In this document: positions 1 to 64,000 of the stretch, in pieces
Layout: each line of letters begins with the position of its first letter
Position numbering within the stretch: position 1 is the stretch's first letter
Assembly (NCBI RefSeq): GCF_023715505.1
Contig: NZ_JAMBOH010000007.1
Location: 124,001-188,000 of the forward strand
Length of the DNA: 64,000 nucleotides
Direction of reading: 5' to 3'
Origin: Neobacillus cucumis
GTDB lineage: Bacteria > Bacillota > Bacilli > Bacillales_B > DSM-18226
Notes under the pieces: model-generated
Databases searched by the model: none
What the model was told of the DNA's origin: nothing
What the model saw: the letters and a program-made list of their open reading frames with translations, nothing else
Position numbers and translations under genes: made by a program

Positions 1-388
1 GAGCTCCTAATGTTTTAATGCCATCTACCAGAGCACCAGCACTGCTAATAACCGGTGTAGCTGCTCCATTTTCTTTTGTTGCATTAAATAGGCGCTGTTC
101 AGACTCCATATGATAACCGGGCCCCTGGCACATAATAGCGACAAGGCATGCATACGCAAGAACATCACATCTGGCATCCGAAAGTTCGACAGCACAGCGG
201 TCACTTTCTACATCCATTGCTTTTAATTCTTCTTTTGTAACATGTTTCATTCGCATCCTACTTGAGTGAAAAGTAAACGACAAATTCGGATCAACTTGTT
301 CTCTCCAACGAAGCATTGCTGGAATTTCCGTTTCCATCGTTGTATTGGAACTAGGAACAACTAATCCTATTCGGTAATTTTTTTTCAT
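1..388 (-). CDS. Maleate cis-trans isomerase family protein (partial, C-terminus outside window)
   Basis: Only the first 129 codons lie in the window; the frame is open to base 1. The N-terminus carries VPSSNTTMETEIP, followed by FHSSRMRMKHVT, both typical of maleate isomerase in the Asp/Glu racemase superfamily. Cys80 in YACLVAIMCQGPG lies where the family has its first catalytic cysteine. The family converts maleate to fumarate in the cytoplasm at the end of aromatic and N-heterocycle breakdown. It starts 56 bases after the HpaB-type monooxygenase and should be co-transcribed with it. Arylmalonate decarboxylase is a related alternative; the second catalytic cysteine cannot be checked here. 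Confidence 0.8.
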   Translation of the reverse strand, partial: MKKNYRIGLVVPSSNTTMETEIPAMLRWREQVDPNLSFTFHSSRMRMKHVTKEELKAMDVESDRCAVELSDARCDVLAYACLVAIMCQGPGYHMESEQRLFNATKENGAATPVISSAGALVDGIKTLGA

Positions 389-444
389 TTACACGCCTCC
401 AAAATAGATAGAACCTATTAAGCTATTGTTCTTATAAACTTCAC

Positions 445-1950
445 CTACATAGGAAGTCCGATCGACTTACGAATATGGTTCATAAACGGTGTTCGATCAT
501 ATTCATGATACAAACGCTCACGAAGCAGCGGTGCCGGCAAAGCATTAACGTTTTCAAATAGAGCGACGCGGCCTGCGTGGGAATCTGTAGTAATATCCCA
601 AATGAAGTTCATCAACAAGTTTTTCTGCTTCGAAGTTAAATCGCGTCCAACCAGTAGTTCCTCTAATTTTCCTCCAATAAATGGATGAGCATAATCTTTT
701 TCAGAGAATCTCATGACCAGTCCTTGTCCGCATAATTCCTGGAGATGATGGATAATTTGCGGATAATGCGTGATACCATAAAGGCGTCCAGCTGTAAGCA
801 TATTGACATCCGGCCACATAACGCCATCTTCAGTCATTTCAGCTAATTCTTCAGAGGCTAAAACGTAGGCTCTTAACGTTTGAGCATATTGAATAACTTC
901 CGATACGATAGAACGAACTCCTGGAATTTTTCCTGTTCCAAGTGCATCTACGATTAGCTGAGCAGCACCGGCATACAATTCAGCTTTGGTAGCTAGACGG
1001 GACAACACGTGCCAGTGTACTCCTAATACAACGCCGCCGTACAATTCATTGAGTTCTGGGACACCATAATTGAATATTCTCCATTTTTCTACGAAAACGT
1101 TATCAAAAATTAAGAAGGAATCCATTTCTTCTCCGCGTGATTTAACCGGGTGATCATAAGAACTGACAGGATCTGAAGAGACCGATTCACGGCAGACAAT
1201 GTGGATTCCTGGTGCATTGATAGGAACAGCTAACCAAAGAGATTCTTCCGGTAACAGCCCTGGACGCATAAGATTGGAGAGAATCATTTCGTTACCTTGG
1301 GAAGAAATCGAACCTACTGCCTTTGCACCGCTAATATAAATCCCCTCTTCAGTCTCTTTCACTACCCGGAGCAAAGCAGGTGTGGAGCTGCCTCCTTTTA
1401 TTTGGCTTCCTAATTCAACATCGAATAGGCGGGCACCCGCAGCGGCTGCTTTGGAACGGTCATTCTGAGGATCTACTAGTACTTCTGGACCCATCAAGTT
1501 ATTTTTCTGAGCATAGTCGATATAGTGAAGAACATTTTCAGCATATTCTGGCCTTTTACTGAGGAATTTCGAAAGATGTGCGGCCATACCCACTGGAACA
1601 AGAGGAGCTAAATCGAATGGTCTGCCAAACACGCCAAAGGTTTCCCGAGCTACATAGTCAGTCAATTCTCGGCGGCTCTTAAGGTCTTCCTTCGTTCTAG
1701 GAATCATCCAAGCTTTACTGACTCGTTCACCTGACTCTTGATTGATATACGTTAACTTATCCTGAGTTTCGGGGTTATGCTGAGCATCAAAGATCTTAGC
1801 CATAATATTGATACCGCCGCTAGTAGCTGGATGAATGGTCACATCTTGAATTTTTTCCCCCTTATAGTATACTGTTCGGCCATCACGAAGACTTTCCTTG
1901 AACATTTCACCCGTTTTCAAAAACTTTGATACTACCTGAGTATTTTCCAT
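445..1950 (-). CDS. 4-hydroxyphenylacetate 3-hydroxylase (HpaB) family flavin monooxygenase
   Basis: A 501-residue protein with the acyl-CoA-dehydrogenase-like fold of two-component flavin hydroxylases (HpaB/PvcC family, usually 480-520 aa). The central beta domain (about 150-280) contains YISGAKAVGSISSQGNE and WLAVPINAPGIHIVCRE; the helical C-terminal domain follows. Such enzymes use FADH2 from a separate reductase to ortho-hydroxylate phenolic or hydroxypyridine rings. No HpaC-type reductase lies in the window. The Fe-S cysteine pattern of 4-hydroxybutyryl-CoA dehydratases was not found, so a monooxygenase is preferred. Start ATG follows AGGAGGAG. Pairing with maleate isomerase suggests ring cleavage that ends in maleate. 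The substrate is not determinable from sequence. Confidence 0.8.
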   Translation of the reverse strand: MENTQVVSKFLKTGEMFKESLRDGRTVYYKGEKIQDVTIHPATSGGINIMAKIFDAQHNPETQDKLTYINQESGERVSKAWMIPRTKEDLKSRRELTDYVARETFGVFGRPFDLAPLVPVGMAAHLSKFLSKRPEYAENVLHYIDYAQKNNLMGPEVLVDPQNDRSKAAAAGARLFDVELGSQIKGGSSTPALLRVVKETEEGIYISGAKAVGSISSQGNEMILSNLMRPGLLPEESLWLAVPINAPGIHIVCRESVSSDPVSSYDHPVKSRGEEMDSFLIFDNVFVEKWRIFNYGVPELNELYGGVVLGVHWHVLSRLATKAELYAGAAQLIVDALGTGKIPGVRSIVSEVIQYAQTLRAYVLASEELAEMTEDGVMWPDVNMLTAGRLYGITHYPQIIHHLQELCGQGLVMRFSEKDYAHPFIGGKLEELLVGRDLTSKQKNLLMNFIWDITTDSHAGRVALFENVNALPAPLLRERLYHEYDRTPFMNHIRKSIGLPM

Positions 1951-2025
1951 TTGTACTCCTCCTAAAAATAATAGAAAATCATGAACACCGATAGTTTGAA
2001 GTTATCAAAGTTGTATTCTTTCTCT

Positions 2026-2054
2026 AAAAGTTACCTCAATCTACTAAACTTACC
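2026..2054 (-). promoter_or_regulatory. Paired GGTAASTTTW boxes downstream of the HpaB promoter
   Basis: Read on the minus strand, GGTAAGTTTA (2054-2045) and GGTAACTTTT (2035-2026) are direct repeats 19 bases apart, beginning about 10 bases after the predicted transcription start. The same box recurs three times at the regulator gene's own promoter (2988-3027). Position after the start site suggests a repressor site for the adjacent HTH-amidohydrolase regulator. This is inference. Confidence 0.45.
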
Positions 2055-2071
2055 AAAGCTTCCATGGTTTT

Positions 2072-2100
2072 ATTTTATCTCACGGCACTATTAGTGTCAA
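2072..2100 (-). promoter_or_regulatory. Sigma-A promoter for the HpaB/maleate isomerase genes
   Basis: The minus strand has TTGACA (2100-2095), a 17-base spacer and TAAAAT (2077-2072). The leader to the HpaB start is about 115 bases. Confidence 0.65.
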
Positions 2101-2130
2101 TATTCAATTTTATTAAATTTTTCTAAAAAT

Positions 2131-2168
2131 AAAAAAACCATGATTACCTGAGGATAATCATGGTTTTA
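2131..2168 (-). terminator. Intrinsic terminator after the HTH-amidohydrolase gene
   Basis: Stem ACCATGATTA / TAATCATGGT with a short loop, followed on the minus strand by a run of seven T and more T-rich sequence. It separates the regulator gene from the HpaB promoter region. Confidence 0.75.
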
Positions 2169-2182
2169 TTCAAATGCGCTGC

Positions 2183-2950
2183 TCATGGTTTCATACCTTT
2201 AAGAACCTTATCCAGATTCATTACGTCTGCATACCTTGCGTTTAAATCTACTAATGTTGAGTTCTGTAAGGTTTGATTTCGATCTCCTACAGCCTCTTTA
2301 GGAATGATAACTCTATAACCTCTTTGAAGAGCATCTACTGCAGTTGCTCTTATACTCCCACTTGTAGTAGTCCCAGCTAATATTAATGTATCAATTTGTC
2401 TGTCTTTCAAGAAATCATCTACTTGATCATCGTACAAAGAAGATATATATACAGTTGCTTTAATCAAATCATATGGATAGTCAGATAAATCTGGATGAAT
2501 ATTGACCCATGTACTTTCGCGGTCTAAAATTTGAAGCGAGGGGAATTTTTCACACCATAATCTAGAAACCTTATTTTCAGTTTCATAAATCGTTTTACTA
2601 AAGATTATCGGAAACTTATCGGTAAGAGCTTGTTCAATAAGTTGTTGGGTAGCAGTGATTTGATGATCCATTTTAATAGCTAATTGGGAATGCGGTTCAG
2701 TAAATGCTATGGTAAAATCACGAATTAACAGAGCAGGTTTTGTACCAAATCCAATTTGTCCGGAAAACCCCTGATTAGAGAAAAGCTGTTGAACCTCATC
2801 AAGAATATATCGTCTTTGACCGCCAGGGGTATAAATAACCTTTAAGCCATATTCTTCAATATTTCCAGTTTTCTCCATCCGCCTTAATGTACTCGGCGAC
2901 ACTCCCAATAGCTTGGCAGCGTCAGATATATTTAACAGGTTTTCAAACAT
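2183..2950 (-). CDS. MerR-type HTH fused to a cysteine-less isochorismatase-like domain (probable effector-sensing regulator)
   Basis: Residues 1-60 form a MerR-like winged helix: NISDAAKLLGVSPSTLRRME, then the wing TPGGQRRY. Residues 68-250 match the isochorismatase/cysteine hydrolase fold (N-carbamoylsarcosine amidase, maleamate amidase). The Asp78 and Lys164 of the catalytic triad are present, but the nucleophile motif reads GTTTSGSIRATAVDA, with Ser199 where the family has cysteine. The codon is AGT in the DNA. The domain is therefore probably a binding pocket rather than an amidase. Lying next to maleate isomerase, it may sense maleamate or a related amide (inference). It has its own promoter and terminator, a start ATG after GGGAGG, and shares repeated boxes with the HpaB promoter. 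Confidence 0.8.
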   Translation of the reverse strand: MFENLLNISDAAKLLGVSPSTLRRMEKTGNIEEYGLKVIYTPGGQRRYILDEVQQLFSNQGFSGQIGFGTKPALLIRDFTIAFTEPHSQLAIKMDHQITATQQLIEQALTDKFPIIFSKTIYETENKVSRLWCEKFPSLQILDRESTWVNIHPDLSDYPYDLIKATVYISSLYDDQVDDFLKDRQIDTLILAGTTTSGSIRATAVDALQRGYRVIIPKEAVGDRNQTLQNSTLVDLNARYADVMNLDKVLKGMKP

Positions 2951-2987
2951 ATGTAATCCTCCCGGCTTAAGTCAGCAATAAACTTTC

Positions 2988-3027
2988 TAAAGTTACAATA
3001 AATTACCCATTATGTATTAAACTTACC
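2988..3027 (-). promoter_or_regulatory. Three helically spaced GGTAA boxes at the regulator's own promoter
   Basis: On the minus strand GGTAAGTTTA (3027-3018), GGTAATTTAT (3007-2998) and TGTAACTTTA (2997-2988) lie at 20- and 10-base steps, starting at the predicted transcription start. This fits autoregulation by the protein encoded just downstream (inference). Confidence 0.45.
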
Positions 3028-3030
3028 ATC

Positions 3031-3039
3031 ATTATAGCA
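3031..3039 (-). promoter_or_regulatory. Extended -10 promoter of the HTH-amidohydrolase gene
   Basis: The minus strand reads TGCTATAAT, an extended -10 element; no good -35 hexamer is seen upstream. Confidence 0.45.
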
Positions 3040-3158
3040 TAGCAAAATAATTACTGGAACTTATTCCCTATAAATAGTAGAATATTCTTGTGTTTTTCCT
3101 GCGATGCGTTTGCTTACTTAAATATTTTCACTATCTCTTATAACTTATGAACACTATA

Positions 3159-3194
3159 AGAGGCTTCTCACAATCTTGTGAGAAGCCTCTTTTT
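3159..3194 (+). terminator. Strong hairpin with T-run on the plus strand
   Basis: A perfect 13-bp stem, AGAGGCTTCTCAC / GTGAGAAGCCTCT, with a six-base loop followed by TTTT on the plus strand. No plus-strand gene lies upstream. It may insulate the two convergent-to-adjacent transcription units. The rest of 2951-3301 holds only the regulator promoter and the minus-strand terminator. Confidence 0.5.
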
Positions 3195-3232
3195 GAAAAA
3201 TTCAATTTGTTTTTTCTAATTTAGAGATAGAT

Positions 3233-3276
3233 AAAAAAACAACCACCTTACCCCCGATTGACTGTTGGGATAAGGT
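3233..3276 (-). terminator. Intrinsic terminator of the nine-gene acyl-CoA operon
   Basis: Minus-strand stem CCTTATCCC / GGGGTAAGG with a loop of about 13 bases, followed by GTTTTTTTA. It lies 26 bases after the last gene. Confidence 0.65.
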
Positions 3277-3301
3277 TATTGTATTGATTTAATCATCACT
3301 T

Positions 3302-4285
3302 TTAAAGATTGGCGGCAGTAGTGGTCGTAATAGAATTTACCACGTTCTTTGGACTTCCGGCGACAAACCCTTTTATATTATCCACTGCCAAATCCAAAAG
3401 ACGACTCCGTGCTTCCTTTGTAGCCCAAGCGATGTGAGGAGTGATAATACAATTTTTTGCTTTAAGCAAAGGGTTGGTATCTTCTGGAGGTTCCACCGCC
3501 AGTACGTCCAATCCAGCGCCGGAAATAACTCCTGCATTGAGAGCCTCCGCTAAATCCTTATTGTTAACAAGTTTCCCGCGCGAAGTATTAATAATGAAAG
3601 CGGATGGTTTCATCATGGATAAATTTTCTGCGTTAATTATACCTTCTGTAACCGGGGTTAACGGACAGTGCAAGCTGACAACATCGGATTGTCTCATTAA
3701 ATCAGGCAGATCCGCCCATTGAAAATTGGGCAGGTCAATATTCCGATGATTGTTGTTATATGCAAGTATGCGCATACCAAAAGCAGAAGCAATCCGTGCC
3801 GTCTGAAGCCCGATTCGTCCAAGACCGACGATTCCTATTGTTTTACCGGCTAGTTCAACAAGTGGGTAATTCCAGAAGCACCAATCAGGATTCCTTCCCC
3901 ATTGTCCTTCCATAACAACATCACTGTGACGTTGAACATGATGGCAATGTTCAAGCAGCAGTGCAAATACCATTTGGGACACCGATTCCGTCCCATATGT
4001 TGGAATGTTGCTGACTACGATTCCCCGTTCTTCAGCAGCCTTCGTATCAACTATGTCAAAACCGGTTGCCAAGACTCCAATATACTTGAGATTTGGCAGT
4101 TTCTCCAGAGTTGCCTGGCATAAAGGAGTTTTATTGGTCAAAATAATCTCTGCGTTTGAAGCCCTTTCTATGATGAGGTCTTCCGGAGTCCGATCGTAAA
4201 CCTCTGTCTTACCGATCTGCGACAATCCGTCCCAGCTTAAGTCACCGGGGTTCAAAGTATATCCATCTAAAATACAAATATTCAT
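3302..4285 (-). CDS. D-isomer-specific 2-hydroxyacid dehydrogenase (glycerate dehydrogenase/hydroxypyruvate reductase-like)
   Basis: A 327-residue NAD(P)-dependent dehydrogenase. It has GIVGLGRIG (GxGxxG at 154-159) in the nucleotide-binding domain and the catalytic triad Arg236 (NTSRG), Glu265 (AVEPPED) and His284 (TPHIAW). It would interconvert a 2-oxoacid and a D-2-hydroxyacid such as hydroxypyruvate/glycerate. The start chosen is the second in-frame ATG, because GGGGTGAT sits just before it; the upstream ATG at 4300 has no separate site. It is the last gene of the operon, 15 bases after the RraA-type aldolase, which suggests it reduces or forms the aldolase's oxoacid (inference). Confidence 0.8.
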   Translation of the reverse strand: MNICILDGYTLNPGDLSWDGLSQIGKTEVYDRTPEDLIIERASNAEIILTNKTPLCQATLEKLPNLKYIGVLATGFDIVDTKAAEERGIVVSNIPTYGTESVSQMVFALLLEHCHHVQRHSDVVMEGQWGRNPDWCFWNYPLVELAGKTIGIVGLGRIGLQTARIASAFGMRILAYNNNHRNIDLPNFQWADLPDLMRQSDVVSLHCPLTPVTEGIINAENLSMMKPSAFIINTSRGKLVNNKDLAEALNAGVISGAGLDVLAVEPPEDTNPLLKAKNCIITPHIAWATKEARSRLLDLAVDNIKGFVAGSPKNVVNSITTTTAANL

Positions 4286-4300
4286 AAAATCACCCCTCAT

Positions 4301-5005
4301 TTAATTGTTTAATGGCATAGGCAATTTTTTTACGCCAAATTCACAACCTTTTTGTTCAAGTGTTTGATCTACCCATGAACGGTTAACCGTACCGTTTTGG
4401 ATTGACTGGAGTATATCCTCCTCTCGAATTTGTTGTTCCTTTATTAATTTTAATAGTTCTTCCGCGTGTCCAAGAGGAACAACCGCTAGGCCATCTTCAT
4501 CTCCAACAATAATATCTCCGGGATGTACAACCAACCCTCCGACGGAAATGGGTACATTGATTTCGCCCGGCCCATCTTTATATGGGCCGCGGTGTGTTAC
4601 TCCTCTCGCATATACCGGGAAAGTCTCGGATCTAATGGCCCCTGTATCCCGTATAGCACCGTCAATAATAAAACCTGCAATTCCTTTTTTAATTGCTAAC
4701 TTTTGCATGATTTCTCCTACAATTGCATTGGTGAGGTCACCTCCGGCATCGACAACAATGACATCTCCCGGTTCGGCCAAGTCAATGGCCTTGTGTACCA
4801 TTAAATTGTCGCCAGGCCGTGTTTTCACCGTAACAGCAGTACCTACGAGTTTTCCTTCTTTATGATATGGTCGAAGTCCGGAAGCGATCGCGTGCATGCG
4901 GTTTAAATTATCACTGATATGCGGGGTGACCACATTTTCAAACTCCTGTATTAATTCTTTGCTTGGACGGGCTTCAATGGGATAAATGCAAAATCCTAGA
5001 TTCAT
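4301..5005 (-). CDS. RraA-family protein, probable HMG/CHA-type class II pyruvate aldolase or oxaloacetate decarboxylase
   Basis: A 234-residue RraA/dimethylmenaquinone-methyltransferase-like protein. It has the conserved pocket GGDLTNAIVGEIM (88-100) and the Arg119-Asp120 pair in IIDGAIRDTGAI, used for substrate and metal binding by 4-hydroxy-4-methyl-2-oxoglutarate and 4-carboxy-4-hydroxy-2-oxoadipate aldolases. The operon setting favours a metabolic aldolase/decarboxylase over an RNase E regulator, since Bacilli lack the classical RraA target. Start follows AGGAGGAG. It is followed closely by a 2-hydroxyacid dehydrogenase. The exact substrate is unknown. Confidence 0.75.
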   Translation of the reverse strand: MNLGFCIYPIEARPSKELIQEFENVVTPHISDNLNRMHAIASGLRPYHKEGKLVGTAVTVKTRPGDNLMVHKAIDLAEPGDVIVVDAGGDLTNAIVGEIMQKLAIKKGIAGFIIDGAIRDTGAIRSETFPVYARGVTHRGPYKDGPGEINVPISVGGLVVHPGDIIVGDEDGLAVVPLGHAEELLKLIKEQQIREEDILQSIQNGTVNRSWVDQTLEQKGCEFGVKKLPMPLNN

Positions 5006-5052
5006 AGTTTCTCCTCCTGGTCATTTTCTCCATGGCAGTGCTAACAAAGCGA

Positions 5053-7089
5053 TTAACTTACTAAAGAACGCTCCACAATCTCAGCAATATCCAACGTTTT
5101 AACTTGTTCTTCTACTTCTTTTGCCTTAGTCCCATCACTGAGCATCGTTAGGCAATATGGGCAGTTGCTTCCAATAACGGTGGGATTTAACCTCAAGGCT
5201 TGTTCTGTCCTCTCGATATTAATTCGTTTCCCCTGTGTCTCCTCCAACCACATCATTCCGCCACCAGCCCCGCAGCACATGGAATTTTCACGATTTCGCT
5301 CCATTTCTGCTACTTTGACTCCAGGAATGGCTTTTAGAATTTCTCGTGGAATATTATAGATTCCGTTATAACGGCCTATATAACACGAATCGTGGTACAC
5401 AATCGTTTCATTCACTTCACGGGTTGGTTTTATTCTTCCTTCTTTTATTAACTTGTGGATCACTTCCGTATGATGGTAGACCTCTGCCTCCAACCCAAAT
5501 TCCGGGTATTCGTGCTTAAAGGTGTTATAAGCATGCGGATCGATGGTGACGATTTTTTTCACGTTGTTAGCTTGAAAGTTTGCTATATTTTCTTGGCAAA
5601 GCTGTTGAAATAAGAATTCATTCCCTAATCGTCTCGCTGTATCTCCTGAATTCCGTTCTTCATTTCCTAGAATGGCAAACTTAACGCCCGCAAGGTTGAG
5701 AATCTTTGCAAACGATTGGGCAATTTTTTGACTTCGATTATCATAAGAGCTCATGGAACCGACAAAGAACAAGTATTCAAATTCTTCCATCTCCTCAACC
5801 GTTGGGACATTGACATCGTCTCTGCTTTCACGCCATTTAATCCGCTCCCTGCGATTAAGTCCCCAAGGGTTGCTTTGACGTTCAATATTTTGAAAGTAGC
5901 GTGTGGCCTCATGCGGCATTTTCCCTTCAGTCAATACAAGAAACCGGCGCATATCGATAACTTTTTCAACATGTTCATTGGCTACCGGGCATTGATCTTC
6001 ACAATTTCTGCATGTCGTACAAGCCCATAATTCTTCTTCTGTAATCACATCTCCAATTAGATTTGCCGTTACAGCTTCCGACGTTGCCGCTGCCTCATGA
6101 CCTGGAAAAGCAAACGAAGGCATCCATGGTGTTCGCGAGGTAATTGCCGCCCCCTTTTCGGTCAAATGATCGCGCATTTTTTTCATTAATTCCATCGGAG
6201 ACAGGGTTTTTCCCGTTACAGATGCAGGACACATACTGGTACAGCGCCCACACTCTACACAGGCATAAAGATCAATTAACTGGTTTTGACGGAAATCTTC
6301 AATTTTCCCTACCCCGTAAGTCTCCAGGGATTCGTCTTCGAAATTGATCGATGTCAGTTTTCCCACCGGCTTTGTATCACGTAAATACACGTTAACTGGA
6401 GCAAATAAAACATGAGCATGCTTTGACTGCGGTACATAAACAGCAAAACTAAGTAACGTAATAAGGTGAAGCCACCAAAAAACATAAAAGCCTACGCCGC
6501 CTGCCTCTCGGCTCAAGCCCGAAAACCATCCGGCTATCGTACTGGAAATAGGTGCGTATGGAAGGAAACCTTCTTGCCCCAACCATATATGTTCAAAACT
6601 TAGACTTAAAAAGATAGATAATACCAAAGTGGTTAAAAAAATGATAACCAAACCCGACTTAAATCCACGCTTTAATCGCTTTAGCTTTTCTATGTAGCGG
6701 CGGTAAAAGGCATATAGGACGGATAATAAAACGAGAAAAGTGGTTATTTCCTGAGATAAGCTAAAAAACTTTTGGGCTGTGCCAATTGGATATTCAAACC
6801 CTTTAAAAAACCCTTTAATGATCAGCTCAATGGCCCCAAACTGCAGGATAATAAATCCATAAAACATAATCACATGCATGACGCCGCTCTTGCGGTCTTT
6901 AAAAAGTTTTCTCTGTCCGAAGACGTTCACCAGTACTTCATTGACTCGCTTCTGAGTGTCTTTCCTCAAGTTCGCTGGTTTCCCCATTTTAATGAACGTT
7001 ACCCGGCTATATACAATGTTGGTAAACAGATAAATTGCGTATCCTGTGATACCCAGAAAAGCTATAAAATTTATGAGACCGATCACCAT
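5053..7089 (-). CDS. fadF: FadF-type electron-transfer flavoprotein:menaquinone oxidoreductase (membrane Fe-S protein)
   Basis: A 678-residue protein. About five to six membrane helices fill residues 1-225. Two 4Fe-4S motifs follow: CVECGRCTSMCP (Cys277/280/283/287) and CTTCRNCEDQCP (Cys357/360/363/367). A C-terminal heterodisulfide-reductase-type CCG region contains HDSCYIGRYN and SMCCGAGGG. This layout matches Bacillus FadF (YwjF) and the EMO proteins that pass electrons from EtfAB to menaquinone. Start is the ATG after AAAGGAG; a longer frame lacks a ribosome site. It lies in an operon with an acyl-CoA dehydrogenase, and etfBA is 11 kb away under the same predicted operator. Confidence 0.85.
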   Translation of the reverse strand: MVIGLINFIAFLGITGYAIYLFTNIVYSRVTFIKMGKPANLRKDTQKRVNEVLVNVFGQRKLFKDRKSGVMHVIMFYGFIILQFGAIELIIKGFFKGFEYPIGTAQKFFSLSQEITTFLVLLSVLYAFYRRYIEKLKRLKRGFKSGLVIIFLTTLVLSIFLSLSFEHIWLGQEGFLPYAPISSTIAGWFSGLSREAGGVGFYVFWWLHLITLLSFAVYVPQSKHAHVLFAPVNVYLRDTKPVGKLTSINFEDESLETYGVGKIEDFRQNQLIDLYACVECGRCTSMCPASVTGKTLSPMELMKKMRDHLTEKGAAITSRTPWMPSFAFPGHEAAATSEAVTANLIGDVITEEELWACTTCRNCEDQCPVANEHVEKVIDMRRFLVLTEGKMPHEATRYFQNIERQSNPWGLNRRERIKWRESRDDVNVPTVEEMEEFEYLFFVGSMSSYDNRSQKIAQSFAKILNLAGVKFAILGNEERNSGDTARRLGNEFLFQQLCQENIANFQANNVKKIVTIDPHAYNTFKHEYPEFGLEAEVYHHTEVIHKLIKEGRIKPTREVNETIVYHDSCYIGRYNGIYNIPREILKAIPGVKVAEMERNRENSMCCGAGGGMMWLEETQGKRINIERTEQALRLNPTVIGSNCPYCLTMLSDGTKAKEVEEQVKTLDIAEIVERSLVS

Positions 7090-7108
7090 ATTCGTTTCTC
7101 CTTTCCTG

Positions 7109-7882
7109 TTACTTGTGTAAAAAAGAAGCTTTTCGCTTCTCAAGAAAAGCATTGACAGCTTCTTTCACATCCTCGGTTTCATGTAGCATGTAGAAAAGCT
7201 CTTTCCCTTTATCCATAAATGTGGAAGAATCAGCAGCATACAGATTGATTGCTTTTTTAATGGCTTTTAAGGCAACACCTGGCAAGTTGGCTAAATATTG
7301 CGCCAATTCTTCGGCTTTTTTTACCCCATCCGAACTTTCAACGATTTCAGAAGCAATCCCAAGTTGAAGGGCCCTCTCGGCCGATATTGGCTTGCCGGTC
7401 AATACCAGGTTCATCGCCTTAGCTGGACCCACCAGTGAGATTAATCGCTCTAATCCCCCATTTCCAGGGAAGACACCGCGCAATACTTCTGGATACCCGA
7501 TTTGAGCAGTGGATGAAAAGATACGGATATCAAAGGCACTGGCAAGTTCCGCACCCCCTCCTAAAGCATTGCCTTGAATATAGGCAATGGTAGGTTGAGG
7601 TGCATTCATTACCTCTGCCAGCATCTCATGTCCCCGCGTCCATACCTCACCGGCCGATTTATTGGCAATACGATCCGGGAACTCTTTTAAGTTGGCACCA
7701 CAGCAAAAATGATCTCCTTTGGCGACGAAAAGGAGTACACGAACCCCAGAATAATCAGTAATGATACGGAACGTATTCGTTAACTCTTCTTTCACCTTTT
7801 CAGAAAGTATGTTCAACGGAGGGTGATCGAGTATTACCTTGGCTATTCCATTTTGAACAGAGAAATCAACTGCATTACCCAT
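7109..7882 (-). CDS. Enoyl-CoA hydratase/isomerase (crotonase) family protein
   Basis: A 257-residue crotonase. Oxyanion-hole segments are FCCGANLKEF and GNALGGGAEL. Both catalytic glutamates of true hydratases are present (Glu112 in GGGAEL and Glu132 in GYPEVLRG), so hydration of a 2-enoyl-CoA is likely. It overlaps the upstream flavoprotein gene by eight bases and is preceded by AGGAG, which indicates translational coupling. Family members also include isomerases and hydrolases, so the call is at family level. Confidence 0.85.
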   Translation of the reverse strand: MGNAVDFSVQNGIAKVILDHPPLNILSEKVKEELTNTFRIITDYSGVRVLLFVAKGDHFCCGANLKEFPDRIANKSAGEVWTRGHEMLAEVMNAPQPTIAYIQGNALGGGAELASAFDIRIFSSTAQIGYPEVLRGVFPGNGGLERLISLVGPAKAMNLVLTGKPISAERALQLGIASEIVESSDGVKKAEELAQYLANLPGVALKAIKKAINLYAADSSTFMDKGKELFYMLHETEDVKEAVNAFLEKRKASFLHK

Positions 7883-9623
7883 TTGCTCCTATCCTGCTTT
7901 GCTCTGCTGGCCACTCATATTCCTCCGCAGACATGATTCCGTCCACTTGCCTAATTCGAATGCTTTTTTTCCAATTGGCATCATCTTTTTGCGGGAAGTC
8001 TTCGCGATAATGACAGCTTCGACTTTCTCTTCGAAGTAACGCAGCCAACACGATCGACTTGGCTGTAATGATCATGTTACGCAATTCAAGTGCGGACTTG
8101 ATGGTATCCAATCTTACAGAATATTTACCCTGCTCGAGGTCTTGTTCGGTTTTCAGTAAATACTCCCATGCATCCATCAATCGGGCTTCATTGCGAATAA
8201 CCAGGCAATTCCGATACATATTCCGGCGAAGTTCATCAATGCTTTCAAGAACATCTTTTGTTCCATTTTGGCTATTTTCAATCCACTGTTTGATCGTTTG
8301 AAATTCCTGGATGCACCATTCTTGTGACGATAATTCCTTGCCGTGCTTCATTGAATAGTGTGCAGCTGCTTTTCCTGTTCGGTAGCCATAAACTTGCCCT
8401 TCTGCGAGAGAGTTGCCCCCGGGCCGATCCGGGCCTCGTAAACCTCCAGCCGTTTCTCCGGCGATGAATAAACCCAATATGTCAGTTTCACCATCTGGAG
8501 AGGTGATTTGTGTCCCGCCGTTCATACATTGAGCCACTAGACCGACTTCAAATTTATCCGAGTGTACATCAATGCCTTTGGATTTTAACACACGTTTTGT
8601 CTTCGGCATTTTCTCCTCAACAATCGCCTCAGATCCGGGAGCCATCTTACACCATACGCCTCCGTGCGGTGATGGATTGTCTTCTGATTCTCTTTGGATG
8701 GATGTGTCCAAATAGAAGGAATGATTGGATACGGTAAATGGAAAGGCCTTGTGGTTATTAACGTCCTTCACATTTACACCTGTTGGGAGATATCGCTCCA
8801 GGAACCGCTCCCCCTTCTGATTTGAAAGAATCGGATGTGTCTTCCAAACCGGTCCTGAAAGTAATGTCACCGGAGGGTTGATCACTCCCGGGCCGATTTG
8901 CACGAATTCCATATTTACAAGCGGAATCCCTTGCTGATACGCCATTGCATACCCATCCCCCGTCATATCCGGCGTACCTACACCATAAGTGTAAAGGAAG
9001 TGGGCGCCGCCACACGCTAAGATGACAGACGATGTTTGATAGAAGACAAATTCATTTTTGTCAATATCAAAAGCGATGGCACCAACGATTCTCTTTTCGT
9101 TATCTGTTACTAATTGAAAAACCATCATCTGCTCATCAATCGGAACGTTATTCTTTTTTAATTCCTTCGCAATGATGTTAAGAATATGTCTTGCCGTGAC
9201 ACCATTCACCCTGCATGTACGGGGATAAGTAGCAAAATCACTCATACCCTGAACAAGTTTGCCATTTTTTTGTTTATCAAAATTAAGCCCTAAATCGATC
9301 AGGTCATTTATCCTTTTGGGAGCGTCTTCAGCTAACGTTCGCACTAATGCAGGGTCAATAAAACCTCGTCCCGCATCCATAGTGTCCTGATAATGAATTT
9401 CCGGTTCGTCCCGCTCGTCCCCATGGCCAATCGCGGCCGCAATCGCAAGAAGCTCCGAAAACGCTGTTGCTGTGGATCCACCTTTAAGCCAAGGGGATTT
9501 AACAGCTATTCGAACCTGTGCTCCAGACTGATATGCAGTTAATGCTGCTTTTGCAGCTGCACCGCCGCCGCCAACTACTAAAACATCACATGTAATCGTC
9601 CTTGTTATTTCCCATTTTCCCAA
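7875..9623 (-). CDS. FAD-dependent oxidoreductase of the fumarate reductase/succinate dehydrogenase flavoprotein family
   Basis: 582 residues. The N-terminal dinucleotide fold reads DVLVVGGGGAAAKAAL; the C-terminal FAD segment contains GLFIAGETAGGLRGPDRPGG and LAEGQVYG. The middle capping domain (about 250-370) is typical of fumarate reductase, aspartate oxidase and 3-ketosteroid dehydrogenase relatives. The start is TTG, eight to nine bases after AAGAAGG; no in-frame ATG fits. No partner Fe-S subunit is adjacent, so it may act alone or with the ETF system. It probably forms or reduces a double bond in the pathway intermediate (inference). Confidence 0.75.
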   Translation of the reverse strand: MGKWEITRTITCDVLVVGGGGAAAKAALTAYQSGAQVRIAVKSPWLKGGSTATAFSELLAIAAAIGHGDERDEPEIHYQDTMDAGRGFIDPALVRTLAEDAPKRINDLIDLGLNFDKQKNGKLVQGMSDFATYPRTCRVNGVTARHILNIIAKELKKNNVPIDEQMMVFQLVTDNEKRIVGAIAFDIDKNEFVFYQTSSVILACGGAHFLYTYGVGTPDMTGDGYAMAYQQGIPLVNMEFVQIGPGVINPPVTLLSGPVWKTHPILSNQKGERFLERYLPTGVNVKDVNNHKAFPFTVSNHSFYLDTSIQRESEDNPSPHGGVWCKMAPGSEAIVEEKMPKTKRVLKSKGIDVHSDKFEVGLVAQCMNGGTQITSPDGETDILGLFIAGETAGGLRGPDRPGGNSLAEGQVYGYRTGKAAAHYSMKHGKELSSQEWCIQEFQTIKQWIENSQNGTKDVLESIDELRRNMYRNCLVIRNEARLMDAWEYLLKTEQDLEQGKYSVRLDTIKSALELRNMIITAKSIVLAALLRRESRSCHYREDFPQKDDANWKKSIRIRQVDGIMSAEEYEWPAEQSRIGANG

Positions 9624-9646
9624 TGATCTGACCTTCTTCCATTTGC

Positions 9647-11194
9647 TTATTTGAATATATCTGCATCCATTTCTCTCAGGTTTGGTGAAATATTTACTTT
9701 AAAATCTATATGTGAAAGGATATCACGCTCAATATCAACCCCTGGGGCATATTCAATTAATGTGATCCCTTGGTCTTCCAATCTAAATACAGCTCGTTCC
9801 GTTAAATAGAGGACTTCCTGTTTGTTTTTCAGAGCGGCCTTCGCATTAAAAGTTAATTGCTCTACCTCAGGAATGAATTTCTTATGTTTTCCTTCATTTA
9901 ATATATTGACTTTTCCTTGTTCGATCGCAACATCCAACTTGCCACTGGTGAGCGTTCCGCAGAACATAATTTTTTTCGTTTTATGGACGATGTCGATAAA
10001 ACCGCCGGAGCCTCGAAAAACACCGTTAAACATACTCACGTTTACATTTCCTACACGATCGATTTGTGCAAACCCTAATAATGTAGCTGATAATCCCCCA
10101 CAATGGTAAAAATCAAACACTTGGGGAGAACTTATGATAGCGGTAGGATTAATATGGGCCCCGAACACCTCTTCACCCATCGGGACACCACCGATCGCCC
10201 CGTGCTCCAAAGAGAATGTAACATCATCAAAAAATCCTTCTTCTATAGCTAACTGCGGTAAACCTACAGGAATCCCGACTCCAAGGTTAATGACATCCCC
10301 CTGCTTCAGTTCCTTGGCCGCCCTCCTTAATATCACCTTTTTGGAATTCAATGGGAGCGGCTTATATACTTGTTCTAACGGAAGTTTGATTTCGCCGGTC
10401 CAGCTTGGATCGTCCTCATCAAGCAAGCTTTGTTTTTGGTCCGGATCGATTACCACTGCATCCACCAGAATGCCAGGAATGGCTACGTCATGAGGATTCA
10501 GGGTATTGTTTGGCACTACCTGTTTCACCTGGGCAATTACAAATCCCCCACTGGCTTTGGCTGCCATGGCCATCTCCAAGCCGCTTAATGTAACAGGTTC
10601 ATTTTCCAGCGTAATATTTCCGTTCTCATCCGCTGTTGAACCGCGAATAATCGCTACATGGATAGGAATGCTGGGGTAAAATAGATTCTCCTCGCCGCCA
10701 ATCTCTATGACTTTTGATATATTCTCTTTGGTATGCTCATTCAGGCGTCCGCCGTCGTAGCGTGGATCCACATATGTATGCAATCCCACTTTCGTCACAA
10801 GTCCTGATTCGCCTGCAGCCATGGCCCGAATCCAATGAAAGATCGTTCCCATTGAAAAGCCATAGGCCTCGATTTCGTTTTCGCGGATCATCTCAGTAAG
10901 CCGTGGTCCTTCTTTTACATTAAAACTGCCGCTAATTAATCTTTTGAGCATTCCACGATTCGCCACATGTTCTAATCCGGTGCTGTGTGTTTTGCTCCAG
11001 CCTACTCGCACGGGTGTGATGACCGTTAAATCTCTTGGTTCTCCAGTGGAAAGGTAACGCTTCTCCAGCTCTGCCATTACTCTTTCCGGACAAAGAACAG
11101 AAATAAGGCCGCTGATTGTAATGTTTGCACCGTTTGGTATTTTGCTGACGGCTTCTTCGAAAGAGATTACCTTTGATTTCGTAGTAGTAAGCAT
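9647..11194 (-). CDS. Acyl-CoA:carboxylate CoA-transferase, fused alpha-beta type (propionate CoA-transferase-like)
   Basis: 515 residues joining both CoA-transferase half-domains, as in Pct-type family I enzymes. The predicted catalytic glutamate is Glu330 in SLEHGAIGG, and the second-domain entry is GDVINLGVGIPVGLPQ. The enzyme would activate a free carboxylic acid to its CoA thioester by exchange. The start was moved to the ATG preceded by AAAGGGG, because the longer frame has no site. It follows the acyl-CoA dehydrogenase gene after 133 bases that contain a 9-bp hairpin. It probably makes the acyl-CoA used by the dehydrogenase and hydratase encoded beside it. Confidence 0.85.
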   Translation of the reverse strand: MLTTTKSKVISFEEAVSKIPNGANITISGLISVLCPERVMAELEKRYLSTGEPRDLTVITPVRVGWSKTHSTGLEHVANRGMLKRLISGSFNVKEGPRLTEMIRENEIEAYGFSMGTIFHWIRAMAAGESGLVTKVGLHTYVDPRYDGGRLNEHTKENISKVIEIGGEENLFYPSIPIHVAIIRGSTADENGNITLENEPVTLSGLEMAMAAKASGGFVIAQVKQVVPNNTLNPHDVAIPGILVDAVVIDPDQKQSLLDEDDPSWTGEIKLPLEQVYKPLPLNSKKVILRRAAKELKQGDVINLGVGIPVGLPQLAIEEGFFDDVTFSLEHGAIGGVPMGEEVFGAHINPTAIISSPQVFDFYHCGGLSATLLGFAQIDRVGNVNVSMFNGVFRGSGGFIDIVHKTKKIMFCGTLTSGKLDVAIEQGKVNILNEGKHKKFIPEVEQLTFNAKAALKNKQEVLYLTERAVFRLEDQGITLIEYAPGVDIERDILSHIDFKVNISPNLREMDADIFK

Positions 11195-11267
11195 TCTCGT
11201 TTTCCCCTTTCTAAATTTATAATTTGCTAACCTTAGTGATTTCGTATGAAGCAGCTGGGGCATCCCC

Positions 11268-11290
11268 CGGCTGTGCTGTGTGCACAGCCG
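11268..11290 (-). other. Intra-operon hairpin between acyl-CoA dehydrogenase and CoA-transferase genes
   Basis: Perfect 9-bp stem CGGCTGTGC / GCACAGCCG with a five-base loop and no T-run. It is more likely an mRNA stability or processing element than a terminator. Confidence 0.5.
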
Positions 11291-11327
11291 CAGTGTTTAT
11301 CGGGTCTGTCCCGGAAAAGAAAAGATT

Positions 11328-12467
11328 CTATTTTCGCTGGTCAAATTTTCTTCCTAATACTTCAGCAGCCAGCATCGTGCGATGAACTTGAACAGTACCT
11401 CCGGCAATGGATGCAGCCCGTACACAACGGTAATACCATTCCAAGGGATACTGTTTGGAGAATCCGTATCCACCATGAAGCTGTAAACAATCATCTGTAA
11501 TCTTTTTAGCCGCCTCTGCTACATAAACTTTAGCAACACTTGCTGCATGCTTATCCGGCTTATTATTTGCTGCGGCCATACCCGCACGGTACAACAAAGT
11601 TCGTGCTGCTTCCAATTGCATAAACATGTCAGCTACCATCCATTGAATCCCTTGAAATTCGCATATTTCTTTACCAAACTGCTTCCGCTCCTGAATATAT
11701 TGAACGGTTCTATCGAATGCAGCTTGGGTAATTCCTAAGGTTTGGGCAGCAAACCCTAAACGTACCCCGTTATAGACTCCCATTAGGGCTTTGAAAGCAT
11801 TACGTTCCGTCAATACATTTTCTTTTGGTACTAAGGCATCATCGAAATAAAGAGCCGATTGGAATTCACCACTCATATTTTCTTCAGGAACACCTACTGT
11901 AAAGCCTGGCGTTCCGCGTTCTACTAAAATGGCGCCAATATCGGATGTCCTTCCAGTGTTTCCAAAGCGTGCATAGACAACAAACAGATCAGCTAAATGT
12001 GCCTCACTAACCCAAATCTTGGATCCATTTAATCGATAATGATCTCCTTCATCGACCGCAGTCGTTTTCATGTCTGTGGCCGCACTCCCTGCGTCAGGCT
12101 CACTCATTCCAAGTCCCACGAATAATTTCCCGGCCGTTATTTGGGGAAGGTATAATTTCTTTTGCGCCTCTGTGCCAAGGTGATTGATGAAGGAGGCGAT
12201 TCCAATACTTGAGTGATATACCTGTCTCCCGCTGGTTGGACATACCTTGCACAATTCTTCTATCATTAATAGGGCATCAAATAAAGTTTGATTTAAACCG
12301 CCATACTCTTCTGGCAAAGTTATTCCCAAAAAGCCCTGTTCCGCCAACATACGGGCATTTGACCAATATTCCTCACCTTCGAGCCAATGTGTCCCCATTT
12401 GTAATTTGCGAGATGCAAAATCGCGGGCTACATCTTTCCATTCTTGATTTGTTTCTGTCATGAGCAT
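11328..12467 (-). CDS. Acyl-CoA dehydrogenase family protein lacking the usual catalytic glutamate
   Basis: 379 residues with the three-domain ACAD fold. FAD and substrate motifs include GLGMSEPDAGSAATDMKTTA and WVSEAHLADLFVVYAR. The C-terminal helix has DDCLQLHGGYGFSKQYPLEW. In short- and medium-chain enzymes the base lies in YEGT; here the segment reads IAGGTVQVHR, so Gly356 replaces Glu. The alternative isovaleryl-CoA dehydrogenase base position (LERL) aligns with GVRL, also without Glu. The gene is in an operon with CoA-transferase, hydratase and FadF, so it should still act on an acyl-CoA, perhaps with another base or as a reductase. Start follows AAAGGGG. Confidence 0.8.
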   Translation of the reverse strand: MLMTETNQEWKDVARDFASRKLQMGTHWLEGEEYWSNARMLAEQGFLGITLPEEYGGLNQTLFDALLMIEELCKVCPTSGRQVYHSSIGIASFINHLGTEAQKKLYLPQITAGKLFVGLGMSEPDAGSAATDMKTTAVDEGDHYRLNGSKIWVSEAHLADLFVVYARFGNTGRTSDIGAILVERGTPGFTVGVPEENMSGEFQSALYFDDALVPKENVLTERNAFKALMGVYNGVRLGFAAQTLGITQAAFDRTVQYIQERKQFGKEICEFQGIQWMVADMFMQLEAARTLLYRAGMAAANNKPDKHAASVAKVYVAEAAKKITDDCLQLHGGYGFSKQYPLEWYYRCVRAASIAGGTVQVHRTMLAAEVLGRKFDQRK

Positions 12468-12484
12468 GTTTACATCCCCTTTAT

Positions 12485-13942
12485 TTATTTTGATGCTGAA
12501 TAAACCACTTTAAGATCAGTAAAGAAATCTTTTGCAGTTACCCCAATGGAGTAAGGACCAACCGCTGAATTTTTCAAGCCGCCAAATGGAACATGGGATT
12601 CACTAATGGTTCCGTTATTGATATGTAACATCCCGGTTTGTACTTCGTTGACGAATTGTTCAGCGTACTCCATGTTATTGGTAAAGCAGGAAGCTGCAAG
12701 TCCGTATTCTACATTATTCGCTATTTCAATAGCTTCTTTAAAACTATCTACAGGAGTTACAGTTAATACTGGGCCAAAAATCTCTTCTTTAGCAATTTGC
12801 ATATCAGGTGAAACATCCGTAAAAATAGTTGGTTCATAGAAGTAACCATTTTTCTGACTCTCTACCCTTTTACCACCCTGAACCAACGTTGCTCCTTCAT
12901 TGACCCCTATTTGGACATACTTCTCGATTGTTTCCAAATGGTCTTTTGAAACTACCGGGCCAAATGTGGATTCAGGGTTCATTCCGTCACCAATGACGTA
13001 GGATTGACACTTATCTATTAAATGACTAACGACTTCATCTACTACCGACCGCTCTACCAAGATACGGCTAATCGAAGTACATCTCTGGCCAGTTGCTGCA
13101 AAAGCGGCACCGCAAATTTGGTTAACGGCTCCTTTTATATCATTATAGTCATAGATAATGCCGGCATTTTTGCCGCCCATTTCCAATTGGACCGGAATTA
13201 ATTTTTCTGCCGCGACTTGATAAATCGACCTGCCAACACCAGTAGATCCTGTAAAGGTTACTCCCTTGACCAGCGGATGGCCGATTAGAGGTGTACCAAC
13301 TTCTCTGCCAGATCCAATTACTAGATTTAAAACACCCTTAGGCAAACCGACCTTTTCAAAAATTTCGACGAATTTAGCCGCAGTTCCGACAGTTATACTT
13401 GCAGGCTTAAATACTACCGTATTTCCAGTTGCCAATGCCGGAGCTATTTTTCGAAGCGGTGTTACGATCGGGAAGTTCCATGGAGAAATTGCGGCAATAA
13501 CTCCCTTTGGTACTCTTTTTGTCTTTACCTCGATACCGGTTCTTTCACTTGGGAGGGTCTGACCGTCCATTCTCGTAGCTTCTCCTGCGGTATAGCGTAC
13601 TTCACTAATTGTCTTATTGATTTCCCCTAATGCCTCGTTTAACGTTTTCCCTTGTTCTTTCGTAATGATTTGAGCAATGGATTCACGTTCGGTGTATAAT
13701 TGTTCAGTGAAACGATACAGCAAATCTGCGCGCTTAGGAGCCGGGGTACTGGACCAATCAGCAAATGCTCTTTGCGCCGCCTCCACGGCATGATTCGTAT
13801 CTTCTACTGTTGAATTGGGTGCGATGATCACAATTTCTTCTGGATTCGCCGGATTTTCTCTTTGATATGTTTTCATATTTGATGACGGAACCCATTTACC
13901 ATCAATATAGTTTTGAATTTTAATTGGAAATACGTTTGCCAT
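12485..13942 (-). CDS. NAD(P)-dependent aldehyde dehydrogenase
   Basis: 485 residues of the ALDH superfamily, nearest by eye to 2-oxoglutarate semialdehyde or succinate-semialdehyde dehydrogenases. Catalytic residues: Asn156 in SPWNFP, Glu254 in LEMGGKNAG and Cys288 in GQRCTS. It would oxidise the aldehyde produced by the neighbouring iron alcohol dehydrogenase to a carboxylate for CoA transfer. Start follows GGGAGAG. Gaps to both neighbours are under 30 bases. Confidence 0.85.
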   Translation of the reverse strand: MANVFPIKIQNYIDGKWVPSSNMKTYQRENPANPEEIVIIAPNSTVEDTNHAVEAAQRAFADWSSTPAPKRADLLYRFTEQLYTERESIAQIITKEQGKTLNEALGEINKTISEVRYTAGEATRMDGQTLPSERTGIEVKTKRVPKGVIAAISPWNFPIVTPLRKIAPALATGNTVVFKPASITVGTAAKFVEIFEKVGLPKGVLNLVIGSGREVGTPLIGHPLVKGVTFTGSTGVGRSIYQVAAEKLIPVQLEMGGKNAGIIYDYNDIKGAVNQICGAAFAATGQRCTSISRILVERSVVDEVVSHLIDKCQSYVIGDGMNPESTFGPVVSKDHLETIEKYVQIGVNEGATLVQGGKRVESQKNGYFYEPTIFTDVSPDMQIAKEEIFGPVLTVTPVDSFKEAIEIANNVEYGLAASCFTNNMEYAEQFVNEVQTGMLHINNGTISESHVPFGGLKNSAVGPYSIGVTAKDFFTDLKVVYSASK

Positions 13943-13967
13943 GGAAACTCTCCCTTACCACTATTTT

Positions 13968-15137
13968 TTAAAGTGCTTTCCTCAAGATATTTTTCAAATC
14001 CTCTAAGGTAGTTACCTTTGGATTTGCTGCAGCCACGCCACTATCCAATGCTTCCTGGGCAACAATGTGAATTTCTTCTTCAGATAAGCTGACATTGTTT
14101 GCTCCGAGTGTTGGCGGAATATCTAAATCGGCAATTAGCCCTTTTACCGCGTCAACAGAGCGTAACGCTGCCTCTCTTGAGTTTAAGCCTTCGACATTCT
14201 CCCCTAGCAGAATCGCAATCTCTTTAAATTTTTCTTGATTGGAACTAGCATTGAATTCCATAACAACTGGGAGGAGGATGGAATTTGCTAAACCATGCGG
14301 AACTTTATAGCGACCACCTAATGGATGGGATAAAGCATGAACAGCGGCTACCCTTCCCCATATAAATGCTGCGCCGGCAATAGTACTAGCCAACATCATC
14401 TGTGAAGCCGCTTCCAAATTGGTGCGCTGAGCTACGAAAGGTCTAAGATACTTTGCAATCAGTCGAATAGCATGTAATCCCAGTGCTTCTGTGATTGGCT
14501 GTGCCTGATTGGACGTATAGGATTCAATAGCATGACTCAAGGCGTCCATTCCGGTAATCGCTGCAAGGCCTCTAGGAAGCGTGGTGAGCAGCTGTGGATC
14601 GAGGATCGCCGCTTTCGGATGCAAGTTCTGGCTAAGGATTCCCATTTTATATTTACGTTTCGTATCTTTCAGCACCATTGCATGGGTAACCTCAGATCCA
14701 GTTCCTGCAGTAGTTGGGATGGCTATTACATCGGGTCCGCGATTTGGAAGTTTGTTCTTTCCTTCATATTGGCCAAGATCTCCAGGATTAGCGACTGCTG
14801 CAGAGACTCCTTTTGCAGTATCAATCGAACTTCCACCGCCTATGCCGATCACAGCATCACATTGATTATCTAAGAATAATTGTTTAACGGTGTCCACCAC
14901 TTCAAGTGTTGGATCCGGTTGTACCTCTTTAAAAACGGCGTATTGAATTTCTCCGCTGGTTAAAATTTTTTCCAACCGCTCTAGTAATCCGGAGTTAGCA
15001 AGTCCAGGATCTGTAACGATCATCACTTTTTGATAGTTTTCAGCCTTTAGAATGTCAGGAAGTTCATTAAGTTTTCCAACTCCGTAGTGAATTTGAGTAA
15101 GTACGCCGAACTCAAATGAATCGATAAGTAGGTTCAT
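13968..15137 (-). CDS. Iron-containing alcohol dehydrogenase
   Basis: About 389 residues, first gene of the operon. The NAD site is GIGGGSSIDTAKG; metal-ligand regions are GMDALSHAIESY and VHALSHPLGGRYKVPHG. The class III Fe-ADH family includes 1,3-propanediol, lactaldehyde and 4-hydroxybutyrate dehydrogenases; the substrate is not clear. The second ATG was chosen because the upstream one lies too close to GGAGG. The promoter TTGACA-N17-TATTTT lies just upstream between two predicted GntR-type operators. Confidence 0.8.
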   Translation of the reverse strand: MNLLIDSFEFGVLTQIHYGVGKLNELPDILKAENYQKVMIVTDPGLANSGLLERLEKILTSGEIQYAVFKEVQPDPTLEVVDTVKQLFLDNQCDAVIGIGGGSSIDTAKGVSAAVANPGDLGQYEGKNKLPNRGPDVIAIPTTAGTGSEVTHAMVLKDTKRKYKMGILSQNLHPKAAILDPQLLTTLPRGLAAITGMDALSHAIESYTSNQAQPITEALGLHAIRLIAKYLRPFVAQRTNLEAASQMMLASTIAGAAFIWGRVAAVHALSHPLGGRYKVPHGLANSILLPVVMEFNASSNQEKFKEIAILLGENVEGLNSREAALRSVDAVKGLIADLDIPPTLGANNVSLSEEEIHIVAQEALDSGVAAANPKVTTLEDLKNILRKAL

Positions 15138-15168
15138 GATTTTCATTCCTCCATAAAATCTTTACTTA

Positions 15169-15190
15169 TTATCGGTTATCGATAATATAT
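15169..15190 (-). promoter_or_regulatory. Proximal GntR-type operator at the Fe-ADH promoter
   Basis: Contains the palindrome TTATCGATAA (15176-15185) followed by TATAT, thirteen bases in common with the 19-bp motif found at three other places. It lies just after the predicted transcription start. Confidence 0.5.
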
Positions 15191-15194
15191 TTTT

Positions 15195-15223
15195 AAAATA
15201 GCACCAATTTTCTGATTTGTCAA
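15195..15223 (-). promoter_or_regulatory. Sigma-A promoter of the nine-gene acyl-CoA operon
   Basis: TTGACA (15223-15218), 17-base spacer, TATTTT (15200-15195), flanked on both sides by TTATCGATAA operators. Confidence 0.65.
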
Positions 15224-15239
15224 AACAATATTATCATTT

Positions 15240-15258
15240 ATCGATAATATATAATCTA
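15240..15258 (+). promoter_or_regulatory. Distal operator, 19-bp motif copy 1
   Basis: Exact ATCGATAATATATAATCTA, identical to copies at 16038-16056 and (inverted) 20313-20331. It lies about 17 bases upstream of the -35 box of the acyl-CoA operon. Confidence 0.6.
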
Positions 15259-15357
15259 AAAAAGGGTTATATCTCCCCTGTGTTCCATGCTTCTATTAAA
15301 AAAATAACAAATTAAAAAATTATTAATCTGTACAAAGTGTTTCACTTTTAAATTTAA

Positions 15358-15999
15358 TTAAAAACTTTTGTTTTTTTCATAGTCGACGTGTTCATGCAAT
15401 GCTTTAATACAACCATTCAAATCATGTGATTTTATAGCGTTTAAGAAAGGTTCATGAATGGCAGCAACTTCAGAAAGATTGATGAAGCACGCTTGGCTTG
15501 TAAGATACCAAATTCGATTAAGTTTTGACACCAACGTCTCCCACACACTATACATGAATTTATGTTCTGCCATGTGAAATATTTTTGAATGGAAATTAAT
15601 ATCGGCTACTCTTAAGGAGTCCAAATCATTGGTTTCACCAGCTCGAACCATCTCAAGGTAAAAATTTTCAAGGTCCCTTAAATCTCCAGCTTTCAATCTT
15701 TCCAAACTTCTTTTGATCGCTAATTCCTCCATTATGATACGGAAACAATATAATTCCTCCGTTTCTACCATCGATATGTTTGATACAAAAGTTCCCTTAT
15801 ACCGAATGCTTACGACCAGGTCTTCTTCAGCCAGCTTTAATAATGCTTCTCTAACAGGGGCTTGGCTCACACCGAAATCTCTTGCTACTTCCAATTCAAG
15901 GATCCTGTCTCCCGGCCTAAGTTCTCCTTTAATGATTAAATCACGCAAAGCTTCATGAATCTGGTCAGAAAGCGATTTGTTCACAATAGATCTCTTCAT
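15358..15999 (-). CDS. GntR family (FadR/FCD subfamily) transcriptional regulator, copy 1
   Basis: 213 residues: an N-terminal winged helix (about 1-70; GDRILELEVARDFGVSQAPV) and a helical FCD effector domain (about 80-205) with metal-ligand-like His residues in NFHSKIF and HEPFLNAI. FCD regulators bind organic acids or acyl compounds and usually repress. Start follows AAGGAGG. An exact 19-bp operator overlaps its own start site, and the same motif marks the acyl-CoA operon and etfB, so it probably controls them. It is closely similar to the divergent regulator at 16276. Confidence 0.85.
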   Translation of the reverse strand: MKRSIVNKSLSDQIHEALRDLIIKGELRPGDRILELEVARDFGVSQAPVREALLKLAEEDLVVSIRYKGTFVSNISMVETEELYCFRIIMEELAIKRSLERLKAGDLRDLENFYLEMVRAGETNDLDSLRVADINFHSKIFHMAEHKFMYSVWETLVSKLNRIWYLTSQACFINLSEVAAIHEPFLNAIKSHDLNGCIKALHEHVDYEKNKSF

Positions 16000-16037
16000 A
16001 AACGCCTCCTTTTGAGTAAATTCGAAATCGAGTAATT

Positions 16038-16056
16038 ATCGATAATATATAATCTA
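16038..16056 (+). promoter_or_regulatory. 19-bp operator copy 2 at the gntR copy 1 promoter
   Basis: Exact ATCGATAATATATAATCTA. It sits at the predicted start point of the minus-strand promoter and fits autorepression. Confidence 0.6.
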
Positions 16057-16061
16057 TAATC

Positions 16062-16090
16062 AATATAACATTGTTATTGTAAATCGTCAA
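16062..16090 (-). promoter_or_regulatory. Sigma-A promoter of gntR copy 1
   Basis: TTGACG (16090-16085), 17-base spacer, TATATT (16067-16062). Confidence 0.6.
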
Positions 16091-16173
16091 AATTTTTTTA
16101 TATTTAAAAATCCTGTTTAACTAATTTATTCTCCTGGTATAAATCGTCAATTTCCTAGATCATTAGCAATTGA

Positions 16174-16205
16174 ATAATGTAATGAATGGATATTCATTAC
16201 ATTAT
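16174..16205. repeat. Perfect 14-bp-arm inverted repeat upstream of gntR copy 2
   Basis: Arms ATAATGTAATGAAT and ATTCATTACATTAT are exact inverse complements around a four-base spacer GGAT. It lies 70-100 bases before the gntR start. A further ATTATCGGTTATTAAC element follows at 16241-16256. Either an operator or an mRNA/cruciform structure is possible. Confidence 0.6.
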
Positions 16206-16275
16206 GTGGTACAATACTATAAAATTAATTTCGATTAACGATTATCGGTTATTAACAAGAAAAAGGAGGGATATT

Positions 16276-16959
16276 ATGAAAAATTCCATTGTTAATAAAA
16301 CTCTCTCAGAGCAAATTTTTGAAGCACTGCGAGAAAAAATAATTAAGGGAGAACTTCAACCTGGGGACCGTATAGTTGAATTAGAAGTGGCAAAGAACTA
16401 TGGTGTCAGTCAGGCACCTGTTCGTGAAGCATTTTTAAAATTAGCTGAAGAAGATTTGGTCGTTACCCAACGAAACAAAGGCACATTTATTTCGAATTTC
16501 TCACTTGATGAAATTGATCAATTATATGATTTTCGTCTCACGGTGGAAGAATTCGCAATTAAAAGAGCTTTTGAAAGATTAACTGACGAAGATATAGAAG
16601 AACTCAAAAATTATTATAATGACATGGTTCATGCTGGAGTAAACAATGATTTAGAAAAAATTAGGATTGCAGATGAGGACTTTCACACAAAAATATATAA
16701 AACGGCAGACCATAAATTCCTGAGTAACGTTTGGGAAACCTTGTCTTCCAAACTAAGTCGAATATGGTACCTAAACAGCCAAGTGTATTTTACTGACCTG
16801 TCTGAATTAGCGAACATTCACGAACCCATATTAAGGGCTTTCCAAAACAGGGATTTGGATGGCTGTATCCATGCATTTCATGAGCATGTTAACTATGAGC
16901 GACAACAAAGAGCTTCCCTTCCTTCAAGTTCGGAAGTACAATCCAATAATCATAAATGA
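16276..16959 (+). CDS. GntR family (FadR/FCD subfamily) transcriptional regulator, copy 2
   Basis: 227 residues, paralogous over its whole length to the regulator at 15358: both begin with IVNK-LS-QI-EALR and share GDRI-ELEVA--YGVSQAPVREA. It has a winged helix at 1-70 and an FCD domain at 80-215. Start is the ATG after AAGGAGGG; the longer open frame has no ribosome site. It is divergent from copy 1, with about 275 bases between the two starts that contain both promoters. The two may respond to different intermediates of the same pathway (inference). Confidence 0.85.
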   Translation: MKNSIVNKTLSEQIFEALREKIIKGELQPGDRIVELEVAKNYGVSQAPVREAFLKLAEEDLVVTQRNKGTFISNFSLDEIDQLYDFRLTVEEFAIKRAFERLTDEDIEELKNYYNDMVHAGVNNDLEKIRIADEDFHTKIYKTADHKFLSNVWETLSSKLSRIWYLNSQVYFTDLSELANIHEPILRAFQNRDLDGCIHAFHEHVNYERQQRASLPSSSEVQSNNHK

Positions 16960-16967
16960 ATTCGCAA

Positions 16968-17014
16968 AAAAAAAGGCCGACCTAAGTTCATAAACTTGTC
17001 GTCAGCCTTTTTTA
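16968..17014 (+). terminator. Terminator of gntR copy 2
   Basis: An interrupted stem (GGCCGAC...AAGTT with AACTT...GTC-GCC) followed by TTTTTTATT. It may also serve the convergent MFS gene. Confidence 0.55.
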
Positions 17015-17074
17015 TTGGTCTGCGGTTAGTAATTAATATCTAAACGAAACTTGTTTTGAATGGGTAATTTTTAA

Positions 17075-18364
17075 TTAAACAGTCCTAGTTTGTACAACTT
17101 CCTCTTTGGCCGCTTCTGATTGTAACGGTTTTACAAAAAAGGCGACTGCCAGCGCACCAATTACACCCAAGCCTCCCGCTAGGAGGAAAGCACTTGTAAA
17201 ATGTCCAGTAAATTGGACAATAAATCCGGTGACTGCTGGACCTATAATTCCTGAAATATTTGCCAGCCCATGTACAAAGCCACTGACTCCTCCAACCTTT
17301 TCACCGCGAACTACATCCTGAATAATCGACCAATAAATTGGTGCAGTTAAGTATGTGAAGCCAACACCAAATGCCATAAATATAACAATACTGGTTACAG
17401 ATGAAGCGATTCCTGCTAAACCAACACATATAGCTGCGCCTATCAGAAAAGTAACTAACACCAATTTTCTTGAAAACATGAGTTTCCCTGTTTTTTTGAA
17501 TATATAATCTGTCAGCATCCCCCCGCCAATCAATCCAATCGCGCCAGAAGTCCAAGGTATCATGGTTACAACACTCATTTTCATTATACTCAAGCCTTTA
17601 GACATAGTCAGATAACTTGGAAACCAGGTCAAGAAGAAAAAGATGATGTAGTTATAAGCAAAGAAGGATACTGCCATTACTAATATAGTAGGTTGTTTAA
17701 GATAATAAGATAATGGAAGGCTCTCTGAAGATGACGTATTTCCTTGCATTTGTCCATCTCTAATCACTTTAAGTTCATCTTTGCTCACTTTTGGATGCTC
17801 TTCCGGCTTGTCCGTGACTGTTTTGATCCAGAGAAGCGTCCATAACAACCCGATCAAAGTAATGACTACAAAGGACCACTCCCAACCGAACTTCAGTGCA
17901 ATAAAGCCTACTATCGGTCCCGAAAGAGCACCACCAATTGGAAGACCTGCTTGATTGATGCCAACCGCACGCGCCCTTTCCTTAATTGGAAACCAATTGT
18001 TAACGGCTTTATTTGCAGTTGACGAAAAAGGACCTTCACCTACACCGAACATTAAACGGACAATAAATAAAGAGATAAAGTTGAAAGCAGTCGCTGTTAA
18101 ACCACAAAAAATCGACCAGACCACCATAGATGTACCAAAAACTTTCCTTGGTCCGAAAACATCCGAAAAATATCCGCCTATGAAGTTAAACAATGCATAT
18201 CCAATGAAGAAACTACTTAGAATTAGTCCCATTTCTGCAGGCTCTAGGTGAAATCGCTTTGATATAAAGGGCATGGCTACGGATAAAGCACTACGATCAA
18301 TATAATTTATAATCGCGGCAAGAAAGAGCATAAAGACAATATACCATCTGAAATTCCGAAACAT
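17075..18364 (-). CDS. MFS transporter, anion:cation symporter (ACS) family, probable organic acid uptake
   Basis: 429 residues, about 12 membrane helices, with a loop after the sixth (about 190-230). Helix 1 has NYIDRSALSVAMPFI and the loop 2-3 motif is GGYFSDVFGPRKVFG, typical of glucarate, galactonate, tartrate and phthalate carriers. The start was moved to the second ATG, which has AGGGGAT upstream. It lies between the GntR pair and etfBA, so it probably imports the substrate of the acyl-CoA operon. A near-consensus cre lies about 90 bases upstream. Confidence 0.8.
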   Translation of the reverse strand: MFRNFRWYIVFMLFLAAIINYIDRSALSVAMPFISKRFHLEPAEMGLILSSFFIGYALFNFIGGYFSDVFGPRKVFGTSMVVWSIFCGLTATAFNFISLFIVRLMFGVGEGPFSSTANKAVNNWFPIKERARAVGINQAGLPIGGALSGPIVGFIALKFGWEWSFVVITLIGLLWTLLWIKTVTDKPEEHPKVSKDELKVIRDGQMQGNTSSSESLPLSYYLKQPTILVMAVSFFAYNYIIFFFLTWFPSYLTMSKGLSIMKMSVVTMIPWTSGAIGLIGGGMLTDYIFKKTGKLMFSRKLVLVTFLIGAAICVGLAGIASSVTSIVIFMAFGVGFTYLTAPIYWSIIQDVVRGEKVGGVSGFVHGLANISGIIGPAVTGFIVQFTGHFTSAFLLAGGLGVIGALAVAFFVKPLQSEAAKEEVVQTRTV

Positions 18365-18454
18365 ACGAACCCATCCCCTATTAGGTAATTTATACAAACA
18401 TGGTCATGTGTGTCTTTGGTGTGTCTTTGCTTAAGTTGAAACAGGAACTTCATT

Positions 18455-18468
18455 TTGAAGCGTTTTCA
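18455..18468. promoter_or_regulatory. Candidate cre (CcpA site) upstream of the MFS gene
   Basis: TTGAAGCGTTTTCA, one mismatch from the consensus TGNAANCGNWNNCA. It suggests carbon catabolite repression of uptake. Confidence 0.4.
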
Positions 18469-18522
18469 TTTATGGAAAGAATAAGAAATAAAGCACTTCT
18501 TTTTCTATAAAAATATAATCAA

Positions 18523-19503
18523 CTATTTGACTTGACTTAATAAAATTTTGGAAAATTCATTGGTCAATTGTGGGACGATCTCGAACAAGTCTCCTACGAT
18601 TCCATAGTCAGCCACTTCAAAAATTGGGGCCTCAGGGTCTTTATTTATTGCAACAATAAATTTGGAGTTGGAAATGCCCGCAACATGCTGGATTGCACCA
18701 GAAATTCCACATGCAATGTATAAATCAGGCGTTACAACTTTACCGGTCTGACCAATTTGTAACGAATAATCACAGTAATCTGCATCGCAAGCTCCACGTG
18801 ATGCACCAACAGCCCCTTTTAATACATCTGCTAATTCTTGTAAAACTTTAAAACCTTCGGCACTTTTTACTCCTCTCCCGCCTGCAACAATCACCTTGGC
18901 TTCCGTTAAATCAACTTTTTCAGCCGCCCTTCGAACGATCTCTTTGATTAGCAGAGTAAGGGCAGGTTTCTCAACTGTATACGGAATAGTTGACGCCTCA
19001 GAACCATACCGGATAGGTGTTATATTATTAGGACGTATGGTCAAAAATATCGGAACACTATTAAACTTTTTCTTTTCAAATAGTTTCCCAGAATAAATAG
19101 AGCGTGTAACCACAATTTTATCACTGGCATCCAAATTTATGTCGATACAATCACTAGCCAAACCAATTTCTAATCTTGCCGCTGCCCGTGGAGCAAGGTC
19201 TCTGCCGTTTCCAGTATGCCCCATAACAATAACATCAGGTTGAGTTTCTTGAATAATTTTAACTACAGCATGAGTATATAATTCAGGATGGTATTCATCA
19301 TAATCGGAATCTTCAATTATATATACCTGCCCAGCACCATATTGTGAAAGCAAATCCACTTGTTTTGCAGAATGGGTTCCAAAAACGGCGGAAATTACCT
19401 CCCCTCTCCCAGCAACTTGCTTCGCAGCAGTTAGGGCTTCAAGGGAAACATTTCGGATTTTCGATCCTTTCATTTCTCCGATAACGAGAACTTTTCTGTC
19501 CAT
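18523..19503 (-). CDS. etfA: Electron transfer flavoprotein alpha subunit
   Basis: 326 residues. The C-terminal FAD domain is clear: [20 protein letters not shown], then [14 protein letters not shown] and [20 protein letters not shown]. It forms a heterodimer with EtfB and accepts electrons from acyl-CoA dehydrogenases. It is encoded 10 bases after etfB. Start follows AGGAGG. The pathway-specific location suggests a dedicated ETF for the acyl-CoA operon and FadF. Confidence 0.92.
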
Positions 19504-19513
19504 AATTTACCTC

Positions 19514-20275
19514 CTAAAATATTTTAGCTTCTTCAAAGAGGAGCTTGACCAATTTTTGGCTAGCTACACTTGGCTCTCCCTCTATTCTGGTGCAAGCTTT
19601 ACGTTTCTTGGGTTTATATCTTTCTACGACATTTGTTTTTTTAGATATATCCACGCTCTTTTCAATTAGATCGGATACATCTAAATGCTCCAGTGATTTG
19701 CGTTTTGCCTTCATTATATTCGGCAAAGACGGATATCTAGGTTCATTAAGCCCTTGCTGACAAGTAACTAGAACAGGTAATGGAGTTTCAACTTTATAGG
19801 TTTCACCTTCCACATCTCGCTCCGCCAATACCCTTTGATTCTCGATTTGTAGTTTGACAACGGAGGTAATGTGGGGAATTGAAAGCTCTTCCGCAACCCG
19901 TACACCAACTTGGCCTGCACCATTATCTATGGATTGATTCCCAGTTAAGATAAAATCAAAATTTTTATCTTTTACGTATGCAGCTATGACTTTGGAGATG
20001 ATAAATTCATCACTTTCTACATCTTCAATTAAAACAGCATGATCAGCCCCCATTGCCAGTCCATGACGTAAAGCACTTTCAGACCTTTCCTTTCCAATTG
20101 TTAGAACGATGACTTCTCCCCCGTGCTCCTCTTTTAATCGAAGTGCCTCTTCAATGGCATATTCATCATATGGATTAACAATCCATTGACTTGTTTCTTC
20201 GACTATTTCTCCTTCTTTAAGTTCAATTTTTTCTTCTGTATCAAAAGTTTGTTTAATACAGACCAATAGTTTCAT
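19514..20275 (-). CDS. etfB: Electron transfer flavoprotein beta subunit
   Basis: 253 residues with the adenine-nucleotide-alpha-hydrolase-like fold of EtfB. MKLLVCIKQTFDTE begins the domain, and the AMP-binding region includes TGNQSIDNGAGQVGVRVAEE. First gene of etfBA. Its promoter has TTGACA-N17-TAATCT, with an exact 19-bp GntR-type operator just after the -10 box, linking it to the acyl-CoA operon. Confidence 0.92.
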   Translation of the reverse strand: MKLLVCIKQTFDTEEKIELKEGEIVEETSQWIVNPYDEYAIEEALRLKEEHGGEVIVLTIGKERSESALRHGLAMGADHAVLIEDVESDEFIISKVIAAYVKDKNFDFILTGNQSIDNGAGQVGVRVAEELSIPHITSVVKLQIENQRVLAERDVEGETYKVETPLPVLVTCQQGLNEPRYPSLPNIMKAKRKSLEHLDVSDLIEKSVDISKKTNVVERYKPKKRKACTRIEGEPSVASQKLVKLLFEEAKIF

Positions 20276-20312
20276 GGAAACACACCCTTCTTCTACTTTT
20301 TATTATAGATTA

Positions 20313-20331
20313 TAGATTATATATTATCGAT
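20313..20331 (-). promoter_or_regulatory. 19-bp operator copy 3 at the etfB promoter
   Basis: The inverse complement of ATCGATAATATATAATCTA, exact over 19 bases, inside a longer AT-rich block of TAGATTATA repeats (20302-20346). It lies at the predicted start point. Confidence 0.6.
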
Positions 20332-20338
20332 TATATAT

Positions 20339-20367
20339 AGATTATCATACGGCTCATTATTTGTCAA
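20339..20367 (-). promoter_or_regulatory. Sigma-A promoter of etfBA
   Basis: TTGACA (20367-20362), 17-base spacer, TAATCT (20344-20339). Confidence 0.55.
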
Positions 20368-20439
20368 AATATTATTCCTATTCTGTCAAAAACTATCCTA
20401 CTTTTTCCCTCACCCCGTATTCCGCTCGCTATCAAGTTA

Positions 20440-20476
20440 TTAAAAAAGAGGCTTCAGAATTTGAGCCTCTTTTAAC
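20440..20476 (-). terminator. Hairpin homologous to the terminator at 28676
   Basis: AAAGAGGCT / AGCCTCTTT stem with T-run on both strands. The same stem sequence occurs in the intact locus at 28676, which supports a duplicated block. Confidence 0.5.
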
Positions 20477-20499
20477 AGATGGTGATATTTTCCAATCTT

Positions 20500-20572
20500 T
20501 AAATAGACTTTGGCGTTACTTGGTGCTAAACAAGTTTTCACGCATCTAATGCATACATTTTCCTTTGCATTA
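20500..20572 (-). pseudogene. Degenerate 3-prime end of a sugar-binding lipoprotein gene
   Basis: TAAACAAGTTTTCACGCATC and ACATTTTCCTTT match the 3-prime coding end of the binding-protein gene at 33315 (33355-33397) with indels. No open frame remains. It is next to the broken monooxygenase remnant, in the same order as at 28728-29123. Confidence 0.55.
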
Positions 20573-20587
20573 GGGGGGATGACCATC

Positions 20588-20790
20588 TTATTTTTCAGTT
20601 GCTTCGAATTGTTGCACTTGGATTGGTGCGCTTAATAGTCCTGGGGCGGCATTGACAAAGTTTTGAAAATGAGCGGTTCCCTGATGGACGTCAATTACTC
20701 TTGATCCTGCCACTTTTCTACAAACACAAAAGTGTTAGGCTGTTCTGGATTTTCGTAATATTGATAGCTAATATTACCGTCTAAATTAGG
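20588..20790 (-). pseudogene. Frameshifted fragment of an antibiotic-biosynthesis-monooxygenase (ABM) gene
   Basis: The minus strand translates to GNISYQYYENPEQPNTFVFV, then EKWQDQ. A one-base shift leads into TAHFQNFVNAAPGLLSAPIQ and ends TEK-stop. This matches residues 34-96 of the intact protein at 28824-29123. The first third is missing and the frame is broken, so it is a pseudogene from a duplicated sugar cluster. Confidence 0.75.
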
Positions 20791-21156
20791 AAAATATTAA
20801 GACCATGGATTGGCCAGTGACCCCTTTGGTCTCAGGCTTTTCCCTTTACTGGGAATGGATTTTTAACACATTAGACCTAAATTTTATTCCTTCAAGAGAA
20901 AATAACGGAAAGTTTTAAAAATTCCAAAGAACATAACCCTTCGTATTACACTTGCAACTCTCCTATTTTGCAGGTTGTTCATAATTTAGCCATACAACCT
21001 TCTGAAACATTTTTTGAAAATTTGGCATATGTCGTGTTTGAATTTATTGTTTCCTATTCTTCTACTTGTGTTATTTTCCCTTTTGCAATCAACTACATAT
21101 TATTATTAATAATTTTTCAAGCTGCTAATTTTTGTATTACTATGTTGTTAATACCA

Positions 21157-21199
21157 CAAAAAAAGTTCTAACTTTTCCGTTTTACGGGAAAATTAGAAC
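21157..21199 (-). terminator. Intrinsic terminator of the CUT2 transport operon
   Basis: Nearly perfect 14-bp stem GTTCTAATTTTCCC / GGAAAAGTTAGAAC, then seven T on the minus strand. It lies 275 bases after the last permease gene, past an AraC remnant. Confidence 0.7.
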
Positions 21200-21354
21200 C
21201 ATAAAACTTTTGACACTCCCCCCTAGGGTATCAGGACATGAAAAAAAAAGTAGTCCCCAATAATTCATAAAAACAATTATGAAATTAACTCATTTAAAAT
21301 ATAAATGCTCTAATCTTTCCTTTTAAACTTATAAAATTCAGATTATTTTGTTTT

Positions 21355-21452
21355 CATTTTTTTGAACTTGCCAAGCTGTTCCCTGTGAGTTAGATCGAAA
21401 TAATTTGGATTTTCGTTTCGGATTATAGCTGCAATTTCTTTTACCAGAATGA
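21355..21452 (-). pseudogene. Fragment of an AraC-family regulator (C-terminal HTH)
   Basis: The minus strand reads LVKEIAAIIRNENPNYFDL, matching VREIASIIGYENPNYFNL in the intact AraC protein at 27723. The reading fails beyond this helix. It is another relic of a duplicated sugar locus. The rest of 20276-21473 is AT-rich without a credible gene. Confidence 0.6.
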
Positions 21453-21473
21453 TTGGAACTTACTTAAAGAATA

Positions 21474-22529
21474 TTAATTTGAAGATCTATGATGCTGTTC
21501 ACTTTGTGTTGACGGTATTCCACCAAATTTTTTTTTGAATACTAAATTTTTCATATTTTTCCTAAAAAGACTGCCTCCTTCAAGGTAACCAATTATCAAT
21601 ACACTGATAATTGTAATACCATTCACTAAATAAAGGATCCATTGATCAATCCCCAGAATTAAGAATCCATTTGAAATCAATGTTAGGAAAAAAGCGCCGA
21701 GTAACGTACCGATAATATTGCCTCTTCCTCCGGTTAGTGATGTACCACCCAACACAACCGCGGCAATAACTGTCATCATTGAATTGGTAATCATCATGGG
21801 TGATGCATTAGATGCCAATCCAACACCCAATATTCCACCTGCTCCTGAAAATAATCCAGCCAATCCAAAAGTAATAATGTATGCAGTTTTGATTTTTATT
21901 CCTGAAAAGAATGCAGCATTTTTATTCTCACCAACAAAACTGATATTACGTCCAAATTTCGTTTTATGTAGAATAAAATAACTAATAAACAGGAAAACAA
22001 TCATCCAAACGGCCATCAAAGGAAAGAGACCTAAAGAACCACTAATAACTGAAAGTATCTGTTCGTTAGATACAACTTTTGTAGTCTGATCTGAAATAAT
22101 ATAGGCTATACCCGAGACAATCATTGATATGGCCATGGTGATAATGATACCTGGCAAATCCGTATAAGATACGATTAATCCACTGATGATGCCAACGCAA
22201 AGTCCTGTAATCAAAGCAATCAGGATAATCAAATATGGATTTAAGCCTATATTTAATAGAAATGGAATCATACATCCTGCCAAGGCAGGTACACTAGCTA
22301 TACTTAAATCAATTTCACCCATAGTCAGTATAAAGGTCAGACCAAACCCAATTACTGCAATAATTGACATTGATCTTAATATAGAAACGATATTTCTTGT
22401 AGAAAAAAAGCCATCTGCAAATATTGAAAATAGTAAAAAAATGACAATAGTGCTTATTAAGACCACATTATTCTTTGAAAATACGATTCGAATGATACTT
22501 TTTTGATCAGGCAAGTTGTTTTCCGTCAT
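21474..22529 (-). CDS. CUT2 sugar ABC transporter permease (RbsC family), second permease
   Basis: 351 residues, about 9-10 membrane helices, BPD_transp_2 family. The conserved loop ILTMGEIDLSIASVPALAG and the late motif VVLGGTSLTGGRGNIIGTLL identify it as the CUT2 class used for ribose, xylose, rhamnose and autoinducer-2. It lies 26 bases after a second, related permease, so the channel is probably a heterodimer. Last gene of the transporter operon. Confidence 0.85.
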   Translation of the reverse strand: MTENNLPDQKSIIRIVFSKNNVVLISTIVIFLLFSIFADGFFSTRNIVSILRSMSIIAVIGFGLTFILTMGEIDLSIASVPALAGCMIPFLLNIGLNPYLIILIALITGLCVGIISGLIVSYTDLPGIIITMAISMIVSGIAYIISDQTTKVVSNEQILSVISGSLGLFPLMAVWMIVFLFISYFILHKTKFGRNISFVGENKNAAFFSGIKIKTAYIITFGLAGLFSGAGGILGVGLASNASPMMITNSMMTVIAAVVLGGTSLTGGRGNIIGTLLGAFFLTLISNGFLILGIDQWILYLVNGITIISVLIIGYLEGGSLFRKNMKNLVFKKKFGGIPSTQSEQHHRSSN

Positions 22530-22555
22530 AAACTCAAGTTCCTCCTTTTCGTACT

Positions 22556-23539
22556 TCAGGATCTTTCCATCTCAAACTTTCGTTTCTGGTTCAAACTACT
22601 GATAGATAAAACAATGATTATAACAATACCTGCAATAATACCCCCAGTCCAGGCATTGACTGAAAGTCTGAAAAGGCCATAGGATATACAACCGACAAAA
22701 AAGGCTCCTAGGAATGCTCCCTTAATACTACCTTTACCTCCCTGGATGGATGTACCACCTATAATAGCAGCAACAATCGCACTCAGTGTATACGATTCAC
22801 CCTCACCAGGCGTTGCAAAGGTAGACCTTGATACCATTATCATTGCCGCAAAAAAAATAAAAACTGCGTTTATAATGAAAGTAATGATGATGGTTTTATT
22901 TACATTAATACCATAAAGAATGGCTGCATTACGATTATCCCCTACACACTGGATGTTTCTCCCTATTTGAGTTCTGTTCATAAGAATGATTGCAGCAAAA
23001 AACATGATAGCAATCCACATAATAACGACAGGAATCATATATGGACCAAAATTTATTTGACCACCAAAAATATTCAACAATGCTTTATCTTCCACTTTGA
23101 TTGGGTTGTTATTCGCGATGATTCGGGATAATCCCATTGCGATACCATTCACACCTAATGTAGCGATGAAACTCGGGATTTTCACTATAACAGTCAGGAC
23201 AGCACTGATGAGACAGAGTAAAACGGTAATGAGAAACCCGATGATTGAAGCTGACAGCATTGAAAATTGGCTCTGAAGCAGGACCGCAATAACGACCGTT
23301 GGAACTGATAGTAACGAACCAACGGATATGTCCCATTCACCAGCAGTTAACATAAAAGTCTGCCCAAAAGATAAGATCATAATGATTGCTACGGTTTCAA
23401 TAATTGTAGTAAATGAAGAAAATGCCAGAAAACCAGGTGAGGCAATAGAAAAAATGATAACAGCGACCAAAATACTAATTATCAATAATAAAGCTTGCGA
23501 TCCTGTGATCCGATTCATTTGTTTTTTTAAACCGTACAT
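22556..23539 (-). CDS. CUT2 sugar ABC transporter permease (RbsC family), first permease
   Basis: 327 residues, hydrophobic, with FMLTAGEWDISVGSLLSVP and AAIIGGTSIQGGKGSIKGAF, the paired motifs of CUT2 permeases. It is 11 bases after the ATPase gene. Start follows AGGGGG. It partners the permease at 21474. Confidence 0.85.
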   Translation of the reverse strand: MYGLKKQMNRITGSQALLLIISILVAVIIFSIASPGFLAFSSFTTIIETVAIIMILSFGQTFMLTAGEWDISVGSLLSVPTVVIAVLLQSQFSMLSASIIGFLITVLLCLISAVLTVIVKIPSFIATLGVNGIAMGLSRIIANNNPIKVEDKALLNIFGGQINFGPYMIPVVIMWIAIMFFAAIILMNRTQIGRNIQCVGDNRNAAILYGINVNKTIIITFIINAVFIFFAAMIMVSRSTFATPGEGESYTLSAIVAAIIGGTSIQGGKGSIKGAFLGAFFVGCISYGLFRLSVNAWTGGIIAGIVIIIVLSISSLNQKRKFEMERS

Positions 23540-23550
23540 TAATATTCCCC

Positions 23551-25068
23551 CTAACCGACACTAAGTTCGATAATCAAATTGCGATTTTCCTCGCAGGCAT
23601 CAACTTCATTAGTAATTTGTCCGTTTCTCAATATAATCGCTCTATTACAAACTTCAATGATATCATCGATCTCAGAAGTGACTATGATGATAGAAGTGCC
23701 AAGCCTAGCCTTTTGGAGAAGAGTTTCCTTGATTTCCTCTTTAGATCCGATATCAATCCCTTCTGTTGGTTCATAAACGATTAGTAGATCCGGATCAATT
23801 GACATGCATCTACTAACAAGAACCTTTTGAATATTCCCCCCGCTCAATTGATGTATCTTATCTTTAAAAGAAGAAATTCCGCGCACATTGTAGTCCTTTA
23901 CCATTTCAGTTGCAAACGATTGGTCATTCTTCTGATTAAGAATAAAACTTGATTTGTGGAAATTTTGTTTTAACAAAATGAAATTTTCCAAGATTGACTT
24001 TTGCTTGAACACTGTCTTTTCACCTCGGTTGGGTAAATAAACAATGCCATTTTTCAGGGAATCGACCGGGGATTTAATCGATATTTTTTTATTTTTATAC
24101 CTTATTTCACCACTTTTTATCAGATTGTATGCACCAAAAATTGTCTCCATTAATAGAGCTTGGCCCTGGTTTCGAAGACCATATATCCCAACAATTTCAC
24201 CCTTTTTCAAATCGAAGGAAATATTTCTAAGACTATTATTCTTAGTAGTTACATTGGTTACGGAATAAATAACATCACTAGACGGAGTTGCTTTATCCAC
24301 TTGGTTGATAGTTACATGTTTACCGACTATTAAGTCTATTAGTGCTTCTGATGTCAATTCACTAGTTTTAGCAACGGTAATAAGTTTTCCTGCTCTCAAT
24401 ATGGTCACAGTATCTGTCAATTCCATCATTTCAGAGATAATATGAGAAATAAATATAATACCAATTCCCCGTTTGGCCAGGTCACGAATTATTTTAAACA
24501 ATTCAATACGTTCATGTTGAGCCAACCCCGCCGTCGTTTCATCAAATACAATGACCTTTGCTCCTGCATCAAGACATCTGACAATTTGAATTAACCTCTG
24601 AGTTACAGAGTCAAGCGTCCCCGCTTTGGTTTTGGGGTCAATATCAACATTAAAATATTCTTTCATCAACAGCCTGGCTTTTTGATTATTGCTTTCATCA
24701 TGTACGAGCCCAGCTTTTGAAGAATAATCATTCCTTCCGATAAAAATATTATCAGAAACACTCAACTGTTTTGAAATTGTAATTTCCTGAGGTATAACAT
24801 AATAGCCTTTTTCATATGCATCTCTAGGAGAATGCAAGAGGGCCTCTTTATTTTCAAAAAAAATCTGACCAGAATCGGAAGGAATGAAACCGCCCATAAT
24901 TTTACATAACACACTTTTTCCTGCACCGTTATGCCCAGCTAGAGCCATTATTTCGCCCTTGTGTAAACAAAATGAAACATTGTCAAGTACTTGCATCGTT
25001 CCAAAACGTTTGGAAATATTTTCTAATTTTATCAACTCTAAATTTTCGAAGGTATCTGTTGAATTCAT
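23551..25068 (-). CDS. CUT2 sugar ABC transporter ATP-binding protein (RbsA-like, two ABC domains)
   Basis: 505 residues with tandem nucleotide-binding domains. The first has a good Walker A (GHNGAGKS, about 44-51) but a poor signature segment. The second has signature LSGGNIQKVLVSRC and Walker B LLIVYEPTEGIDIG. Its Walker A is degenerate (GLRNQGQALL, lacking Lys and Ser/Thr), beyond the usual Lys-to-Arg change in this class. It probably powers the two-permease channel below it. Start follows GGGGG. Confidence 0.85.
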   Translation of the reverse strand: MNSTDTFENLELIKLENISKRFGTMQVLDNVSFCLHKGEIMALAGHNGAGKSVLCKIMGGFIPSDSGQIFFENKEALLHSPRDAYEKGYYVIPQEITISKQLSVSDNIFIGRNDYSSKAGLVHDESNNQKARLLMKEYFNVDIDPKTKAGTLDSVTQRLIQIVRCLDAGAKVIVFDETTAGLAQHERIELFKIIRDLAKRGIGIIFISHIISEMMELTDTVTILRAGKLITVAKTSELTSEALIDLIVGKHVTINQVDKATPSSDVIYSVTNVTTKNNSLRNISFDLKKGEIVGIYGLRNQGQALLMETIFGAYNLIKSGEIRYKNKKISIKSPVDSLKNGIVYLPNRGEKTVFKQKSILENFILLKQNFHKSSFILNQKNDQSFATEMVKDYNVRGISSFKDKIHQLSGGNIQKVLVSRCMSIDPDLLIVYEPTEGIDIGSKEEIKETLLQKARLGTSIIIVTSEIDDIIEVCNRAIILRNGQITNEVDACEENRNLIIELSVG

Positions 25069-25190
25069 AATTGGCCCCCAGACTTGTGTTTATTAGAATT
25101 AATCTGTTTTAAATAAAATGGATTCCTCGAATACTTTTAATCCATGAAAGTAGTTTTTTGATAAATATGGATCTATCAATATATTTATTA

Positions 25191-25224
25191 GAGGGTGACA
25201 ATTAGTTTCATTTATGCCACCCTC
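25191..25224 (-). other. Hairpin between binding-protein and ATPase genes
   Basis: Stem GAGGGTG / CACCCTC without a T-run, in the 187-base gap after the binding-protein gene. It probably stabilises the upstream message so that the binding protein is made in excess. Confidence 0.45.
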
Positions 25225-25255
25225 CATTTGCCTCATTTATTATTTGATTTGATAA

Positions 25256-26488
25256 TTACCATTGATCAGTCAGGCTTGTAATATCCTTTGGAATTTTATA
25301 GCTTGAAGGAACTGACTTTTTATAAACGGATTTAATATTGAAATGAGTCGCAATCGGCTCAGGTGTTGAAGCGATAAAGCCAGGAGTTTTATCAGGATAT
25401 AGTAATTTATAAACGTACTGATAAACAGAGTCTCTGCCAACATTGTACCAAGGCTGGGCAACAAGAGCATTGGCCATGCCATTTATTTCACTAGCCATTG
25501 GAACAGCAGTTGTATCATCAAGATCAATGAAGATCACACGAATGTCATCTTTTGTATATCCCATTTCTTTTACAACCTGAAGGGCCTGATTGCCAGCCGG
25601 ATTGGACCAGTCAACCAAAAGAACCTTAATATCAGGATTTTTAGACAGAAGACTGCGGGTTACACCAGCCGTATCATCCGGAGCAGAATACCATGCCTTA
25701 TGAACCTTAATGTCTGGGTAATTTTTCAAGACGTTGTCCCAACCATTGTACCTTAACTGACAGGTTAAAAGAGAGCCATTATGTCCGTTGACAAAGCCAA
25801 CCGTACCGATGCTCCCATCAGTCTTTCCAAGAAGCTTAACCGCAGCTTTTGCAGTCATTTGACCTGCCTTATAAGCATCAACATCCGCAACACCGACGAA
25901 GTTCTTGTCTTTCCAGTCAACACCATAAGGTGCAGTACTCATGTAAGCAACCGGGATTTTCTTCTGAATCTGCAACAGCACTCTACTCTGAGATGCAGCA
26001 TCCATTGGCAGCGTAAACAAAGCATCATATTTTTCTGTAACTGGCAGAATTTTCTGATAATCTGCGAGTTGGTTTTCGGTTTTTTGATCTGTCGCATACC
26101 AGGTATCTTTAATAGTGATTCCAAACTTTTTGGCTGCCTCTTCAATACCAGCATTCATCCATTTATACGTATCGCCATTTGCACCAAATTCAACCGCTAC
26201 TTTTAAATTCATCGCTTTGATTTTTGCAATATCTTCATCAGAAAGTTGGATTTTATCATAGGTCACGCCAGTGATTCCCTCTGCCATGGTTTTATCTTTA
26301 TAAACAGCAGTTCCCAGGTCCTTTGATATATCCTGTACGTCATCTTTCGTTAATTCATGGAATCCACCTTTGGAGTCCGAAGCACCTGAAGATGCTGTAT
26401 TTTTATTGCCCGAACAGGCAACCAATGATATTGTCAATAGTAAAGATAATAAAGTAATGTTAAATTTCTTGAACCTAAAGTTCCTCAC
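25256..26488 (-). CDS. CUT2 sugar ABC transporter substrate-binding lipoprotein
   Basis: 410 residues from a GTG start preceded by AAAGGGGG; a longer frame from 26560 has no site. A signal peptide ends in the lipobox LVAC (TISLVACSG), so it is a membrane-anchored lipoprotein outside the cell. The rest is a periplasmic-binding-protein type 1 fold, with two lobes joined near residues 150 and 330. It is distinct from the lipoproteins at 32-43 kb, with little shared sequence. The ligand is unknown. Confidence 0.82.
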   Translation of the reverse strand: MRNFRFKKFNITLLSLLLTISLVACSGNKNTASSGASDSKGGFHELTKDDVQDISKDLGTAVYKDKTMAEGITGVTYDKIQLSDEDIAKIKAMNLKVAVEFGANGDTYKWMNAGIEEAAKKFGITIKDTWYATDQKTENQLADYQKILPVTEKYDALFTLPMDAASQSRVLLQIQKKIPVAYMSTAPYGVDWKDKNFVGVADVDAYKAGQMTAKAAVKLLGKTDGSIGTVGFVNGHNGSLLTCQLRYNGWDNVLKNYPDIKVHKAWYSAPDDTAGVTRSLLSKNPDIKVLLVDWSNPAGNQALQVVKEMGYTKDDIRVIFIDLDDTTAVPMASEINGMANALVAQPWYNVGRDSVYQYVYKLLYPDKTPGFIASTPEPIATHFNIKSVYKKSVPSSYKIPKDITSLTDQW

Positions 26489-26515
26489 CCTAGTACCCCC
26501 TTTATCAAGTTTAAA

Positions 26516-26566
26516 TGCACCATGATCCATCACTTTTATAGTAGTTGTTGGGAGGATCATGGTGCA
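26516..26566 (-). other. Long hairpin in the leader of the binding-protein gene
   Basis: Perfect 13-bp stem TGCACCATGATCC / GGATCATGGTGCA with a 25-base loop, between the hydrolase and binding-protein genes. A processing or stability site is likely. Confidence 0.5.
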
Positions 26567-26574
26567 TTCTTGTT

Positions 26575-27480
26575 TTAATTAGTTACAACTTCATGAGAGG
26601 TCATGAATTCTAGGAGCATATCTGCCAACTCCTGTGGACGTTCCAATGAGAGACTATGCCCGCAATCAAGGATTTTGCAGGTAACATCATCAGACACACG
26701 CTGCATCTGGCGATGTACTTCCTCAGCAATAAAGTGTTTGCTTCCGATAGCCATGACAGGCATTTCCAATTTCTTTTCACTCATTCTTTTTGTATATTCC
26801 ATATTTTCGAAAGTCCTGCGATAAACTTCGAAAATTGGGCGCAATCCTTCAGGACCAGAGCTGCAACGGACTATCTCATCTACAACATCATCATCAAGTG
26901 CGGTCGGATCATTACATTCTCCCTTTGACCAATTCCCCCAGAACTCCCTCTCCTTGCCAGCAATCAGAAACTCTGGAAAACCAGGAACATGGAAGAATAC
27001 GATATGCCACAACCAGTGGGTTGAATTGACATTCTCCTTAGTGAGGTAAGCCCAATCCTCCAGACCATAGCCAGGAAGCAGCATTTCGCAATAGCTCAGC
27101 TTTTTGACCTTCTTTGGATAAGAGGCAGCTATTGCATAAGCAAATGCAGCTCCCCAATCTTCACCATGAAGAAAGAAACTTTCGAACCCAAGATGCTCCA
27201 TCAGCTCAACACAGTCTTTAGCGATATTTTCCATTTCATAGCCTAGTGCAGGTTTGGCCGAATCTCCAAAACCCCTGACATCAGGAACAACTACTGTATA
27301 GTACTGGGATAGGATGGGTACCAGCTTGTGATAAAAGAAAGATGTTTTAGGAACACCATGAAGTAGTAGGAGCGGTTCGCCTTGACCTGCGATCATGTAG
27401 TGTAACCTAACTCCGTTTACGATAGCTTTCGCATGTTGGACTGGTTCTCCTTTGTAGTCAAATGTTTTCTTTGTGCTCAT
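26575..27480 (-). CDS. Alpha/beta hydrolase with aspartate nucleophile (epoxide hydrolase/dehalogenase-like)
   Basis: 301 residues. The oxyanion HGVP motif comes early; the nucleophile elbow is HGEDWGAAFA with Asp in place of Ser, as in epoxide hydrolases and haloacid/haloalkane dehalogenases. The late histidine lies in CGHSLSLERP. It is first in the operon with the CUT2 transporter, which is unusual for a sugar system and suggests a modified or glycosylated substrate (inference). Start follows AAAGGGG. Confidence 0.75.
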   Translation of the reverse strand: MSTKKTFDYKGEPVQHAKAIVNGVRLHYMIAGQGEPLLLLHGVPKTSFFYHKLVPILSQYYTVVVPDVRGFGDSAKPALGYEMENIAKDCVELMEHLGFESFFLHGEDWGAAFAYAIAASYPKKVKKLSYCEMLLPGYGLEDWAYLTKENVNSTHWLWHIVFFHVPGFPEFLIAGKEREFWGNWSKGECNDPTALDDDVVDEIVRCSSGPEGLRPIFEVYRRTFENMEYTKRMSEKKLEMPVMAIGSKHFIAEEVHRQMQRVSDDVTCKILDCGHSLSLERPQELADMLLEFMTSHEVVTN

Positions 27481-27590
27481 GTTTTTCTTTTCCCCTTTCG
27501 ATGAAACAATAATTATTACTACATTTTCTATAGTACAGGGAATATAAATAATAGAAAATTAATAAAATTGCGAATAAAAATACATATTAT

Positions 27591-27604
27591 TGTTAACGCT
27601 TTCT
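27591..27604. promoter_or_regulatory. Candidate cre upstream of the hydrolase-CUT2 operon
   Basis: TGTTAACGCTTTCT, two mismatches from the CcpA consensus, 110 bases before the hydrolase start. Confidence 0.35.
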
Positions 27605-27632
27605 AAGTAAAAGCTGCATTTTTTCATGAAAC

Positions 27633-27663
27633 AAAAATAGCCTCTCCATTGGTATGGAAAGAC
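27633..27663 (-). terminator. Terminator of the AraC regulator gene
   Basis: Minus-strand stem CTTTCCAT / ATGGAGAG with loop ACCA, followed by TATTTTTG. Confidence 0.55.
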
Positions 27664-27706
27664 TAGCTGCGAGAAATAAGTTTTACAGACAGAAGAAATT
27701 CAAATA

Positions 27707-27724
27707 GATGTAATCCATTACATC
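27707..27724. promoter_or_regulatory. LacI-type operator, TGTAATCCATTACA class
   Basis: GATGTAATCCATTACATC is a palindrome except for its central two bases. It matches the site at 43021 and overlaps the AraC stop codon, upstream of the hydrolase-transporter operon. Confidence 0.45.
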
Positions 27725-28574
27725 AAGTGTTAGTTTTCCCTTTACTTTTGGAAAAATCAGAACTAGATGTAATAATCCTTCTGTATTTACCTGGCGGGTT
27801 ACCTGTTAATTTTTTAAATAGAAGATTAAAATAATTTGGATTCTCATAACCAATGATAGATGCGATTTCTCTTACAGATAGATTAGATTGCTTAAGTAAT
27901 CGTTTTGCTTCTTCTATACGGCAATAAATCATGTATTGTATGGGAGGCACTCCCATTTCTTCCTTGAAAACATGAGCTAAATGGTAGGGGCTTACATAAA
28001 CTAGATTAGCTAAATCGTTTAATGTCAGCTCTTGTCTAAAATTTTCTTCTATATATTTCTTTACCTCAAGGCAGACTGGAGAAAAGGAATGATGATCGGA
28101 ATCTTTCAAGAGACGAGTAATTTTAATAATAACCGCTTGTAATATTGAAGAGATAACGTCTTGATATCCAGCATGTTTCGTCCGATATTCCCTTAAAATA
28201 TCTTTTAAGTAGTTATCAATCTCCTTTTTTTCATCTTGCAAATGAATAATAGGAAGATCATTAGAATGGGTTAAACAACCTTTATCATTACCATTAATAT
28301 GCAGATTCGAAACACAGATATAAATCCCTTTGAGAGGATTGTCTGTACAAGATTTACCTTCGATATGACTAAATGGGGGAATAAATATAAGGTCTCCTTC
28401 TTGTCCGATAAAAGGTTTTTCTTCAAAGATAAACTCTCCACACCCCTGTTGAATATACACAATCTCTGTATAATTAGGATCGGAATGTTTTTTAATCCAA
28501 TTTGGACTGATTTCTTTTATTCCTTTAATATTGATAAACCGGGGAGTATTTATTAGGACTGAAGATTTTCTCAC
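27723..28574 (-). CDS. AraC family transcriptional regulator with cupin sensor domain
   Basis: 283 residues. The N-terminal cupin-like domain (about 20-110) contains IVYIQQGCGEFIFEEKPFIG; the C-terminal double HTH (about 175-275) contains LTLNDLANLVYVSPYHLAHV and VREIASIIGYENPNYF. The start is GTG, nine bases after AAAGGGG. It probably activates the hydrolase-CUT2 operon just downstream. A fragment of a near-identical HTH lies at 21355. Confidence 0.85.
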   Translation of the reverse strand: MRKSSVLINTPRFINIKGIKEISPNWIKKHSDPNYTEIVYIQQGCGEFIFEEKPFIGQEGDLIFIPPFSHIEGKSCTDNPLKGIYICVSNLHINGNDKGCLTHSNDLPIIHLQDEKKEIDNYLKDILREYRTKHAGYQDVISSILQAVIIKITRLLKDSDHHSFSPVCLEVKKYIEENFRQELTLNDLANLVYVSPYHLAHVFKEEMGVPPIQYMIYCRIEEAKRLLKQSNLSVREIASIIGYENPNYFNLLFKKLTGNPPGKYRRIITSSSDFSKSKGKTNT

Positions 28575-28675
28575 GCCGTATGTCCCCTTTCATTATAAAT
28601 AGCATTCTAAGTAATCCATTTTTGACCAAAGGTACACTCCGACTGCTTTATTTGATAAATAAGGAGCTTTTACAG

Positions 28676-28708
28676 TAAAAGAGGCTCTAGAAATCGAGCC
28701 TCTTTATT
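28676..28708 (-). terminator. Terminator after the ABM gene block
   Basis: Stem AAAGAGGCTC / GAGCCTCTTT with TTTTA on the minus strand. A near copy lies at 20440. Confidence 0.6.
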
Positions 28709-28727
28709 ATTACAGCTGGTTGTTTAT

Positions 28728-28800
28728 TTTACGGCACCTTGAATAGATTTTTGGTGATTTTAATTACCATGTATCTAATACATTTTCTTTCGTTACTAAT
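28728..28800 (-). pseudogene. Remnant of the 3-prime end of a sugar-binding lipoprotein gene
   Basis: The minus strand gives VTKENVLDTW and then a stop, matching VTKENVLDAWKLVYHQEAP at the C-terminus of the protein at 33315. It marks a recombination scar just downstream of the ABM gene. Confidence 0.65.
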
Positions 28801-28823
28801 AACGCAAGGACAGCTACTAAGAG

Positions 28824-29123
28824 TTAGGCACCTTTTATTTCGCTTACATCGAAAAGTTGTACTTGGATTGGTTCACTTAATAGTCCAGGGACGATATTAA
28901 CGAAGGTTTGAAAATGGGCGGTCGCTTCGTGAACACCAATCGTCGCTTGATCCTTCCACTTTTCCACAAATACAAAGGTATTAGGCTGTTTTGGATTTTC
29001 AAAATATTCATAACTAATATTACCTTCTTCTGCTTGAGATCGTTCCGCTACTAGGTTAGCCTGATCCAGGAATACTTGACGTTGTTGTGGTTCCACTTTA
29101 AAGTACGCATGAATAATAATCAT
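28824..29123 (-). CDS. Antibiotic biosynthesis monooxygenase (ABM) domain protein
   Basis: 99 residues forming one ferredoxin-like ABM domain: MIIIHAYFKVEP at the start, then GNISYEYFENPKQPNTFVFV and EATAHFQTF. Relatives include quinol monooxygenase YgiN and LsrG, a small isomerase of the autoinducer-2 pathway. Since it is in a sugar catabolic operon, an LsrG-like role on a keto-sugar is possible (inference). It is 32 bases after the epimerase gene. A broken copy lies at 20588. Confidence 0.8.
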   Translation of the reverse strand: MIIIHAYFKVEPQQRQVFLDQANLVAERSQAEEGNISYEYFENPKQPNTFVFVEKWKDQATIGVHEATAHFQTFVNIVPGLLSEPIQVQLFDVSEIKGA

Positions 29124-29155
29124 CTATAAATTCCACCTTTTATACTTAATATCTT

Positions 29156-29989
29156 TTATGATAGTGCCTCAACAATTTCCTTCATATGTTTAATAGATTG
29201 CTTTGTGAAGTCATCAAAAACATTAGCTTCCCCTTGAAGGCCTGAAGCCACATAAGGATTTGACACGGCAGGTAGGAACTCCATCGTAATATAACCCTTA
29301 TAACCAAGTTCTTTAAGCAGGGAAATCACTGGTGCAAAATTCGTTTGTCCTAGTCCAGCTGCCTCCCTTGTATTATCAGCGATGTGGACATGGGCAAGAT
29401 AACGTGAAATCTTCATTATCGAATCCCTCATATCTCGTTCCTCTATGCTCATGTGGAACAGATCCGCCATAATCCCTACACCTTCTACATTCACTTCCTC
29501 CACAAAACGTAAGGCTAAGGTGAGGTTATTAACTAAGTAGGTTTCATAACGATTTAATGCTTCAATGGCTATGGTGATTCCTTGTTCCTTTGCATACAGC
29601 CCCGCCTCTTTCACACTTTGAATGGCATTATTCCATTCTTCCTCAAGCGTCGTTTCTGGGCTAAGTTTACCAACACAAGTAGGAACGACAATTAGGGTTG
29701 ATGCGTGTAAAGTCTTCGCTAAATCAACCGACCTTTTCACATATTCGACTGCCTTTTTTCTAATTTCGTCGTTTGATGAGGAAAGATCCCTTTCAGGGGT
29801 AAAAATTCCACAAATAGAACTGCATTCAAGTTCATACTTTTTTAAGAGTTCTTTCGTTTCCTTAATATCAATGGTATACGGCTCGCCAGCGATTTCGACT
29901 CCTTGATAACCATATTTCTTCAACCTTTTTAAGCTATCTTCTAAACTTTCATTTCCGAATATCCATTGTGTGGCACTATATTTGAACAT
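29156..29989 (-). CDS. Sugar isomerase/epimerase, TIM barrel (ketose 3-epimerase-like)
   Basis: 277 residues of the AP-endonuclease-2/xylose-isomerase-like barrel. Metal ligands by motif: Glu in IAIEALNRYETYL, Asp in MADLFHMSIEE, His in HVHIADNTREAAG, Glu in ITMEFLP. The EALNRYE and FHMSIEE segments resemble D-tagatose/D-allulose 3-epimerases. The start was set to the ATG after AGAGGTG, three codons inside the open frame. It is paralogous to the protein at 31150. Confidence 0.8.
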   Translation of the reverse strand: MFKYSATQWIFGNESLEDSLKRLKKYGYQGVEIAGEPYTIDIKETKELLKKYELECSSICGIFTPERDLSSSNDEIRKKAVEYVKRSVDLAKTLHASTLIVVPTCVGKLSPETTLEEEWNNAIQSVKEAGLYAKEQGITIAIEALNRYETYLVNNLTLALRFVEEVNVEGVGIMADLFHMSIEERDMRDSIMKISRYLAHVHIADNTREAAGLGQTNFAPVISLLKELGYKGYITMEFLPAVSNPYVASGLQGEANVFDDFTKQSIKHMKEIVEALS

Positions 29990-30009
29990 TGAATTCACCT
30001 CTTAGATAA

Positions 30010-30050
30010 TGAAAAAATCAGAGTTCCCATACAAACCGTCGAGAACTCTG
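30010..30050 (-). terminator. Possible terminator between the alcohol dehydrogenase and epimerase genes
   Basis: Stem CAGAGTTC / GAACTCTG with a 16-base loop, followed by ATTTTTTC on the minus strand. It may attenuate expression of the last two genes of the cluster. Confidence 0.5.
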
Positions 30051-30062
30051 TCTACCTGTATA

Positions 30063-31148
30063 TTAATCTGAGATTTTAACTACAGTTTTAAGGATATCCT
30101 TATTATGCTCTGCCGTTTCAATTCCGTGTTTCACATCTGCAAATTCAAAATGATTTGTGAAGATTGGAGTTGGATCAAAACGCTTGCTTGCAATTAAATC
30201 AATCGCTTTAGAGAAGGTATCATATGTTCCTGCATAGGAGGAAACAATGGTTAATTCACGGCTGTAAATTTCAAATGGACTTACAGGAATTGTTACATCT
30301 GCAGGGGCTGCTCCAAATACCAGTATTTTTCCGCCTTTTCTCACTAATTTAAACGTTTGCGCGTAAGTATAGGCAGAACCTACCGCTTCAATAACAACGT
30401 CAGCACCGCGTCCGTCTGTTAATCTTTTAACAGCTTCTACCGGGTCTTCTTCACCTGCATTGATGACATAATCAACACCAATATTTTTAGCTGATTCAAT
30501 TCTCGCAGGATTTAGTTCGGAAAGGATTACTTTACTAGCACCTTTCAATTTTGCAAGTAAGGCATGAGCGATACCCATTGGACCTCCGCCAATAATCGCG
30601 ACTGTTTCACCGTATTGGACATTAACTTTATCCTGACCGCTGATTGCACATGCTAATGGCTCAATATAGGCTCCATGGATCCAAGACATAGAATCTGGCA
30701 ACTTATGAATATTACTCTCTGGAACTCTTACAAATTCAGCAAATGCTCCGTTAATGTGTACCCCTAATTGAGTAATTTTTTCACAATGCAATTTTTGACC
30801 ATGGCGGCAGTAATAGCATGTACCACAAGCAATATTGATATCTGCTGTCACGCGGTCTCCTGGCTGTACAAAGCTCACTTTAGAACCAACCTTTGCCACT
30901 TCACCGGAAAATTCATGACCTAAGATAAGTGGAAGCTTTGCAGGAAAACGCCCTTCATAAATGTGCGGGTCAGTACCACATACTGCTGTATACTTTACTT
31001 TTATCAATACATCTTTATCCCCAAGTTCAGGAACTGGTACTTCTTCTAATCTTAAATCCTCTTTACCATATAACACAGCAGCTTTCATTACTTTTTGATC
31101 AAACCCTGCTTCTAAATTTTCATTGTTTACTACTGTTTCTTGTGCCAT
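30063..31148 (-). CDS. Zinc-dependent alcohol dehydrogenase, sorbitol/threonine dehydrogenase type (copy A)
   Basis: 361 residues of the medium-chain dehydrogenase family. Catalytic zinc region AVCGTD and GHEFSGEV; four structural-zinc cysteines in CGTCYYCRHGQKLHC; Rossmann motif IIGGGPMGIAHALLAKLKGA. It would oxidise a sugar alcohol or sugar with NAD. Start follows AAGGAGG and gives about 20 extra residues before the usual N-terminus. The gene begins one base after the upstream epimerase stop, so coupling is likely. Confidence 0.85.
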   Translation of the reverse strand: MAQETVVNNENLEAGFDQKVMKAAVLYGKEDLRLEEVPVPELGDKDVLIKVKYTAVCGTDPHIYEGRFPAKLPLILGHEFSGEVAKVGSKVSFVQPGDRVTADINIACGTCYYCRHGQKLHCEKITQLGVHINGAFAEFVRVPESNIHKLPDSMSWIHGAYIEPLACAISGQDKVNVQYGETVAIIGGGPMGIAHALLAKLKGASKVILSELNPARIESAKNIGVDYVINAGEEDPVEAVKRLTDGRGADVVIEAVGSAYTYAQTFKLVRKGGKILVFGAAPADVTIPVSPFEIYSRELTIVSSYAGTYDTFSKAIDLIASKRFDPTPIFTNHFEFADVKHGIETAEHNKDILKTVVKISD

Positions 31149-31149
31149 T

Positions 31150-31974
31150 TTATTTTTCCTCCTTAAAAAGGTTTTTTAGGAAAGTAATTGACTCTTTAGT
31201 GTATTGATCATAAAACTCTTCGCATCTAGTGCCATTAAAAGGATCGGCAAACGGAGGCAATAGCTCCATCGTTAAATAACCGCTATAGTTAATATCACGT
31301 AAAGCCTGAGCGATTGGCTCAAAATCGATATGACCACGGCCTGGTGCCGCTCGATTACTATCAGCGATGTGAAGGTGATATAATTTATCTCCAACCATTC
31401 TGATTGTGTCGGCAATATCGACTTCTTCAATATTCATATGATAGGTATCACCCATCACACCTACGCTTGGAAGATTCACACGATTGACCAGCTCAAGTGC
31501 TTGCTCCAATCGATTGATTAGATAGTTTTCATAACGGTTCCATGCTTCTACCGTTAAACAAACCCCATGTTCTCCCGCAAAAATACCAGCTTCCCGTATT
31601 CCTTCCTCAGCCCATTTCAATTCTGTTTCTCGATCCGCCTCTCCATAAATTTTCATACAAGCAGTTGGAGTCAGGGAGATTCCTTTTGCACCGATTTTGC
31701 TGGCAAAATCAACGCAGCTTTTTAAATACTCGACTGCATTTCTTCTAATATTTTCTTTACTAGAAACTAAATCTCTTTCAGCGTTATAAATGGCACAAAT
31801 AGTGGAAGCTTCAATATTATATTTTTCCAATAATCCTTTAATGCGGTCTGTATCCATTTGCTCTGGCTCGCCTACAAATTCCACACCGTTATAACCATAT
31901 TTAGCGAGTCTAGCAATACTAGTTTCAATATCTTCTCCTGCATATACTAGCGTGTTGTAAGAGTACTTAATCAT
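31150..31974 (-). CDS. Sugar isomerase/epimerase, TIM barrel (ketose 3-epimerase-like), paralogue
   Basis: 274 residues. Ligand motifs: Glu in LTVEAWNRYENYL, Asp in MGDTYHMNIEE, His in HLHIADSNRAAPGRG, Glu in LTMELLP. It is clearly related to the protein at 29156 along its length. Start follows AAGGAG. It sits between the binding-lipoprotein pair and the alcohol dehydrogenase. Confidence 0.8.
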   Translation of the reverse strand: MIKYSYNTLVYAGEDIETSIARLAKYGYNGVEFVGEPEQMDTDRIKGLLEKYNIEASTICAIYNAERDLVSSKENIRRNAVEYLKSCVDFASKIGAKGISLTPTACMKIYGEADRETELKWAEEGIREAGIFAGEHGVCLTVEAWNRYENYLINRLEQALELVNRVNLPSVGVMGDTYHMNIEEVDIADTIRMVGDKLYHLHIADSNRAAPGRGHIDFEPIAQALRDINYSGYLTMELLPPFADPFNGTRCEEFYDQYTKESITFLKNLFKEEK

Positions 31975-32023
31975 TTGAACATCTCCTTATCACTATTTTG
32001 TCTATGTACACTTCCTCTGGATT

Positions 32024-32059
32024 TTAAATAGGGGCCGCATGTAAAAGCGGCCACTATTT
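32024..32059 (-). other. GC-rich hairpin between binding-protein and epimerase genes
   Basis: AAATAG and GGCCGC pair with GCGGCC and CTATTT, one mismatch between, around an eight-base loop. No clear T-run. It probably protects the upstream binding-protein message. Confidence 0.5.
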
Positions 32060-32111
32060 AACTTCTTTTCTAGGAAGTTTGTAATCTCTTTTCTGACTGG
32101 TTAAGCGATGA

Positions 32112-33272
32112 CTATTTTGCTGCCTTTTGAATAACTTCTGGGGCATCTTGACGATAAGCCATTTTCCAAACCTTTAAGACGTTTTCCTTTGTAACTTTCA
32201 TCGATGGAACAACATAGTATGGATCTAATTGTTTGCCAAGTAATGAATATCCGGCAACAAGAGCTTGCGCAGCTCCGTTTTCATATGGTAACTGTGCTCC
32301 AAGACCTTTTACATTCCCTCCAGAAGCAATTTGAAGCGCCACGTTCGTTCCTAAATCAACTGTAGTGATAACTAAATCATTTTTCCCTGCTGTACGAGCT
32401 GCAGCAAGTGTTCCTTCCGCTGGTACATCCCAAATCGCAAAAATCCCATCTAAATCTTTGTGTTTTGTTAACATACCTGAGGCTACTTTTTCAGCATCGT
32501 TAGGAGTGATAATTCCACCATGGGCAACAATTTTAATATTTGGATATTTTTCTTTAATGGTTTTCTCAAATGCTTCTTTACGTTGGTTATTTACAAAGAA
32601 ATTAACATCGTGGAAAATAACACCGATTTTCCCTTTTCCTTTTAGTTCATCACCCATAATTTCACCGGCAAAGATACCGTTTCCATAGTTATCTGATGAA
32701 ACAACGCTGACATAATCTTTTCCAGCTTTGAACCCTTTTGGTACGTTATCCATGAAGACTAGTTTTACACCGGCTTCCGCAGCCTTTTTAAAAGCGGGAG
32801 CAGTAGCAACAGGATCAACCGGCAGAGCTACGATAACATCTGGCTTTTTAGCCATGATGGTTTCGATATCTGAAATTTGTTTTTCAGGCTTGAATTGGGC
32901 ATCCGTAACGGCCACAACTTTGATGCCCATTTTTTCAAAAGTGTCTTTTACACCATTGATGATGGCAGTTGAGAAATCATTTCCTGCATAGTGCATGGAA
33001 ATAGCGGCTTTGAATTTACCTTCTTTAATTTTCTTTACGTCCTCTTCAGACAATTGCAAAGTTGCTGCAGGTGTGGCTGTTTCTCCATTTGGACCTGTAC
33101 TTAAAATTTTCTGATTGCTTGGTATTTCAGGGTTAATGGTAAGAGGATAGGTAACTTTTACTGATGCTTCTTTTTGCTTACCTGAAGCAGTTGAACTTTG
33201 TTTTCCACACCCAATAAGAGCCAAACTGCTAATTAAGAGTATCGTTACGATTAGTAAAGTAAGTTTTTTCAT
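32112..33272 (-). CDS. CUT2-type sugar-binding lipoprotein 1 (Peripla_BP_4)
   Basis: 386 residues from the ATG after GGGGG. The signal peptide ends at the lipobox LIGC; the mature part is a two-lobed periplasmic-binding fold. Shared motifs with the lipoproteins at 33315 and 41731 and with the kinase tail at 45143: MHYAGNDF, VTDAQFK, YGNG, DVPAEG, GLGAQLPY. It has no transport genes of its own directly downstream and probably uses the permease at 39-41 kb. Ligand unknown. Confidence 0.85.
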   Translation of the reverse strand: MKKLTLLIVTILLISSLALIGCGKQSSTASGKQKEASVKVTYPLTINPEIPSNQKILSTGPNGETATPAATLQLSEEDVKKIKEGKFKAAISMHYAGNDFSTAIINGVKDTFEKMGIKVVAVTDAQFKPEKQISDIETIMAKKPDVIVALPVDPVATAPAFKKAAEAGVKLVFMDNVPKGFKAGKDYVSVVSSDNYGNGIFAGEIMGDELKGKGKIGVIFHDVNFFVNNQRKEAFEKTIKEKYPNIKIVAHGGIITPNDAEKVASGMLTKHKDLDGIFAIWDVPAEGTLAAARTAGKNDLVITTVDLGTNVALQIASGGNVKGLGAQLPYENGAAQALVAGYSLLGKQLDPYYVVPSMKVTKENVLKVWKMAYRQDAPEVIQKAAK

Positions 33273-33314
33273 AGTAACCCCCAATAATAGATTTAGATAA
33301 TAATAGTGTTTTTA

Positions 33315-34490
33315 TTATTTAGCTGCCCCTTGGATGGACTTAGGTGCCTCTTGGTGGTAAACAAGTTTCCATGCATCTAATACATTTTCTTTCGTTACAT
33401 TTAAAGCTGGAACAGCTACATAGGCAGGTGCTTCCTTACCAAGTAAAGAATAACCAGCTAAAATCGCTTCTGAAATCCCCTGGTCATATGGCAGCTGAGC
33501 ACCTAGACCTTTAATCAAACCATTTGATGCAATGTCTAAAGCAACGTTTGTCCCTAAATCAATTGTCGTAATGACAAAATCTTTCTTTCCTGCCGTTCGT
33601 GCTGCTGCCAATGCACCTTCAGCTGGAACGTCCCAAACGACAAACATTCCATCAAGGTCACGATTTTTGGTCAGCATACCTGATGCTACTTTCTCTCCAT
33701 CGTTAGGGCCAATGATACCGCCGCGTTCAACGATTTTAATTTTTGGATATTTTTCTTTTATTGTTTTTTCAAAGGCTTCTGTACGCTGTTTGGTCACAAA
33801 GTAATCAGCATCATGATAGATTACGCCGATCTTCCCTTTTCCACCAAGCTGTTTCGCCATGATTTCAGCTGCTTGAACACCATTGCCATAGTTGTCTGCA
33901 GATACAACGCTCACATAATCCTTGCCGGCTTCTAATCCTTTTGGTTTATTATCCATGAACACGACTTTGACTCCTGCATCTGCCGCTTTCTTAAAAGCGG
34001 ATGCAGTTGAAACAGGGTCTACTGGTATCCCCACGATAATATCCGGCTTTTTAGCTAAAACTGTTTCGATGTCGGATACTTGTTTCTCAGCCTTGAACTG
34101 GGCATCAGTTACAGCTACGACTTTAATTCCCATCTTTGCAAAGGTTGCTTTTAAGCCATTGATTTGTGCTGTTGCCCAGTCATTACCAGCATAGTGCATG
34201 ACAATGGCCGCTTTGTATTTGCCTTCTTTGATTTTTTGCACCTCTTCTTCAGTAAGCTGCAATGTTTTTGCTGAAACAGCGGATTCTCCACTAGGACCTT
34301 TACTTAAAATTTCCTGATCGGGTATATCTTGATTAATCGTTATTGGGCCTGAACTTGCGGTTGTTTCTTCTGTTTTTGTGTTCTCTGTCTCTTTGCTTGT
34401 GCTGCTAGTTGTGCTATCCTTGCCGCAGCCGACAAGTGCGACGCTAGTGATAAATAGAATCATAGTAAAAACACTTAGTAACTTTTTCAT
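33315..34490 (-). CDS. CUT2-type sugar-binding lipoprotein 2 (Peripla_BP_4)
   Basis: 391 residues. The start was moved to the ATG after AAGGGGG. Lipobox LVGC, then a Ser/Thr/Glu-rich linker of about 30 residues, then the binding fold starting at TINQDIPDQEIL. It is the closest relative of the kinase-fused binding domain at 45143, sharing SADNYGNG, TKQRTE, VTKENVLDAWKLVY and other segments. First gene of the minus operon; two LacI-type operators lie 95-165 bases upstream. Confidence 0.86.
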   Translation of the reverse strand: MKKLLSVFTMILFITSVALVGCGKDSTTSSTSKETENTKTEETTASSGPITINQDIPDQEILSKGPSGESAVSAKTLQLTEEEVQKIKEGKYKAAIVMHYAGNDWATAQINGLKATFAKMGIKVVAVTDAQFKAEKQVSDIETVLAKKPDIIVGIPVDPVSTASAFKKAADAGVKVVFMDNKPKGLEAGKDYVSVVSADNYGNGVQAAEIMAKQLGGKGKIGVIYHDADYFVTKQRTEAFEKTIKEKYPKIKIVERGGIIGPNDGEKVASGMLTKNRDLDGMFVVWDVPAEGALAAARTAGKKDFVITTIDLGTNVALDIASNGLIKGLGAQLPYDQGISEAILAGYSLLGKEAPAYVAVPALNVTKENVLDAWKLVYHQEAPKSIQGAAK

Positions 34491-34584
34491 GACTTGCCCC
34501 CTTTTCATCGTTGTAACTTTTAATCCATTGATAGAAATACTGAAGTATTTTTATCGTTTTTATGTATCACATCCTCTCACTTAA

Positions 34585-34598
34585 TGTAATCGATTACA
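34585..34598. promoter_or_regulatory. LacI-type operator upstream of lipoprotein 2, site 1
   Basis: TGTAATCGATTACA, a perfect 14-base palindrome identical to the core of the site at 44011. The neighbouring site is centred 56 bases away. Confidence 0.65.
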
Positions 34599-34640
34599 AT
34601 TTTCCGTTAATTAATTTTTTACTGCTTTTCTCGGTGATTA

Positions 34641-34654
34641 TATAATCGATTACA
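34641..34654. promoter_or_regulatory. LacI-type operator upstream of lipoprotein 2, site 2
   Basis: TATAATCGATTACA, one change from the palindrome above. Its TATAAT part could also serve as a -10 element on the opposite strand. The 303-base gap holds only these sites and the operon-end hairpin. Confidence 0.55.
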
Positions 34655-34728
34655 ATTTTGGTTTTAAATTCACTTAAAAGAGGGGAAAAACACTTATTCT
34701 TATTATTAGCCCTTTTGAATAGATTAAC

Positions 34729-34773
34729 TGGGCGAACCAGTGGCATTTAAACGTACTGCATTCGCCCGGATAA
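34729..34773 (-). terminator. Possible terminator of the ABC/Gfo sugar operon
   Basis: Stem GGGCGAA / TTCGCCC with a partly paired loop (GCAGT / ACTGG). The T-run is weak on the minus strand. Confidence 0.4.
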
Positions 34774-34793
34774 TGCTTTTTTCAATTAGGTTA

Positions 34794-35636
34794 TTACTTA
34801 CATCCAATTCCTTTTAACTTTTCTGTCAAGTAATCAATGGATGTTTTTGCATACCAATCAGGATCTGCTTTTCTAGTACCAAATCCAATTTCCATTGAGA
34901 GGTAGCCCTTGTAATCGATTTCCTTTAATGCTTTTAATACGGAATCCCAATTTACCGTTCCTTGTCCAGGCGGTAAACGATCGTCATCCGAAATATGAAC
35001 ATGATGCAACTTATCTTTCATTTTATAAACATAATCACTCGGTACTTCATTACGATATAGGGCATGGAACGTATCAAACATCACTTTCACATTGGATTCA
35101 CCTGATTCTTCTGCCAACTGCAGGGCATCATCTGCCGATTCAATTAAATTACAATCAGCAGCTTGAGGTTCAACTACTAATGTGATTCCAAGGTCTTTCG
35201 CATATTTTGCCACATCTTGCAAACCTTCGCGGCTATACTTCCATGCTTCTTGTTTGTTCATACCAAAACCAAACCAGCCGGCAAGCCACATCACAGTTGG
35301 GCATTCCCAGTCATGCGCTAAACGAATGACTTCCTTATAATGATTGATCGTAAATTCACGCTCTTCTTTCAAAGCTGAACTTGGATTCACTCCAGGTCCT
35401 CCTCCAGGTGCGGGAAGCATTGCAGCTACATTAAGATTATTTCTTTTTAAATGCTGAAGAATTTCCTTACGTCTTTGTGTGGATAGATAATCAGGCCATG
35501 CATGCGGACTCGCACAACCTATTTCAATTCCATCATATCCAAATGCAGCAATTCGACTAATCACTTCTTCTAATGGATAAAAGGGCAACATGGATGGAAA
35601 AGAATTATAAACCCAAGTATTAAATGAAAGTTTCAT
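34794..35636 (-). CDS. Sugar phosphate isomerase/epimerase family protein, TIM barrel
   Basis: 280 residues from the ATG after GAGGAGGAT; the longer frame overlaps the next gene and is rejected. Metal-ligand motifs: Glu in LVVEPQAADCN, Asp in MFDTFHA, His in HHVHISDDDRLPPGQG, Glu in LSMEIGFG. It differs from the 3-epimerase-like pair in its ligand segments. It is last in the operon with the Gfo/Idh/MocA gene. Keto-sugar isomerase or lyase activity is possible; the substrate is unknown. Confidence 0.78.
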   Translation of the reverse strand: MKLSFNTWVYNSFPSMLPFYPLEEVISRIAAFGYDGIEIGCASPHAWPDYLSTQRRKEILQHLKRNNLNVAAMLPAPGGGPGVNPSSALKEEREFTINHYKEVIRLAHDWECPTVMWLAGWFGFGMNKQEAWKYSREGLQDVAKYAKDLGITLVVEPQAADCNLIESADDALQLAEESGESNVKVMFDTFHALYRNEVPSDYVYKMKDKLHHVHISDDDRLPPGQGTVNWDSVLKALKEIDYKGYLSMEIGFGTRKADPDWYAKTSIDYLTEKLKGIGCK

Positions 35637-35692
35637 TTTTTGATCCTCCTCAAAAATTAAGTCATAAAGCAAATTTTTGTTATTCAATGTGA

Positions 35693-36727
35693 TTATTCCC
35701 AAACAAACACAGCTTTTTCCGTTTTTCTTTCGTCAAACAAACGGAAAGCTGTTTCCGCTTCTTCCAATTTAAATTGGTGAGTAACCAACTTTTCTACAGG
35801 CAGATTCTTTCTAACAATAAACTCCGCAATTTCATCAAATTCTTGAATTGGGAAGTACCAAGAACCCATTACAGAAATCTGTTTTCGAATTAATTGCGCA
35901 CTTGGTTTGATTGTTGTCTCTTTACTTTCGCCGATAAAAGCGACACGTCCATGTGCTCTCACGCAATCTAATGCATCATTCTCACCGTAAGGGCTTCCGG
36001 AACAATCAATCGCAGCATCTGCACCAAGACCCTTTGTAATACGAGCGATTTCTTCTTGAACATTCATTGTTTTACCATTGATGGTATAGTCCGCACCCAA
36101 TTCCTTCGCAAGCTCCAAGCGCTCATCCAGCATATCAACAGCAATAACGGTTGCGCCTAATCCTTTAGCGATCATCACACCAGCGCCGCCCATAGGTCCC
36201 ATTCCAAAAATAACCAGGTAGTCTCTTCCTGAAATCCCCAATCTCTTTTGCGCGTGGTAAAGGGTTCCAACAGCGTCAGTTGAAACAGCAGCCGTTACGA
36301 AACTCATGCTATCTGGCAATCTCATACAGTTTTCAGCTGGAACGACCATGTACTCTGCGTCACCGCCGTGAGAGTCAAAGCCGATACATTTAAATTCTTT
36401 ACAGAACATTTTGTAGCCGCTCTTACAATGTGCACATTCACCACAGCCAAGAGCTAAGTAAACAGCAACTCTGTCACCCGCTTTGTAATTGGAAACGCCA
36501 GCTCCTACTTCCGTGATAACTCCTGCAGGTTCATGCCCTGGTACCGTGCATCCGCATTTTGTTCCTTCAAAAACGGAAGTTCCATAATATAAGCTCATAT
36601 CGCTTCTGCAGATCGCTGATGCTTTTAACTGAACTAATACTTCCCCTTGGCCAGGCGTTGGAATTTCAACCTGGCGAATCTCTACCTTTTTATCTCCTGG
36701 AAAAAATACAGCATTCATTGTTGTCAT
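35693..36727 (-). CDS. Zinc-dependent alcohol dehydrogenase (copy B)
   Basis: 344 residues, MDR family. AICRSDMSLYYG and GHEPAGVITEVG hold the catalytic zinc ligands; GCGECAHCKSGYKMFC holds the structural-zinc cysteines; the Rossmann segment contains FGMGPMGGAGVMIAKGLGA. The start was set at the ATG seven bases after TTGGAGG. It is only distantly similar to copy A at 30063. It is separated from the upstream isomerase by two hairpins. Confidence 0.85.
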   Translation of the reverse strand: MTTMNAVFFPGDKKVEIRQVEIPTPGQGEVLVQLKASAICRSDMSLYYGTSVFEGTKCGCTVPGHEPAGVITEVGAGVSNYKAGDRVAVYLALGCGECAHCKSGYKMFCKEFKCIGFDSHGGDAEYMVVPAENCMRLPDSMSFVTAAVSTDAVGTLYHAQKRLGISGRDYLVIFGMGPMGGAGVMIAKGLGATVIAVDMLDERLELAKELGADYTINGKTMNVQEEIARITKGLGADAAIDCSGSPYGENDALDCVRAHGRVAFIGESKETTIKPSAQLIRKQISVMGSWYFPIQEFDEIAEFIVRKNLPVEKLVTHQFKLEEAETAFRLFDERKTEKAVFVWE

Positions 36728-36800
36728 TGTACTGCCTCCAATCATTCATCATTAATTTTGAAAAACAATTATCCTATCATATTTCCTTGAAATGAGCTGC

Positions 36801-36855
36801 GGGAGGGAACAGCCCCTCCCTTTGGAAGCAAGAGAACCGTCCCCATGCTTCCAAA
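36801..36855. repeat. Two adjacent intergenic stem-loops
   Basis: First GGGAGGG / CCCTCCC; second TTTGGAAGCA / TGCTTCCAAA, 10 bp, around a 15-base loop AGAGAACCGTCCCCA. No clear T-run. The second looks like dispersed Bacillus intergenic hairpins, from memory, and is placed inside the operon. Confidence 0.45.
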
Positions 36856-36858
36856 AAA

Positions 36859-37830
36859 TTAAGCCCACCACATCTCGGTAATTTTCTCCTTGAACATGGC
36901 CCCTTTTAAGAGAGTAATAGCTTTGCTTAGTCCCTCGTCGGTGGAAGCAAGCATATCTTCATGTTCGATGGAAATGACATAATCGTATCCGACCGCTTGA
37001 AGGGCACTTACTATGTCTTTCCACATTTTTTCGTCCGAGCCGTATCCGACTGATCTAAATGTCCAAGAGCGGTCTAAAATTTGGCTATAATGCTTTGTAT
37101 CTAGAACACCATTAATCTTTATATTTGCTTGATCTAAATATGTGTCCTTCGCATGGAAATGGAAAATCGCATTTTCCCTGCCCAGCTTCTTTATCGCCTC
37201 GACCGGGTCAATTCCTTGCCAAACGAGGTGGCTCGGATCAAAGTTTGCTCCAATGTTTTCTCCTGCATGTTCCCTTAACTTCAGTAAGGTTTCAGGATTA
37301 TAAACGACAAAACCTGGGTGCATTTCAAAAGCAATTTGCTGAATGCCATGCTCTTTCGCGAATTTTGCTTCCTCTTTCCAATAAGGAATAACGACTTCGT
37401 TCCATTGCCAGTTCAGCACTTCTAAATATTCCGGAGGCCATGAGCATGTAACCCAGTTTGGATTTTTTGCACTGATATGATCACCCGGACAGCCGGAGAA
37501 GCCATTGATAACAGGAATTTCCAAAAGTTCTGAAAGTAATACCGTTTTTCGCCAAACGTCATGTGACTCTTGAGCAATGTTTACATTTGGATGAAGCGGG
37601 TTACCGTGGCAGCTTAAGCCGCTGATCGTTATTCCCCTAGTTCCAAGCGCTCTCAGGAATGATTTTCTTTTTTCAGGAGATTCAAGCAATTCATCCGGAT
37701 TACAGTGATGATTGCCGGGATAATTCCCTGTCCCCAATTCAACGGCCTCCACACCCATGGCTGCCAGTTTATCCAACATTTCTTCAAAAGGCAGGTTCTG
37801 ATACAAGGGGGTAAATACACCTAATTTCAC
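36859..37830 (-). CDS. Sugar phosphate isomerase/epimerase family protein paired with a Gfo/Idh/MocA oxidoreductase
   Basis: 323 residues, start GTG after AAGGAGG, overlapping the oxidoreductase stop codon (GTGA). Barrel ligand motifs: Glu in IAFEMHPGFVVYN, Asp in NFDPSHLVWQGID, His in FHFHAKDTYLD, Glu in ISIEHED. This longer subfamily often travels with Gfo/Idh/MocA dehydrogenases. In known 3-keto-glycoside systems (for example the DgpA/DgpC C-glycoside pathway) such pairs oxidise a sugar at C3 and then cleave or isomerise it. The same logic is inferred here. Confidence 0.8.
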   Translation of the reverse strand: MKLGVFTPLYQNLPFEEMLDKLAAMGVEAVELGTGNYPGNHHCNPDELLESPEKRKSFLRALGTRGITISGLSCHGNPLHPNVNIAQESHDVWRKTVLLSELLEIPVINGFSGCPGDHISAKNPNWVTCSWPPEYLEVLNWQWNEVVIPYWKEEAKFAKEHGIQQIAFEMHPGFVVYNPETLLKLREHAGENIGANFDPSHLVWQGIDPVEAIKKLGRENAIFHFHAKDTYLDQANIKINGVLDTKHYSQILDRSWTFRSVGYGSDEKMWKDIVSALQAVGYDYVISIEHEDMLASTDEGLSKAITLLKGAMFKEKITEMWWA

Positions 37831-39005
37831 GCAAGTACCTCCTTGCTAGCCTGAACCTTCACCCATTTCTGCTGCTGGTTACTTTCTAAGATTGCGTCTG
37901 TGATACACATCGAAAGGTGCCCGTCTGCAAATGTCGCAAAATTAGACTTGTCTGTTTTCAAGCTTTTGCCATCGCGAACAAACGAGTAGAAATTCAACAT
38001 CATATTTTTCAAAGCATCTGGCCAGCCTTCATTATGCCCTCCAGGATGATGAATAGCAGACCTTGCCTCCGGCGAAAACAACGCAGGATCCGCTAATAGA
38101 ACTTCATTTGCTTTATCCCGGTGCCCGATCCATAGCTTCTCTGGTTCTTCTTGGTTCCAGAATATTGAAGCTTGACTTCCATTAATCTCAAAGCTTAATC
38201 TATTTTTCCGTCCCGCACTGACTTGAGATACCGTAAAGACTCCTCGTGCTCCATCTTCAAACCGGACAAGAACAGATGCATAATCTTCTGTATTAATTGG
38301 TACATCTTCATATTGCATATCTTCCGCCGTCTGTGCCCCAAAAGTAGCTACGTTTCCTGTCGGTTTCTTTCTTACTGGAACAACAGTTGATAAATCGGCA
38401 AAAACTTCGACAATCCTTTTGCCTGTTACAAATTGGACGGTATCACACCAATGGGAACCAATGTCCGCTACTGCGCGTGACTTTCCGCCTACTTCCGGCG
38501 CCAAACGCCAGTTGTAGTCGGTTTCATATAATAACCAGTCCTGCAAGTAGCTTCCGTGAACCAAGTTCACTTTCCCAAGATCACCTTCAGTGATTTTCGC
38601 TTTTAAGTTTTGCACACTCGCATGCTGTCTGTAATTAAAGTTCACCGCATGGATGACGCCTTGTTTTTCTGCTAACTCCAACAATTCTGCTGATTCATCA
38701 CTGTTCATAGCCAGTGGTTTCTCTGAGACAACATGCTTTCCAGCTAAAATAATCTCTTTATTAATGGCAAAATGAAGATGATTTGGTGTGCAATTGTGCA
38801 CTACCTGGATTTCACTGTCTCTCAGCATTTCTCGGTAATCACCAAAGGCCTTCGGAATTCCAAGCTCAGCTGCCTTTTTTTCAGCCATTTCTTGACTGGT
38901 TTCCGCCAAACCAGCTACTTCTACAAAACCAAGCCTTCTAATGGCTTCTATGTGAGTCGGCCCGATAAAACCAGTACCGATGATACCAACTTTAATCTTC
39001 TCCAT
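37827..39005 (-). CDS. Gfo/Idh/MocA family oxidoreductase
   Basis: 392 residues. The N-terminal Rossmann fold has VGIIGTGFIGPTH; the catalytic lysine lies in SEKPLAM; the C-terminal domain has ADIGSHWCDTVQF with the usual Asp-x-x-x-His pair. Members oxidise sugars, inositols or glycosides with NAD(P). It is in an operon with the CUT2 transporter and two isomerases, consistent with oxidation of the imported sugar. Start follows AGGAGGAAG. Confidence 0.85.
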   Translation of the reverse strand: MEKIKVGIIGTGFIGPTHIEAIRRLGFVEVAGLAETSQEMAEKKAAELGIPKAFGDYREMLRDSEIQVVHNCTPNHLHFAINKEIILAGKHVVSEKPLAMNSDESAELLELAEKQGVIHAVNFNYRQHASVQNLKAKITEGDLGKVNLVHGSYLQDWLLYETDYNWRLAPEVGGKSRAVADIGSHWCDTVQFVTGKRIVEVFADLSTVVPVRKKPTGNVATFGAQTAEDMQYEDVPINTEDYASVLVRFEDGARGVFTVSQVSAGRKNRLSFEINGSQASIFWNQEEPEKLWIGHRDKANEVLLADPALFSPEARSAIHHPGGHNEGWPDALKNMMLNFYSFVRDGKSLKTDKSNFATFADGHLSMCITDAILESNQQQKWVKVQASKEVLA

Positions 39006-39086
39006 ATTTCTTCCTCCTGTTCAAAAGTTGATCGTGTTGTTCAAGGATGCAAATTTATAGACCTTATAGAGCCATTCCGCCCGCCG

Positions 39087-39170
39087 CTTTTATCATTAAT
39101 TCCGCCAATTTCCGAGGAAATTCCGCCATTTTTCTCATTAATTCCGTCAATTTCCGGGGGAATTCCGCAG
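39087..39170. repeat. Two tandem 42-bp repeats inside the sugar operon
   Basis: Units share TCATTAATTCCG, CAATTTCCG and AATTCCGC at a period of 42 bases. They lie in the 200-base gap between the permease and oxidoreductase genes. Confidence 0.55.
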
Positions 39171-39207
39171 AATTTTGCTATTATTCCGCGGAAACCTCTA
39201 TTAAAAA

Positions 39208-40188
39208 TTACCTCTTCAACGCTTTCTTACCGAAAGCCACCGCCAAGATAATGATAATTCCTTTGATAATCATTTGCTGGCTGACATCAAGACCCATGAT
39301 AATCAAACCATTGTTGATCGTACCAATCATTAAGGAACCAACAATCGTTCCGATAATCGTTCCTACACCGCCAAACAAGCTTGTCCCACCAAGGATAACC
39401 GCAGCAATAACAGAAAGCTCATCCCCTTCACCGAAGGAAAAACGTCCGGCATTCATACGGCCTGCATAAAGGAGACCAGCTAAACCAGCCATTAAACCAG
39501 TTGCAAGGAATACCATTAGCTTGATCTTCATTGTCTTTACGCCAGAGAATCTTGCCGCATTTTCGTTACCACCTGTCGCCAATACCTGACGGCCAAAAGA
39601 TGTTTTACGAAGTAAGATATGAGCAATCACTGTAAATACTAGAGTCCAAATAAGTAGAACTGGAATCGGCCCAATGTCCCCTGAACCAAAGATGAAATTG
39701 AAATTTGCGTCTACAATCGGAACTGGAGCAGTATCTGTAACCCACATCGCAGCACCTTTAACAGCTCCCATTGTTCCAAGTGTTACTAAGAAAGAAGGAA
39801 TCGCTACTTTTGTTACTAGCAAACCATTGATTAATCCAACCACAAGTCCAGTACCTACACCGCCGATGAGTCCACCAATAATGCCATAACCCGCTTGGAT
39901 GGCTAATGCACCGACTAGAGAAGAAAGGGCCGCAATGGAACCAACAGAAAGGTCAATCTCCCCTGTACTAATAACAAATGTCATTGCCAACGCCATCAAA
40001 GAAATCGTCGCTGTTTGTCTAACAATGTTTAATAAGTTCCCTGAGGTTAAGAAACCTTCATCACTTAAGCTGATAGAAAAATAGATTAATACGCCCACGA
40101 AGGCAAAATAGACAATATAATTACGCCACTCGAATCCTTTCAATGAAGGAGTTGCTGGCTTTTGAATACTAGAAACCTTGGATTGCAT
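39208..40188 (-). CDS. CUT2 sugar ABC transporter permease (RbsC family)
   Basis: 326 residues, about 9-10 helices. FVISTGEIDLSVGSIAALSS and VILGGTSLFGGVGTIIGTIV are the family loops. Its start lies inside the ATPase gene (20-base overlap) after GAGGAGG, so it is translationally coupled. It is the only permease for the three related lipoproteins encoded nearby. Confidence 0.88.
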   Translation of the reverse strand: MQSKVSSIQKPATPSLKGFEWRNYIVYFAFVGVLIYFSISLSDEGFLTSGNLLNIVRQTATISLMALAMTFVISTGEIDLSVGSIAALSSLVGALAIQAGYGIIGGLIGGVGTGLVVGLINGLLVTKVAIPSFLVTLGTMGAVKGAAMWVTDTAPVPIVDANFNFIFGSGDIGPIPVLLIWTLVFTVIAHILLRKTSFGRQVLATGGNENAARFSGVKTMKIKLMVFLATGLMAGLAGLLYAGRMNAGRFSFGEGDELSVIAAVILGGTSLFGGVGTIIGTIVGSLMIGTINNGLIIMGLDVSQQMIIKGIIIILAVAFGKKALKR

Positions 40189-41665
40189 ATTGTAATTCCT
40201 CCTCTGATTTAATCTCCCTGCGGGTCATTTCCTTTTTAATTTTCCCATCATGCATGACGATCACACGGTCACTTAAAGCAAGCAGTTCTGGGAGTTCGGA
40301 GGAGACCACAAGGATTGCCTTGCCGTTTTCGGCCATGGCTCTAATAATCTCCACAATTTCCGTTTTTGCACCAATATCCACACCAATCGTTGGTTCATCT
40401 AACATCAAGACAGTAGGGTCGTTCGCCAGCCATTTAGCTAGAACGATTTTTTGCTGATTACCGCCCGATAACAACCCGGCCTTTTTAAAAATATTATCCG
40501 TTTTAATATTTAACTTCCTTACAAATTCATTACTAATCTCATTGGATTTCTTACTATCAATAAAAGCTCCTTTTTTCACCTTCGAAAGAATTGGAAGAAT
40601 CATATTATCCTTGACACTATGTTCAAGGACCAATCCTTGCATCCTGCGGTCCTCCGGAATCAGTGCAAGTCCGGCTTCTATGGCATTCTTAGGATTCTTA
40701 ATGGATTGTTTTTGACCACTGATGTAGATGTCTCCACTCTTAATTGGGTCAATCCCAAAGAGATTTCGAAGTAATTCCGTCCGGCCGCTTCCCATTAACC
40801 CGGCAATTCCAACGATTTCACCCGGCTGAATTTTTAGATTAATATCTTGGACATGTTCGGCACTTAAGTTTCTTACTTCAAAAATGGGCGGCACGTCCGT
40901 TGCGTAGGAACGTTCTTTCCATTCAAACGCTTGGTCAAATTGCATACCGACTATATGTGAAATTACAGTATCAAGATCGGTTTCACTGCATTTTTCTGTT
41001 GTGATATATCGGCCATCACGCATAATCGTGATTCGGTCACATATTTCAAAGATTTCATCCATCCGGTGAGAAATATAGATGATGGAATAACCTTTTGCTT
41101 TCAATTTGTTAATAAAACTAAAGAGTACTTCCGTTTCATTTTTGGTTAAGGACGAGGTTGGCTCATCCATAATCAGAATCTTTGCTTCTTGGGAAAGTGC
41201 TTTGGCAATTTCCGTCATCTGCCAATAGCCAACCCCCAAATTTTGAACTACATCATTGGGTCTAATATCTACGCCTAATTCTTCAAGCAATTTTTCTGTT
41301 TTCTTCTCACAATCCTTATCATCGAGCAGCCCTAATGATGTTTTCTTCTCACGAGTAAGATAGATGTTTTGGGCGACGGTAAGGGTAGGAATTAAACTAA
41401 ACTCTTGGAAAATCATCGATATATTATTCTTTTGAGCATCATCATAACTTTTAATGCTTACCGGTTTTCCTTCAATTAAAATCTCGCCGCTGTCTGCAGA
41501 GTATACGCCTGTGAGGATTTTCATTAACGTCGATTTCCCGGCACCATTTCCCCCCATCAAGGCGTGAACTTCACCTTTTTTGACGGAAAAATGGACATCG
41601 TTTAAAACGGTAATCCCATTAAAAGCTTTATTAATACCTCTCATTTCGAGAATCGGTTGTTCCAT
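40169..41665 (-). CDS. CUT2 sugar ABC transporter ATP-binding protein (RbsA-like)
   Basis: 498 residues, two ABC domains. First: Walker A GGNGAGKST, Walker B ILIMDEPTSSLT. Second: modified Walker A GLMGSGRTEL (the usual Arg variant of this class), signature LLSGGNQQKIVLAKWL, Walker B VLMLDEPTIGVDIG. It energises the permease encoded just below. Start follows AAGGTGA. Confidence 0.9.
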   Translation of the reverse strand: MEQPILEMRGINKAFNGITVLNDVHFSVKKGEVHALMGGNGAGKSTLMKILTGVYSADSGEILIEGKPVSIKSYDDAQKNNISMIFQEFSLIPTLTVAQNIYLTREKKTSLGLLDDKDCEKKTEKLLEELGVDIRPNDVVQNLGVGYWQMTEIAKALSQEAKILIMDEPTSSLTKNETEVLFSFINKLKAKGYSIIYISHRMDEIFEICDRITIMRDGRYITTEKCSETDLDTVISHIVGMQFDQAFEWKERSYATDVPPIFEVRNLSAEHVQDINLKIQPGEIVGIAGLMGSGRTELLRNLFGIDPIKSGDIYISGQKQSIKNPKNAIEAGLALIPEDRRMQGLVLEHSVKDNMILPILSKVKKGAFIDSKKSNEISNEFVRKLNIKTDNIFKKAGLLSGGNQQKIVLAKWLANDPTVLMLDEPTIGVDIGAKTEIVEIIRAMAENGKAILVVSSELPELLALSDRVIVMHDGKIKKEMTRREIKSEEELQYAIQGF

Positions 41666-41689
41666 CCAAGTTCACCTTCTTTTTATGTT

Positions 41690-41715
41690 AGAGGCTGCTT
41701 TCAAAAGCAGCCTCT
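41690..41715 (-). other. Hairpin between lipoprotein 3 and ATPase genes
   Basis: Stem AGAGGCTGCTTT / AAAGCAGCCTCT (T-run only on the plus strand). On the transcribed strand it probably stabilises the upstream binding-protein message. Confidence 0.5.
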
Positions 41716-41730
41716 ATCCTTTTTTTAAAA

Positions 41731-42900
41731 TTATTTCATCGCATTTTTTACTGTGTCAGGAGCCTCTGTTCCGTAGATTAACTTCCATTCATCTAATACA
41801 TTCTCTTTCGTAACTTTGATTGATGGTGAAGCAACATACGCTGGTGCTTCTTTTCCTATTAGGGCATAGCCGGCAAGGATCGCTTGTGCCACACCTTGGT
41901 CATATGGCAGCTGTGCTCCAAGACCTTTAACAATTCCATCTTGTGCAATAGAGATTGCTACGTTTGTACCTAAGTCAACTGTTGTAACAACTAGGTCATC
42001 CCTGCCAGCCGTTCTTGCTGCAGCCATAACACCTTCAGCCGGTACATCCCATGGAGCGAAGATACCATCAATATCATGGTGTCTTGTCAACATAGCAGAT
42101 GCTACTTCTTCTGCCTGATTTGGACCAGTAATCCCACTTTTTGCTACAATCTCAATATTTGGATATTTTTCTTTGATTCTTTTTTCAAAAGCATCAGAAC
42201 GGTTTTTGGTTACAAAGAAGTTTACATCGTGATACACAATGCCGACTTTACCCTTTCCGCCAAGTTTTTCAGCCATAATGTCTGCTGCGGTTGCTCCGTT
42301 ACCCATGTTGTCACCAGACACAATACTGATGTAATCTTTACCTGCAACTAAACCTTGTGCAGCACCATCCATGAATACTAACTTTACGCCTTGGGCAACA
42401 ACCTTTTTATAAGCTGGTGCGGTAGATACGGCATCAACTGGAACAGAAATCATAATGTCCGGCTTTTTCGCTAAAACGGTTTCGATATCATTTACTTGCT
42501 TTTCCGCTTTGAACTGTGCATCTGTTACAGCAACGATCTTGATGCCCATCTTCTTAAATGTATCCTTCATCGCACCAACTGCGGCATTCATATAGTCAGT
42601 ACCAGAGTAGTGCATAACAATCGCCGCTTTATAATTACCTTCTTTAATCTTCTTTAGCTCATCTTCCGTAAGCTGCAATGTCTTAGCTGAAACGGCCTGT
42701 TCTCCGTTCGGCCCTTTATCTTGTACCGCTAAATCAGGAATCTTTGGATTGATCGTTAATGGTCCTGAAGCTGTTTCTGAGTAGTTTTCATTCTTTTTCG
42801 TGCTCGCTTGTTCAGATGTAGATTTTTTTCCGCCACACCCTGCAAGAAAAACACTTAAAACAAGTAACAGTAAAACTGTAATAGAAAAACTCTTTTTCAT
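41731..42900 (-). CDS. CUT2-type sugar-binding lipoprotein 3 (Peripla_BP_4), operon leader
   Basis: 389 residues from the ATG after TGGGGG. Lipobox FLAGC; mature fold begins at TINPKIPDLAVQ. It shares MHYSGTDY, VTDAQFKAEKQV, NMGNG, WDVPAEG and GLGAQLPYDQG with lipoproteins 1 and 2 and the kinase tail. First gene of the transporter-Gfo-isomerase operon. Its promoter lies between two LacI-type operators 57 bases apart. Confidence 0.88.
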   Translation of the reverse strand: MKKSFSITVLLLLVLSVFLAGCGGKKSTSEQASTKKNENYSETASGPLTINPKIPDLAVQDKGPNGEQAVSAKTLQLTEDELKKIKEGNYKAAIVMHYSGTDYMNAAVGAMKDTFKKMGIKIVAVTDAQFKAEKQVNDIETVLAKKPDIMISVPVDAVSTAPAYKKVVAQGVKLVFMDGAAQGLVAGKDYISIVSGDNMGNGATAADIMAEKLGGKGKVGIVYHDVNFFVTKNRSDAFEKRIKEKYPNIEIVAKSGITGPNQAEEVASAMLTRHHDIDGIFAPWDVPAEGVMAAARTAGRDDLVVTTVDLGTNVAISIAQDGIVKGLGAQLPYDQGVAQAILAGYALIGKEAPAYVASPSIKVTKENVLDEWKLIYGTEAPDTVKNAMK

Positions 42901-43020
42901 TTGATTACCCCCACTATAGTAGTTATTTAGTTGAAGCTCGTTATTTGTCGGTACCACCTTACAATCTATAAGTGTGGCACCACCCCCTTTTCATAAATGT
43001 AAGCTTAATAGAATATTACT

Positions 43021-43036
43021 AGTAATGGATTACATT
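43021..43036. promoter_or_regulatory. LacI-type operator downstream of the lipoprotein 3 start point
   Basis: AGTAATGGATTACATT; minus strand ATGTAATCCATTAC, the same class as the site at 27707. Confidence 0.5.
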
Positions 43037-43043
43037 CATTTAA

Positions 43044-43073
43044 GTTATAAAACCAGGCTTCTATGGACTTCAA
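43044..43073 (-). promoter_or_regulatory. Sigma-A promoter of lipoprotein 3 and the transporter operon
   Basis: TTGAAG (43073-43068), 18-base spacer, TATAAC (43049-43044), lying between the two operators. Confidence 0.5.
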
Positions 43074-43076
43074 AAA

Positions 43077-43092
43077 ATGTAATTGATTACAT
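43077..43092. promoter_or_regulatory. LacI-type operator upstream of the lipoprotein 3 promoter
   Basis: ATGTAATTGATTACAT, palindromic except the central pair, adjacent to the -35 box. It overlaps the region just after the truncated LacI stop codon. Confidence 0.6.
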
Positions 43093-43098
43093 TTTTTT

Positions 43099-43974
43099 CT
43101 AAAAAATTTTCAAATACTCCTGACAAGACTGTCTTACAATCAACTGGTTAGCTAAAAACATTTGCTCGTGTTGGATTTCCTCTTTGTTGATGAGCCTCAA
43201 TAGTAATTCCGCCACTTTCTCACCAATTTCAAACGCGGGCTGGGCAATCGTTGTCAGACCTGGTTCGAATATGGACGAGAATTTCAGATTATCAAAACCG
43301 AGAACCGAAATATCCTCTGGCACCTTAAGCCCCTTAGATTTAATGGCTTTAATGACTCCCATTGCCATTTCATCATTTGCAGCGAAAATCGCAGATGGGA
43401 GTTGACCAATGGCAAAAAACTTCATCATAAGGTTAAAACCGCTTTCAAAAGAGAAATCACCTTCCTGGACTAACACAGGATCCACGATAAGGTTGTTGCT
43501 TGACATTGCTTGATAAAATCCTTTGAGACGGTCTCGGTTCAAGACACTATTGAGAGGTCCAATAATGCAGCCAATTCTTTCGTGTCCCAAATCGATTAAA
43601 TATTCCGTTGCATTTCTGGCACCGCTTATGTTATCAATCGAAACAGTTGTGATGTTGGAACCTTCCATATACTCACACGCAAGGACCAACGGAAATCTTT
43701 GGGCCACCTCTTCAACGGTTGCTGCATCCGTTTGGGCAGTTAATAAAGCCATTCCATCTGCTTTTTTTTGATGCAAAAGGTTTAAAAACCACTTTTCTCG
43801 TTCCAGATCATTGCCTGTATCGCCGAGTATAACTTGATATCCATTTGTAACCGCTACTGCTTCAATCCCCCTAAACACCTTTGAAAAAAACGGATTGGTA
43901 ATGTCAGGCACAACAACTAGAATGGTTTTAGCAGAAACAATTTCCTTCTTTGCTACATCTACAATCCCTACCAT
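43099..43974 (-). CDS. LacI-family ligand-binding protein with deleted DNA-binding domain
   Basis: 291 residues. It begins MVGIVDVAKKE, the normal first helix of a LacI HTH, then jumps in frame to SAKTILVVVPDITNPFFSKV, the normal start of the effector domain. About 45 residues (recognition helix and hinge) are missing. The rest of the sugar-binding domain is intact to VRQSCQEYLKIF. The upstream region keeps an AAAGGAC site and a perfect TGTAATCGATTACA operator. It cannot bind DNA in the usual way. It may be a decaying repressor or a dominant-negative partner of an intact paralogue elsewhere (inference). Confidence 0.82.
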   Translation of the reverse strand: MVGIVDVAKKEIVSAKTILVVVPDITNPFFSKVFRGIEAVAVTNGYQVILGDTGNDLEREKWFLNLLHQKKADGMALLTAQTDAATVEEVAQRFPLVLACEYMEGSNITTVSIDNISGARNATEYLIDLGHERIGCIIGPLNSVLNRDRLKGFYQAMSSNNLIVDPVLVQEGDFSFESGFNLMMKFFAIGQLPSAIFAANDEMAMGVIKAIKSKGLKVPEDISVLGFDNLKFSSIFEPGLTTIAQPAFEIGEKVAELLLRLINKEEIQHEQMFLANQLIVRQSCQEYLKIF

Positions 43975-44010
43975 CTTTGTTATTTGTCCTTTCTTGTTTC
44001 TATATTTAAA

Positions 44011-44026
44011 TTGTAATCGATTACAA
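44011..44026. promoter_or_regulatory. Perfect LacI-type operator upstream of the truncated lacI gene
   Basis: TTGTAATCGATTACAA, a 16-base perfect palindrome, 37 bases before the start codon. It is the best copy of the operator class seen at 34585, 34641, 43021, 43077 and 27707. Confidence 0.65.
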
Positions 44027-44134
44027 AATTGTCGTCTAATCATCTTCCGACAAGGTTTTTTTTCAACTGAAGTCGTTTTCTATCCTTTTGGACACAATAA
44101 TCGTTCATTCGGACAATAAAATCATAAATTTTTT

Positions 44135-44175
44135 AAAAAAACAAAAAAATTGAGGTCCGGTAAACCCGGACCTCA
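44135..44175 (-). terminator. Terminator of the LytTR regulator gene
   Basis: Perfect 10-bp stem TGAGGTCCGG / CCGGACCTCA overlapping the stop codon, then T-rich sequence (seven T, G, seven T) on the minus strand. Confidence 0.75.
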
Positions 44176-44886
44176 CAACGATTTATTTTTTTGTAATTCT
44201 GCTAACTTATTCTTGGAAACTTTTGCTGTCTCCTCATAATTTTTAAAATATGCTTTGTACGTTTGCCCTGCCGTTTCAATCCTCTTTAAATATTGCAAAT
44301 TAATAATATAGGAACGATGGGAGGCTACAAAACGGGAATCAAGGAGTTCTTCAAGATTCGTTAACGCCTCATTTACCTCTATTTTTTGATCAATTGTATG
44401 AATGACGGCCTTTCGGTCCGCTCGTTCAATAAAAATAATGTCATCTAACGGTATAAAAGAAAACCGATTGGACTGTTTAACCATTAAATCCTTCTTAACG
44501 GTTGGGCGCTCGCTTTCGGCTGGAGTCTTAGCAAGTGCAGCTGCTCGTCCTAACGCTGCATAAAGACGGTCACGGTCAATAGGTTTGACAATGTAATCGA
44601 TTGCATTTACACTAAAAGCTTCTAAGGCAAACTCATCATGCCCGGTGATAAAGATAACTTGCAATGACGGGACTACTTTTTTACAAGATTTCACCGCTTC
44701 CATCCCATTCAACAATGGCATATTAATATCAACCAAAATGATGTCTGGCTTTTCAATCATCACCTTGCAAATTAAATCCTCACCATTAACGGCTTCTCCA
44801 ACCATTTCATAACTCTGCAAAGGTTTAATGAGATGCTTCAATAGTTTTCTGGATGGTGCATGGTCCTCTGCAATTAAAACTCTCAA
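44173..44886 (-). CDS. LytTR family response regulator
   Basis: 237 residues. Receiver domain 1-115 with phospho-acceptor Asp53 (ILVDINMP) and Lys101 (YIVKPID). LytTR DNA-binding domain at about 130-235 with FSFIPLDDIIFIERADRKAV and FVASHRSYIINLQYLKRIE. The start is TTG after AGGTGATC. It is divergent from the hybrid kinase gene at 45143, with separate promoters in the 250-base gap, and is its likely partner. Its targets are probably the sugar operons beside it (inference). Confidence 0.85.
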   Translation of the reverse strand: MRVLIAEDHAPSRKLLKHLIKPLQSYEMVGEAVNGEDLICKVMIEKPDIILVDINMPLLNGMEAVKSCKKVVPSLQVIFITGHDEFALEAFSVNAIDYIVKPIDRDRLYAALGRAAALAKTPAESERPTVKKDLMVKQSNRFSFIPLDDIIFIERADRKAVIHTIDQKIEVNEALTNLEELLDSRFVASHRSYIINLQYLKRIETAGQTYKAYFKNYEETAKVSKNKLAELQKNKSL

Positions 44887-45057
44887 AAGATCACCTCATA
44901 TTAAAAGCTTCTATTTAAGTGGAACATTAATATAAAAATTAATAGATAACATACTACCATTTGAAATCGCTGTCAAACTAACTACTCTCAGTATAAGGCA
45001 GTTTAAGCAGGATAGGAAGTATTTTATTATTAAATAGGTATGGCGGTTTTTTGCAGT

Positions 45058-45086
45058 TTTAAAGAAGAATTACTGTGGACTATACT
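45058..45086 (+). promoter_or_regulatory. Sigma-A promoter of the kinase-binding-protein fusion gene
   Basis: TTTAAA (45058-45063), 17-base spacer, TATACT (45081-45086); the start codon follows about 50 bases after the predicted start point. Confidence 0.5.
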
Positions 45087-45142
45087 AAAGCTACGGCTTC
45101 AGAAAAATGCATGATTATTCTTTCGGAAGGCAGGGTATAAAA

Positions 45143-47716
45143 ATGGAAATCACCCCTAACGAAAATTTATATAAAGAAGTTTTACAAACCATGTCTGAAT
45201 GCGTCATTATTCATAAAAAGTCGGGTAGAATGATTGCGCTTAATGAAAATGTTGAAAAAGTGCTAGGTGTTAAATCCGAATTATTAACGGAAGCAAATGT
45301 ACGCCAATTAGATTATGTAAAAGAAGACGGATCCTCCCTACCCTATTCGGAATTGCCTGGAATCATCACCCTCGAACAGGGGATTCCTTTCCATGATTAT
45401 GTCTTGGGAGTAAGCGATCGAAATAATGGGACTAAATGGCTTTCCATTACTTCAAAACCACTTAAATTACATAAAGACGGGGAACAAGCCGCGCTTGTGA
45501 CCATATCGGATATTACCGAACGAAAAAAGATGGAACAAACAATCATTCAGGCAAAAGAAGCGGCGGAAAAAGCGAACTTAACCAAAACCGACTTTTTGTC
45601 CAAAATGAGCCATGAACTCCGGACACCATTGAACGGAATCCTTGGTTTTGCCCAGCTATTAGAAATAGATGAGTCCTTAAATGAGGAGCAGCTGGACTTC
45701 GTCCAAGAGATCTTAAGCGGAGGAAAGCATCTATTAAGCTTAATTAATGATATTTTAGATTTATCCAGAATCGATACAGGCCAATTAAAAGTTTCAATTG
45801 AAGAGGTAGATCTGCTGACCATTATCAATGAATGTATCCATATCGTGCAGCCGCTTGCCATGAAAAAAAGAATTACAATTCATAATCAAATGGACCATTC
45901 GCAAACCGTAACCGTTCTTGCCGATCCGATTCGCCTAAAACAAATCCTACTTAATCTTCTCGATAATGCCATCAAATATAACCGGGAAGACGGCAAAGTC
46001 ATGATTTTCTCTTATATGAAACAAAACGAGGCAGTTATTCATATCGCCGATACAGGAGTCGGGCTTTCAGTTGAAGAATATCAGAAAGTGTTTGTCCCAT
46101 TTTATCGGATTAAAGGGACACAAGAGGAAGGTACGGGCATTGGATTGTCTTTGGTCAAGCAGCTTGTCCAGGTGATGGGCGGAAAAATCAGTGTGACAAG
46201 CAAAAAAGGAATAGGCAGTGATTTTTGCTTTCGACTCCCTCTTCCCTATGAATTAAAGGCCGCGATGCAATGGGGTGAAGAAGTGATCGATCATCCAGCT
46301 AAGAATGGCAAGACTGATCACTACTGTTTGTTATATGTGGAAGATAATCAATCTAATTTAAATTTGGTCATGAGCATCCTGAAATCGGAACCCTCCTATA
46401 CAATCTTAACGGCACGTTCCGGAAAAGAAGGATTAGAACTGGCTAAGACTGAAAAAGTCGATTTAATTCTGCTGGATCTTAACCTCCCGGATATCCATGG
46501 TTTCGAATTATTTGACCGTTTAAAAAAGGATGAAAATACGAAAGATATCGCGATTATTGCGGTAAGTGCAAATGCTATGCCCCATGACATCCAGCATACA
46601 TTAAACAAAGGGTTTGATAATTATGTGATAAAACCCATTAATGTGAAGGGATTCTTAACAACGGTAAACGAGACTCTAACGAGTACGATCAATCAAAATA
46701 TTCCCGAGCGTAAAATTTTAAGTACAGGTCCCTACGGTGAGGAAGCTGTTTCTGCTAAAACACTACAGTTATCGGTAAAGGATCTAAAGCAACTGAAGGA
46801 TAAAAAATATAAGGCTGCCATTTCCATGCATTATACAGATAATGATTGGTCCAGGTCTCAAGTGGAAGGGCTAAAAGCTACTTTTAAGAAAATAGGTATT
46901 GAGGTAGTTGCGGTGACAGATGCACATTTTAAATGGGAGAAGCAAGTGGAAGATATTGAAAACATCTTAGAATTAAAGCCAGATATTATAGTAGGGATTC
47001 CTGTTGATCCGGAAAAAACGTCAAACACCTTCCAAGTTGCGTCGAGAACTGGGGTTCATCTGGTCTTTATAGACAATGTACCAAAGGGATTACTGCCTAG
47101 AAGGGATTATGTTAGCATTGTATCAGCTGACAATTATGGAAACGGTAGTGAGGCAGCACATATTATGGCCGAGAAATTATCTTACAAAGGCAAGATTGGG
47201 GTTATTTATCATGCTGCCGACTTCTTCGCCACAAAACAAAGGACAGAATCATTTGAAAATATGATAATGAAACATTATCCAAACATAAAAATTGTGGACC
47301 GTAGAGGGATTGTAGGTCCATATGAAGGAGAAATTGCAGCAACTAGTATGTTAACGAAAAATAAAGATTTGGCCGGAATCTTTGTTGTATGGAGTGATCC
47401 TGCCGAAGGAGTCATAGCTGCAGCACGTAAGGCAGGCGCTGATCATCTAGTTATCACAACGATTGATATGGGGGTTAATGTTGTATTAGAAATGGTTAAA
47501 GATGGACTTATTAAGGGATTGGGTGCCCAGCTGCCCTATCAACAAGGAGTGGCGGAAGCCATCTTGGCAGGTTATGCACTGATTGGAAAACAGGCTCCAG
47601 CTTATGTAGCTGTTCCCCCTTTAAGAGTAACAAAAGAGAATGTTCTTGATGCTTGGAAGTTAGTTTATAACGAGGAAGCTCCGGATATTATTAAAAGGTT
47701 TATAACTAATGAATGA
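45143..47716 (+). CDS. Cytoplasmic hybrid histidine kinase fused to a CUT2-type sugar-binding protein (PAS-HisKA-HATPase-REC-PBP)
   Basis: 857 residues from the ATG at 45143 (GGCAGGG upstream); residue numbers here count from an in-frame ATG at 45107. PAS about 20-140; HisKA with His169 (SKMSHELRTPLNG); HATPase with Asn287 (LLNLLDNAIKYN), IADTGVGL and GTGIGLSLV; receiver 405-525 with Glu412, Asp413, phospho-acceptor Asp457 (LLDLNLPD) and Lys509. From Thr527 the protein becomes a complete periplasmic sugar-binding fold (TINQNIPERKIL to the end) closely matching the mature part of lipoprotein 2. There is no signal peptide, lipobox or membrane helix, so the binding domain lies in the cytoplasm. 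The reading frame is unbroken across the join. It probably senses an intracellular sugar for the divergent LytTR regulator. Confidence 0.88.
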   Translation: MEITPNENLYKEVLQTMSECVIIHKKSGRMIALNENVEKVLGVKSELLTEANVRQLDYVKEDGSSLPYSELPGIITLEQGIPFHDYVLGVSDRNNGTKWLSITSKPLKLHKDGEQAALVTISDITERKKMEQTIIQAKEAAEKANLTKTDFLSKMSHELRTPLNGILGFAQLLEIDESLNEEQLDFVQEILSGGKHLLSLINDILDLSRIDTGQLKVSIEEVDLLTIINECIHIVQPLAMKKRITIHNQMDHSQTVTVLADPIRLKQILLNLLDNAIKYNREDGKVMIFSYMKQNEAVIHIADTGVGLSVEEYQKVFVPFYRIKGTQEEGTGIGLSLVKQLVQVMGGKISVTSKKGIGSDFCFRLPLPYELKAAMQWGEEVIDHPAKNGKTDHYCLLYVEDNQSNLNLVMSILKSEPSYTILTARSGKEGLELAKTEKVDLILLDLNLPDIHGFELFDRLKKDENTKDIAIIAVSANAMPHDIQHTLNKGFDNYVIKPINVKGFLTTVNETLTSTINQNIPERKILSTGPYGEEAVSAKTLQLSVKDLKQLKDKKYKAAISMHYTDNDWSRSQVEGLKATFKKIGIEVVAVTDAHFKWEKQVEDIENILELKPDIIVGIPVDPEKTSNTFQVASRTGVHLVFIDNVPKGLLPRRDYVSIVSADNYGNGSEAAHIMAEKLSYKGKIGVIYHAADFFATKQRTESFENMIMKHYPNIKIVDRRGIVGPYEGEIAATSMLTKNKDLAGIFVVWSDPAEGVIAAARKAGADHLVITTIDMGVNVVLEMVKDGLIKGLGAQLPYQQGVAEAILAGYALIGKQAPAYVAVPPLRVTKENVLDAWKLVYNEEAPDIIKRFITNE

Positions 47717-47737
47717 AATATATAAATAAAACAGGAG

Positions 47738-47768
47738 AAAAAACCAACCTTTCGAGGGTTGGTTTTTT
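47738..47768 (+). terminator. Terminator of the kinase-fusion gene
   Basis: Stem AACCAACC / GGTTGGTT with loop TTTCGAG, followed by TTTTTT; partly bidirectional. Confidence 0.8.
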
Positions 47769-47784
47769 CTTAAAGTTCGACCGG

Positions 47785-48003
47785 CATGGGTGCAGTCTCT
47801 AGGGTGAAAGTCCCGAGCCATGTAGGCAGTAGTAATGGTTAGCTTAACGCAAGGGTGTCCGTGGTACGCGGAATCTGAACGAAGCGACCGGCAACCCTCC
47901 GGTCTGAGGAACACGAACTATAAGGCTAGGTATCATTGGATGAGTTTGCTTTACAAAACAAAGTCCTTACTGCCGAAGGGTACAGAGTAAATGAAGCAGA
48001 TCT
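47785..48003 (+). mobile_element. Truncated group II intron (5-prime ribozyme domain I fragment)
   Basis: Segments GGGTGAAAGTCCCGAG, TTAACGCAAGGGTGTCCG, CTCCGGTCTGAGGAACACGA, AAGGCTAGGTATCATTGGAT and CAGAGTAAATGAAGCAGA are characteristic of domain I of Bacillus group II introns. The match stops near 48003; there is no reverse transcriptase/maturase ORF and no domain V was found. It is thus a dead fragment, oriented plus, just after the kinase fusion. The rest of 48004-48261 shows nothing. Confidence 0.75.
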
Positions 48004-48261
48004 AAAAAGCTCAGAGTCTCCTCCCTTCAAGTATTGGTTAGATTAAGTGCTAACATTTTACACATCCATACTAATTAATATATTTGTTAATTAATACGTA
48101 TTATCATTAATTATAGTAGAGTATAATCGAAATTGGTATGATAATCTCTGAAAATTATTTAAACACTGCGTCTGTTTCACAGCCCATATTACACGCCTGT
48201 TTAATCATTTAGGTTTTATTCTAGCAATCGTAATCTTCCACTAGACTAATAAAATATGAAT

Positions 48262-48293
48262 ATAAAAAAAACGGATGGCTTCTCCGCCATCCG
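48262..48293 (-). terminator. Terminator of the HxlR gene
   Basis: Stem CGGATGGC / GCCATCCG with a six-base loop and eight T on the minus strand. Confidence 0.8.
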
Positions 48294-48309
48294 AATGCTA
48301 CTTTTTGTT

Positions 48310-48633
48310 TTATTGTTCCGATTCAATGGGCAGCCAGGCTTGTGACCATTTCTCAATTTCTCTAATTATGGGCTCTAAGGCTAGTCCTTTATCGGTTAGG
48401 GAATATTCAATACGTACTGGTGTCTCGGGGAACACCTCGCGTTTAACAATTCCTTGATTCTCCAATTCCTTTAGACGCTCCGAAAGAACCCTTCCACTAA
48501 TTCCCATAGAAGATTCTAGTGTGCAAAAGCGCTTCGACCCTGTTAGCAGCTGGTAAATCACAAGACCTGTCCAGCGCTGGCTCATCATCACCATGGCTTT
48601 TTCGAATCGAGGACAAATTTCAGGTTGATTCAT
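48310..48633 (-). CDS. HxlR family transcriptional regulator
   Basis: 107 residues, one winged helix. Conserved N-terminal cysteine Cys7 (ICPRFEKAM), then QRWTGLVIYQLLTGSKRF and LSERLKELENQGIVKRE. HxlR/YodB-type proteins are small dimeric repressors or activators, some responding to electrophiles through this cysteine. It is divergent from the flavin cassette at 48875; a TTAC-N5-GTAA dyad lies at that promoter. Start follows AGGAGGGG. Confidence 0.85.
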   Translation of the reverse strand: MNQPEICPRFEKAMVMMSQRWTGLVIYQLLTGSKRFCTLESSMGISGRVLSERLKELENQGIVKREVFPETPVRIEYSLTDKGLALEPIIREIEKWSQAWLPIESEQ

Positions 48634-48702
48634 GGTTTCCCCTCCTATTCATATTTATCATATTACAAATCACAACAAAATTACAATACATAATGAAATT
48701 AT

Positions 48703-48731
48703 TTGACACAACTTAATTTCAAAAATATAAT
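48703..48731 (+). promoter_or_regulatory. Consensus sigma-A promoter of the flavin cassette
   Basis: TTGACA (48703-48708), 17-base spacer, TATAAT (48726-48731): a perfect consensus, implying strong transcription when not repressed. Confidence 0.75.
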
Positions 48732-48734
48732 AAG

Positions 48735-48747
48735 TTACATAAAGTAA
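48735..48747. promoter_or_regulatory. Candidate HxlR operator
   Basis: TTACATAAAGTAA, dyad TTAC-N5-GTAA, overlapping the predicted start point of the cassette promoter. Confidence 0.45.
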
Positions 48748-48874
48748 GTTAGTTATTAAGTCGTATGATATAATAACTTCAGCAGCATTATAATCATAAT
48801 TAATAGTTCTTTACCGATAAATTTTTATTACATTAATCTATATATATACAGACTAAATAAGGTGGTCCTTAAAC

Positions 48875-49984
48875 ATGAAACTTGAAGCAGATGTTTGCAT
48901 TGTCGGTGGGGGTCCGGGCGGCGCATTATTAGGGTATTTGCTTGCGAAAAAAGATATATCCACCATCGTTCTCGAACGTCACACAGGGATCGACAAAGAA
49001 TTTCGTGGTGAACATCTCAATCAGGATGGTGAACGAGTTTTAAAAAAATATAATCTGTATAATAAAGTACAAGACGCAGGTCTGCTTTTAATGGAACGCA
49101 TTGAATACTGGCAGCATGGACATGTAATAAAAACTGTTACACCGGCAGCTGAAGAAGAGCATGTCGGTATCCATGTCCCGCAGAGGAATCTGTTAAGTGT
49201 ATTAATTCGCGAGTCAAAAACCTATCAGAATTACAAGCTTTTGATGGGGACAAAAGTGACTGAATTAAGCTTTAATAATAATGGGGATGTAACAGGTCTT
49301 AAAGCAACAAAGGGCGGCCAAGAAGTAACTATTAAAAGTAAAATCGTCGTTGGAGCTGATGGCCGTTTTTCAACAGTTAGAAGACTAGCGGAAATCCCCT
49401 TTTCGACCATTAGACATGGGTACGACTTACTTTGGGCAAAAATCCCAAGCCCAGAAGGATGGGAACCGACCATTAAAAATGCACTAATCGGCGGCAAGCA
49501 GCTAGCACTATTTACCCAGCAGGGCGGATTTATTCAGATTGGCTGGAATATTGAAGAGGATTCATACCCTGTATTGAAAAAGCAATCATTTGCACCATTT
49601 ATTGAGCAAGTGATTGAGGCTTTTCCAGAGCTGACAGAAACTGTTCATCAGCACATTCAATCATGGAACGATTTTATCTTATTAAAAGTTCAAAGCAGTC
49701 AATCACCTGTATGGGCGAAGGACGGGGTAGTTATTATGGGGGATGCCGCTCATACGATGAGCCCTACAGGTGCCTTTGGGATTAATTGCGCTCTATTAGA
49801 CGCTGATGCGCTAGCTGATATTATTGAGGAAGCACTGGACAAAAATGATCAGAGTGCTGCACAATTAAGAAAATTAGAAGACGCTAGGCGGGCTGATGCT
49901 GAGAAATTACAGATTCAGCAATTGATAAAAGAACAAACCTATCAAGATAATTTTAAAATTCCTGCACTGCCAACAGGCGTTTAG
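48875..49984 (+). CDS. FAD-dependent monooxygenase (PHBH/UbiH-like)
   Basis: 369 residues of the class A flavoprotein hydroxylases. The FAD motif is DVCIVGGGPGGALLGYLLAK; a DG motif lies in VVGADGRFSTVRR; the GD motif is VVIMGDAAHTMSPTGAFGIN. It uses NAD(P)H and oxygen to hydroxylate an aromatic or heteroaromatic substrate in the cytoplasm. Start follows AAGGTGG. It is the first of three genes with GTP cyclohydrolase II and RibD, which suggests it hydroxylates a pyrimidine or pteridine derived from GTP (inference). Geranylgeranyl-reductase-like members of the fold are an alternative. Confidence 0.82.
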   Translation: MKLEADVCIVGGGPGGALLGYLLAKKDISTIVLERHTGIDKEFRGEHLNQDGERVLKKYNLYNKVQDAGLLLMERIEYWQHGHVIKTVTPAAEEEHVGIHVPQRNLLSVLIRESKTYQNYKLLMGTKVTELSFNNNGDVTGLKATKGGQEVTIKSKIVVGADGRFSTVRRLAEIPFSTIRHGYDLLWAKIPSPEGWEPTIKNALIGGKQLALFTQQGGFIQIGWNIEEDSYPVLKKQSFAPFIEQVIEAFPELTETVHQHIQSWNDFILLKVQSSQSPVWAKDGVVIMGDAAHTMSPTGAFGINCALLDADALADIIEEALDKNDQSAAQLRKLEDARRADAEKLQIQQLIKEQTYQDNFKIPALPTGV

Positions 49985-50018
49985 AAACCAATAAAAACAT
50001 GGGATTGGGGAAATGATC

Positions 50019-50750
50019 ATGGAACAAGTTCAATTAAAGGCGGATGTCCTTTCATTATTAGAGGATAAAATAAAATTGATTAAAAAAGGCGATGAGGCCA
50101 TCTATCTGGTCGGTCCAATTAAGCTGCCAGTTAATTTATACGGGGAAACGATTGAATTTAAATGGTACAGCTGGTTGAAAACCGAGTATGTTACAGAAGA
50201 TTTCCAACAAGTCATCCAGCACTTATCTTCTGCTAAATTAGCGGAATTTCAACAATCAAGTGTCCTTGTTTACGGAGATTTTGAATACGGAGATGATGCC
50301 TTGATACGGATGCACTCCATCTGCCACACTGGCGATATCTTTGGCAGCAAGCGCTGCGATTGCGGCTTCCAGCTTAGACAGTCGATGAAAATGATTATCG
50401 AGCATGGTACAGGGGCCTTATTCTACCTCGCTAATCACGAAGGCAGAGGAATTGGTTTATTTAGCAAGGCGATGGCCTACATTCTTCAAGAAAATGGATA
50501 TGATACAGTTGAGGCGAATGAAGGGTTAGGTTTTGCTGATGATACTAGAAACTATGATGACGCAATTGAGGTATTAAAGGCACTACGCTCAAAGCCAGTT
50601 ACACTGATAACCAACAATCCGAAAAAACTGAAAGCCTTGAAAAATGCCGGTGCCCCACTTTCAGGCAGAACTCCTTTATGGGGCGACGTTTCTGAGTACA
50701 ACGAGAAATATTTAAAGACAAAAGTTAATAAATCTGGACATTTAGAGTAG
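50019..50750 (+). CDS. GTP cyclohydrolase II (RibA-type, stand-alone)
   Basis: 243 residues. Zinc cysteines Cys102, Cys113 and Cys115 lie in ICHTGDIFGSKRCDCGFQL; the catalytic segment is LFYLANHEGRGIGL, one residue longer than the usual YLRQEGRGIGL; TNNPKK lies near the end. It opens GTP to the diaminopyrimidine that begins riboflavin synthesis. There is no RibB domain, unlike Bacillus RibBA, and about 80 extra residues precede the core. The second ATG was chosen because GGGG sits eight bases upstream. Not part of a normal rib operon. Confidence 0.85.
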   Translation: MEQVQLKADVLSLLEDKIKLIKKGDEAIYLVGPIKLPVNLYGETIEFKWYSWLKTEYVTEDFQQVIQHLSSAKLAEFQQSSVLVYGDFEYGDDALIRMHSICHTGDIFGSKRCDCGFQLRQSMKMIIEHGTGALFYLANHEGRGIGLFSKAMAYILQENGYDTVEANEGLGFADDTRNYDDAIEVLKALRSKPVTLITNNPKKLKALKNAGAPLSGRTPLWGDVSEYNEKYLKTKVNKSGHLE

Positions 50751-50811
50751 CTGGATAAAGCTTGAGAAACAGGATGGTATGAATACCGTCCTAGTAGGAG
50801 GATATAGGTTT

Positions 50812-51897
50812 ATGAATGATGAATTTTATATGCAATTGGCATTAAAAAATGCCCAAGCCATGAAAGGTCAGACTGACCCGAATCCGCTAGTTGGCGCAGT
50901 GATTGTGAATGGCAACCGTATTCTAGGGGTCGGGGCTCATATGAAAGCCGGCGAGCCGCATGCTGAAATCCATGCTCTTCGAATGGCAGGGGATCATGCC
51001 AAGGGAGCGACCATCTATGTAACACTTGAGCCTTGTTCCCACCATGGCAGAACAGGCCCTTGTGCGGTTGCACTTGTCGAGGCCGGAGTTAAAAAAGTGG
51101 TCATCGCGACGTTAGATCCAAATCCTGTTGTCGCAGGAAACGGTGTGAAAATCCTTAAAGATGCAGGAATTGAAGTCGTGATTGGGGTTCGTGAGGAAGA
51201 ATCCCGCCAAATGAATGAAGTATTTAATAAATTCATCGTCGAGAAGAAACCATTTGTCACCTTAAAAGCAGCCACCACTCTCGATGGCAAAACCGCTACC
51301 TATACAGCTAACAGCAAGTGGATTACCGCTCCTGATGCACGCCGCGATGTACATCAGTTAAGAAGTGAAAATATGGCGATCCTTGTCGGGGTCAATACAG
51401 TGGTTGAAGACAATCCTGAACTAACCTCAAGAATTCCTAATGGACGGAACCCAATTCGGGTGATATTAGATTCAAAGCTCAGAATTCCTTTGTATGCTAA
51501 GGTGGTAACCGATCAGCAGGCAGATACTTGGGTTTTTACTAGTGAAAATTACGACAAAGAGAAACGAAACCAGTTAGAAGAACAAGGCATCTCCGTCTTT
51601 GTAACCAGCGGCTCAAGCCAAGTTGATCCGGAAGATGTGATGAAGACCCTCGGGGAAAAGCTTGTGTCTTCCGTGTTAATTGAAGCTGGTGGAACCATTA
51701 ATGCTGCTCTTTTTGAAAAACAATTAATTGATAAAGTTGTCCTATACGTGGCTCCTAAGCTAGTCGGAGGACAGTCCGCCCCTACCTTCTTAGAAGGAAT
51801 AGGTATTGCGGAGATGGGCAATGCTGTTGAGTTAGCCAATCTAAACGTTTCACCAATTGGGCGAGACTTTAAATTTACAGGATATCCGATATATTAA
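50812..51897 (+). CDS. ribD: RibD-type bifunctional deaminase/reductase
   Basis: 361 residues. Deaminase domain 1-145 with zinc ligands His50 and Glu52 (PHAEIHAL) and Cys75/Cys84 (PCSHHGRTGPC). Reductase domain 150-361 with TLDGKTATYTANSKWIT and LIEAGGTINAALF. It makes 5-amino-6-ribitylaminouracil phosphate from the RibA product. The start was set at the ATG downstream of AGGAGG. No ribE or ribH follows; a terminator comes at once. It is probably a second, pathway-specific copy. Confidence 0.88.
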   Translation: MNDEFYMQLALKNAQAMKGQTDPNPLVGAVIVNGNRILGVGAHMKAGEPHAEIHALRMAGDHAKGATIYVTLEPCSHHGRTGPCAVALVEAGVKKVVIATLDPNPVVAGNGVKILKDAGIEVVIGVREEESRQMNEVFNKFIVEKKPFVTLKAATTLDGKTATYTANSKWITAPDARRDVHQLRSENMAILVGVNTVVEDNPELTSRIPNGRNPIRVILDSKLRIPLYAKVVTDQQADTWVFTSENYDKEKRNQLEEQGISVFVTSGSSQVDPEDVMKTLGEKLVSSVLIEAGGTINAALFEKQLIDKVVLYVAPKLVGGQSAPTFLEGIGIAEMGNAVELANLNVSPIGRDFKFTGYPIY

Positions 51898-51930
51898 AAA
51901 TGGACGGTGCTTGTCACCATCCATTTTTTT
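51896..51930 (+). terminator. Terminator of the flavin-precursor cassette
   Basis: Stem AATGGACGGTG / CACCATCCATT (one mismatch) with loop CTTGT, then TTTTT. Confidence 0.8.
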
Positions 51931-51947
51931 CTGAAAGAGGGGTTTAC

Positions 51948-52520
51948 ATGAGATTTGGTTTTGATATTGATGATACACTGATTAATCTAAGAGAACATGC
52001 TTTCCACATTTATAATAAAAAGTTAGGCCAGGAAATCGGACTCGAGGTTTTCAATGCGTTAAAAAAGGTCGAGATTCATGAACCATTTGGGATGACAGCA
52101 GAAGAAGGCTCACAGATGTGGAAAAGTTCATTAGAAGAAGTCTACTACACCAATTGTCCAGCCTTTCCAGGTGCTCTGGAACTGCTTCAGGAGCTTGATA
52201 GGCAAGGCCATGAAATTTTTTATATAACCGCGCGTTTTAAGGAGCATGGCGAGAGGACGAAAAAGTGGCTGCTAGAACATGGCTTCCCTGTTCATGATGA
52301 AAGGTTCTTCTGGGGAATGAAAGATCACGAAAAAGTGAACATTATTAAGCAATTACATTTGGATTTTTACTTTGATGATAAACCTGAAATTTTAAAGACT
52401 TTATCTGAAGAAGCTGTAAAAGTCTATCTGAAGGATCAATCTTATAACCAGGACGTAAATATGCCAAGGATTGTAAATTGGCCGGAGTATCAGGCATTTA
52501 TAAAGCAGTTAGAGAAGTAA
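51948..52520 (+). CDS. HAD-superfamily 5-prime-nucleotidase-like phosphatase (YqfW type)
   Basis: 190 residues. HAD motif I is FDIDDTL (Asp6, Asp8), motif II ITARFKEHG, and motif IV region DFYFDDKPEIL. It would remove phosphate from nucleotides or small phosphates. It starts 18 bases after the cassette terminator, after AGAGGGG. A phosphatase is required after RibD in riboflavin-type routes, so it may serve the same pathway (inference), though such genes are also common on their own. Confidence 0.78.
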   Translation: MRFGFDIDDTLINLREHAFHIYNKKLGQEIGLEVFNALKKVEIHEPFGMTAEEGSQMWKSSLEEVYYTNCPAFPGALELLQELDRQGHEIFYITARFKEHGERTKKWLLEHGFPVHDERFFWGMKDHEKVNIIKQLHLDFYFDDKPEILKTLSEEAVKVYLKDQSYNQDVNMPRIVNWPEYQAFIKQLEK

Positions 52521-52627
52521 AACATGATGCCTGAACCGGTATCCACACCGGCAAAGAACCTTTAGCTCCATCACAAACCATTATGATATACTAGAAAAGG
52601 TTTGTTTTTCTGAAAGGAGTCTATTTA

Positions 52628-53833
52628 GTGGAGTTACAACATGAATCAACGGCACGCACGAAATCGACATATATTTTTTTATTAATTACTGGAATTGTAC
52701 TTGTGGCGTTTAATCTGCGTCCTGCCATTACATCGGTAGGTCCTTTAGTGGGAATGATTCAAGAAGATGTAGGACTTGCCCATTGGAGCGCAGGTTTACT
52801 AATGAGCTTCCCATTACTTGTATTTGCGGTGATGTCCCCCATTGTTCCAAGGATAGCTAATCGCTTATCAAATGAGATGACGTTATTAGTTGGTCTGATT
52901 GCACTTGTTATTGGTATAGCAATTCGGTCCATCCCCATAACTTTCTTCCTTTTCACTGGGACTCTTTTAATTGGAGTGGGCATTGCCGTCGGAAATGTGC
53001 TGCTGCCCGCGGTAGTAAAAGATAAATTCCCCGATAAGTTCGGTCTCATGACAAGTGTTTATTCTACTTCAATGGGATTGGTTGCATCATTAGCATCGGG
53101 ATTGAGTGTTCCTCTTGCCAAAGATATGAATCTTGGGTGGCAAGGAGCCCTTATCGTATGGGGAATACCGGCTGTAATAGCGATATTGTTGTGGATTTAT
53201 CTGCTTAGGTTTAATCAGGGGGCGGAGCATGCAGGAATCAAAAAGGCTGCATCAAGCTCTAAGGAAATGTGGCTCTCACCTCTTGCATGGCAAATCGCTA
53301 TATTTATGGGCTTTCAATCGTTTTTATTTTACGTGACGATTTCATGGTTACCTGAAATCTTACAGAGTCATGGGCTAAGTATAGGAACCGCTGGCTGGCT
53401 GCTGTCCATTACTCAACTATCAGGGATTCCCGCAAGTTTCTTCATCCCCGTCATTGCAGGACGGTACCGTTCTCAGTTATGGATCGCTTTCATTTTAGGG
53501 ATATTGTCTATTATTGGTTATGTAGGATTATTGTTGGGTTCATCCTATCCCGTCTTAATCATAAGTATTATCTTTGTTGGGGTTGCATTGGGCGGTAATT
53601 TCCCGTTGGCGCTTAGCTATATTGGTCTTCGCTCGCGGAACGCTCAGCGCGCTGTAGAATTATCCGGTATGACTCAATCAACTGGGTATATTCTTGCCGC
53701 CATCGGCCCTTTGCTTATAGGCTACTTGTATGATCTGACCCATTTGTGGACGATTCCACTTATTGCTCTAACAGTCGTTTCTGTCGTTCTTACCGTATTT
53801 GGTATGTTGTCAGGACGGAATCGGTTTGTATAA
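52628..53833 (+). CDS. MFS transporter, CynX/NimT type (YycB-like)
   Basis: 401 residues, about 12 helices. Segment LVAFNLRPAITSVGPLVGMI is characteristic of the cyanate/nitroimidazole (CynX/NimT) group; SWLPEILQSHGLS lies in the second half. The start is GTG after AAAGGAG. It could export or import a small anion or heterocycle. It follows the phosphatase gene by about 107 bases and ends in its own terminator. Whether it exports the flavin-cassette product is unknown. Confidence 0.82.
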   Translation: MELQHESTARTKSTYIFLLITGIVLVAFNLRPAITSVGPLVGMIQEDVGLAHWSAGLLMSFPLLVFAVMSPIVPRIANRLSNEMTLLVGLIALVIGIAIRSIPITFFLFTGTLLIGVGIAVGNVLLPAVVKDKFPDKFGLMTSVYSTSMGLVASLASGLSVPLAKDMNLGWQGALIVWGIPAVIAILLWIYLLRFNQGAEHAGIKKAASSSKEMWLSPLAWQIAIFMGFQSFLFYVTISWLPEILQSHGLSIGTAGWLLSITQLSGIPASFFIPVIAGRYRSQLWIAFILGILSIIGYVGLLLGSSYPVLIISIIFVGVALGGNFPLALSYIGLRSRNAQRAVELSGMTQSTGYILAAIGPLLIGYLYDLTHLWTIPLIALTVVSVVLTVFGMLSGRNRFV

Positions 53834-53903
53834 TAAGCCAACCGTCTTCCTATCGTAAAAATTTAGGTTTCATTAATATTTGGAATAAGAAACAATTGAA
53901 AAA

Positions 53904-53929
53904 GGCATCGCATTTTTGCGGTGCTTTTT
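53904..53929 (+). terminator. Terminator of the CynX/NimT-type MFS gene
   Basis: GGCATCGCA / TGCGGTGC stem with G-U pairs, then TTTTT. Confidence 0.7.
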
Positions 53930-54022
53930 GTATTGGTGAAAAAGGTCGCCTATTATCTGAGTTATTCAATATAATGACAGTATTTAATTTAGATAGAGAA
54001 CCTGTTCAGTGAAATAGTCAGA

Positions 54023-54230
54023 CTTATTGACGACTGTAATTCAAAAAAGTGAGGCCGCAGGGTCGACAATGGCCCTTATTGACGACCGTAATTCAAAAAA
54101 ATGAGGCCGCAGGGTCGACAATAGCCCTTATTGACGACCGTAATTCAAAAAAATAAGGTAGCAAGGTCGACAATAGCCCTTATTGACGACCCTAATTCAA
54201 AAATATGAGATGGCACGGTAGACAATAAAC
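54023..54230. repeat. Four tandem 52-bp repeats with internal inverted repeats
   Basis: Copies begin at 54023, 54075, 54127 and 54179. Each has TTATTGACGACC near its start and GGTCGACAATA near its end, nearly inverse complements, so each unit can fold into a hairpin. The last copy is the most diverged. No spacers and no coding frame. The rest of 53930-54383 shows nothing else. Confidence 0.8.
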
Positions 54231-54383
54231 AATAACTATTTCACATTTTTTTCGTCGACATATTTACCGGTGCCCCATACTCTTACTGCTGGCTCTTTTA
54301 AATTTAATTAAACGTTTGATTAATTTTTCTAACCCAAATGTACCATGGGATCCAAGGATTAAATGTTTGATTAGTTTGTTCAG

Positions 54384-54415
54384 TATAAAAAAACCTTGCC
54401 ATATCAGCAAGGTTT
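54384..54415 (-). terminator. Terminator of the alpha-galactoside operon
   Basis: Perfect 9-bp stem AAACCTTGC / GCAAGGTTT with a seven-base loop, then seven T on the minus strand. Confidence 0.75.
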
Positions 54416-54426
54416 CCCTATGTTTC

Positions 54427-54510
54427 TTAAATATGTGCCTTATCATCAATTTTAACGCTAGTACTATGCTCTATTTTTAAACCCAAAATGATGATCGCAA
54501 ATTCAAACAT
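54427..54510 (-). CDS. Possible 27-residue small protein after the GH4 alpha-galactosidase gene
   Basis: A short frame beginning MFEFAIIILGLKIEHSTS, preceded by GGGAGG at a good distance (five bases), 18 bases after the alpha-galactosidase stop and before the operon terminator. The first 11 residues are hydrophobic. No family is recognised. The strong ribosome site is the main support; it may be a small peptide or chance. Confidence 0.35.
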   Translation of the reverse strand: MFEFAIIILGLKIEHSTSVKIDDKAHI

Positions 54511-54528
54511 AAAATCCTCCCAGCCACT

Positions 54529-55857
54529 TTAAACCGTTAGGGCTGCATCTTCACCTTTTTTGAATTCGGGAAGCCATTCCCCATGTGCCTCAATTAAATC
54601 ATCGCATAGCGAAACAATATCATCGAGCGATAATTCTGCTGCCGTATGTGGGTCTAACATAGCGGCTTGATAAATATATTCGCGCTTCCGTGTAATCGCC
54701 GCCTCAATGGTTAACAGCTGCGTATTAATATTCGTACGATTTAAGGCAGCAAGCTGCTCCGGAAGATCCCCTACATAGGTTGGAGTGATGCCGCTTCGGT
54801 CGGCAATACACGGAACTTCCACACAGGCTTTTTCAGGAAGATTGCTAATTAATCTGCCCGTATTCAGAACATTGCCGCCGAATTTAAATGGAATGTTAGT
54901 CTCAATAGCTTCAATAATTCTGGAACCATATTCTTTAGAGCGGACATGATCTAATGCCTTGTTGTTAACTAAATCCTCTCTCATCGTTTCCCACCGTTGG
55001 ATTTGTTCTTCACAGCGGCGCGGATATTCATCAAGCGGTATATTAAATCTTTCAATTAACTCCGGATATCTGGATTTAATAAAGTAAGGATGATACTCAG
55101 CATTATGTTCAGAGGATTCCGTTACATAGTAGCCAAACTTATCCATCAATTCAAACCGCACCATATCATGATGTTTCGTTTTTTGCTTTTCTCTTGCCCT
55201 TCTCTTAATCTCGGGATAAAGGTCTTCCCCATTTCTTTTCACTTCCAGCAGCCAAGCCATATGGTTGATGCCGGCAATCTTTTCTTGAATCCCTTCAGGA
55301 TCCATTTCAAGCGACTTAAATAAATCTTTTGTACACACTTGAACACTATGACACAAGCCGACAGTTTTTATAGACGTAAAACGATTCATCACACCTGTTA
55401 AAACGGCCATCGGATTCGTGTAGTTTAAGAAAAGAGCATCGGGGCATACCTCTTCCATGTCCTTTGCAAAATCAAGCATCACTGGGATCGTTCTAAGATT
55501 ACGGAAAATACCGCCAATACCGACCGTATCCGCTATCGTCTGGCGAAGCCCATATTTCTTAGGAATTTCAAAATCGATGACGGTACTTGGACGATAACCG
55601 CCGACTTGAATGGCATTAATGACGTATTTTGCCCCCCTTAAGGCATCCTTACGATTTAGATAAGCCTTAATCTCAATATTTTTATTTAAACTTTCCTTTA
55701 AATTTTGGAGCATATTCTCAGAATCTCTTAATCTTTGTTCGTCGATATCAAAAAGGGCAAACTCAAATCCTTCTAACGCAGGAACAAGCATGCAGTCCCC
55801 AAGAACATTTTTTGCAAATACCGTACTTCCCGCACCTAAAAATGTAATTTTTGACAT
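54529..55857 (-). CDS. melA: Alpha-galactosidase, glycoside hydrolase family 4
   Basis: 442 residues, NAD- and Mn-dependent GH4. Nucleotide fold ITFLGAGSTVF; ligand region LFLNYTNPMA; metal ligands Cys169 (VGLCHSVQ) and His199 (GINHMAW). It hydrolyses melibiose and related alpha-galactosides by a redox-assisted elimination mechanism inside the cell. It is the last enzyme gene of the operon, 37 bases after the GH36 alpha-galactosidase, so two mechanistically different enzymes are made together. Start follows AGGGAGG. Confidence 0.9.
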   Translation of the reverse strand: MSKITFLGAGSTVFAKNVLGDCMLVPALEGFEFALFDIDEQRLRDSENMLQNLKESLNKNIEIKAYLNRKDALRGAKYVINAIQVGGYRPSTVIDFEIPKKYGLRQTIADTVGIGGIFRNLRTIPVMLDFAKDMEEVCPDALFLNYTNPMAVLTGVMNRFTSIKTVGLCHSVQVCTKDLFKSLEMDPEGIQEKIAGINHMAWLLEVKRNGEDLYPEIKRRAREKQKTKHHDMVRFELMDKFGYYVTESSEHNAEYHPYFIKSRYPELIERFNIPLDEYPRRCEEQIQRWETMREDLVNNKALDHVRSKEYGSRIIEAIETNIPFKFGGNVLNTGRLISNLPEKACVEVPCIADRSGITPTYVGDLPEQLAALNRTNINTQLLTIEAAITRKREYIYQAAMLDPHTAAELSLDDIVSLCDDLIEAHGEWLPEFKKGEDAALTV

Positions 55858-55894
55858 GTTATTTCCTCCCTATCTTCTGTAATTTACTATTTTA

Positions 55895-58111
55895 TTAGGA
55901 TAAGCTTGTCAGTATGAAAATCTGCGAAGTATAGTCCCCCCATTGCAGGGACCCAGAAACAGCTTGATCCAGCTGAATACCAGCATTCATCAGTTCATCC
56001 CCATAAAAAGAGCCATGTAATCCTTCAATTTTATATTCCACATCATCACGAAGGCCTTTTAATAGGAGTCGTTCATAGCCTGAATTTGGTTTTCCGAGCA
56101 CCTGATAACGCCCGGCGATGGCTTCCTTCTGATCCTCAGACACAACCATCCAGCTCGTCACATTGCCATCTTTTTCGGATGGACTAAGCAGGCGGTAAAA
56201 GGTGCCTGTCTGTAGCAGTTTACGGTTTTCCTTGTAAAAGTTGATTTGCTCTCTTACTTTCATTTGTTCTTCCTCTGACATTTTCGTTACATCCAGTTCA
56301 TAGCCAAATGCACCAAAATAAGCAACATTCGCTCTTGTTTCAAGGCTTGTCACTCTGCCAACCTGGTGGTTTGGTACCGCAGATACATGGGCCCCCATCG
56401 AACTTAATGGATATACAAAGGAAGTACCGTACTGAATTTTCAAGCGCTCAACGGCATCGGTATCATCACTCGTCCAAGCCTGTGGAGCATAATAAAGAAG
56501 TCCCGGATCAAAGCGGCAGCCTCCGCTCGCACATGATTCAAAAAGGACATCAGGAAATTCAGTAGTCAGTCTTTCATATAAATCATAAACACCTAAAATA
56601 TAACGGTGCGCCACTTCCCGCTGCCGATCAGCAGGAAGCACTGCTGATCCGATTTCCGTCATATACCGGTTCATATCCCATTTCACATAAGATATCGGAG
56701 CTTCACCCAAGACCTTTGCCATCATTCCATATATGTAATCCACGACATCCTTCCGGGAAAAGTCGAGAACATATTGGTTTCTTCCGTGCGACTGCCGTCT
56801 ATTTGGCACGTGAAGAATCCAGTCTGGATGATTGCTGTACAACTCACTAATTTTCGACACCATTTCGGGTTCAAACCACAATCCAAACTGTAAGCCTAAT
56901 TCATTGATTTTTTCCGCAAGGCCAGTGATTCCATTTGGAAGTTTTCGTTTATCAACAAACCAATCTCCAAGGGAGGTGGTGTCATCATCACGCTTACCAA
57001 ACCAACCATCATCTAATACAAATAATTCAATCCCTAATTCTTTAGAGGCTTCCGCCATTTCTAGAATTTTCTGCTCATTGAAATCAAAATACGTACCTTC
57101 CCAGTTATTGATTAATACCGGTCTTTCCTGATCGCGCCATTTCCCCCTGGCAAGTCTGGACCTGTACAATGAATGATATGTTTGACTCATTCCATTTAAT
57201 CCACTATCTGAGTAAACCATGACGACCTCCGGTGTTTGAAAACTTTCACCGCTTCGAAGCAGCCAATTGAAATCAAATGGATGGATTCCCATCGTGATTC
57301 GGGAAACATCGTAATAATCCACTTCAACCTGGGCAAGGAAATTACCGCTATAGACCAGACTAAAACCATACACTTCCCCTTGATGTTCATTGGTATCAGG
57401 GCGCTTTAACGCAAGGAATGGATTTTGCTGGCCGCTGCTGGTTCCTCTTAAACTGGAGATGCTTTGAATTCCAGACTCTAGCTTTCTCGTTTTTACATGG
57501 CGCTCTCTTGCCCATGCACCAGATAATTGGACCATCTCAAAATCAGCATCAAAGAAATCCACGCTCGCACTCATGGCTCTTGTGAGATTTAAATTTTCTT
57601 TTCCATGGTTCACAAATTTCACACTGCGGGTGATGGCACTGAACTGTTCAAAAATGCTATAGTACAAAATTAATTCAGCATCAATTAGATCATCATACAA
57701 GGAGATTTCCAATGTTGCTGCTTCATTTTCCTGCTCTACATAGGTAGCTGGAAGTCCTTGGAGCTTTGGTTTACCAGAGTATATTTTATGATCATTATAG
57801 ACAAAATTGGTCACCCTGCTGCCATTCTCCTGCAAAACCTGAAAAGCAGGTTCACGAAAATCAGTCGTTCCATAAGCCGGATATTCCTGTTTTGAGGTAT
57901 CTAACGAAAAGGACAAATCCCCTTCGAACACACAAGCAACATTCGCCTTTGCCTCACTTGTATAAAGGTGAGAAAAGGAGTCTCTATGCCGAAGCTTTTT
58001 CCCGAAATATAAATGTCCTAGTTGGTTGTTTTTTAAAATATTGAAGATATAACTCATTTTTTCAGACTGAAGGTGAAATTCCTTTGAGTCTTCATTGTAG
58101 TAAATGGGCAT
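55895..58111 (-). CDS. Alpha-galactosidase, glycoside hydrolase family 36
   Basis: 738 residues, the usual size of Geobacillus AgaA/AgaB-type tetrameric enzymes. Nucleophile Asp479 in YVKWDMNRY; acid/base Asp549 in WTSDDTDAVER; other family segments are LFVLDDGWFGKRDDD and SCASGGCRFDPG. It acts on raffinose, stachyose and melibiose, and has no signal peptide, so it is cytoplasmic. Start follows GGAGGG. In an operon with a MalFG-type importer. Confidence 0.9.
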   Translation of the reverse strand: MPIYYNEDSKEFHLQSEKMSYIFNILKNNQLGHLYFGKKLRHRDSFSHLYTSEAKANVACVFEGDLSFSLDTSKQEYPAYGTTDFREPAFQVLQENGSRVTNFVYNDHKIYSGKPKLQGLPATYVEQENEAATLEISLYDDLIDAELILYYSIFEQFSAITRSVKFVNHGKENLNLTRAMSASVDFFDADFEMVQLSGAWARERHVKTRKLESGIQSISSLRGTSSGQQNPFLALKRPDTNEHQGEVYGFSLVYSGNFLAQVEVDYYDVSRITMGIHPFDFNWLLRSGESFQTPEVVMVYSDSGLNGMSQTYHSLYRSRLARGKWRDQERPVLINNWEGTYFDFNEQKILEMAEASKELGIELFVLDDGWFGKRDDDTTSLGDWFVDKRKLPNGITGLAEKINELGLQFGLWFEPEMVSKISELYSNHPDWILHVPNRRQSHGRNQYVLDFSRKDVVDYIYGMMAKVLGEAPISYVKWDMNRYMTEIGSAVLPADRQREVAHRYILGVYDLYERLTTEFPDVLFESCASGGCRFDPGLLYYAPQAWTSDDTDAVERLKIQYGTSFVYPLSSMGAHVSAVPNHQVGRVTSLETRANVAYFGAFGYELDVTKMSEEEQMKVREQINFYKENRKLLQTGTFYRLLSPSEKDGNVTSWMVVSEDQKEAIAGRYQVLGKPNSGYERLLLKGLRDDVEYKIEGLHGSFYGDELMNAGIQLDQAVSGSLQWGDYTSQIFILTSLS

Positions 58112-58132
58112 TTGTGTTATCCCTCCAAACTA

Positions 58133-58963
58133 TTAACCTTTCACTGAACCGGCAGATAAACCTTGAATAAAGTGTTTTTGTAAGAATAAGAAGAGAACAG
58201 CCATTGGCAGTACAGCTAAAATTGCGGCTGCTGCTACCAGGTTCAGGTTGTTTGTATTCGATCCAAAGAATCCTGACAGTGCTACTGTTATGGTTTTCAC
58301 TTCATCCGCCTGCAGGAAGAAAATCGCAAATTGATAGTCATTCCAAATATAAACGCAAGAAATAATTAAAATAGAGGCTGTTACCGGTTTTAACAATGGA
58401 AACACCACTTTAAAGAAGGTTCCGATTGTACTGGCCCCATCTATTTTAGCCGCTTCCTCCAATTCTTTTGGAATGGTAGAACGGATAAAACCTGCATATA
58501 AGAAAATCGTTAATGGCATAAAAGAAGCGACGTTATTCAAAATGGCGATAAGATGGGTATTCATCAGCCCCATGTCCACGACCAAATTATATAAAGGAAC
58601 TAAAGCGGTTAATGGCGGGATGACCATCACAGAGATAAAAATCATATACATATATTTATTTAGTTTCGTTTGCCGTCTGGCAAGCGGGTAAGCAGCTAAA
58701 GATCCAAATACAATCAGCAAGAGCGCGGAAAAAAAAGTAATAATGACTGTATTGATAAACGCATTTCCTAAGTTCGCCATTTCCCATGCTTCGGAAAAGT
58801 TGGTAAATGACCATTGTTTAGGAAAAACCCACTTTGAGCTGAAATCCCCTCTTGCTTTAAACGCGGTTGTAATTAGTATATAAAAGGGTATTAAGTGAAA
58901 TAAGGTAATGGCAAGAGCAATCAGTGTTAAAACAGTCTTATTTCGTTTATTCAGGTAATTCAT
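58133..58963 (-). CDS. Carbohydrate ABC transporter permease, MalG/MsmG type
   Basis: 276 residues, six helices. The EAA loop reads EAAKIDGASTIGTFFKVVFP, which contacts the shared ATPase. The end of the upstream permease gene overlaps its start by one base. CUT1 family for oligosaccharides. No ATPase gene is in the operon, so a MsmX-type multitask ATPase encoded elsewhere is expected. Confidence 0.88.
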   Translation of the reverse strand: MNYLNKRNKTVLTLIALAITLFHLIPFYILITTAFKARGDFSSKWVFPKQWSFTNFSEAWEMANLGNAFINTVIITFFSALLLIVFGSLAAYPLARRQTKLNKYMYMIFISVMVIPPLTALVPLYNLVVDMGLMNTHLIAILNNVASFMPLTIFLYAGFIRSTIPKELEEAAKIDGASTIGTFFKVVFPLLKPVTASILIISCVYIWNDYQFAIFFLQADEVKTITVALSGFFGSNTNNLNLVAAAAILAVLPMAVLFLFLQKHFIQGLSAGSVKG

Positions 58964-59895
58964 TATGCCTCGACCTCCTTGCGTTTAAAGAAAATCAATG
59001 TGGCCAAGCTGATGATGAGGATGATGATTGCCATTAAAACACCCTCCGTTGCTGCATAGCCTGCATCCTGCCTATTAAAATATAAGTCATACATAAAGGT
59101 AGACATGGATTGCGAGGCATTCCCCGGTCCGCCTCCAGTTAGCGAAATAATCACATCAAATAATTTCAACCCGCCAATAATATTTAAAACCATATTGATT
59201 GTGATCGAAGGCATTAATAGTGGTAATGTAATATTTTTAAACTGCTGGAAGCTTGAAGCACCATCAATTTGAGCAGCTTCGTAATATTCCTTTGAAATAC
59301 TCTGCAGACCTGCCAAATAAATAATCATTGCTACTCCGACAAATTGATAAGTATTAACAAAAACGATGATCCACTTATTCATATTCGGGTCGGCTAATGC
59401 ATTTATTTTATCTAGGCCGATAAATTGCAATAGATCGTTTAGTGCGCCTCCTTGATAAGCAAAGAAGAAATACCAGATATAACCCATAATTAAAGGACTA
59501 ATGATGACCGGCAGGTACACAATCGTCCGTGTGATTGCCCGCGCTTTAATACTCTGGTTCAGTAATAAAGCATAAAGCAGCCCTAAAATATTTTGAAAAA
59601 TTGTACTGCCAATACCGAAAATTAATGTATTCCCGACAACAAGCCAGGTATCTGGGTCTTTTAGCAACCTCGTATACTGATTAAATCCAACATAATCATA
59701 GGTTTGAGAAAAACCATCCCAGTTGGTAAATGATATTTTTATCCCCATAAGGAATGGATAAACAATGAAAAAGCATATGACGGCAAGTGCCGGAAGATAC
59801 ATCCACCATAGGGAGGATTCTTTATGAACTTTTAGTTTAACTATCTTTTCCTTAGTCTTCGTGGGTGCAGATTTTTGAGTTTCCACTTCAATCAT
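58963..59895 (-). CDS. Carbohydrate ABC transporter permease, MalF/MsmF type
   Basis: 310 residues, six to seven helices after a charged N-terminus. EAA loop [20 protein letters not shown]. Start follows AGGAGC. Partner of the MalG-type permease below it and of the binding lipoprotein above it. Confidence 0.88.
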
Positions 59896-59984
59896 CAGTA
59901 TTCAGCTCCTATAAAAGATCTTTTACAGTTGGAGGATAAAGAGGCAGCCTGCTTGTCTGCCCCTAAATCTCATACCAAGTTCTT

Positions 59985-61250
59985 CTACTTTTTCTGATCC
60001 TTTAGACGCATGAATTCCTCGCCCACTTTTTTCGATACTTCTTTCGGTGACATTTTACCGGATAATAATTCTTGTCCAGTCGCACCAAGAACATCCCACA
60101 TACCGCTTGGTAAATAAATGCGGTCAAAATATGGCTGGACTTGAACATTTTTAAATGTTTCATAGTCGTCAGAGTAATAGTTTTTGGCATCTGTATTTGT
60201 CAAACCTGCTGGTAAGGATGTACCTTCTGCAATTTCTTTTACGATTTCCGGCTGTGAAATATACTCGAGAAACTTTTTAGCTTCTTTCTTGTGTTTTGAA
60301 TCCTTCCATACTGCAAGTGTATGGCGTTCTCCGCCGATCCAAACCGGATCGTCGCCTTTATGAATGACAGGCATTGGGATAACCCCTAATTTCACTTCAG
60401 GATTTAACTCTTCTACAGATGGTCCTAACATCCCGCCGCCGATAATAAACCCAATTTTATTTTGAGCCATTAGTTCTGTCATTTGTTGATTTTGAGCGGT
60501 TAATACATCTTCGTTCAATAAGCCTTTATCCTTCATTTCCTTTAGTTTTTCAGGGAGGAAGGTGTAGTCGGACCAATTAATATTTCCTTCTAATAATTGT
60601 TTCTCGGAATCAGGATTCGATTTTGTAACGAATAATGGTGTCAAAAACTGGTCAAAGTATTGACCAAATGACGATTTATCCGAACCAGCGAACCACAATG
60701 GAGTGACTTCGCCTTTACTTTTCTTTTTAATCGTTTCTAGTGCAGTCATGAATTCATCAAAAGTGGTTGGTGGTTGAACTCCATACTTCTCTAGTAGTGA
60801 TTTATTATATGTAATTCCGTCTTTCGCCTGATTTAATGGATAGGCATAGACTTTCCCTTTGTCATCTTTCAGGATGGGATCTAAGGCAGGATCAAGGTTC
60901 TTTACCCAATCCATATCGCTTAAATCTTCAACATAATTTCCGTAGCGCTTTTGGGCCCAGCCGTGGGTATCAAATAAATCCGGCATATCATTGGCCGCCA
61001 TTTTTACACGCAACATACCTTCATAACCATCAGCAGGATAATTATATTTAATATCTATCTTAGGATTTTCCTTCTCAAATTTTTGGATGACATTTGTGAG
61101 TGTTTTCTGGTCAGCTTCATTTGTTACAGTTGAATATAGTGATAATGTTACTTTGCCGCCTTCACTTGATGAAGAACTTTTACTAGAGCAGCCTGCAATG
61201 ATGGTGGTAAGAGAAGCAGCAATAGCTAAAACTTTTAATACTTTCCTCAT
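59985..61250 (-). CDS. Alpha-galactoside-binding lipoprotein, ABC importer (MsmE/RafE type)
   Basis: 421 residues, SBP_bac_1 family. The signal peptide ends in the lipobox IIAGC (TTIIAGCSSKS). The mature protein has the extended oligosaccharide-binding fold with FDTHGWAQKRYGNYVEDL near residue 100. First gene of the operon with two alpha-galactosidases, so raffinose, stachyose or melibiose is the likely ligand. Start follows AGGGGGT. Confidence 0.88.
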   Translation of the reverse strand: MRKVLKVLAIAASLTTIIAGCSSKSSSSSEGGKVTLSLYSTVTNEADQKTLTNVIQKFEKENPKIDIKYNYPADGYEGMLRVKMAANDMPDLFDTHGWAQKRYGNYVEDLSDMDWVKNLDPALDPILKDDKGKVYAYPLNQAKDGITYNKSLLEKYGVQPPTTFDEFMTALETIKKKSKGEVTPLWFAGSDKSSFGQYFDQFLTPLFVTKSNPDSEKQLLEGNINWSDYTFLPEKLKEMKDKGLLNEDVLTAQNQQMTELMAQNKIGFIIGGGMLGPSVEELNPEVKLGVIPMPVIHKGDDPVWIGGERHTLAVWKDSKHKKEAKKFLEYISQPEIVKEIAEGTSLPAGLTNTDAKNYYSDDYETFKNVQVQPYFDRIYLPSGMWDVLGATGQELLSGKMSPKEVSKKVGEEFMRLKDQKK

Positions 61251-61300
61251 ATAAATACCCCCTGGATTTCCAAATGTGATGGATTTATTGCCGATTTGTT

Positions 61301-61320
61301 ATCAAAAACTACTTTCAAAA
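61301..61320 (-). promoter_or_regulatory. Possible LacI-regulator site upstream of the alpha-galactoside operon
   Basis: The minus strand reads TTTTGAAAGTAGTTTTTGAT, resembling TTTTGAAAGGGTTTTCAAT at the regulator gene's own upstream region (62712-62730). Similarity is partial. Confidence 0.3.
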
Positions 61321-61409
61321 TAACAATAATTACTAGACAAGTTCACTTGAGCATAGGAAGGAGGCACTATATAATATAGATACTCCTTTTTCTGGAGGGA
61401 GTCTGGGGT

Positions 61410-61487
61410 TTATTCATCTGCGTAATATGTGATTGGCCGTCACAAATCAAAATCTATAAAACTCTAAAGTAGATTACGGATGAATAA
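61410..61487. repeat. Imperfect inverted repeat between the LacI gene and the alpha-galactoside operon
   Basis: TTATTCATCTGCGTAAT (61410-61426) and ATTACGGATGAATAA (61473-61487) pair apart from two extra bases. It may be a looped terminator/operator region in the 348-base gap; nothing else is evident there besides the promoter zone. Confidence 0.45.
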
Positions 61488-61598
61488 GCCTCTTCCTATC
61501 TTTCTTTCATTTGTTTCATAGAACCATTTTTCAGGATATTTCGATTGTTTTTCTATCGCATCACCCCCTTTAAAAAGATATTTAAGCATGCAGACAGC

Positions 61599-62627
61599 CT
61601 ATCTTACAGCACCGCAGCTTTGTCTAATTACCAATTCAGAAGGCAATATCACTTTTAATGGGAGTGTTCTTCCATTCAATCGATCCATTAATAGTTTTAC
61701 TCCTGTTTGACCCATTTCTTTTGTATGGACTTTTATAGTAGTTAGCGGTGTACTTGTAAACTGAGCAATTTCGATATCATCAAAGCTTACAATGGCGACA
61801 TCATTTGGAACGGACAGCTTAGCTTCCTGTAATGCTTTTAATGCACCAATCGCCATTGGATCACTCGCGATAAAGAATGCTTCCGGAAATTCTCCCAGTT
61901 TAAGCGCCTTCTTCATTAATTCGTAACCATGGGCCATTTGATACTCTCCGATAAATGTCCAACTTGGATTGTATAATCCTTCTCTCTTCATCAGCTTCTC
62001 GAAGGTTGTAAGACGTTCATCCTCAATCCTAACTTTCCCGCTATTCACGTGTTCCTTTTCTTCTCCGCCAATGTACCCAATCCGGTTGTAACCCACGTTC
62101 AATAAATGTTTCACTGCTATTTCTGTTGATTTAACAAAATCGATTACCACTGAGTCATAAAGGGTATCATCTGGAGAATGGTTAATATACACAACGTTTT
62201 GAATATGATCACTAACTTTTTTTAATGCTGTTTCACTAATTCTGCCAATTACAATCAACCCATCAAAATTATGGATTAGTTGATTAGAGCCTGTTTCATG
62301 CAGCCGAAACATACTGCTTGACGTAATTCCTTGCTTTAATAGTTCTTCTTCTACTCCTTGACGAATCGATAAGAAGTAAGGATCACTCATTTCTTCTTCT
62401 AATGTTTGGCATAGTAATATCCCAACATGGGGTGTTTTTTTAGCAGCTTCCAAATGTTTTTCGGCTTGTCGTTCGAGGATGGTTTTATAACCGAGTTCCT
62501 TTGCAGATTGTAATATGCGTTGTCGGGTCTCCTCTAAAACCGATATGGTCTGATCATTATTCAACACTCTTGAAACAGTTGTGGGAGATACATTTGTCAT
62601 ATTTGCTATATCTTTTATTGTCGCCAT
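61599..62627 (-). CDS. LacI family transcriptional regulator of the alpha-galactoside operon
   Basis: 342 residues with a full HTH: MATIKDIANMTNVSPTTVSR and VLNNDQTISVLEETRQRI, then the sugar-binding domain (about 65-340) ending VIRQSCGAVR. The start was set at the ATG six bases after GGAGAGG. It lies directly upstream of the alpha-galactoside genes and is the likely repressor (MsmR/RafR role). Contrast it with the truncated LacI protein at 43099. Confidence 0.87.
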   Translation of the reverse strand: MATIKDIANMTNVSPTTVSRVLNNDQTISVLEETRQRILQSAKELGYKTILERQAEKHLEAAKKTPHVGILLCQTLEEEMSDPYFLSIRQGVEEELLKQGITSSSMFRLHETGSNQLIHNFDGLIVIGRISETALKKVSDHIQNVVYINHSPDDTLYDSVVIDFVKSTEIAVKHLLNVGYNRIGYIGGEEKEHVNSGKVRIEDERLTTFEKLMKREGLYNPSWTFIGEYQMAHGYELMKKALKLGEFPEAFFIASDPMAIGALKALQEAKLSVPNDVAIVSFDDIEIAQFTSTPLTTIKVHTKEMGQTGVKLLMDRLNGRTLPLKVILPSELVIRQSCGAVR

Positions 62628-62713
62628 CTTAAACCTCTCCACTAATAATTTTACTTATCTTCCATAAAATATCACTAAATCATTTACCATGTTCTACCTT
62701 ATGATAGCAACTT

Positions 62714-62729
62714 TTGAAAGGGTTTTCAA
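62714..62729. promoter_or_regulatory. Possible autoregulatory dyad upstream of the LacI gene
   Basis: TTGAAA-N4-TTTCAA (spacer GGGT). It lacks the central CG of a normal cre. It lies 87 bases before the start codon; the rest of 62730-62970 shows nothing. Confidence 0.35.
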
Positions 62730-62970
62730 TATTATTTTTAGAAAATTTAGTAAAACCATCACCACTATTACTAACGGGTCCTTGTTAAGTCAAACCCTGT
62801 TCTATGTAGTGCTTTTACTTCTCTACACTACCAGCAGGCATAGCTAAAAGTTTTCGCAGGATAGGGACAATTAGGATTTTTTAAGTAAAGACCACAAATA
62901 ACTCACTAAAATATCAGTGATTTTTTTCCACTATTGCTTAAATCAATAATCAAAAAGGGGGTTGGTATAA

Positions 62971-63006
62971 AAAGAAAAAGGGGATGGCCCCTACTCGGCC
63001 AACCCC
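62971..63006 (-). terminator. Terminator after the small membrane protein gene
   Basis: Stem GGGGTTGGCC / GGCCATCCCC with one mismatch and a seven-base loop, overlapping the stop codon, then TTTTTC on the minus strand. Confidence 0.7.
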
Positions 63007-63230
63007 TAGATCTTCTTATCATCTGAAAAATTATATGTTTTTCCGCTCACACTAGAATAAACTTTATTTTTTGTCAAATAGTCAGGCAGTGGAATAGTGT
63101 GATAAAAACGCTTTAACAGTAATGCTAGTGCCAGAGTAGTTATAGACAAACCAATCCTTCCTGTAAGCATACTTAAAATCAACAAAACCACTGCCACAAC
63201 AACAAAGGAGTACCATAACCATTTATTCAT
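63006..63230 (-). CDS. Small membrane protein of unknown function
   Basis: 74 residues, start after AAAGGAGG. Two hydrophobic segments (about 5-22 and 27-40) are followed by a polar tail ending NFSDDKKI. No family is recognised. It lies between the galactitol-type PTS gene and the alpha-galactoside regulator and has its own terminator. Confidence 0.6.
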   Translation of the reverse strand: MNKWLWYSFVVVAVVLLILSMLTGRIGLSITTLALALLLKRFYHTIPLPDYLTKNKVYSSVSGKTYNFSDDKKI

Positions 63231-63316
63231 TTTCTCTGCCTCCTTTTTTCTTAATAAACAACATTAGAACAGTAGTAACGTAATTGCATTAAACTTGGTA
63301 TTTAGGTATAATTAAT

Positions 63317-63348
63317 ATGGGCTCTGCCTCGCCAAAGTTAGAGCCCAT
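63317..63348 (-). terminator. Hairpin after the PTS IIC gene
   Basis: Stem ATGGGCTCT / AGAGCCCAT with a 14-base loop; T-run weak on the minus strand. Probably ends the PTS transcript. Confidence 0.5.
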
Positions 63349-63401
63349 TGGTTTTAAAATATATGATGATTTACCTTTGCTTGGGAGGATTGCCGTTTTG
63401 A

Positions 63402-64000
63402 TTAGGCGATATTCCCAAGTTTTTCATTTTCTTGATCAATTTTTTTGTTTCGAACTTTCATCCCTTTATAGTACCAAACGAACAAACCGAGCCAGACAAT
63501 CGCACCAGCAATACCGATGATTTCGCCGTTTGCTGCATGGGCAAACAGGTAACGGAAGTCAGGATACTCAATCGTGCTCCACGTAATCAATTGGCCACTA
63601 GGAACATCTACTGATTTTGTAGTTTTCGCTAAGTTCGTTACGATTGGTGCGAAACTTGTGGATAGATATAAGAAAACTGGTGTAGTGACAGCCCCTAAGA
63701 TCACCATGCGGAGCAGGTTTCCACCGGTAACAATCATCGCTGGTACAGCCACAGAAAGATTGATAATGCCGGCGAATGGTAATACGTTGTTGCCTGGTAA
63801 TAGAACTGCTAAACCTAACATAACTGGGATTAATAGAATCGTAGTTACCCAAATTTCATTACATCCAGCCATAATCGGCCAGTCAAGACCAATGTAGAAC
63901 TCACGATCTTTGAAGCGTTTTTGCATAAATTCTGAGGTTGCATCAGAAATAGGTGACAACGCTTGCATGAATAGCTTCGATACCATTGGAAAAAGGGTTA
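63402..64000 (-). CDS. PTS galactitol-type transporter subunit IIC (partial, N-terminus outside window)
   Basis: The C-terminal 199 codons, open to the window edge. Hydrophobic with about five helices; segments FYIGLDWPIMAGCNEIWVTT, LPGNNVLPFAGIINLSVA and GGNLLRMVILG match the EIIC GatC/SgcC family. It would import and phosphorylate galactitol or a related polyol together with IIA and IIB components encoded upstream, outside the window. Confidence 0.82.
   Translation of the reverse strand, partial: TLFPMVSKLFMQALSPISDATSEFMQKRFKDREFYIGLDWPIMAGCNEIWVTTILLIPVMLGLAVLLPGNNVLPFAGIINLSVAVPAMIVTGGNLLRMVILGAVTTPVFLYLSTSFAPIVTNLAKTTKSVDVPSGQLITWSTIEYPDFRYLFAHAANGEIIGIAGAIVWLGLFVWYYKGMKVRNKKIDQENEKLGNIA

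Follow-up and report, generated by a model that had tools for sequence, protein, structure and literature searches.

CUT2 sugar-binding proteins (SBPs) are normally extracytoplasmic. In regulators of the LacI/XylR type, the SBP fold serves as a cytosolic sugar sensor joined directly to a DNA-binding domain, with no kinase. In systems of the BT1754 type, the SBP is reportedly periplasmic and placed ahead of the kinase, with membrane segments and with the regulator on the same chain, and XylFII-LytS is said to use a separate extracellular SBP that binds the outer domain of the kinase. The Bacteroides hybrid two-component system BT1754 has been described as having a periplasmic-binding-protein sensor (PDB 2x7x; PMC3404733), and in the three-component system CuaD-CuaS-CuaR a separate extracellular SBP is described as binding the kinase's outer domain (PMC10384115).

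The DNA analyzed here, a stretch of 64,000 nucleotides from Neobacillus cucumis (the window), encodes a hybrid histidine kinase that ends in such a binding protein (HK-SBP). Its features are as follows:

45143..47716, plus strand: HK-SBP, a soluble hybrid histidine kinase whose C-terminal part is a CUT2 SBP domain (45107 as the alternative start)
45155..45511, plus strand: PAS-like N-terminal domain (residues 5-123; alpha/beta domain at about residues 20-123 in an AF2 model)
45584..45781, plus strand: HisKA with phospho-acceptor H157 (Pfam, residues 148-213)
45923..46246, plus strand: HATPase_c (Pfam, residues 261-368)
46331..46660, plus strand: receiver (Response_reg) with phospho-acceptor D445 (Pfam, residues 397-506)
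46730..47713, plus strand: CUT2-type SBP domain (residues 530-857; Pfam Peripla_BP_4 at 559-815)

The open frame runs to 47716 and gives 869 amino acids from the ATG at 45107 or 857 from the ATG at 45143, the latter being the likelier start because many relatives begin at the MEITPNENLYKEVL equivalent of 45143. An earlier note on this DNA, made from the sequence alone, had described one unbroken frame joining kinase domains to a full CUT2 binding protein, and open reading frame and Pfam analyses bear this out. Both phospho-acceptors that it named, His169 and Asp457, are present, but they were numbered from 45107 and become H157 and D445 in the 857-residue form. Its PAS domain stands in part: no PAS family matched the window protein at 1e-3 in a Pfam scan, but the AF2 model has an alpha/beta domain at this place, and Pfam PAS matches are present in some HK-SBP relatives. 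H157 and D445 are invariant across 41 aligned HK-SBP proteins, as are N275, D303, G305, G330, and G332 of HATPase_c and D401, D445, and K497 of the receiver; a single chain carries the HisKA histidine, the HATPase boxes, and the receiver aspartate that mark a hybrid histidine kinase.

The kinase gene neighbors a sugar operon and its regulators:

32112..33284, minus strand: SBP-A lipoprotein, nearest relative of the sensor exchanged into the other HK lineage
33315..34508, minus strand: SBP-B lipoprotein, closest operon paralogue of the HK sensor, with relatives beside lgdA
36859..37830, minus strand: TIM-barrel isomerase/epimerase-like protein (no NCBIfam match at 1e-15; label assigned here)
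37827..39005, minus strand: Gfo/Idh/MocA dehydrogenase that resembles LgdA without being one (208 bits; the cut-off is 650)
39208..40188, minus strand: CUT2 permease
40169..41665, minus strand: CUT2 ATPase
41731..42957, minus strand: SBP-C lipoprotein
43099..44043, minus strand: LacI-family regulator with the HTH deleted in frame (Pfam Peripla_BP_3 and Peripla_BP_1 score best)
44173..44886, minus strand: LytTR response regulator, proposed phospho-partner (Pfam Response_reg and LytTR)
44989..45002, plus strand: candidate LytTR site, conserved direct repeat CAGTATAAGgCAGT (CAGTATAAGnCAGT), just upstream of the LytTR -35-like hexamer (44976)
27709, 34585, 34641, 43021, 43078 (43078..43091), and 44012: palindromic LacI-type operators TGTAATCNATTACA

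As had been noticed before, the SBP part of HK-SBP is kin to the lipoprotein at 33315, with 66% identity over 331 residues (lipoprotein residues 63-393 of 397); identity to the lipoproteins at 41731 and 32112 is 57%. It has a complete two-lobe Peripla_BP_4 fold with the sugar-pocket residues, S751 being the single exception in the window.

A soluble kinase with its SBP domain in the cytosol had been proposed, and a 19-residue Kyte-Doolittle scan agrees: no hydrophobic segment was found in HK-SBP, whose peak was 1.37 versus 2.4 to 2.6 in lipoprotein signals, nor any signal peptide or lipobox by the same scan. Lacking an export signal, HK-SBP therefore carries an SBP-derived domain and not the SBP of a transporter. 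Hydrophobicity outliers among the relatives were P0014 (1.8, at an extended N-terminus, in a single-sequence cluster), P0055 (1.8, at 326), and P0011 (2.2, at 746, within the SBP). Cysteine was present in 11 of 57 kinase SBP domains, in 17 of the 57 fused to CUT2 ATPases (described below), and in 3 of 168 exported homologues, among which the stand-alone SBP P0133 is counted; with near-copies removed, the counts were 3/55 exported, 10/45 kinase, and 14/52 ATPase-fused (p 0.003; kinases alone, p 0.017). The higher frequency in fused domains agrees with cytosolic life, as expected.

A search of 5.8 billion proteins listed 120 rows, and among the matches listed were 57 HK-SBP clusters, 56 with all four domains (P0002-P0057) and the partial P0058, after which the list falls sharply to kinases that align with about half of the query. 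P0002 is the window protein's own cluster, with 12 member sequences at 99% identity over the full length; named sources of the family were Neobacillus, Peribacillus, Niallia, Domibacillus, Halalkalibacter, Fictibacillus, Mesobacillus, and Ammoniphilus. The fusion occurs without internal stops in at least 16 of 193 genomes of one family (a lower bound, with four candidates scored per genome), in one of two genomes of a further set, and in 2 of 398 genomes from an even draw of the class (two candidates scored per genome). In a scan of genome contigs, the SBP part was matched only in L001 and L005 of 80 loci; the other 78 end by query residue 573 and were left out of the family. HK-SBP is a conserved family and not a one-off. 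The earlier note had suggested searching other genomes for the same architecture and would have yielded to an assembly error or frameshift at the join, or to absence from relatives together with decay. An artefact of this kind, whether assembly error, read-through, or decaying fusion, has virtually no chance of being the explanation: the window protein's own cluster matches over its full length, 55 further four-domain clusters come from several sources, and the 16 genomes carry uninterrupted frames. Decay is likewise rejected by the dN/dS of the SBP part, about 0.12-0.29 (NG86; eight kinase pairs sharing genomes), and by the kept pocket; the SBP domain is under purifying selection.

The pocket positions, which we take to be the equivalents of the E. 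coli RbsB ribose contacts (aligned by motif), are N567, W569, D644, R700, W750, S751, D775, and Q796. R700, W750, D775, and Q796 are identical in 35/35 kinases of clade 1 and 22/22 of clade 2 (the two sensor lineages described below), in 155/155 Bacillales-type stand-alone SBPs, and in 58/58 "ABC" rows, of which one, P0133, is a stand-alone SBP without ATPase that is counted as "ABC" here and in the 93-row tree. Position 569 is Trp in clade-1 kinases (35/35) and SBP-B-like proteins (134/134), Phe in 21 and Tyr in 1 of the 22 clade-2 kinases, Phe in SBP-A (7/7), and Tyr in SBP-C (14/14); kinase pocket type thus tracks the operon lipoproteins, W with SBP-B and F with SBP-A. Position 751, Ser in the window kinase, is Asp in all 155 Bacillales-type stand-alone SBPs and in 33 of the 35 clade-1 domains, the other Ser belonging to the window's own cluster P0002; Ser is also found in two of four exported Rhodoferax-type SBPs. 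N567 is replaced by Ser in 12 of 35 clade-1 domains. The loss of ligand contacts that would have counted against the earlier note is not what was found, since the pocket is mostly kept, with Ser for Asp at 751 in the window. It is thus very improbable that the SBP domain has ceased to bind a ligand and is kept for folding or dimerization; the Ser at 751 of the window protein, drift of the sequence, and gain of cysteines could be read that way, but four pocket residues are identical in 57/57 HK domains and selection is purifying. The sensor does diverge faster than the kinase core: between P0001 and P0004, 50-residue bins are 90-98% identical at residues 1-350 and 42-78% at 551-850. Together with the pocket changes at 751 (window) and 567 (12/35), this faster evolution would suit binding of a different internal metabolite, such as a keto-sugar intermediate, glucose, or a sugar phosphate, through which the kinase would report pathway flux. 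We consider this unlikely, though worth keeping in mind, against the unchanged R700, W750, D775, and Q796 and a pocket type that matches the operon lipoproteins.

The sensor also appears to have been exchanged between lineages. The SBP-domain tree held 98 rows (45/45 non-redundant HK, 46/49 stand-alone, 5/53 ABC, and 2/5 tandem) and placed the HK domains in two positions, 32 in one clade that includes the window (support 100) and the remaining 13 beside SBP-A (support 100). A single HK clade was rejected (p-AU 0.0067), and the two-place split had earlier been visible in the 93-row tree. In the kinase-core tree, all 45 HK-SBP proteins fell on one side versus 13 other kinases (support 96), and the 13 exchanged kinases were nested among the 32 others (23-row set, support 98); forcing the 32 together gave a p-AU of 0.083, without formal rejection, and the 13 as one clade were allowed (p-AU 0.50). 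Both HK types occupy the same place beside LytTR (clade 1 in L100-L107, clade 2 in L108-L114). The SBP-domain and kinase-core trees disagree, and on the simplest reading a copy of another operon lipoprotein appears to have taken the place of the sensor in one lineage and to have brought its pocket type along. The window kinase core is 88% identical to P0003, and its SBP is 67% identical to P0003 and 64% to P0004. For a further exchange, in the lineage of the window itself, there was no support (forcing P0001 with P0003/4/6/7/16/19 costs 2.7 log units; p-AU 0.42), and fast divergence is the simpler reading for the window's SBP.

The swap bears on a further alternative, in which the SBP is an output or partner module: the PAS domain would sense, and the phosphorylated receiver would act on the SBP as a sugar buffer or protein dock. 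Hybrid kinases usually bear transfer or output modules after the receiver, which is where this SBP stands, and the same SBP subfamily is also found C-terminal on a CUT2 ATPase. Across the family, however, N-terminal length and PAS content vary and the SBP is constant, and a change to another paralogue's pocket suggests ligand tuning, which leaves the output role distinctly unlikely.

The proposed partner of the kinase is the LytTR response regulator. Of 19 loci annotated against the window, 18 have the LytTR gene adjoining HK-SBP, divergently in 15, as the earlier note had seen for the window, and co-directionally in 3 (L001, L115, and L116); in the 19th, from Bacillus taeanensis, the sugar operon of the same island begins with LytTR and LacI, upstream of the kinase and about 13 kb off. 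The linkage of kinase and response regulator is conserved. The window and 11 of the 15 divergent loci carry the direct repeat without a mismatch, and L104 and L112 carry it with one; it was not found at the LytTR promoter place in L107 and L109 or upstream of the kinase in L001, L115, and L116. Scanning five genomes gave six matches, the HK-LytTR promoter in 5/5 and one stray (G152), versus 11 for a reversed control pattern; since the control outnumbers the motif, the genome-wide scan says little about LytTR targets. With two mismatches allowed, the window held three matches versus 1.1 expected, one of them exact, and no other conserved LytTR-like site was found besides the LytTR-kinase intergenic region. 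If the direct repeat is a LytTR site, autoregulation is suggested.

The sugar operon around the kinase has its own history. The LacI gene was called in 16 of the 19 loci, and a CUT2 ATPase and permease like those of the window in 15, the pair in L114 being more distant. The window, L100, and L102 have lost the LacI HTH through an in-frame deletion of about 44 residues; L103 and L104 have the same deletion with further frame damage, and L001 and L106-L115 retain a complete HTH (L101, L105, and L116 not resolved). The operator gave 18 strand-matches with at most two mismatches versus 2.77 expected, and none of 100 shuffles gave as many; these operators mark a regulon although the local LacI is without its DNA-binding domain. 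The window ATPase, permease, and SBP-C (39208-42957) are 97-100% identical in L100-L106, where the kinases are 72-80% identical. Operon identity so far above kinase identity points to recombination or transfer of the operon.

We think it probable, from conserved architecture, linkage, and pocket, that HK-SBP is a receptor that recognizes an imported sugar inside the cell, in unphosphorylated form, and signals to LytTR, in keeping with the sensing of an internal sugar that the earlier note had inferred; the sugar is probably levoglucosan or a related compound. ABC import delivers its substrate unphosphorylated, and therefore a pocket like that of the lipoproteins can recognize it again in the cytosol. 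The sugar would first be recognized outside by a lipoprotein and then inside by the HK-SBP pocket; binding would close the SBP domain, closure would shift the arrangement of receiver and kinase, and the altered kinase would change phosphotransfer to the neighboring LytTR, which may in turn tune the sugar module.

Levoglucosan, a wood-smoke sugar, is an anhydrosugar from cellulose pyrolysis. The Gfo/Idh proteins beside SBP-B in L001, L005, and L107 and beside an ATPase fusion in L120 scored as LgdA at 727-754 bits (NCBIfam NF052479, cut-off 650), and the L001 copy matches PDB 6a3f at 643 bits. Among the 193 genomes of one family, kinase and LgdA occurred together in 14, the kinase alone in 2 (G151 and G155), LgdA alone in 7, and neither in 170 (Fisher p 1.8e-14, for related genomes and uncorrected for kinship); 13 of the 14 carry the two genes on a single contig at a distance of 4-44 kb, G142 has them on different contigs, and LgdA was found in 0/14 control genomes. 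The association may in part stem from a single island that was inherited or is mobile, and lgdA is absent from the 64-kb window, whose own Gfo/Idh scored 208 bits. Because of the lgdA association, levoglucosan is our best guess for the ligand of the family, weaker for the window protein; the ligand is likely levoglucosan or a related anhydrosugar or intermediate. Against it stand S751, the lack of lgdA in the window, G151 and G155 without lgdA, and N567S in 12/35. In the published accounts, levoglucosan is the anhydrosugar of the Bacillus smithii and Paenarthrobacter lgd operons, which, like the window, comprise LacI, SBP/ATPase/permease, Gfo/Idh, and TIM-barrel enzymes, and a 2023 network study names LytTR among the regulators neighboring lgdA (PMC7676230, PMC10066097). 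The term histidine kinase occurs 0 times in the main text of either paper, and no description of a levoglucosan-sensing kinase was found in the open-licence literature searched, these term counts included (PMC7676230, PMC10066097).

A parallel fusion came from a search with the SBP part only, among proteins of about 471-1500 amino acids. The best 120 of 210 passing the threshold comprised 57 kinases, 57 CUT2 ATPases with a C-terminal SBP, 4 tandem SBPs, P0126, and P0133. P0126 (1360 amino acids), with permuted SBP halves inside a GAF histidine kinase with a LacI-type domain, was dropped as a probable chimera. The ATPase-fused SBPs (P0127-P0184 without P0133), some of them fragments, belong to the same subfamily at 48-56% identity, with Rhodoferax, Acetobacteraceae, Ktedonobacteraceae, Anaerolineales, and Herpetosiphon as named sources. 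Five that were scanned had two ABC stretches and one Peripla_BP_4 each; the fusions peak at a hydrophobicity of no more than 1.7, without a membrane segment, and an AF2 model gave pLDDT mostly of 86-96 in the SBP part. Two loci were located:

L120, 7701-10292: ATPase-SBP fusion, beside the LgdA gene and two separate exported-type SBPs
L121, 8590-11493: ATPase-SBP fusion

In two genomes of one family, the fusion was accompanied by two SBPs with hydrophobic N-termini, a permease, and sugar enzymes. With two separate exported-type SBPs alongside, the fused cytosolic SBP is therefore additional. The ATPase-fused and tandem rows lay apart from all kinases and Bacillales lipoproteins in the 98-row tree (support 100), and the kinase and ATPase fusions therefore look separate; in the 93-row tree there were five ATPase-fusion label changes, one of them forced by well-supported branches. 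The fusion was found in 2 of 299 genomes of the family of G594, in 0 of 7 genomes of a genome search, and in none of 350 Chloroflexota genomes, where one ATPase-only match contained a stop (two candidates scored per genome). P0122-P0125, which are of the exported type, each carry two SBP domains of this subfamily in tandem; one of them, P0124, may share an operon with the ATPase fusion P0168.

More broadly, we put forward, at about even confidence, that anhydrosugar pathways have repeatedly moved a copy of a transporter SBP into the cytosol as an exchangeable receptor cassette: into a Bacillales hybrid kinase, with replacement by an operon paralogue in one lineage, and separately onto the C-terminus of a CUT2 ATPase in Pseudomonadota and Chloroflexota, perhaps as a trans-inhibition or gating domain. 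Since a sugar imported by an ABC transporter arrives unmodified, a single pocket type could recognize it both outside and inside the cell. A conserved soluble internal CUT2 sensor, with the ATPase parallel, would represent a natural design for sensing imported sugars; HK-SBP offers a scaffold for cytosolic sugar-responsive kinases and is a testable candidate levoglucosan sensor.

In sum, no soluble kinase with a CUT2 SBP behind its receiver, no such sensor exchange, and no ATPase parallel was found described in the open-licence literature searched. The Bacillaceae PAS-HisKA-HATPase-receiver kinases (P0059 onward) share the core, at about 42-62% identity over about half of the query, and have no SBP domain in precomputed Pfam lists. 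Compared with the BT1754 type, the HK-SBP sensor is cytosolic and behind the receiver, and its regulator, LytTR, is separate; the chain has no extracytoplasmic sensor or membrane segments and no DNA-binding Pfam domain. As in CuaD-CuaS-CuaR and XylFII-LytS, the two-component system works for a sugar transporter and takes its input from an SBP, but in HK-SBP the SBP is fused and the kinase soluble. Like regulators of the LacI/XylR type, HK-SBP keeps its SBP-fold sensor in the cytosol, coupled, unlike theirs, to a kinase instead of a DNA-binding domain.
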